DNA of 24,234 nt from a virus. The notes below the pieces were generated by a model. The model ran no database searches, was not told where the DNA came from, and saw nothing but the letters and a program-made list of their open reading frames with translations. The first letter of the stretch is position 1. Every line of letters starts with the position of its first letter. This document shows positions 1 through 24,234 of the stretch, piece after piece. A program made the translations under genes and the position numbers. The stretch is from IMG/VR virus record IMGVR_UViG_3300000117_000245, positions 1-24,234 of that record, one strand, 5' to 3'.

Positions 1-3000
1 TTTGTAGCAGTGTAGTCGTAGGAAGCTCCTTCAAATAATTTAACACCATTTTGATAAACATCAAGGGTGCCAACACTATAACCTTCTGAAACATCAAAGA
101 GTCCAGTAGTAGCAGTTACGACCTCAGACCCTCTTACTAAATTACCAGAACCACCAGCCCCTCCAGCAATATCACTAAATACAATATTACCAGCACCATC
201 CGTTACCAAACTCTGGCCAGCACTACCGTCTGCTGTAGGAAGTGTATACTGATTGTTTACATTGACACTATCTGCACTAAAAGTTCCAGCTACATCTAAT
301 TTATAGGCTGGTGTAGCTGTACCAATACCAATTCTGTCTGTACTAGCATCAAGCCTAAAGAGATTAGCATTGCCAGTGCCTTCCATTCTAATGTCTCTAT
401 CAGAACCAGCTTCATTAAATACAATTCCAACGCCTCCAGCTCCTACATCAAGAACACGAATTTCTGATTCAGCAGCATTTCCACCACCTCTAATAAATAC
501 AGTATTACCGCTTGAAGCACTAATAAAAGTATTACCTAACGCACTAACCATCATATAGTCATTACCACCCGCCATGCTAGTGTGTTTAATACCAGCAAAT
601 GCAGTATTACCACTTAAAGCACAATCGCCAATCATAACTCCACTACCACCACGATCAGCAATCCTGACACAACCACCATCATCATACACAAGCTCAACAT
701 CATGTTCAGCCACCACACTGCTGGCTGCAGGTCTATACTTACCAAGAGTAATACCGCTTTCATTAACCATTATCTGATGATCAAATTTATTTCCACCCCC
801 ACGAATATATACATTACTGTCTTCTTTAGCGCTAAGATAAGTGTGAGTACCAGCGCTCATGATCATATATTCGGATGGACCTGTGAGACTAGTGTGTTTT
901 AATCCGAAATAAGCTCCAGGTGAAGTTTGACTATATACTCCACTACCAACCACCAATTTAGTTCCTACTAGAATATCTCCATCTCTAATATCAAGTTTGG
1001 AAACAGGAGAATTCGTCCCTATACCAACATTTCCGGCACTATTTATACGAATCCTTTCTAGACCAGCAGTCGATGCGCAAATCGTATTAGCAGACGGAAA
1101 ATAGAAGCCCGTGTCGCTATCGCCTTCTACGCTCAGTGTTGGCGATGTAGAACTGCCGCCTTGTACAAAATAACATTCAGTGTTAAAGAACTGATCGCAG
1201 TAGTGTCTCGTAATGTTGGATGTGGCATACCTAACCATTAAGTTATTATTGGTATAAATACTAGTGTTAATTGCTCCAGAGGTTCCAATATTAAAATTAC
1301 TAGCAGTGATACCCATGCCAGCATGTGCGGCTGACGCTGAATATAATCTTATGTAGTCTAGGTCTGTGGCGTTTGTGGAAAATCCAGCACTAAATGCTTT
1401 GAAGTCAATCTTTGATGTTGTTGTTGATGATCGATCAACGAAAACGTTACCGACAACGTGTAATTTTTCTGAGGGCGAAGCCGTCCCTATACCAACCCTA
1501 CTATTAGCTATATCCACATGAATAGTACCATCTGCAACTGTTTGATTGCCTGAATTACCTACAAACAATCTACCCTCATTTAAGTTAGGGGTAGCATTGG
1601 TACGACCAGCGCCCATCACTTTTATAGAGCCAGCAGAATTGTCTCTTCTTGTTACTTTAGCGATTTTTTGTATTTGCGAAGACTCGCCAGTAGGAGCAGT
1701 TTTACTTAGTGTGCCAGCAGTATTGCTAACATAAAGTTCGTCTCCCTCATCCCAGTCTGGAGTATCTGTGTCTATGTTGTAAAGCGAACCAAAAGTAATA
1801 ATATTTACATTTGCGTTATGGTTGACAGTTTCAGCGGCTATTCCAAAGGCTGGCATTTTAGAAGAGTCATTAGCGTCTGCTTTAGAAACAACTGTTTTAT
1901 TGCCTGATATGCCAGATATATAAACTACATCGCCCTTAGTTAATGCTTCACCAGCTTTGGCTGTAAAGTATATAGCGCCTCTTAAATTACCAATAAATTG
2001 GTTAGCTTCAACATCTCCAACTATCGTAATATTACCAGTACCAACTATGTCATAGTTGTTAAGGTCTAAATTGCCTCCAAGCTTAGGAGTGGTGTCTTCT
2101 ACCACACCATTGATTCCAGCAACACCACTAAATATAATATTTCCCGCACCATCTGTAACTAAACTATGTCCAGTAAGTCCATCCCCAGTAGGAAATGTAT
2201 ACTGACCATTTATATTAACAGAATCTAAAGTTGCGCTACCTTTAAGATTTAACGAGTACCCTTGAGGTATATATGTTCCTGTTTGTCCAATAAAAATTTC
2301 CTTAGACCCATTAATACTCATAGCAGTAGAGGAAATACCACCACTACCCCTGACATTAAAGAACATACCTCCGTCAGGATTATTTTGATTACCATCTGTT
2401 TTTTCAAATACAAAGCCGTCGTTAGCATTATTGCCAAGACCCCAACAGTCACTATTTTGATATGCGATAAATCCATCATAAATAGGAGGACCAGATAATG
2501 GAATATCGGCAGTTCTAAAAGCTGCTGTTGGACTTATAATTCCAGATTGAATATATGTAGTACCATGTACATGTAATTTATATTGTGGAGAATTCGTCCC
2601 AATACCAATATCACCTACAGAAGTTATTCTAGCTCTTTCTGTATTGTCTGTTCCAAATACAATATCTTTAGCAACTCCGTAGGTATTAATACCTAAATGT
2701 CCATAACTAGAGAATAAATGAAAACTACCAGCACCTAATCCCAGCAGAGTATTGAAACTTGTAAATTGACTAGAGGATTTTCCATATGAAAGAAGTCCTC
2801 CAAGCTGACTTCCCGTATCATAATGATATGTCTTAACTGTCTCTGTTGAGTCTGTACTCCGTTGGTATATATAAGGATCTGTACTGCTTATGGTAAGTTC
2901 TTCAGCAGTAATATCTCCATCAATATCAATATTGCCTGCACCATTTATATTTTTATTATTTAAACTTAAATTACCACCCAGCTGAGGATTTTGATCTTCT

Positions 3001-6000
3001 AATAAACTAGATATACCACTACCACCACCACCAACACCAGTAGGTATGGCAACATCTATAGCTGTGATATGGCCATTAGAATCTAAGGTTAAATTCTGTA
3101 TAAAAATATTACCAGAATTTGCACTCGTGTTAGCAGCACTAATAACAGGATGTCCTGTGAGATACGCAGCTTGTGAATGGTCTCCCCATCCATACGCGCT
3201 ATTCCATTGCGTGGAATTACCACTAGTAGCAGTTATAATCCCGCTAACATCTAAGCTTCCACTAACCATAACGTTCTGACCAGATGCAGCTGTTAATATT
3301 GTATTACCATAAATATCAAAAATTATTCTTTCATTATTCTCTTTGAAAGCTGTTTGACCAGAATCTCTACCCTGATAAAATTTGACAGGAATACCTGATT
3401 CTCTGGAGCCTATCAACACATGATTTCGCAATCCTGTTGCAGCAATGCCGCTGTTACAATACTGAAAACTAGCAACATTCCTATCATCAATATCACGAAT
3501 CAGATGTCCAGCAAAACTTGTATGATCAAGAGTTCTTGATAACACTGTTCCTTCGTTACCACTAGGAGCTACAATATGAATTGCTGTAGCCGGATTAGTT
3601 GTACCTATACCAATACGATCTCCATTTTGATGGATAATACTATTAACAAGAGGGGTGACAGTATTACTAAACACAGGTAAATAATTAGCAGTTGCTCCAC
3701 CACCTATAATACCAGTAACATTAATTGTTAGTATTCCTGTAGGATCAGTACCTGTACCAGAATCATAGATTAAAAGTATATGTTCTCCAGCCTGTACTTG
3801 TGTGTTTAATGCTGAGTTAACTACTCCGCTAGAAGCTTTTGCAGAGACAACTCCTGTGATATGACCAAACTCATCAAACAAAAGGTCTTGGACAAAATCA
3901 TCATCAGTATTATTAACATTAGAAGCAGCATTGGTTATAGCTATATGAGTTCCACTAATTGCGTAAGGGACATCATTAACTAAGAAACTAATAGGATCCC
4001 CAGAACTAATAGTCTCTGTAAAGCCTGTAATATAACCAAGATTATTATTTAGTAGGCTTATATTATCTCCACTTTGTACAACAACACTAAGATCACCCGT
4101 TAATCCAATACCATCATTTCTAGATAATACTATCTCTCTATTACCAGTATTATATACTATATTATTTACAAAAGTATTAGTATCTGGAGGTATGGAATCT
4201 ATTTGACTTTGCAAATGTCCTGATACAGAAATTAACTCTCCTGTAGTTGCATAACCAGCAAGCGAATGGTCTTCCCAACTATACGCTTCACCCCACTGAC
4301 CTGTTTGTATGGCGGTAATATTGTAAGCAACTGAAGATGTAAATATAGGGTCTGTTTCATTAAACCCTGTGATATATGGTACATCGTTAGTTAGTAAGCT
4401 AATATTGCTCCCAGAAACCAAAACGTTACTAGGAACACTATCTATACCAGTAACAGCAACGCTAGCAACTCCTGTGACATGACCGTATTGATCAAATAAT
4501 AAGTCTTGAATAAAAGTATTATTGCTATTATCAACACTTGATACGGTAGCTACTGAAACATGAGAGTCTTTGTCTAAGACATAAACTACACCCTGCATAT
4601 TAGAATGTGATGTACATTGATAATATAAAATATTGGGAGTATCATGTTCAATTTCCCAAGTCAGTGTACCATTACTAACAGGACTACCAGTAATGCCATC
4701 TGTATAAGCAGTGCCTCCTAGTCCTGCAGTAGTCTGAAATTGAAATGGATGGGCGCCCATGTTATTAACAAACTTATATGTTTTGCCTCTATATAAATAT
4801 AATGTTGGATCATCAGCACCACCAGATAAGCCTGGACCATTAAATCTATAATTAGCACTACCCAGACCAGGGGAAGTTAAAGTATACTCAGGTATCGAAT
4901 CATAGGCAGAATCATTAGTCAGTAAACTTATATTGTCACCACTGTGCAAAACTATATCAAAATTTCCTGTTAGCTGTACTCCATCATTTCTAGTTAAAAC
5001 TAAATCTCTCAATCCAGTATTATAAACTATACCACTAACAAAAGTATTGGTATCAGATGGTATTGAATCTATTCTCCCTTGAAGATAACCTGAGACAGAA
5101 ACAAGCTCTCCTGTAGTCGCATAGCCAGCATCATTAGTTAGTAAGCTGATATTATCCCCCAGCTCCACTACTCCGGTTACATTAATAGTTAAGGTTCCTG
5201 TTGGATCGACGCCAGTACCAGAGTCATAAACCAATACTATGTTGTCACCAGACTGTATTTGTGTATTCAGAGCAGAGTCTATTATGCCGGTAGCAGATTC
5301 AGAAGAAAGCACTCCGGTAACATGTCCATATTGATCAAATAATAGATTTTGAATAAAAAAATCACCGTTATTATTACTATTTGATACAGCAGAAATGTCA
5401 GGATGAGAATCCCTATCTAATACATAAACAGTCCCCTGCATACTAGAGTGTGATGTGCATTGATAGTATAGGGTGTTGGGTGTATCATGCCTGATTTCCC
5501 AAGTCATAGTGGCATTACTTATAGGACTATTGTCCATACCACTAGTATATGCAGTACCACCTATACCAGCACTAGTTTGAAACTGAAATGGATGTGCTCC
5601 CATATTGTTGACAAACTTATATGTTCTACCTCTAACCAAATATAATGTAGGATCAGCAGTAGAAGCAGATAGTCCCGGACCACTAAATAAATAGTGACTT
5701 GAGCCACTAGCCCCCAGAATATATTTAGGAACAGTATCATACCCAATGTCATTTAGTAACAGACTGATATTGCTGCCTGAAACTAAAACATTGGCTGGTA
5801 CACTTCCCCCAATACCTGTAACAGCAACACTATCTACCCCAGTAACATGTCCGTATTGGTCAAACAATAAATTTTGAATAAAAGTATTATTACTATTAGT
5901 TTCATCAGATATGGTAGATACATCTATATGATCCAAGCCTGTATAGGCAACACTGATAACTTCAGTGCCACTAGTAGTAACCTGTATATTGTGCCCACCT

Positions 6001-6218
6001 TCTATAACTAAAGATGAAGAGGTCAATCCGTTGAGAGCACTTATTCCACTACCAACACTAAATCCCAGGAGACCACTCCAAGGCGTAATACCATCCCCTA
6101 CCTTTAGCACATTTGCATCAATAGCAAATCCAGGCTCTCCACTAGCAAGAGTAGGGTTAGTACTATTAAATTGACTTAATGTACCTTTTCTAAATTGTAT
6201 TAAATTATTCCTAGCCAT
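1..6218 (-). CDS. Giant tail fibre / receptor-binding structural protein (partial, C-terminus beyond window)
   Basis: An open frame of 2,072 codons without a stop starts at ATG 6218 after AAGGACGACCGCTAA and runs off the left edge, where it still reads as fibre sequence (VYQNGVKLFEGASYDYTAT). Residues 1-50 (start MARNNLIQFRKGTLSQF) match the N-terminal module of many phage fibres (Mtd_N-like) and resemble the start of the next gene upstream. Residues ~150-300 and ~432-580 are duplicated blocks, each with a cupredoxin-like domain (His209/Cys254/His257/Met260; His490/Cys535/His538/Met541) followed by FDQYGHVTGV. Residues ~1414-1560 resemble a module common in marine phage virion proteins (starting near AKAGEALTKGDVVYISG). 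The distal part has five GIGT-x-P motifs (near 3605, 2600, 1480, 1010 and 330), typical of fibre beta-repeats. Role: extended fibre or adhesin on the virion, probably for host recognition. The fibre class is well supported by repeats and composition; the receptor is unknown. Confidence 0.85.
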   Translation of the reverse strand, partial: MARNNLIQFRKGTLSQFNSTNPTLASGEPGFAIDANVLKVGDGITPWSGLLGFSVGSGISALNGLTSSSLVIEGGHNIQVTTSGTEVISVAYTGLDHIDVSTISDETNSNNTFIQNLLFDQYGHVTGVDSVAVTGIGGSVPANVLVSGSNISLLLNDIGYDTVPKYILGASGSSHYLFSGPGLSASTADPTLYLVRGRTYKFVNNMGAHPFQFQTSAGIGGTAYTSGMDNSPISNATMTWEIRHDTPNTLYYQCTSHSSMQGTVYVLDRDSHPDISAVSNSNNNGDFFIQNLLFDQYGHVTGVLSSESATGIIDSALNTQIQSGDNIVLVYDSGTGVDPTGTLTINVTGVVELGDNISLLTNDAGYATTGELVSVSGYLQGRIDSIPSDTNTFVSGIVYNTGLRDLVLTRNDGVQLTGNFDIVLHSGDNISLLTNDSAYDSIPEYTLTSPGLGSANYRFNGPGLSGGADDPTLYLYRGKTYKFVNNMGAHPFQFQTTAGLGGTAYTDGITGSPVSNGTLTWEIEHDTPNILYYQCTSHSNMQGVVYVLDKDSHVSVATVSSVDNSNNTFIQDLLFDQYGHVTGVASVAVTGIDSVPSNVLVSGSNISLLTNDVPYITGFNETDPIFTSSVAYNITAIQTGQWGEAYSWEDHSLAGYATTGELISVSGHLQSQIDSIPPDTNTFVNNIVYNTGNREIVLSRNDGIGLTGDLSVVVQSGDNISLLNNNLGYITGFTETISSGDPISFLVNDVPYAISGTHIAITNAASNVNNTDDDFVQDLLFDEFGHITGVVSAKASSGVVNSALNTQVQAGEHILLIYDSGTGTDPTGILTINVTGIIGGGATANYLPVFSNTVTPLVNSIIHQNGDRIGIGTTNPATAIHIVAPSGNEGTVLSRTLDHTSFAGHLIRDIDDRNVASFQYCNSGIAATGLRNHVLIGSRESGIPVKFYQGRDSGQTAFKENNERIIFDIYGNTILTAASGQNVMVSGSLDVSGIITATSGNSTQWNSAYGWGDHSQAAYLTGHPVISAANTSANSGNIFIQNLTLDSNGHITAIDVAIPTGVGGGGSGISSLLEDQNPQLGGNLSLNNKNINGAGNIDIDGDITAEELTISSTDPYIYQRSTDSTETVKTYHYDTGSQLGGLLSYGKSSSQFTSFNTLLGLGAGSFHLFSSYGHLGINTYGVAKDIVFGTDNTERARITSVGDIGIGTNSPQYKLHVHGTTYIQSGIISPTAAFRTADIPLSGPPIYDGFIAYQNSDCWGLGNNANDGFVFEKTDGNQNNPDGGMFFNVRGSGGISSTAMSINGSKEIFIGQTGTYIPQGYSLNLKGSATLDSVNINGQYTFPTGDGLTGHSLVTDGAGNIIFSGVAGINGVVEDTTPKLGGNLDLNNYDIVGTGNITIVGDVEANQFIGNLRGAIYFTAKAGEALTKGDVVYISGISGNKTVVSKADANDSSKMPAFGIAAETVNHNANVNIITFGSLYNIDTDTPDWDEGDELYVSNTAGTLSKTAPTGESSQIQKIAKVTRRDNSAGSIKVMGAGRTNATPNLNEGRLFVGNSGNQTVADGTIHVDIANSRVGIGTASPSEKLHVVGNVFVDRSSTTTSKIDFKAFSAGFSTNATDLDYIRLYSASAAHAGMGITASNFNIGTSGAINTSIYTNNNLMVRYATSNITRHYCDQFFNTECYFVQGGSSTSPTLSVEGDSDTGFYFPSANTICASTAGLERIRINSAGNVGIGTNSPVSKLDIRDGDILVGTKLVVGSGVYSQTSPGAYFGLKHTSLTGPSEYMIMSAGTHTYLSAKEDSNVYIRGGGNKFDHQIMVNESGITLGKYRPAASSVVAEHDVELVYDDGGCVRIADRGGSGVMIGDCALSGNTAFAGIKHTSMAGGNDYMMVSALGNTFISASSGNTVFIRGGGNAAESEIRVLDVGAGGVGIVFNEAGSDRDIRMEGTGNANLFRLDASTDRIGIGTATPAYKLDVAGTFSADSVNVNNQYTLPTADGSAGQSLVTDGAGNIVFSDIAGGAGGSGNLVRGSEVVTATTGLFDVSEGYSVGTLDVYQNGVKLFEGASYDYTAT

Positions 6219-6231
6219 TTAGCGGTCGTCC

Positions 6232-7515
6232 TTATGGAGATCCACCATCTATTTTCGAACTTCTAATATAAAAATTAGTTAGTATATAACTATTAATACC
6301 AGCATTACCTGGCCCAACCGAAGCACCTGAAATAAATGGCGAATTTATGTATGAACTATATAGTTTATTTTCTGAAGGATTATAATAAAGATTAAGACCT
6401 GACTCTGCAACTATAGAGCTACCAGAGCCTGGCGGATTAACCAATACAATGTTATAATTAGTGTCTGCATTAGTATGAGGTACATCTATGGTAGTAGCTA
6501 CTGTAGCTCTACCAGATAAATTACCACTAAAGGTTGGAGCGACAAGAATATTGCCACTAGAATCATAATATAAAGACGTATCTGAGATTACAGGATTACA
6601 GCCTGTTACATTCACATTAGTTAAAAGTAAAGAATTTTGCGTACCAGTATGGTTTACATCAGCAACAAAAACGTTTGTAGCACAATCTGCTGTACCAACT
6701 AATGTCCCAGATATTGTTGTAGCACTAATACTATCAGCAAAAAGTTGTGGGGAATACAAACCAAATTGAGCTTCCCATCTGCCTCTATGTTCTTGCCATA
6801 AGAAATCAGCAAAACCTGTAGGAGTAACACCAGACCTAACAACCCTAATACCACCACTAGGAACAACATCAACAATATTTAAGGTAATTAAGTTATCGCC
6901 AATATTTACATTAGTACTATTAAATATAGAGCTAGATCCTTGAATATTTAAATCACCTACTACCGATAGATTGCCCCCTATTAAAACATTGTCATCACTA
7001 TCATGCGTAACCACACCAGTTGTATTAATAGATAAAGCATCACTAACCGAATTATATGATAATTGGATATTATTTCCTGCAACTAAATCTGTCTCAAACT
7101 GATTTGCTACCAAACCTGTAACAGTAGGTGTAAAGTCACTGATATCAGCAGCAACTAAACCAGAAACATCAAATGTAATTGTATTCGTACCAGAAACACC
7201 TATAAGATTAATTCTGTTACCACCCACAAGATTTAAGGTGGCTTCTCCACTAGCCATTAGGGTTTCTGAACCACTAACGCTAACAAACCTAAATACATCA
7301 TTAACACTACCGGTACCCCCACCCGTCAATCCTGTTTGTGGGATTACACAAGAATCAGAATTCCACAGACCACTAAAATTAACTTCATCTTTACCTACAA
7401 CAAGTCTACACTGATCTGTAATAAAACCCAACTCACCATTAGCTAAAGTGGGGTTTGTAGACAACCATTGAGCTAGTGTGCCTCTTCTTACTTGTATTAA
7501 TGTATCTCTTGGCAT
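6232..7515 (-). CDS. Tail fibre / virion structural protein (427 aa)
   Basis: The N-terminus (MPRDTLIQVRRGTLAQWL..., residues 1-50) has the same module as the giant fibre downstream, including the NPTLA-GE-GF core, so the two proteins probably attach to the virion in the same way. Residues ~155-260 contain a beta-rich segment typical of marine phage structural proteins (NVNIGDNLITLNI, then GGIRVVRSG and a Trp-Gln-Glu-His segment). The rest is rich in Gly, Ser, Thr, Asn and Val with no membrane segment. The start follows AAAGGGAGACAACA, an excellent ribosome site. The stop lies 13 bp before the giant fibre start, so the two are probably one transcript. Likely a short fibre or baseplate-proximal adhesin. 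Exact position in the virion cannot be told from sequence alone. Confidence 0.75.
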   Translation of the reverse strand: MPRDTLIQVRRGTLAQWLSTNPTLANGELGFITDQCRLVVGKDEVNFSGLWNSDSCVIPQTGLTGGGTGSVNDVFRFVSVSGSETLMASGEATLNLVGGNRINLIGVSGTNTITFDVSGLVAADISDFTPTVTGLVANQFETDLVAGNNIQLSYNSVSDALSINTTGVVTHDSDDNVLIGGNLSVVGDLNIQGSSSIFNSTNVNIGDNLITLNIVDVVPSGGIRVVRSGVTPTGFADFLWQEHRGRWEAQFGLYSPQLFADSISATTISGTLVGTADCATNVFVADVNHTGTQNSLLLTNVNVTGCNPVISDTSLYYDSSGNILVAPTFSGNLSGRATVATTIDVPHTNADTNYNIVLVNPPGSGSSIVAESGLNLYYNPSENKLYSSYINSPFISGASVGPGNAGINSYILTNFYIRSSKIDGGSP

Positions 7516-7527
7516 TGTTGTCTCCCT

Positions 7528-7890
7528 TTATGGTGTGCCACAGTCAAATTCTCTACCGTGTTCTATAAAATCTTCTAAACCATCAACTCTACTATGATGA
7601 ATATTTCCAATAAATTCACTCGTTGACCCTGTTTGTACAGTAAGGTCGAATGTTTGATAAATCTCAACGTCTATAAAATTAGTAGTAGAACTAGTGTTCG
7701 TAGCCTCTATATCTATAACGTTTTTACTATAATTAACATCTTCAGTATCAGAGTAATTATTGTTTATTATATCTAAAGTCTTACTGTCTGTTATACTGTC
7801 TTCCAATATCGTCTCTATGGTATCTGAAAACGATGTTTCTATACCTATAAAATTAGATACTACCGGTTCTACTTCTATAGTGAAACTCAT
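7528..7890 (-). CDS. Hypothetical virion-module protein (120 aa)
   Basis: Acidic protein rich in Thr, Ser, Asp, Glu, Ile and Asn, starting MSFTIEVEPVVSNF. I recognise no domain. The start at 7890 is chosen because its ATG overlaps the TGA stop of the preceding gene (ATGA), the usual sign of translational coupling; an ATG at 7899 would add three residues and has no better ribosome site. The gene sits between a head-tail/connector-type protein and two fibre genes, so a small structural or tail-attachment role is likely from context only. Confidence 0.65.
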   Translation of the reverse strand: MSFTIEVEPVVSNFIGIETSFSDTIETILEDSITDSKTLDIINNNYSDTEDVNYSKNVIDIEATNTSSTTNFIDVEIYQTFDLTVQTGSTSEFIGNIHHSRVDGLEDFIEHGREFDCGTP

Positions 7891-8300
7891 GATGTACAAG
7901 CCAATAGGTCGTCTGACTTACTATATCTTTTATCTATATTAATATTCCCGTATAGTATTCGGAAAGTTTCGCTACCACCACCTGAATATAATTCACTACT
8001 TTTGTCTTGTAGTTCGAAATCGTATTTAGCACTACTAAAAGTATACCCATTAGTGGTTGAAGCTGGTAGTAAAAATGTTATTTTACCATCTGTTGTAGGA
8101 GTCTCAATAAATAGCTTATATGTTGAAAAATCAGAAGTTTCTGTTGTAAAAGTCTGAGTAATATTAGTATTAGTTTTCCACACAATTCTAGCACAATAAT
8201 TAGCCAAATCTATAGGACTATTATTAGAATCCTTATAAACAATAGATAATCTAAATGAAGAACCTTGCTCTATTTTGAAGTCGTATTGACTAGCTGCCAT
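7887..8300 (-). CDS. Head-tail or baseplate-associated structural protein, beta-sandwich-like (137 aa)
   Basis: Begins MAASQYDFKIEQGSSFRLSI and continues with a Tyr-Lys-Asp-Ser-Asn turn and SPIDLANYCARIVW. This is the layout of a widespread phage family whose N-terminal beta strands read roughly QG-x-F-x-L-x-I-x-Y-x-(D/N), then P-I-D-L-x-x-Y-x-A-R, then a strand with GKITFLLPA and a YDFEL strand. Such genes usually lie just after the capsid or at the head of the tail/fibre block, as here. The start has a good ribosome site (GAGAGGTAAGCC before ATG). It is the first gene after the terminator that follows the capsid gene, so it probably heads its own transcript. Function beyond virion assembly is inferred. 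Confidence 0.65.
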   Translation of the reverse strand: MAASQYDFKIEQGSSFRLSIVYKDSNNSPIDLANYCARIVWKTNTNITQTFTTETSDFSTYKLFIETPTTDGKITFLLPASTTNGYTFSSAKYDFELQDKSSELYSGGGSETFRILYGNINIDKRYSKSDDLLACTS

Positions 8301-8342
8301 GGCTTACCTCTCAAAATTATGGGTATACTTAAAGATACACCT

Positions 8343-8350
8343 TATATATA
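8343..8350 (-). promoter_or_regulatory. Possible late promoter (TATATATA)
   Basis: About 40 bp upstream of the 8300 start, just after the capsid terminator, the minus strand carries TATATATAAGG, matching the T4 late promoter box TATAAATA at 7 of 8 positions. A gp55-like sigma factor is encoded in this window, which makes a late promoter here reasonable. The region is very AT-rich and the box is palindromic, so this is weak evidence. Confidence 0.25.
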
Positions 8351-8357
8351 AATATAT

Positions 8358-8387
8358 AAAAAAAGGGCTGGTTTTTACGCCAGCCCC
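8358..8387 (-). terminator. Rho-independent terminator after the capsid gene
   Basis: On the minus strand a perfect 7-bp stem, GGGCTGG / CCAGCCC (8380-8386 with 8365-8371), closes an 8-nt loop and is followed by seven T (8364-8358). It lies 27 bp past the capsid stop, ending the head-gene transcript or attenuating read-through into the fibre genes. Confidence 0.9.
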
Positions 8388-8413
8388 AGTTTCAACCAAA
8401 TAATGATTAAGGC

Positions 8414-9430
8414 TTACAGAGATCCAAGGATAACTCTGCGATTATCTAAGCAAGCAAATCCTTGCTCAGCCCATCCGTAGAATCCAGCTCTCTTCTGACG
8501 ATGAAGTGTATCGTCTTCATAGATCTGAACGCCTTCACGAACTGGCATGATGAAGCTGTCTCTCTTGCGAAGGTCAAGACCTACAACAAGTTCACTATCT
8601 CCACTAAGCGTACCACTCAGTACGTTTTCGAAGAACAGCTGATATTCTTGGCCTTCACCAAGTTCGTCTAGATCATGGAGATTCACACCGAAGACACGGT
8701 TTACTGCTCCACCACCATCATCAGCGACATAGATTTCACGACGAGTAACTTCGTCGACCTGATCGATGCCCCAGTTGCGAAGATCTTCCATAGCTTCAGG
8801 AGAAACATAAAGGTCTGTAAGCTGACCTCTATTATTACTTGAGCTATTACCACCACCGTTACGACGCATAACAGTCTTCATAAGGCTCACAAGACGCTTT
8901 GTGAATTGACCAGAAGCAGCATCACTGTCAAAGACAACAATGTTACGGTCAACACCAGCAGCGAGAAGTGTGTGCCAGCCATCATCATTCATCTTCTTGA
9001 CGAATGAAGCTTCCATAACTTCCATAGCACGACCGACAACATCCCAACGAGCATCACGAGCATACTTTAAGAGATAGTCAATGCTGGAGCCGATGTCATA
9101 AGTTGGAACCATGACATAGTCGCCTTCAACATGACGCTCTGGAATGTATCCGTGATTAGGAATGGTGTAAGCAACGAAATCTTTTTCGGTGCCTGGAGCA
9201 AGGAAATCAAGTGGAAATTCTGGGCTAGCACCAGGAGCTAATTGAATTGGCTCAAAAATGCCATCAAGAACATTGCCACTGAGGACACCTTGACGAAGAG
9301 GCTGTTCAAGAGCTTTTGCAAATTCTGCATTAGCTGCAAGAGAAGTCTCTTTTTGCTGTGAACCAGATCTGACCAAAAGATCGGTCAACTCTGGAGTTGG
9401 TTGAAAAGTTTTATTACTCATATCTGACAT
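8414..9430 (-). CDS. Major capsid protein (338 aa)
   Basis: Starts MSDMSNKTFQPTPELTDLLV at ATG 9430, behind AAGGGAGAAACAACT; an upstream in-frame ATG at 9511 lies inside the neighbouring gene and is not used. The sequence resembles HK97-fold phage capsid proteins: a helical N-arm, a segment with SPEFPLDFLAPG and GYIPER, a long helix over the SIDYLLKYARDARWDVVGRA stretch, then VYVSPEAM-like text (LYVSPEAMEDLRNW) typical of the P-domain and A-domain junction. Its place matches the usual order terminase, portal, protease/scaffold, decoration, capsid. A strong terminator follows, consistent with high expression. About 338 residues is within the usual range for this fold. No insertion domain is evident. 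Confidence 0.85.
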   Translation of the reverse strand: MSDMSNKTFQPTPELTDLLVRSGSQQKETSLAANAEFAKALEQPLRQGVLSGNVLDGIFEPIQLAPGASPEFPLDFLAPGTEKDFVAYTIPNHGYIPERHVEGDYVMVPTYDIGSSIDYLLKYARDARWDVVGRAMEVMEASFVKKMNDDGWHTLLAAGVDRNIVVFDSDAASGQFTKRLVSLMKTVMRRNGGGNSSSNNRGQLTDLYVSPEAMEDLRNWGIDQVDEVTRREIYVADDGGGAVNRVFGVNLHDLDELGEGQEYQLFFENVLSGTLSGDSELVVGLDLRKRDSFIMPVREGVQIYEDDTLHRQKRAGFYGWAEQGFACLDNRRVILGSL

Positions 9431-9453
9431 AGTTGTTTCTCCCTTTTTTAAAC

Positions 9454-9918
9454 TCAAGTGATGTTGATGGATACTTTGGCATAAGATTCGGCGTCTTTGG
9501 CACTTAGCCATTGACCAACCTTAGGTGCTCCTGCAGCTTGAGCTGCACTTAGCTGACCATTAGCTGCGAGATAAGCATCTGCGCCTGCTACTGGTGCGTC
9601 TGCTACACCTGTTGCGATAGTGTTGGTAGTTACCTGACCAACTCTAAGGATAGCAACCTTACTGCCAACCTGTACTTCATCCTGATGATAATTAATATGC
9701 TGTCGAGTAAGGTCATTATTGACAACATCATTAAGCAAAAGGCCAACTGGCTTTGCACCACTAGGACTAGCAACGTAGTTTACAACTGCGTTACCATCAT
9801 CCATAGCCACGCCTGAGCCACCTGTGACAACTGATACTAATCCACCTCTTGTGATTGCAGAATTGCAGAAAAAAGAGATGTCTGTTTGAGTTTCGATACG
9901 ATCTGGTTTAAGAGCCAT
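9454..9918 (-). CDS. Probable capsid decoration protein (154 aa)
   Basis: Small Gly/Ala/Val/Asp-rich protein starting MALKPDRIETQTDISFFCNS, with RGGLVSVVTGGSG and a long series of short beta strands ending in a KVSINIT strand. It sits between the scaffold/protease and the major capsid gene, the usual place for head decoration or stabilisation proteins, and its pattern (early RGG turn, then a barrel of short strands including VGSKVAILRVG) is like DUF2190-type decoration proteins. The start follows AAGGGAGAATAAAAC. The stop is 23 bp before the capsid start. The assignment rests on position plus overall pattern, not on a diagnostic motif. Confidence 0.65.
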   Translation of the reverse strand: MALKPDRIETQTDISFFCNSAITRGGLVSVVTGGSGVAMDDGNAVVNYVASPSGAKPVGLLLNDVVNNDLTRQHINYHQDEVQVGSKVAILRVGQVTTNTIATGVADAPVAGADAYLAANGQLSAAQAAGAPKVGQWLSAKDAESYAKVSINIT

Positions 9919-9938
9919 GTTTTATTCTCCCTTAAAAA

Positions 9939-10709
9939 TTACTTGGTTTGAAGTCTAGACTTAACAAAATCAACTAAAGCTGCACGAGTAGTTTCAACTG
10001 CGGAAACTTCTTCTTCACCTGCTACAGAAAGACTTACTTCTTCTTCAGTCTCAACTGTTTCAAGATCAGATGCTTCTGCAATCACCTCGTCTGCCTCTTC
10101 TTCTGCTGCCTCAGTCTCTTCTGTTTCTTCAGCAACAATTTCTTCAGAAGCCTTTGGCTTCTTCTTCATGACTGCCTCTTCATCTTCTTCTTTATCTTTC
10201 TTCTTATCCAAAGCTTCTTTAAGAGCTGGCGGCATCTTTGCCTCAGCTGTTTTAGCTGCTTCAGTGATAACAAGAGCGATAGAATCAAAAGATTCGTCAT
10301 CAAGATTCTCAAATTTAGCTACTGCAGCTTCTGCTGCCTCATCATCTAGACCGGCTTCTACAAGAGATGCCCGTCTTTTTAATGCTTTTTCTTTTTTGGC
10401 CATTTCTTCTTCTTTTTCTTTGTAACCAGCAAGAACTTCATTAGCTGAGTCAAGCTGTTCTTTTAAAGAAGTTTTTTCTTCCTCAAGGGCCTTTACGAGT
10501 TCATCTTTCTCTGCAATTGAAGCTTCAAGTGCAGTGAACTTCTCAGTTTGTTCGGTCAAAGCCTCAGCAGATTCTTCCGCCTTAGTTTCCAACTCAGAAA
10601 CCTTGACTTCAAGATCTGAAGCTTTACTGTATGTTGATGCGAATGCTTCAGACGTTAGAAGCGATTCTAATTTCTTATTCATCTTTTCGACGGTCTCTTC
10701 TAGATTCAT
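9939..10709 (-). CDS. Possible nested scaffold protein from an internal start (256 aa)
   Basis: Met275 of the protease-scaffold frame (ATG at 10709, MNLEETVEKMNKKL) is preceded by CCGGAGAAAAAAACT, a Shine-Dalgarno GGAG at a usable 9-nt distance, and falls exactly between the protease domain and the coiled coil. In lambda, gene C (protease) and Nu3 (scaffold) share a frame in the same way. Seen: the ribosome site and the domain border. Inferred: that it is used to make excess scaffold. It is listed as an alternative product, not a separate stretch of DNA. Confidence 0.5.
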   Translation of the reverse strand: MNLEETVEKMNKKLESLLTSEAFASTYSKASDLEVKVSELETKAEESAEALTEQTEKFTALEASIAEKDELVKALEEEKTSLKEQLDSANEVLAGYKEKEEEMAKKEKALKRRASLVEAGLDDEAAEAAVAKFENLDDESFDSIALVITEAAKTAEAKMPPALKEALDKKKDKEEDEEAVMKKKPKASEEIVAEETEETEAAEEEADEVIAEASDLETVETEEEVSLSVAGEEEVSAVETTRAALVDFVKSRLQTK

Positions 10710-11531
10710 AGTTTTTTTCTCCGGCTTAGAAAACGGCTTATTGTCTATTACACCCTTTTTTTCAAAATCAGTGTTTTTATCTTCTAAAAATTTATTCAAC
10801 ATGGTGCGACTAAAAATTATACTATCATTATTAGCAGGCTTGTCAACAAAGCCTTTACCACTAAAAGTAATATCTCTTAATACTCTACCAACAGAATAAC
10901 CCTCATGTTGACCAGTGCCACCATAAGCTCTTAGATGTTTTGTTAAATAGGCAGTATCTTCTTTTCTGGCTAAAACTTTAAATTCGCCAGTAGTCTCATT
11001 TTTTAGACCATAATCAAAATTCTTAAAATAGCATTCCATACTAACGTACTTAATGCCTTCTTCAATTTCATTGATTAAATTTTCTGCCCTAGACTTAAGC
11101 TCAGGATCACTATAAGCCCTATATATTACAGAACCTGTTAAAATATGATATTTTTCAGGTAAATCACTTTCTGGTGTTTCTACAGGAATAACCTGACCAT
11201 TATCATCTATAGGATAATTAGATGTAATATGTCCCACTACTACACTTTCATCATGCTCTAAATTTGTTGGCTTATCCTCAGGAGTACTCTTAGCCTTCCA
11301 GACCTCACCCTTGTCGAAAACGTCATCATTTTTATTCCAAGTACTGCTAACTAAAATAGACTGAACATAATATAAATCTTTATCCTCAATAGCTGCAACA
11401 CTCTTAATATTATTAAAAGCAAAAGCTTTAGTATTTTCACAAGGTTCAGCGACAGAAGCATAGATAATACACGCTTGACTAGCCACTAATGCATCTATAC
11501 CATCAGCTATCTCTTGTTTATATATTTTCAT
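9939..11531 (-). CDS. Prohead protease fused to scaffold (530 aa)
   Basis: Residues 1-240 look like a phage prohead serine protease: NLEHD at 90-94 (candidate catalytic His93), VGHI at 99-102 and KYVSMEC at 161-167 (candidate nucleophile Ser164). The His-then-Ser order is that of S77/S78-type maturation proteases. Residues ~275-395 are a long Glu/Lys/Leu/Ala coiled coil, and residues ~435-510 an extreme Glu/Ala/Lys tail, as in scaffolding cores that are digested during maturation. The protein should form the core on which capsid protein assembles and then cleave it. The start follows TAAGGTAAAATT, and the portal stop lies 9 bp upstream. An internal start (see 9939-10709) may make scaffold without protease. 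Confidence 0.8.
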   Translation of the reverse strand: MKIYKQEIADGIDALVASQACIIYASVAEPCENTKAFAFNNIKSVAAIEDKDLYYVQSILVSSTWNKNDDVFDKGEVWKAKSTPEDKPTNLEHDESVVVGHITSNYPIDDNGQVIPVETPESDLPEKYHILTGSVIYRAYSDPELKSRAENLINEIEEGIKYVSMECYFKNFDYGLKNETTGEFKVLARKEDTAYLTKHLRAYGGTGQHEGYSVGRVLRDITFSGKGFVDKPANNDSIIFSRTMLNKFLEDKNTDFEKKGVIDNKPFSKPEKKTMNLEETVEKMNKKLESLLTSEAFASTYSKASDLEVKVSELETKAEESAEALTEQTEKFTALEASIAEKDELVKALEEEKTSLKEQLDSANEVLAGYKEKEEEMAKKEKALKRRASLVEAGLDDEAAEAAVAKFENLDDESFDSIALVITEAAKTAEAKMPPALKEALDKKKDKEEDEEAVMKKKPKASEEIVAEETEETEAAEEEADEVIAEASDLETVETEEEVSLSVAGEEEVSAVETTRAALVDFVKSRLQTK

Positions 11532-11540
11532 AATTTTACC

Positions 11541-13739
11541 TTATGTTTTGTGTAAAATTGTATACACCATGGAATAAAAAGATGCTTTCGCTTGCTTTTG
11601 ATCATCTAAAGACATCGTATGCGGAAGATCTTGCTGAACAGATTTTTGCCAATCTATATAGTGTCCCATTAGTTCTAAATTTGCTTGAGTATTTATGGTA
11701 TTAAACACTAACTCCACAGCATTTCTATCTATAATAGAATATGGCTTAATATTAAATAACACCTTAGATTTAACTTCTTCTAACTCACTAGCTTCAAGAT
11801 GAGATAAACTTCTAAGATTTTTCTTTCCATAAAAATCAAGCATAATAGGATTGACAATCTCAGATATAGACTCTTGAGCATTTATAGCCCAAATAGATAA
11901 ACTAGCTCCTGTTTGAGGGGCGAATTCTTTTTCTTTTCTTTTCTCTGTATCCTTTGAATTCATAGGTCTTCCTTCTCCTGGCTGACCAGGGGTTTTCTCT
12001 GTAACAACAGGTTTCTTAGGCTTCTCAAATTTATCTTTAAGTTCAAGTAAACTTTGTTCCTCAGATTTCTTGGTGTTTAATTCTACTCCTACTTCACTAG
12101 GTGTCAGCATACCTAATTGTACTCCTAATTTCTTAACAGCATTTTCAAAATTAGCATCATGATAAGGACTAACTTTAGGAGGACTAGCTTTTCTCTTATG
12201 TTCTTTATGCTCTTGATTGACTCTTAGTTTTTCCATATCTGGATCAAGACCAAATCTAGATCGAACCATCTCATCACTAACAATATTTCTATCTGCTAGC
12301 TGTATCAATAAAGACTTCTCAGCTTCTTCATTACTGAGATCCATTCTGTCAAACTCTATTCTGGCAGGATATTTAAAGCCCATAGCTTTCTGAACAAGCT
12401 CTATCTCTTGCTGCCAAAACCTAATAAGAACATCTCTACCGTATTGTAGTCTTTGTGTTAAAGTTTTTAAACTAATAAAATTATTTGTAGTCCCAGCTGC
12501 ACCATAGGTTCCTGTCAATGTAGGAGGAATGCCTAATCCAGCATATACAGCATTTAAATGAGGGATATATTTACCTTCTCCTAAAAATTGATGTACATTA
12601 GTTTTGGATTCTAATAATTCTATATCAGGACCCCAAACAAGATCCATCGTGCCTCCACCAACATTGTTTCCTAGAATTTGTGCTAATTTAGAAGTAGCTG
12701 CTTTTGTAGGAGCAATCTTATGTTCTAAATTACCCAACTTAAATATTCTAATATTAGAAATAGCACCATCTAATGCAGACATATCGGCAAGCTTTAATTT
12801 TTCAATAACTGTAATATCATCCATGATTGCATATATCATAGGATAGGCCCAAGTTTGCCAATCATCTTTTTTATAATGATATACAGATGTTCTGTTTGCA
12901 TCTAATGGATATTTCATCTTTGACTTAGCAGCTTCAATAATCTGATCTGGCAACTGTGCAACAACTTGTTTTTCTGCATCATTCTTAGGCGCATTAATTA
13001 GCTTACGCAAATTTGCTGGTAAAACAAGCTCATAGCGTTTATCCTGAACAAAAGATGACAAAGGCCCAGCAGCCACATCAACATATAAGGGATTCAAAAA
13101 AGTATACTTCCAAGGAATGACTCTCTTTTCAACTTTTTCTTCTGGGCCAATGTCAAAATCAGCTTTAGCTAAGGCTTTGAACATTTTTTCGGTGGCTTTG
13201 GTCGTGAGTTTTCCTGTCTGCCTGTCTATAACAACATTACCTGTTTTGTAAAGATTGTTAACAAACCTTTCGCTACGATCTTTTCCGTTGCATTTTTCAA
13301 ACCATCTTTTGTAGAATCTTTCTACTCTTTTATTTCTGTGTACAATCCTAATCCCCTGAGTAGCAAAATCTCCCATCAAGTCTACAACATTTTTTACCAA
13401 CCCTACACGTTGATAAATATCATCAGCTCTATACATTACATTTTTGACTTTTCTAGGCACTGCTTCATCTGGCCTAAAATAGTCATAATCACCACGAGTT
13501 AATCCTGGCCTTCCTGATGTATTTGTATCTAAATTAGAAAAATCAGTACGATACCTGGAATGTGCAGTAGCTTTATTGCTATACCCGTCTATCAGGGTAT
13601 ATTCATCTAACGCTCCAGCAGAAGCTTTCATGGCTTCATTTTTGCTAGCTTCATCATCTCCATAAAAGATATATGCTTCTTCAGGAGGTGTGGGACTTAC
13701 GTTTTGAATGGCGTCACTTTTTGGATATTTTTTTGGCAT
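11541..13739 (-). CDS. Portal protein (732 aa)
   Basis: Large protein between the large terminase and the protease, the standard portal position. Visible portal-like features are an N-terminal segment leading to DDIYQRVGLVKNVVDLMGDF (residues ~105-125), a short GIRIV strand, a central domain with conserved Asn-Pro-Leu-Tyr-Val (NPLYVDV), and a following helix-rich region with GLGIPPTLTGT, the GIP-type turn common before the portal stem and clip. The C-terminal ~200 residues are charged and less conserved-looking, with helical QQDL/QKQAK segments. It would form the dodecameric ring through which DNA enters. Odd: no Shine-Dalgarno is visible ahead of the ATG (upstream GAATTATAATATAAC), unlike its neighbours; the gap after the terminase stop is 45 bp. 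Confidence 0.85.
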   Translation of the reverse strand: MPKKYPKSDAIQNVSPTPPEEAYIFYGDDEASKNEAMKASAGALDEYTLIDGYSNKATAHSRYRTDFSNLDTNTSGRPGLTRGDYDYFRPDEAVPRKVKNVMYRADDIYQRVGLVKNVVDLMGDFATQGIRIVHRNKRVERFYKRWFEKCNGKDRSERFVNNLYKTGNVVIDRQTGKLTTKATEKMFKALAKADFDIGPEEKVEKRVIPWKYTFLNPLYVDVAAGPLSSFVQDKRYELVLPANLRKLINAPKNDAEKQVVAQLPDQIIEAAKSKMKYPLDANRTSVYHYKKDDWQTWAYPMIYAIMDDITVIEKLKLADMSALDGAISNIRIFKLGNLEHKIAPTKAATSKLAQILGNNVGGGTMDLVWGPDIELLESKTNVHQFLGEGKYIPHLNAVYAGLGIPPTLTGTYGAAGTTNNFISLKTLTQRLQYGRDVLIRFWQQEIELVQKAMGFKYPARIEFDRMDLSNEEAEKSLLIQLADRNIVSDEMVRSRFGLDPDMEKLRVNQEHKEHKRKASPPKVSPYHDANFENAVKKLGVQLGMLTPSEVGVELNTKKSEEQSLLELKDKFEKPKKPVVTEKTPGQPGEGRPMNSKDTEKRKEKEFAPQTGASLSIWAINAQESISEIVNPIMLDFYGKKNLRSLSHLEASELEEVKSKVLFNIKPYSIIDRNAVELVFNTINTQANLELMGHYIDWQKSVQQDLPHTMSLDDQKQAKASFYSMVYTILHKT

Positions 13740-13784
13740 GTTATATTATAATTCTATTGTAATGGGATTACAAGTTTCATACAC

Positions 13785-15818
13785 CTAATCTCTGTAAATA
13801 CCAGTATAAATGTCGTCGTTAGCTGGACCAGTAAACCATTCTGGACCTTTATACATATCTCCACTATCTTTGCCCATATGATTTCTAGCATTTCCACCGA
13901 TAACATCATAGGTAGGAGGCTTGAGAACATTTGTCATTTGTCTTGCAAGCATATTGGCAATTACTAAAGAACTATATCTATCTTTTCTCAATCTACCCTT
14001 TTTACCCCCGTGTAACTTTACTTCTGGAGTATCCCATCTGTCTCTAGCTCCAGCACTAGTGCTTGTCTGAGTCATGACAATTGTTGTTAATTCGTCTTTA
14101 AGTTGCTCTATCTCTAAAATACATTCACTAAGATTATCATATATAGGATTAAGATCACCCTCTAATATGTCCTGATTTTCTCTTTCCATCGCTAGACCCA
14201 AAGAAAAATTGTCAAACCTTGGAAATAACAACCTTTTGTCTTCCATGTCTTTTCGTAAGCCATGATTAGCTTGAGCTGTCCAATTGGCATTAGCAAACTG
14301 CACCATCTCTAAAATATGTAAGCCCTGTTGACTATCAGTATCTTTATTCTTGCCATCATAATCTATAATCGGCCATATTAAATGCTCTCCGGATTGCAGG
14401 CGACTTGGATCATGCAAAGCTTCTTCAATAGCGATTCCTCCACCCTGAGCGTCTATACCTATTCTTTCTGCTGGAAACACTTTCATTAAGTCTCTTATTT
14501 TTCTTGCGCAGAAGCCATAAAAATCATGCTCAGATATTAGACCTGTCTTCTGTCTATCCTTAAAGTTAGTTCTGTTGGTAGTCCACACATATACAACCCT
14601 ATTATGATTTGGCCTTAGCTCAATAACAACAATACAAAAATTATCTTTTTCACTAGCAGGGTCAATGCCGTAAACATATTTTGCTCCAGGATTTCCTTTA
14701 GTTACAGGATCAAATATAATAACATTCTCGTCTTGATCCAAGATAGACTTTTTGTCATCAACCACACAGCTTTCTACTAGACTTCTCTTAAAGAACCCTT
14801 CGCTATCTTCTACAAATACTGCGGCATATTCCATTTGATATGTGCCATTATGGATAGTAGCTTTTGCTCTACTGATTTGTTTGTCATCCATAAAACCTTT
14901 AGGTATTAACTCATAGGGGATACGGATAACACTATAATCTCTCCAGCTAAAGTTGTCTGGAACCTCTTCACCAAAAACATCCTGAAGTTTATTGTGGTCA
15001 CCCTTACTTTCTATAATACCTTTATATCTTTTCCAGTATTGTGCAAAGTGTTTGAAAGCATAATCAGCAGTTCCACTTATTATAGCTTGATTTCCCATTT
15101 TCTTAGTAAGTACTTCTAATTCATCTGTCCAAACACCAAGATCTTTCATAGCCTGTTTTTTAGCTTCTTCTTTTACATTCTCAATAGGGCTTGCACTAAC
15201 AGCAGCAAAACCAGCAACAACAGTTTCATATATTTCAGGAGATATAGAAGCAAATTCATCAGCAATAATGATATGTGCCCTTAGACCTCTGATTTTAGAA
15301 CCATCTCCCATAGGGATAGCAATAGTCCAGCTGTCGCCTAATCGGAGTGTACATCGATCAACATCTTTTCTGGGTCCGTCGTCATTACCACTAAAAATAC
15401 TTCTTAAGACAGGACTATTGCGCCAAATAGTTTCCATATATTCAAAAAGAATTTTACTCTGTCTAAAGGCAGCACCCACAACAACAATTTTGGTTCCAGG
15501 TACAAAGGTGCATTTCAGTATACAATAAAGACTCATAAGAAAAGACTTTCCAAAGCCACGACTTGCTATGAACATTGGAAAGGGTCGTACCCAGAACTCT
15601 TGCAGTATTGCCACCTGTATCGGATGTAGCTCTATGTTGAATAGAAGTTTACAGGTGGTAGCAAGATACTTTGGGTCTCTTAATATTTTTAGTAAATGGT
15701 AGTCTGGATGTTCTATATCATATTTAGATCTACCAATCATGGGATTGTTTGGTGTTGCTATTTTAGATAAGTCACCTAAGCCTAACCAAGCATCTTCTAA
15801 ATTATTGTTTTCGTTCAT
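13785..15818 (-). CDS. terL: Terminase large subunit (677 aa)
   Basis: The ATP-driven packaging motor and nuclease. Residues from the start MNENNNLEDAW: ATPase domain with Walker A SRGFGKS (86-92), Walker B HIIIADE (182-188) with catalytic Glu188, and a likely coupling motif IISGTAD (246-252). Nuclease domain: the RNase H-like acidic residues Asp386 (YGIDPASE), Asp456 (IGIDAQGGG) and Asp613 (RKDRYSSLVIAN) are all present, so both activities look intact. ATG 15818 is preferred over an in-frame ATG at 15899 because the extra 27 residues lie inside the preceding gene and AAGG sits 9 nt before 15818. It overlaps the ERCC4-type nuclease gene by 17 bp, suggesting coupling, and is followed by portal. 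Confidence 0.95.
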   Translation of the reverse strand: MNENNNLEDAWLGLGDLSKIATPNNPMIGRSKYDIEHPDYHLLKILRDPKYLATTCKLLFNIELHPIQVAILQEFWVRPFPMFIASRGFGKSFLMSLYCILKCTFVPGTKIVVVGAAFRQSKILFEYMETIWRNSPVLRSIFSGNDDGPRKDVDRCTLRLGDSWTIAIPMGDGSKIRGLRAHIIIADEFASISPEIYETVVAGFAAVSASPIENVKEEAKKQAMKDLGVWTDELEVLTKKMGNQAIISGTADYAFKHFAQYWKRYKGIIESKGDHNKLQDVFGEEVPDNFSWRDYSVIRIPYELIPKGFMDDKQISRAKATIHNGTYQMEYAAVFVEDSEGFFKRSLVESCVVDDKKSILDQDENVIIFDPVTKGNPGAKYVYGIDPASEKDNFCIVVIELRPNHNRVVYVWTTNRTNFKDRQKTGLISEHDFYGFCARKIRDLMKVFPAERIGIDAQGGGIAIEEALHDPSRLQSGEHLIWPIIDYDGKNKDTDSQQGLHILEMVQFANANWTAQANHGLRKDMEDKRLLFPRFDNFSLGLAMERENQDILEGDLNPIYDNLSECILEIEQLKDELTTIVMTQTSTSAGARDRWDTPEVKLHGGKKGRLRKDRYSSLVIANMLARQMTNVLKPPTYDVIGGNARNHMGKDSGDMYKGPEWFTGPANDDIYTGIYRD

Positions 15819-16260
15819 TCGAATAAACCTTATACATAATTGTTTCAGCAAACTTAGATGCTGTATAGGAGGATTCACAAAACAGCACATGAATATCATG
15901 TAATATAGATAACTCTATAAGTTTCTTAATTAAAAACTTAGGACTTATTCTTGTTTTGTTCAGCATATGTTTTGGGATCCCTGAGTTTTTAGGAAACAGA
16001 TAAACGTCTGATAGAGAAAATTCTAACAAAAGGAATTTATATTTAAACTTCGACATCCTCTCTGTCCAATCATCATACCTTTTCTCCACAATGTTTTTGG
16101 CAAACTCTGATGTGTTCTGCTTTCTTTCAATACAAAGTATATCTTCTAGACCCTCTACAGAATAATCTCCTGTGTCTAGCTTTTGTACCGCTGTGGTGTG
16201 ACCAGGAAACTCCCAAGGTTTTTGTTCCCTAGTATCTATGATGATCTTAAGTTGATCCAT
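15802..16260 (-). CDS. ERCC4/XPF-family nuclease-like protein (152 aa)
   Basis: Carries the ERCC4 nuclease signature: IIDTREQ (residues 7-13, with Asp9, Arg11, Glu12), then TGDYSV (30-35, Asp32) and CIERK (43-47, Glu45-Arg46-Lys47), i.e. GD-x(n)-ERK as in XPF/Mus81 nucleases. The Asp usually three residues after ERK is not present; Ser51/Glu52 are nearest. Enzymes of this class cut branched or flap DNA. The length fits a single nuclease domain without the C-terminal HhH2 domain. The gene overlaps the 207-residue gene upstream and terL downstream, so it belongs to the packaging operon; it could trim branched replication intermediates before packaging, which is inference. No clear ribosome site, so translation is probably coupled. 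Confidence 0.8.
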   Translation of the reverse strand: MDQLKIIIDTREQKPWEFPGHTTAVQKLDTGDYSVEGLEDILCIERKQNTSEFAKNIVEKRYDDWTERMSKFKYKFLLLEFSLSDVYLFPKNSGIPKHMLNKTRISPKFLIKKLIELSILHDIHVLFCESSYTASKFAETIMYKVYSNERKQ

Positions 16261-16867
16261 ATTTCTTTAATAATCTACGAGACTTTTTGATTGCTCTTTG
16301 AACAAGTAACTTTGCAACAGTCTTTACAAAAGGCAGTTTTCTTTTTGATGCCTCTTCTGATAACCAAGTTAATATTTCTTCCATATTATTTTCACACCAA
16401 TCGTTTCCTTCAGCATTCATTCGAACAGCGCGTTTTTTACAACTACACGTAGGAGAACTCTTAATTCCTACAGCTTCCAACATGCCTGAAAGAATGGTTC
16501 CTGGACCATGAGGATCGCTATCCAAAGTGCGTGGCAGATGTGCTTGTAAAAATAATTCTGGATGTTTACCAAGCACTTGTTCAAATCTGTGTTGCAATCC
16601 TTCTAGTGTGCCTCCATCTGCTTTCCACTTAACATAATCGTCTTCTTTGTATAATAAAATAGGAGAGTCTACCTCTCTTATAACAGCAAAAACTATTTTG
16701 GCTTGTTCATAATCTTGAAAAAATACAGCTAATTCATCTAAATGAAAGGTAGCAGGTTCGATAATCAACTCTTCTTTAGTAACTGGATGAACCTTAATAT
16801 TCCTGTATCTATGTAATGTTACTGCATTTTTTAACTTACATATATATGGCTGTTTCATATTAATCAT
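16247..16867 (-). CDS. Hypothetical protein with C-x-C ... W-C motif (206 aa)
   Basis: No named family recognised with certainty. The N-terminal half has short beta strands; around residues 134-180 is a distinctive block: GIKSSPTCSCKKRAVRMN, then a Gly-Asn-Asp-Trp-Cys segment and a helix with EILTWLSEEA and KRKLPF. The Cys-x-Cys plus Trp-Cys arrangement is like phage and bacterial proteins of unknown function in which CxC-(K/R)R-A-x-x-(M/L)N and W-C-x-x-N are conserved, perhaps a metal site with three cysteines. The C-terminus is strongly basic (KKSRRLLKKYGS), suggesting nucleic-acid contact. ATG 16867 is preferred because GGAG lies 6 nt upstream; ATGs at 16870 and 16858 are in frame. Its place between two nuclease genes suggests DNA packaging or processing. 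Confidence 0.6.
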   Translation of the reverse strand: MINMKQPYICKLKNAVTLHRYRNIKVHPVTKEELIIEPATFHLDELAVFFQDYEQAKIVFAVIREVDSPILLYKEDDYVKWKADGGTLEGLQHRFEQVLGKHPELFLQAHLPRTLDSDPHGPGTILSGMLEAVGIKSSPTCSCKKRAVRMNAEGNDWCENNMEEILTWLSEEASKRKLPFVKTVAKLLVQRAIKKSRRLLKKYGST

Positions 16868-17136
16868 CATCTTCTCCTATTGCTAACTATTTTAAAAAAA
16901 GTTTCTGCATACGCATCTTCATTATCCTTAATAAACGAATGATGTTTTCTGCATAATGTTATACCGTTATTGGGATGAAAACGTAACCCTGGAAAATCAC
17001 TCCACCTTTTTATATGATGTACTTGTAATTGTTTTTTCATATTACACCCTGGCCACTGACATGTATGATTGTCTAATTTTTTGACCTGTTTTCTCCATTG
17101 TTTATATTGTGGATCTTTATAATTTCTATACATCAT
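16867..17136 (-). CDS. HNH endonuclease, packaging-associated (89 aa)
   Basis: Compact HNH fold: Cys26-x4-Cys31 (CQWPGC), His40-His41 (VHHIK), Asn56/57 (PNNGITLC), Cys62 and His65-His66 (CRKHH). The four cysteine/histidine zinc ligands and the catalytic His are present. In many cos phages a small HNH protein encoded beside the terminase genes stimulates terminase cutting; the position here, between probable terS and terL, fits that role better than homing. Two candidate starts, ATG 17136 and ATG 17133, overlap the end of the upstream gene by about 10 bp, so translation is coupled. It could be a self-splicing or homing remnant, but it interrupts nothing visible. Confidence 0.85.
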   Translation of the reverse strand: MMYRNYKDPQYKQWRKQVKKLDNHTCQWPGCNMKKQLQVHHIKRWSDFPGLRFHPNNGITLCRKHHSFIKDNEDAYAETFFKIVSNRRR

Positions 17137-17932
17137 CTGGTGTTAAAAAGGGTTTGTCTACAATATCATTTGCATAAGTATGGTATTCTGTTAATTTTTC
17201 TCTACTTTTTTCTGTAGCCATACTTAAAATTTCCATTTGCCTGCCCTCCTTCTCTCTAATCTCTTCATCTTCCAACATCCGAATCAATCCCACCCATGAT
17301 GATTTACCATCCTCAATACGTTTAATACGCTGTTCACGTGTCGCCTTTAAATCTTTGCTAATCTTCTGCTGTTCATTTAAAAGTTTGGTATACTCGTTCG
17401 TGTAGGAGCTAATACTGTTTCTTGCAAAACTTAATTGAGTTTCTAGATTAGTAAGTTTCGCCGTGTCCCTATCTTCTTCTGCCAAGCTATATTCAAAGTC
17501 TACTTGCTTCTGTAGCTTCTCTGTATCTGCTATATGTCTTTTGCGTTCTTTCATTGAACGATTGATTAAAATGTCAATAGTGATAAACTGTTTAATTTGT
17601 AATTCTTCTGCAGGAAGTACGTCCTCACGAAATTGTTTTACTAAATTAATCCATGTATTTTCAAAATATTCTAATTCTCCACTTTCAGCATCAAATTGTC
17701 TAGTTATTTCATTCCAAAAGCTTTTACTGTGTAGTTTATTTTTAAGGGTGTCATAACCTTCAGGATCATTCATATACTCCAATTTAGATTCAGATATATA
17801 TCTTTTGATTGGTGCAGGAGTACGGTTTAAGTGGGTGGCAATTTGTTTAATATCTAATTTATTAAAATTATCTCTTATATACTCTTCTTCATCTAGAGAT
17901 AGCTGTCCACGCTTCTTAGGTATCTTGTTCAT
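17126..17932 (-). CDS. Probable terminase small subunit (268 aa)
   Basis: Residues ~10-50 form a helix-turn-helix (LDEEEYIRDNFNKLDIKQIA, then HLNRTPAPIKRYI), followed by ~180 residues of charged helices likely to form coiled coil (EKLQKQVDFEYSLAEEDRD, then TNLETQLSF and LNEQQKISKDLKATREQRIKR). N-terminal DNA binding plus central helical oligomerisation is the plan of terminase small subunits, and the gene is two places upstream of terL. It overlaps the sigma factor gene by 17 bp and the HNH gene by 11 bp. The HTH resembles that of the 72-residue protein at 18742. The name is inferred from architecture and position, not from a recognised TerS family. Confidence 0.6.
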   Translation of the reverse strand: MNKIPKKRGQLSLDEEEYIRDNFNKLDIKQIATHLNRTPAPIKRYISESKLEYMNDPEGYDTLKNKLHSKSFWNEITRQFDAESGELEYFENTWINLVKQFREDVLPAEELQIKQFITIDILINRSMKERKRHIADTEKLQKQVDFEYSLAEEDRDTAKLTNLETQLSFARNSISSYTNEYTKLLNEQQKISKDLKATREQRIKRIEDGKSSWVGLIRMLEDEEIREKEGRQMEILSMATEKSREKLTEYHTYANDIVDKPFLTPDDV

Positions 17933-18557
17933 TTTCGTAGTGTTGTGTTAGGATAGTTTGGATTATACTAATAACTTTCTTCTGATCGTTTTTGGTAATT
18001 TTATCTCCATGTCGTAATTTTAAATATAGGTCACGATATTGGGTAGGCATTTTAATATCTATTATATTTAAAACCTCAGTATTGTCAACTATATCTTCTA
18101 CATCTAAGGATTTACTATGACTAGGAGTGTTCTCTATGTCCACAGGCTTCATTATGTTTTTCTTGGCGTTGTTCCTTATGTACCATGTGTTGTAAAGTTC
18201 ACAATCGTTTCTATTACTAAACTCTGTACACATGCTCTGACTTTTTTTACAATGTTGGTCGAAAAAAGGACAGGTATTGCAGGGAACATCTGGTCTCTGA
18301 TAATGGTCTCTTTTATAATTAAATAATCTGTTTCTTACATGCGTCCATAAGAAGTTCTCTAATGGTCTGCTGGAGTCATAGCGTTTTAAGCCTTCTATAG
18401 CAAATATAGCGGCTTGTTGTTTCATATCTTCAAAAGTATGATATCCAAATTTAAATTTATTACCTAATCGTCTACTTATATTATCTAATACTTCTAAAAA
18501 TTCTGTTTCGCTTACATTATTCGGTAGTGTGTTCTTCTTCGTCTTCTTTTTGCTCAT
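17916..18557 (-). CDS. RNA polymerase sigma factor, late (gp55-like), with Cys cluster (213 aa)
   Basis: Residues ~38-88 resemble sigma region 2: YHTFEDMKQQAAIFAIEG, KRYDSSRPLENFLWTHVRNR and LFNYKRDHY, i.e. helices for -10 recognition and polymerase binding with the usual (P/N)-x-x-(F/Y)-x-x-x-x-(I/V)-x-x-R pattern. T4-type late sigma factors keep mainly this region. Directly after it is a cysteine cluster, Cys93, 96, 103, 110 and 119 (CNTCPFFDQHC onward), able to bind zinc; this is not part of ordinary sigma factors. The C-terminal third is helical and could hold a short region 4 or a clamp contact. It is the second gene of the leftward operon, from a host-type promoter, so it would be made first and then switch on late promoters. 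Confidence 0.7.
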   Translation of the reverse strand: MSKKKTKKNTLPNNVSETEFLEVLDNISRRLGNKFKFGYHTFEDMKQQAAIFAIEGLKRYDSSRPLENFLWTHVRNRLFNYKRDHYQRPDVPCNTCPFFDQHCKKSQSMCTEFSNRNDCELYNTWYIRNNAKKNIMKPVDIENTPSHSKSLDVEDIVDNTEVLNIIDIKMPTQYRDLYLKLRHGDKITKNDQKKVISIIQTILTQHYENEQDT

Positions 18558-18663
18558 CTAGCAGCTCGTTGATGCACTTTCCTTGAGATTTTTCTAGGTC
18601 CTCTGAAACATCCAAACTGGCACAAGCTTTTACATTTAATGTAGAGTCAATTGGTTTACTCAT
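18517..18663 (-). CDS. Small acidic protein (48 aa), first gene of the leftward operon
   Basis: ATG 18663 has a near-perfect ribosome site (AAGGAG, 5 nt before ATG). The protein starts MSKPIDSTLNVKACASLDVS and ends in an acidic run (DEQKEDEEEHTTE). It has no membrane segment or known motif. It overlaps the sigma factor start by 41 bp in another frame, so the ribosome site and overlap support expression and coupling. Function unknown; it could modulate the sigma factor it is coupled to, by position only. Confidence 0.7.
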   Translation of the reverse strand: MSKPIDSTLNVKACASLDVSEDLEKSQGKCINELLDEQKEDEEEHTTE

Positions 18664-18672
18664 CTTTGCTCC

Positions 18673-18700
18673 TTGCAAAAAACGGTGTATCTAGTATTAT
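18673..18700 (+). promoter_or_regulatory. Divergent promoter for the 72-aa HTH gene
   Basis: TTGCAA (18673-18678), 16-bp spacer, TATTAT (18695-18700), about 41 bp before the ATG at 18742. It overlaps the leftward promoter, so the two may compete. The hexamers are imperfect. Confidence 0.45.
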
Positions 18701-18726
18701 AGTATTAAGATATACACATTTGTCAA
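18696..18726 (-). promoter_or_regulatory. Sigma-70-type promoter for the leftward late operon
   Basis: On the minus strand TTGACA (18726-18721) is followed after 19 bp by TATAAT (18701-18696); an overlapping TACTAT at 16-bp spacing (18704-18699) is an alternative -10. It sits 33 bp before the 18663 start. The 19-bp spacing is long, so strength is uncertain. Confidence 0.6.
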
Positions 18727-18741
18727 TAAGGATCTATTAAA

Positions 18742-18960
18742 ATGGCTAACTATAAGAGATGGAGTAATGCAGAAAAGGAATTCATTAGAGAGAATTGCGG
18801 GACATGTAGTGACAAACAAATAGCTATAAGAATGGGGGAAATTAGTGGAGAGAAAATAACGTCGGACATGATAAGACAACAGAGACGAAAGATGCAAGTG
18901 ATTAAAAAGAAAGGAAGACCCAAGAAAAAGGATATCATTACTAATACGGAAAACGGTTAA
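18742..18960 (+). CDS. Small helix-turn-helix DNA-binding protein (72 aa)
   Basis: Begins MANYKRWSNAEKEFIRENCG; residues ~7-50 form a Myb/SANT-like three-helix DNA-binding domain (W-S-N-A-E-x-x-F-I-R, then DKQIAIRMGEISG, then SDMIRQQRRKM), followed by a basic tail with GRPKKK, an AT-hook-like stretch. Ribosome site AAGGA 9 nt before ATG. It is the first gene of the rightward arm and faces the sigma factor operon across a shared promoter region, the classical position for a phage regulator. The HTH resembles the N-terminus of the probable small terminase. Candidate regulator of the divergent promoters or of the CGATAA promoter family; the target is not shown by sequence. Confidence 0.7.
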   Translation: MANYKRWSNAEKEFIRENCGTCSDKQIAIRMGEISGEKITSDMIRQQRRKMQVIKKKGRPKKKDIITNTENG

Positions 18961-18969
18961 TTTAATATA

Positions 18970-19023
18970 GGGGGTCGGATTGTGTCTACACCACCCCCGC
19001 TTATTGAGACTGAATCTCAATAA
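18970..19023 (+). terminator. Two consecutive hairpins after the HTH gene
   Basis: GGGGGT (18970-18975) pairs with ACCCCC (18993-18998), and immediately after it a perfect 9-bp stem TTATTGAGA / TCTCAATAA (19001-19009 with 19015-19023) closes the loop CTGAA. No T-run follows, so these are not standard rho-independent terminators; they may stabilise the transcript end or insulate the next promoter. Confidence 0.45.
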
Positions 19024-19067
19024 CGATAGCAAAATGAAAAAACCCCCATACTGTACATAAGTGTACT

Positions 19068-19086
19068 ATCTAAACCTATCAGGCAG
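19068..19086 (+). repeat. Intergenic element copy A (degenerate CTAAACCTATCAGG)
   Basis: ATCTAAACCTATCAGGCAG matches positions 21212-21230 at 13 of 19 bases; all six differences are transitions. It is preceded by a GTACA-TAAG-TGTAC hairpin (19053-19066), as copy B is preceded by the palindrome GTACATATGTAC. See the copies at 21211 and 23562. Confidence 0.5.
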
Positions 19087-19120
19087 AAATATCTCAAAAT
19101 GATACACGATATCATGTGTG

Positions 19121-19165
19121 TTGCAAAATGCAATGCAAAATGCTACACTATTTGCAAAATGCAAA
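19121..19165 (+). promoter_or_regulatory. Cluster of LuxO-like binding sites (TTGCA-AAA-TGCAA)
   Basis: Two exact 13-bp inverted repeats TTGCAAAATGCAA at 19121-19133 and 19152-19164 (the second extends to 6-bp arms, 19151-19165) and an 11/13 copy between them at 19133-19145. Centres are at about -128, -116 and -97 from the predicted sigma-54 start site, normal for an upstream activator site. The sequence fits the LuxO consensus TTGCA-W3-TGCAA as I recall it from Vibrio qrr promoters. A weaker 11/13 match lies at 19027-19039. Another NtrC-class activator with a similar site is possible. Confidence 0.75.
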
Positions 19166-19228
19166 TCATGTCTTAAAATGAGAATCACAATATACCTATA
19201 AAACAAGTATAAAAAATATTTTAGCGAA

Positions 19229-19244
19229 TGGCACGATACTTGCA
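19229..19244 (+). promoter_or_regulatory. Sigma-54 (RpoN) promoter
   Basis: TGGCACGATACTTGCA matches the sigma-54 consensus TGGCACG-R-N3-TTGC-W at every defined position, with the invariant GG (19230-19231) and GC (19242-19243) at the required distance. Predicted start site near 19255, 42 nt before the zinc-ribbon ATG. An AT-rich stretch (19182-19228) between the activator sites and the promoter could help DNA bending. Confidence 0.85.
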
Positions 19245-19296
19245 TATATATATTACCAGTAAAGAAAACTTTTTAACCCTTTAAGGAATTACAATT

Positions 19297-19476
19297 ATGA
19301 GTAACAATTTTTCAATCGAATACCGAACTGATTGCTGTGGAGCATACGTTGAAAACGATGCTGACATCTGCCCTACTTGCTACGAACACTGTGAAGTGAT
19401 CGAAGATAGGGTCGATTATGACGGTTCTGACGACGTTCACTTTCAAGCTAGTCTGGATTTTTATGGGGCGGGCTAA
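19297..19476 (+). CDS. Small zinc-ribbon protein under sigma-54/LuxO-like control (59 aa)
   Basis: Starts MSNNFSIEYRTDCCGAYVEN and contains Cys13-Cys14, Cys25-x2-Cys28 (CPTC) and Cys32, a one-zinc ribbon of the CCG...CPxC type common in small phage proteins. The rest is acidic. Ribosome site AAGGA 9 nt before ATG 19297. It is the only gene between the sigma-54 promoter (19229-19244) and the next promoter (near 19485), so it is the direct output of the quorum-sensing-type promoter. The stop codon lies in a GGGG/CCCC hairpin (GGGGCGGGCTAAAGTCCCC, 19465-19483) that may end the message. Function unknown; zinc ribbons of this size usually bind a protein or nucleic acid. Confidence 0.75.
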   Translation: MSNNFSIEYRTDCCGAYVENDADICPTCYEHCEVIEDRVDYDGSDDVHFQASLDFYGAG

Positions 19477-19484
19477 AGTCCCCC

Positions 19485-19513
19485 TTGCAATTTGTCGATA
19501 ATTATATTAGACT
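19485..19513 (+). promoter_or_regulatory. Promoter of the CGATAA family (copy 1)
   Basis: TTGCAA (19485-19490), CGATAA (19496-19501), 6 bp, TAGACT (19508-19513); total spacer 17 bp. It lies 33 bp before the HNH gene. The -10 is poor, but the CGATAA-N6 geometry matches three other promoters in this arm. Confidence 0.5.
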
Positions 19514-19546
19514 CTGATTATTCACCACCATTTAGGACACCACATT

Positions 19547-19987
19547 ATGAGACGTAAAAAACCAATTCCTGCAAGTCTGCGATTACAAGTGATCGACCGT
19601 GACAATGGCCGTTGCCGTGCTTGTGGTATCGGTGACCGTGATGCCCTGCAAGCCGACCACATTGTGCCGGAGTCGAAGGGTGGCGAAACAAGTCTCGACA
19701 ATCTGCAAGCCCTGTGCGGCGTGTGTAATAATCGCAAACAAAACACCGTAGTAGAATTGCCAATCCGTCCTAGTGTCGATGGATTCGGTGACTATGCTGA
19801 CGTAATGCAAGCAAGGACAGACTTCTTGGAAACACTTGCTGATGTCAGACAGTCGGAGATTGTCAGGCTTACAGCAATCGTCAAGGCATGGCGTCAAGCC
19901 AATGTCAGGGGTTGCATCATCCGTAACCGTCTGGAGAAAATGGTTGACAAGCGTAAGGTCGAAGGTATACTAAAGGCAAGCCGATAA
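19547..19987 (+). CDS. HNH endonuclease (146 aa)
   Basis: Classical HNH with a four-cysteine zinc site: Cys23-x2-Cys26 (CRACG), Asp37-His38 (ADHIVPESKGG), Asn52 (DNLQALC), Cys57-x2-Cys60 and Asn61 (CGVCNNRK). All catalytic and zinc residues are present. The C-terminal ~80 residues are helical and basic, likely a DNA-binding extension. The gene is clearly richer in G+C than its neighbours (a sampled 60-bp line is 53% against 37% at 20821-20880), suggesting a recent arrival, as for free-standing homing nucleases. It is followed after 9 bp by a membrane peptide gene with the ribosome site AAGGAGG. Confidence 0.9.
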   Translation: MRRKKPIPASLRLQVIDRDNGRCRACGIGDRDALQADHIVPESKGGETSLDNLQALCGVCNNRKQNTVVELPIRPSVDGFGDYADVMQARTDFLETLADVRQSEIVRLTAIVKAWRQANVRGCIIRNRLEKMVDKRKVEGILKASR

Positions 19988-19996
19988 GGAGGCATC

Positions 19997-20089
19997 ATGA
20001 AAGAGTCAGATCAAGAATTGTTGTTGATTGTTATTGTGTTGTGTGTTATTGTAGTGTCAGTGTTTTACAGTTACACACCAATTTGTTAA
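19997..20089 (+). CDS. Single-span membrane peptide (30 aa)
   Basis: MKESDQELLLIVIVLCVIVV and then SVFYSYTPIC: a short acidic head followed by a membrane segment of about 18-20 residues. Strong ribosome site AAGGAGG 4 nt before the ATG and tight packing with its neighbours support it as a real gene despite its size. Function unknown; peptides of this form in phages may act in lysis control or superinfection exclusion. Confidence 0.65.
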   Translation: MKESDQELLLIVIVLCVIVVSVFYSYTPIC

Positions 20090-20098
20090 GGAGTCAAG

Positions 20099-20233
20099 AT
20101 GTTTACAGAGCAAGAAAAAATGGAAATGATTATTGAGGGGATACGGAATGGTGATGTGTTTATGAAGGACGGTATAGCAGTCGATGAGTACGGTGACCCT
20201 ATATTTGAGGAGGATGCAGATGCCCAGAACTAA
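20099..20233 (+). CDS. Hypothetical small acidic protein (44 aa)
   Basis: MFTEQEKMEMIIEGIRNGDV and on to an acidic end. The ribosome site AAGGAG, 5 nt from ATG, is ideal. It overlaps the next gene by 14 bp in another frame, and its 3' end holds that gene's ribosome site (GAGGAGG). No known domain. Confidence 0.65.
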   Translation: MFTEQEKMEMIIEGIRNGDVFMKDGIAVDEYGDPIFEEDADAQN

Positions 20234-20576
20234 AGTAAACCCACTAAAACTAAATGAAATAAATTTTGATTCCAAATATATGAAGGAGAAAGGTCGTTAT
20301 GTTAAGCGTTATTTTTTCGCTAATGGTCTTGGTGCTATTGTGTCAAATCATGACAACAGTTATGGCGGGCATAGCGGCTACTTTGAAGTCTGGATTGTAG
20401 AGTATAAACATGGTACAGACCCTAACATGTCTTACAAAGTATTAGAATCGCATCCGATACATAAACGACACGGAGCGGTAGAAGTGTTTGGATGGCTTGA
20501 CTTTTTTGAGGTTGCTGATAGACTACAAGAGATCAGAAACTATAACACGGGAGATTACGACTATAATGCCAAGTGA
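20220..20576 (+). CDS. Hypothetical protein (118 aa)
   Basis: Starts MPRTKVNPLKLNEINFDSKY at ATG 20220, 6 nt after GAGGAGG; an in-frame ATG at 20184 lies deep in the previous gene with no ribosome site. Alpha/beta composition with aromatic-rich central strands (YVKRYFFANGLGAIVSNHD, SGYFEVWIVEYKHG) and a C-terminal helix (FFEVADRLQEIRNY). No motif I can name. The strand-rich layout with a final helix resembles many small phage proteins of unknown function. The stop overlaps the next start. Confidence 0.65.
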   Translation: MPRTKVNPLKLNEINFDSKYMKEKGRYVKRYFFANGLGAIVSNHDNSYGGHSGYFEVWIVEYKHGTDPNMSYKVLESHPIHKRHGAVEVFGWLDFFEVADRLQEIRNYNTGDYDYNAK

Positions 20577-20727
20577 TACAGAACAGCTAATGAGGCAGTA
20601 TCCTATCCTATCCGCTGCATGGGATGAATGCACTAAGATATGGTTGGGTGTTGAACAGGATGGTACGGTTCACAAGTTCAATCGTAAGCTATTAGAGGAA
20701 ACAGAAACATCACCATTTGGAGAATGA
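20566..20727 (+). CDS. Hypothetical protein (53 aa)
   Basis: MPSDTEQLMRQYPILSAAWD onward; mixed helix and strand, no domain recognised. The start overlaps the preceding stop by 11 bp and its own stop overlaps the region of the next start, so translation is probably coupled; the nearest GGGAG lies 12 nt before ATG, which is far. An earlier in-frame ATG (20488) would embed 26 residues in the previous gene and is rejected. Confidence 0.55.
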   Translation: MPSDTEQLMRQYPILSAAWDECTKIWLGVEQDGTVHKFNRKLLEETETSPFGE

Positions 20728-20729
20728 TC

Positions 20730-21152
20730 ATGGATTTTGAAACAAGATTGACAGCATTAGATGATATGTGCAGAGATATGGCAGAAGTACTAATACAGAA
20801 TCGACTGATAATAGAGCAGTACCAACGATATGAGCAGAGGGTAAAGGATATAAAAGAACAGTACTCTGATATTATGAGTGACCTATCACCAGAGTTTATA
20901 GAGAAACAAATTGAACAGAAGATGGACAGCATGACTGCTACTCCTATGAATCCTAAGTATGTTACATCAGAGCAGAAAGATGTTATATGGAATCAGATGG
21001 TAGAGGGTAAAGATAAAATATCATTTGCGGAAATGAATCACCATCTAAGCAGCAGACATATACAAGGGAAAGCAGCGTTATTTTTTCGACATAAAATCTC
21101 AAAGCTGGAAACAATAGGAGGTAATAAGAAACGATATGTATTGTTGACGTAA
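20730..21152 (+). CDS. Hypothetical coiled-coil / winged-helix-like protein (140 aa)
   Basis: MDFETRLTALDDMCRDMAEV... Residues ~1-65 are a long charged helix region (two heptad stretches around EQYQRYEQRVKDIKEQYSDI), and residues ~80-140 look like a small winged-helix unit (WNQMVEGKDKISFAEMNHHL, then a basic helix around FFRHKISKLE and a wing GGNKKRYVLL). A DNA-binding dimer is a fair guess. ATG 20730 is chosen because GGAG sits 7 nt before it; the ATG at 20724 is one base from the GGAG and unlikely. Confidence 0.6.
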   Translation: MDFETRLTALDDMCRDMAEVLIQNRLIIEQYQRYEQRVKDIKEQYSDIMSDLSPEFIEKQIEQKMDSMTATPMNPKYVTSEQKDVIWNQMVEGKDKISFAEMNHHLSSRHIQGKAALFFRHKISKLETIGGNKKRYVLLT

Positions 21153-21210
21153 ACCCTTACGAGGAAAGGACTTAGCTCTACGGAGCCCGCCGGGTAGTGT
21201 ACATATGTAC

Positions 21211-21249
21211 CACCTAAGCCTACCGGATAGCATTAGTGGCATAGCCAGC
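21211..21249 (+). repeat. Intergenic structured element copy B (39 bp)
   Basis: Shares 35 of 39 bases with 23562-23600 (CACCTAAGCCT-N-CCGG ... GCATTAGTGGCATAG-N-CAGC). Just upstream are GCTC-TACG-GAGC (21174-21185, a UNCG-type loop), the palindrome GTACATATGTAC (21199-21210), and CCGGGTAG (21190-21197), which could pair with CTACCGG (21220-21226). Located in the 180-bp gap 21153-21332, which otherwise holds only a weak promoter. Confidence 0.7.
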
Positions 21250-21283
21250 GAGGAAAAACATGTATTTAATTAAAGATAACTCC

Positions 21284-21310
21284 AGGACAAGCCGATAATA
21301 TATGTATAGG
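21284..21310 (+). promoter_or_regulatory. Promoter of the CGATAA family (copy 2, weak)
   Basis: AGGACA (21284-21289), CGATAA (21293-21298), 6 bp, TATAGG (21305-21310). The core closely resembles the promoter at 21501 (GCCGATAATATATGTATA against GCCGATAATGTATGTATA), so one may be a copy of the other. The -35 and -10 are both poor. Confidence 0.4.
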
Positions 21311-21332
21311 AAAGAATAACCCACGGAGAAAA

Positions 21333-21491
21333 ATGATGTTGACAATCGCCACACTATTAAGTATGATCGTAGGGTACGAAGGGTATGATAACGGCAAAGT
21401 ATATGTTGGAGTTTATACCCCTCAATGTGAGTATGGTTATGTTATCACGCCGGAGGAAATTTACTTGGACACAATTTATGAAAAAAAATAA
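21333..21491 (+). CDS. Hypothetical small protein with hydrophobic N-terminus (52 aa)
   Basis: MMLTIATLLSMIVGYEGYDN onward; GGAG lies 4 nt before ATG. The first ~14 residues are hydrophobic without a leading positive charge, so a membrane anchor or simple signal is possible but not certain; the remainder is Tyr/Glu/Val-rich beta-like sequence. It stands alone between a CGATAA promoter upstream and another just after its stop. Confidence 0.55.
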   Translation: MMLTIATLLSMIVGYEGYDNGKVYVGVYTPQCEYGYVITPEEIYLDTIYEKK

Positions 21492-21500
21492 AGATTTCGC

Positions 21501-21528
21501 TTGACAATGCCGATAATGTATGTATACT
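21501..21528 (+). promoter_or_regulatory. Promoter of the CGATAA family (copy 3)
   Basis: Consensus TTGACA (21501-21506), CGATAA (21511-21516), 6 bp, TATACT (21523-21528); total spacer 16 bp. It lies 34 bp before the acidic protein ATG at 21563. Confidence 0.75.
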
Positions 21529-21562
21529 TGAGATATAACAACAACCACTTGGAGAATTGATT

Positions 21563-21799
21563 ATGACACCTGCTGAAAACATTTACCGATCTGATCTTGA
21601 CGACGTTGACGGACTTGACCCTGTTCTTGAGCAGATGGAAGAGTATGTCGCCCATGGTAATGTATTTCAAGATGAAATCGACGCCTATGATGACGGACAG
21701 CCAGACATGGATCAAGAATACGCTGACCTGTACGGATATGGTAACGACTATGATTGCGTGAACGACATTTTCGACTATCCAGAAGATTGGGGGGTGTAA
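21563..21799 (+). CDS. Extremely acidic protein, DNA-mimic candidate (78 aa)
   Basis: MTPAENIYRSDLDDVDGLDP onward. By my count 24 of 78 residues are Asp or Glu against one Arg, no Lys and one His, so net charge is about -23, and the acids are spread along the whole length with regularly spaced Tyr, Leu and Phe that could build a folded core. This is the profile of phage DNA-mimic proteins such as Ocr, which block restriction enzymes or nucleoid proteins. It is made early from a strong host-type promoter, as such proteins usually are. ATG 21563 lies 8 nt after GGAG. No sequence family recognised; function is inference. Confidence 0.7.
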   Translation: MTPAENIYRSDLDDVDGLDPVLEQMEEYVAHGNVFQDEIDAYDDGQPDMDQEYADLYGYGNDYDCVNDIFDYPEDWGV

Positions 21800-21978
21800 T
21801 GAACATTGACATTCATGGATATAAAATAATGTCTGAACAATTACAGATAGTACTGTTAAGACAAGAAACCACAGACTATATTCAATCCCAATTATTAGCA
21901 GGACAGCTTGACAAGGATTGGAAACGTGTTAAAATTTGTTCAAAGGTTTTACTAGAGCGTTGGAGGAATGGAAAATGA
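21799..21978 (+). CDS. Hypothetical protein (59 aa)
   Basis: MNIDIHGYKIMSEQLQIVLL onward, mostly helical with a basic end (KRVKICSKVLLERWRNGK). The start overlaps the preceding stop (TAATG), with a G-rich stretch (GGGGGG) upstream as ribosome site, so it is coupled to the acidic gene. No domain recognised. It is basic at the C-terminus, opposite to its acidic partner, so a direct interaction is possible but unproven. Confidence 0.55.
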   Translation: MNIDIHGYKIMSEQLQIVLLRQETTDYIQSQLLAGQLDKDWKRVKICSKVLLERWRNGK

Positions 21979-22133
21979 ATGAATATGTAGAAGATAGTTT
22001 GTATGATGTACTTGACAGGCTATCTACTAAGTTGGTACAATTATATTATCTTAACAGTTGGGAATTAGATGACAAGGACGGCATGAGGGTTTCAGGAAAT
22101 ATACTTTACGCGAGGAACTTCTACAATGAATAA
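21975..22133 (+). CDS. Hypothetical protein (52 aa)
   Basis: MNEYVEDSLYDVLDRLSTKL onward; short, mostly helical. GGAGG lies 8 nt before ATG 21975, which overlaps the preceding stop (ATGA). No known motif. Part of the tightly coupled run 21563-22578. Confidence 0.6.
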   Translation: MNEYVEDSLYDVLDRLSTKLVQLYYLNSWELDDKDGMRVSGNILYARNFYNE

Positions 22134-22356
22134 TGCGATGGATCCAAATTTTCGATACTACGATTGCAACAATATTGTTGATGAAATTACTGGAGTTGAG
22201 CAAGATAATTTGTCGATAATGGTAGCAGTACCTAGAATTGATCTTGACACACCAGAGAATAGACAGGAAAATCTAGCAGCGATTTCAGGTATTGTAGAGG
22301 AGCAATATCGTCGAGGCGTTCAGAGTTTTACTTATGAGGAGTATACAGCAGAATGA
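22126..22356 (+). CDS. Hypothetical acidic protein (76 aa)
   Basis: MNNAMDPNFRYYDCNNIVDE onward; acidic, alpha/beta, without recognised domain or membrane segment. Ribosome site GAGGA 9 nt before ATG. Overlaps the previous gene by 8 bp and the next by 4 bp (ATGA), so it is part of one polycistronic unit. Confidence 0.6.
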   Translation: MNNAMDPNFRYYDCNNIVDEITGVEQDNLSIMVAVPRIDLDTPENRQENLAAISGIVEEQYRRGVQSFTYEEYTAE

Positions 22357-22547
22357 ATATTATTGAAGTAGATTTTCTGTCGATTGTAATAGGATATACA
22401 GTTGGCGTAGCTATGATGTGGTCGATTACACAAACAGTATTTCACACGGAGGTGAATGATGGCGAAGAAACAGAGGGAAGCGATGCGAATTTTCGGAATA
22501 GCGTTTATCACTGGAACTATCCTTACAATTTGCCTACATCTGATTGA
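22353..22547 (+). CDS. Small membrane protein (64 aa), overlapped by the next gene
   Basis: MNIIEVDFLSIVIGYTVGVA and on: a hydrophobic segment at residues ~8-30 predicts one membrane span. GGAG is present before the ATG, which overlaps the preceding stop. From residue ~36 its codons overlap, in a different frame, the 39-residue gene at 22459, which has a better ribosome site; the C-terminal ~29 residues may therefore be constrained by that gene. Function unknown. Confidence 0.55.
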   Translation: MNIIEVDFLSIVIGYTVGVAMMWSITQTVFHTEVNDGEETEGSDANFRNSVYHWNYPYNLPTSD

Positions 22548-22578
22548 AGGAATAGCTCCACCTCCTAACTTTTTATAA
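22459..22578 (+). CDS. Nested small membrane protein (39 aa)
   Basis: MAKKQREAMRIFGIAFITGT, then ILTICLHLIEGIAPPPNFL: a positively charged start, a membrane span at residues ~11-29 and a Pro-rich end. The ribosome site GGAGGTG, 4 nt before ATG, is one of the best in the window. About three quarters of it lies inside the preceding gene in another frame. Two overlapping single-span proteins recall nested lysis genes, but the proteins are too short for Rz/Rz1 and the Cys25 context (LTIC) is not a good lipobox. Confidence 0.65.
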   Translation: MAKKQREAMRIFGIAFITGTILTICLHLIEGIAPPPNFL

Positions 22579-22584
22579 GGGTAA

Positions 22585-22646
22585 CCCGTTGCTGTATAAC
22601 GACTTACAGCGATGGGGCCCGCATATTATGTGCCAAAGTTTTTTTT
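22585..22646 (+). terminator. Hairpin pair and T-run (element C), probable terminator
   Basis: A 12-bp stem with two G-U pairs (22585-22596 with 22605-22616, core GCTGTA / TACAGC, loop TAACGACT) is followed by a short hairpin GCATA-TTA-TGTGC (22621-22633), then CAAAG and eight T (22639-22646); another seven T follow after one G. The second hairpin and its flank GCCCGCA...GTGCCAAAGT recur at 23528-23549. Ends the 21563-22578 operon. Confidence 0.75.
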
Positions 22647-22656
22647 GTTTTTTTGC

Positions 22657-22685
22657 TTGACAGCTAAAGTTACACATGGTAAAAT
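22657..22685 (+). promoter_or_regulatory. Sigma-70 promoter with extended -10
   Basis: TTGACA (22657-22662), 17-bp spacer, TAAAAT (22680-22685) with TGG just before it, an extended -10. It starts right after the terminator T-run and drives the 100-residue gene 28 bp downstream. No CGATAA box in the spacer. Confidence 0.8.
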
Positions 22686-22713
22686 GTCGATATAACACTT
22701 AGGAGAAAAGATT

Positions 22714-23016
22714 ATGACACACAGAGAATTGACTAAATTAGTTCACGGTAAAACTTGCAGATTAGAACGTAAGGTAGCAAACAATACATACGCTAGGATT
22801 CAGCACGATGGGAGCATTGCTGTTCGCTTGTACAGTACGGACGTAGTAACAATCCATCCCGACAATAGCGTTACGCTGAGACATGGTGGACATAAAACAG
22901 ACACAACAAAAAACAGAATCAATAGGTTTAGTCCTTTTTATGTACGCCAAGAAAATTGGGAATGGTATGTAAATGGGATTACACCTTTTGAGGACGGAAT
23001 GACGATTAAGGCTTGA
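22714..23016 (+). CDS. Conserved-type phage hypothetical protein (100 aa)
   Basis: Starts MTHRELTKLVHGKTCRLERK and contains a pattern I recognise from many phage proteins of unknown function: an AVRLYSTDVVTIHPDNSVTL segment, a Gly-Gly turn, TKNRINRF and near the end WEWYVNGITPFEDG. Mostly beta with a small-barrel feel; no enzymatic motif. Ribosome site AGGAG before ATG. Monocistronic: it has its own promoter (22657), and its stop codon lies inside the -35 box of the next promoter. Confidence 0.7.
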   Translation: MTHRELTKLVHGKTCRLERKVANNTYARIQHDGSIAVRLYSTDVVTIHPDNSVTLRHGGHKTDTTKNRINRFSPFYVRQENWEWYVNGITPFEDGMTIKA

Positions 23017-23041
23017 CACGGTGTCAGGCATATGGTATAAT
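23013..23041 (+). promoter_or_regulatory. Full-consensus sigma-70 promoter with palindromic operator
   Basis: TTGACA (23013-23018), 17-bp spacer, TATAAT (23036-23041), with TGG before the -10. A perfect inverted repeat TGACAC-G-GTGTCA (23014-23026) covers the -35, where a bound repressor would block polymerase. Confidence 0.9.
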
Positions 23042-23076
23042 GGTTAGGTTCAGTTTCACACTTTGGAGTTTTAATT

Positions 23077-23460
23077 ATGGACGATCTTATGATTTCTGTT
23101 GGTATCATCGCTGCTGCTGCTATTGCAATCGTAGCGTTTAGTGTTTACGCTGTTTACGGAGGCTTTCAGGCTAATCTCTGCGAAGCAAAACCGGGACAGG
23201 TTTTTAATTTTGAGTACATGCAACCGTTGAATGGTGATCCAAAACGTGTACTCGCAAGGGTTCTTGAGAAGCCTTACAGGTTTTCTGATTCTACTCTTCA
23301 GAGAATGAATAGGGTTTCCAACTATCGCAAGGGTGATCCGGAGTTCAAGCGTACAAATCACATTGTAACATGTGAATTGCATGACGGTGAAATCCGACAG
23401 TTCTATTGCGAACGTGTCAAGAATTGCCGCAAGCCGCTATTCGGTAGCATTGTGGCGTAA
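23077..23460 (+). CDS. Membrane-anchored hypothetical phage protein (127 aa)
   Basis: Residues ~6-30 are a clear membrane segment (SVGIIAAAAIAIVAFSVYAV). The soluble part has KPGQVFNFEYMQPLNG, a long polar region with YRKGDPEF, then TCELHDGEIRQFYCERV and NCRKPLFG. This resembles a small beta-barrel found in marine phage proteins in which PLNG-x-PKRVLA and R-x-FY-x-ERV-x-x-CRKPL are conserved; function not known. GGAG precedes the ATG. Driven by the strongest promoter in the window (23013), so its product may be abundant early. G+C is higher than in the small genes to its left. Confidence 0.7.
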   Translation: MDDLMISVGIIAAAAIAIVAFSVYAVYGGFQANLCEAKPGQVFNFEYMQPLNGDPKRVLARVLEKPYRFSDSTLQRMNRVSNYRKGDPEFKRTNHIVTCELHDGEIRQFYCERVKNCRKPLFGSIVA

Positions 23461-23488
23461 CGCTCTCTTCGTGGTGTGTGCGAACCGG

Positions 23489-23549
23489 CCTAAGTTGTTG
23501 CTCAGCAATGACTTAGGTTCGGTCGTGCCCGCACATTCTGTGCCAAAGT
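23489..23549 (+). ncRNA. Structured intergenic element D: long hairpin plus GCCCGCA hairpin
   Basis: A 13-bp stem CCTAAGTTGTTGC / GCAATGACTTAGG (23489-23501 with 23505-23517, loop TCA, two G-U pairs) is followed by GCCCGCACATTCTGTGCCAAAGT (23528-23550), whose hairpin GCACA-TTC-TGTGC matches element C with one compensating change (C-G for U-G). No T-run follows. Possible regulatory RNA or processed message end. Confidence 0.55.
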
Positions 23550-23561
23550 CTTATTCTGTCA

Positions 23562-23600
23562 CACCTAAGCCTGCCGGCTGGCATTAGTGGCATAGTCAGC
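23562..23600 (+). repeat. Intergenic structured element, second copy of the 39-bp repeat
   Basis: CACCTAAGCCTGCCGGCTGG onward matches 21211-21249 at 35 of 39 positions. GGCTG (23576-23580) could pair with CAGCC (23597-23601). CCTAAG (23565-23570) could also pair with CTTAGG in the hairpin upstream (23512-23517), an alternative fold. Followed by A-rich DNA and then a promoter, as copy B is. Confidence 0.7.
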
Positions 23601-23622
23601 CAAAAAAGATTCAAGATTATGC

Positions 23623-23651
23623 TTGACAGTGGACGATAACTATAGTATACT
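23623..23651 (+). promoter_or_regulatory. Promoter of the CGATAA family (copy 4)
   Basis: TTGACA (23623-23628), CGATAA (23634-23639), 6 bp, TATACT (23646-23651); spacer 17 bp. It lies 36 bp before the gp88-like start. Confidence 0.8.
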
Positions 23652-23687
23652 GAGGGGACAAGCAACATCACACCGGAGAACACCATA

Positions 23688-24234
23688 ATGAAATTCTCAG
23701 CCGCCAATACTAAACTCAAGAAATTATACAAGCTCGCCTCTACTGTGCTCAAGCGGTGGTTAGGCCAGAAGATAGGACGGTCTGCCGCCAAAGTTTATTC
23801 TTTCGATATTTTGTCGGGGGTAGACTGTCCTTTCGCTTTTCTGTGCAAGTCTCAGGCAGAAGAACAAGCCGATGGTAGTCGCAGAATTAAGGACGGCCCC
23901 AATACTAAATTCCGTTGCTTCTCTGCTAGTCAAGAAGTATTGTTCACCAATACATACAAAAGTCGCAAGCGTAATCACGACGCTATTCACGCATTAGCAA
24001 CGTCCGACGATATGGCAGACGCATTGTGTGCAGCGTTACCGAAGGATTGTCGTGTCGTGCGTATTCATGTGTCTGGTGATATGTTTAGTCACAAGTATTT
24101 CATGGCATGGATCAAAGTCTCAGAACGCAACCCCGACGTTTTATTCTATGCGTACACTAAGTCTCTCACGTATTGGGTTCGTAGTCGTGACCTTGTGCCG
24201 ACTAATCTTGTTCTGACTGCATCATACGGTGGTC
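23688..24234 (+). CDS. gp88-like phage protein (partial, first 182 aa)
   Basis: Starts MKFSAANTKLKKLYKLASTV with GGAG 9 nt before ATG, and is still open at the right edge. Residues 38-90 hold SFDILSGVDCPFAFLC, a KDGPNTKFRCFSASQE segment and FTNTYKSRKRNHDA. Further on are RIHVSGDMFSHKYFMAW, FYAYTKSL and LVLTASYGG. These blocks match my memory of the gp88-type family of phage proteins (LSG-x-x-CP near the start, then FRC-x-A-S-Q-E, VSGD-x-F and Y-x-YTKS). Three cysteines (47, 53, 77) plus alternating strands give a barrel-like look reminiscent of iron-sulfur enzymes, which I cannot confirm. Codon use is richer in G+C than in neighbouring small genes. Function unknown. Confidence 0.7.
   Translation, partial: MKFSAANTKLKKLYKLASTVLKRWLGQKIGRSAAKVYSFDILSGVDCPFAFLCKSQAEEQADGSRRIKDGPNTKFRCFSASQEVLFTNTYKSRKRNHDAIHALATSDDMADALCAALPKDCRVVRIHVSGDMFSHKYFMAWIKVSERNPDVLFYAYTKSLTYWVRSRDLVPTNLVLTASYGG

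Follow-up and report, generated by a model that had tools for sequence, protein, structure and literature searches.

The closest described counterparts of the element analysed here are the LuxO-activated qrr promoters of the Vibrionaceae, in which at least two TTGCA-W3-TGCAA sites stand roughly 75-110 bp before a sigma-54 core of the TGGCAC type. The LuxO consensus has been printed as TTGCAW3TGCAA (PMC11443567), and the DNA-binding domain of LuxO is treated in PMC11407668. The layout of sites and core shared with the qrr promoters is counted here in favour of a sigma-54 promoter, whereas the element differs from them in being carried by a phage, in having a protein gene as its output and in the half-site of its clade, which is TWGCA and not TYGCA. 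In Vibrio fischeri, a second activator, SypG, acts via the LuxO sites of qrr1 (PMC10162802), so the activator cannot be told from the site. This promoter resembles ours in that an NtrC-type activator uses one set of sites to act on a sigma-54 promoter, but it is located on a bacterial chromosome and its output is a small RNA. A phage is also connected to this system: the lysis-lysogeny outcome of vibriophage VP882 depends on host LuxO~P and the Qrr RNAs (PMC11315295); however, VP882 is temperate and has its own VqmA receptor, and a phage promoter combining LuxO sites with a sigma-54 core is not described in the abstract of that article. Additionally, TTGCA-type sites before a TGGCAC core, as here, belong to other bacterial systems of the NtrC type, and six loci outside the Vibrionaceae contain an NtrC-type gene; these differ in serving bacterial genes, in their mostly TTGCA half-sites and in having a single clear site. 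Judged by title and the start of the abstract, no comparable phage promoter was recognized among the matches listed from the open-access literature on sigma-54 and phage promoters, in which few subscription papers are represented.

The window, that is the whole stretch of DNA that was analysed, is a complete IMG/VR record of 24,234 bases. The sequence-only reading had reported two exact 13-mers, an 11/13 copy between them and a perfect sigma-54 core, and all of these were confirmed to the base (Table 1). The -24 GG and the -12 GC match perfectly in the TGGCAC-N5-TTGC spacing, the GC element of sigma-54 promoters being taken as -12 in start-site prediction. The second site starts 12 bp past the start of the first, with an overlap of one base, and the three sites are located about 91-134 bp before the predicted start, where roughly 80-150 bp is expected.

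Table 1. Positions of the promoter element and of the neighbouring genes in the window.
Feature	Position	Strand	Remark
Activator site 1, TTGCAAAATGCAA	19121..19133	+	starts 108 bp upstream of the core; position retained across 8 aligned relatives, the window among them
Activator site 2, ATGCAAAATGCTA	19133..19145	+	-96; 11/13 match to sites 1 and 3
Activator site 3, TTGCAAAATGCAA	19152..19164	+	-77
Sigma-54 core, TGGCACGATACTTGCA	19229..19244	+	GG 19230-19231, GC 19242-19243; kept in relatives
Predicted transcription start	19255	+	from the sequence, with GC 19242-19243 counted as -12
AAGGA, likely ribosome-binding site	19283..19287	+	from the sequence; followed by ATG at 19297
59-aa zinc-ribbon-like protein (DCCG...CxxCxEHCE)	19297..19476	+	first gene past the promoter
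HNH endonuclease	19547..19987	+	second downstream gene; may share a transcript with the 59-aa gene
72-aa protein, weakly like D5-like transcriptional regulator (phrog_323)	18742..18960	+	upstream of the promoter
Sigma-like protein, clade marker	17916..18557	-	divergent neighbour; Sigma70_r2 match under the curated cut-off
268-aa protein of unknown function, clade marker	17126..17932	-	

The occurrence of this element by coincidence had been judged very unlikely, with about 0.003 cores expected by chance, and our calculation is in agreement. A first-order model of the window gives 0.0026 perfect cores on both strands and 0.05 exact TTGCA-N3-TGCAA sites, and the combination of two exact sites at most 130 bp upstream of a perfect core is expected about 8e-11 times if the positions are taken as independent, by which a chance origin is ruled out. 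Neither another exact TTGCA-N3-TGCAA nor another perfect TGGCACG-N4-TTGCW is present elsewhere in the window. The inverted repeat with up to two mismatches is not enriched in the window (15 found, 16.5 expected), thus the weight is carried by the exact sites clustered beside the core, together with their conservation. In G003, a relative of 123.6 kb, the sole TGGCAY-N5-TTGC core and the two exact TWGCA-W3-TGCWA sites share this one place, and looser core-like sequences are found at two further places.

Related phages were searched for the two motifs together, as had been proposed. Scanning viral contigs for the paired motif yielded 54 stretches, three of which (L003, L015, L035) also contain a perfect core; a search with 30 exact bases of the element retrieved the same three, which share 85-95% identity with the window over their long aligned pieces. 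The wider clade was reached via searches with the sigma-like protein and the 268-aa marker protein. L097 and L101, where the sigma-like protein is 64% identical, have a perfect core in the corresponding place. In eight loci (the window, L102, L103 and L105-L109) three GCA-N3-TGC sites stand at -107 to -111, -95 to -99 and -76 to -79, with a mismatch in certain sites of L105 and L106, and in the alignment of these eight the sites and the core are more conserved than the drifting linker. In seven of the eight the promoter is followed by the gene of a small orthologous CxxC protein, in which DCCG and CxxCxEHCE are invariant; L105 is the exception and has a different gene. At the place of site 3, TAGCAAAATGCAA is found in L331, L332 and L342 (the last one, IMGVR_UViG_2778261060_000011, is a close relative of the window), with TAGCA where the window has TTGCA; an activator site of the TAGCAAAATGCTA type is also carried by relatives of the window.

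Non-redundant cores of the clade that have one or more sites within 150 bp fill 46 rows, 39 of which have at least two sites, and by our tally the small protein follows 15 of the 46; part of these loci had been chosen for the motif. The clade loci, in which some contigs are counted twice, amount to 892 kb and contain TGGCAY-N5-TTGC 117 times and the reversed pattern not once. Certain contigs appear under several locus numbers (e.g. L097/L106, L101/L105), thus the core counts of the clade include repeats. A further 32 stretches comprise, by our tally, 14 loci encoding a clade marker, 4 known clade contigs, 8 which share the module as judged by eye and 6 others.

The same group was also recovered by the DNA motif alone, independently of any protein search. 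Scanning a genome collection of 84,980 species for the site plus the core gave 19 stretches, among them L198 (PBOB01000075.1), which is filed in a marine Acidiferrobacteraceae bin and is a contig of a phage from this group, its marker protein and sigma-like protein being 34% and 33% identical, respectively, to those of the window. In L198, TGTAGCATAATGCTACA stands ahead of two cores. The IMG/VR contig L252 equals L198 at 100% over the marker protein, while 25 other loci of the L198 group (L253-L277), 14 of which hold at least 2 kb of the early side, have neither core nor site. As a separate observation, TTATTGAGACTGAATCTCAATAA (window 19001-19023) and TTGAGACTCAGTCTCAATAA, which lies between the site and the core in L198, are alike.

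Concerning the product, it had been claimed that the output is a protein gene and that no Qrr-like RNA follows. Both points were borne out: the 59-aa reading frame follows the promoter, and there is no Rfam Qrr match in the window. The 59-aa protein matches zinc-ribbon families of Pfam below threshold only. Judged from its sequence, the element appears to be a real and conserved phage promoter with a protein as output, which is most likely dependent on sigma-54 and on an activator; the perfect core, the three upstream sites and their conservation in the clade all support this type of promoter.

The sigma factor and the activator were sought in the phages themselves. PF00158 (Sigma54_activat) has no match in the window or in 18 clade records, many of them fragments, while it matched in all 14 control genomes, a result which demonstrates sensitivity and not specificity; PF04552 (Sigma54_DBD) has no match in 19 clade records, many of which are fragments as well. 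Neither a phage-coded activator nor a phage-coded RpoN was therefore found in the searched records. The sigma-like gene is present in 154 of 160 clade loci, and the core in 40/57, 2/16 and 17/36 loci of three sets, counting the loci that span 2 kb or more of the early side. Since the sigma-like gene is kept without the core, and no RpoN or activator coded by the phage was found, the machinery reading the promoter is most likely that of the host. A phage protein reading the core should not persist where no core exists, so host sigma-54 is the simpler reader, and the cores would be retained where the host has sigma-54. A host possessing sigma-54, as had been suggested earlier, follows from the type of the promoter.

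On the evidence of the sequences we consider it probable (roughly 0.8) that this is an early promoter which host RpoN serves together with a LuxO/NtrC-like activator of the host. Host RNA polymerase with host RpoN would sit at 19229-19244 and start near 19255, and an NtrC/LuxO-type enhancer-binding protein of the host, recognizing approximately TGTWGCA-W3-TGCWACA, would bind the three sites within 19121-19164. The bound activator would open the promoter, and the 59-aa zinc-ribbon-like protein, perhaps the later genes too, would be made only while the activator is active in the cell. Binding, dependence on RpoN, early timing and switching by the state of the host are predicted features of this model.

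The alternative which survives best is a more specific one, namely a Vibrio-like host with LuxO~P as the activator and a gene made at low cell density. Both exact sites of the window are TTGCA-W3-TGCAA, and a Photobacterium qrr promoter located next to a luxO-like gene has their 13-mer as its site. Of 41 Vibrionaceae genomes, 35 contained Qrr RNAs, and the promoters of 25 out of 31 qrr loci (L222-L251, L193) were analysed, leaving out L236, L241-L244 and L246, which had no match to the Qrr pattern or repeated a counted promoter. The exact sites in these 25 are mostly 73-108 bp before the core, and by our tally, with one mismatch allowed, 13 of them contain two sites with the 12-bp spacing that sites 1 and 2 have here. 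On account of the qrr-like sequence and spacing and the shared Photobacterium 13-mer, the window sites may well be good LuxO sites. What the activator of the clade accepts would be indicated by the half-sites of the clade, and the clade consensus, TGTWGCA-W3-TGCWACA, is wider than that printed for LuxO in PMC11443567. The second position of the half-site is A in 31 of 70 phage half-sites, taken from 14 promoters which were all reached via protein searches except the window and L198, whereas the 74 qrr half-sites have T (58), C (15) or G (1) there and never A. The restriction of the qrr half-sites to TTGCA or TCGCA, without TAGCA, is not seen in the window, where site 2 ends in TGCTA. A larger, partly motif-selected set contains 98 TAGCA and 74 TTGCA; it is not a random sample, and it includes 18 malformed half-sites from sites through which the 150-bp edge ran.

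The motif was also found outside the Vibrionaceae. Among the 19 stretches from the genome collection it stands before cores in records of Spirochaetales, Desulfobulbales, Aminicenantes, Thermocrinis and gammaproteobacteria, among others, some of the 19 being inside coding sequence and possibly due to chance. An NtrC-type gene is present at 7 of the 19 loci, and those of the non-Vibrionaceae loci L181, L184, L189, L190, L194 and L199 share 35-38% identity with the LuxO of L193. Both the site and the core are present in the Thermocrinis record (L192), but the bin of this record (G043), which may be incomplete, shows no Sigma54_DBD match, a point against the motif being general. In the host scan the phage contig L198 alone had a full TGTAGCA-W3-TGCTACA site ahead of a core, and no bacterium did. 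These last two results also count against the promoter model with host RpoN and a host activator.

Searches with the phage proteins also count against a Vibrio-like host. No relative of the marker protein was detected in 329 Vibrionaceae genomes, where a lytic phage need not occur; in the positive control the bin containing L198 (G040) was retrieved, as the only one of 369 genomes of its class. Neither the sigma-like protein, the marker protein, its L198 relative nor the 59-aa protein has a relative in 50,697 phage records. The motif itself does not point to Vibrio, and the assignment to LuxO and Vibrio is possible, not favoured; as a complete explanation we regard it as unlikely. The sequence-only reading was thus upheld in part: the sigma-54 promoter and the protein output stood, but LuxO as the activator was not established and the Vibrio-like host was not supported.

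Other searches concerned the identity of the phage and its host. Neither the whole window nor 18700-20000 matched known phages, and the terminase matched 40 phage records, the best 20 of the 40 at 22-31% identity. Sigma54_DBD is present in G040, where the matches of site plus core are confined to the phage contig, and binning does not prove a host. A cyanophage was considered and rejected, PF00124 (psbA/psbD) being absent from 18 clade records, many of them fragments; a cyanobacterial control genome gave no Sigma54_DBD match. As a side observation, window 22714-23016 and 23688-24233 contain genes of the Kyano_Gp96 and GP88 families, and the best among the matches listed for the GP88-family gene are from Synechococcus phages at 34-41% identity, although the sigma-54 promoter argues against a cyanobacterial host.

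It is distinctly improbable that TGGCAY-N5-TTGC is the site of a phage protein, for instance of the sigma-like factor or of a dimeric regulator. In several relatives the cores are head to head, or run against the gene direction upstream of sigma-70-like promoters, an arrangement which a plain promoter role leaves unexplained and which we count against the sigma-54 reading. However, the distribution given above, a sigma-like gene in nearly all loci and cores in only a part of them, does not fit a phage-coded reader, and the window-type loci have a single core before a ribosome-binding site and a gene, with sites at a qrr-like distance. Very improbable, too, is that a sigma-70 promoter drives the gene and the sigma-54 elements are inactive remnants. 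Eleven sigma-70-like hexamer pairs are found in 18500-20200 against 4.8 in shuffles, one of them over site 3 (19152), and these were likewise counted against the sigma-54 reading; but that pair agrees with the pattern at 9 of 12 positions and has its first hexamer in common with the conserved site, and the conservation of sites and core exceeds that of the linker. That the sites are a decoy soaking up host activator or RpoN is scarcely credible, since, although tandem cores occur on unrelated large-phage contigs (e.g. nine on one strand, G015 2043-2444), one core with three sites in a 123.6-kb record, at a fixed place before a gene, is unlike a sponge.

Sigma-54-like cores were also observed in other arrangements. 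L130, L155, L098 and G022 (near 144.7 and 148.3 kb) carry many TGGCAY-N5-TTGC cores paired head-to-head or back-to-back, upstream of sigma-70-like early promoters and adjoining CCTTACGATATTGTAAGG palindromes. Cores opposing the early genes (L106 1609, L107 1848, L109 79, L119 2990, L137 2668, on the forward strand of each locus) share a common downstream start, TTTGCTrGCnGTC, with no evident gene, and possibly give a noncoding transcript. In G022 146144-146364 two divergent cores have one common cluster of three TWGCAAAATGCWA sites, and the leftward core has no nearby gene on its strand. Dense clusters of such cores are present in apparently unrelated large phages (G015 2043-2475, G016 77.4-81.5 kb, G017 51-63 kb, G021 18-40 kb), G015 having 10 cores in 12.4 kb and G017 having 20 in 63.8 kb, where the reversed pattern occurs 0-1 times; these four contigs were chosen for holding one such core.

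To our knowledge, sigma-54 promoters never fire without an activator which reports a sensed condition; an early gene placed behind one would tie part of the phage programme to a host signal. With host RpoN and a host activator reading the promoter, the phage would depend on this signal without encoding its own receptor. The motif TGTWGCA-W3-TGCWACA offers a handle for tracing the activator and, through the activator, the host. At even odds we would extend this to a broad uncultured clade of large phages, which would place an early, conserved zinc-ribbon-like protein under host sigma-54 promoters with a host activator of the LuxO/NtrC type that is itself under sensor control; the promoter would be gained and lost as the hosts change, and the infection programme may be partly gated by the state of the host, such as its density or nutrients.
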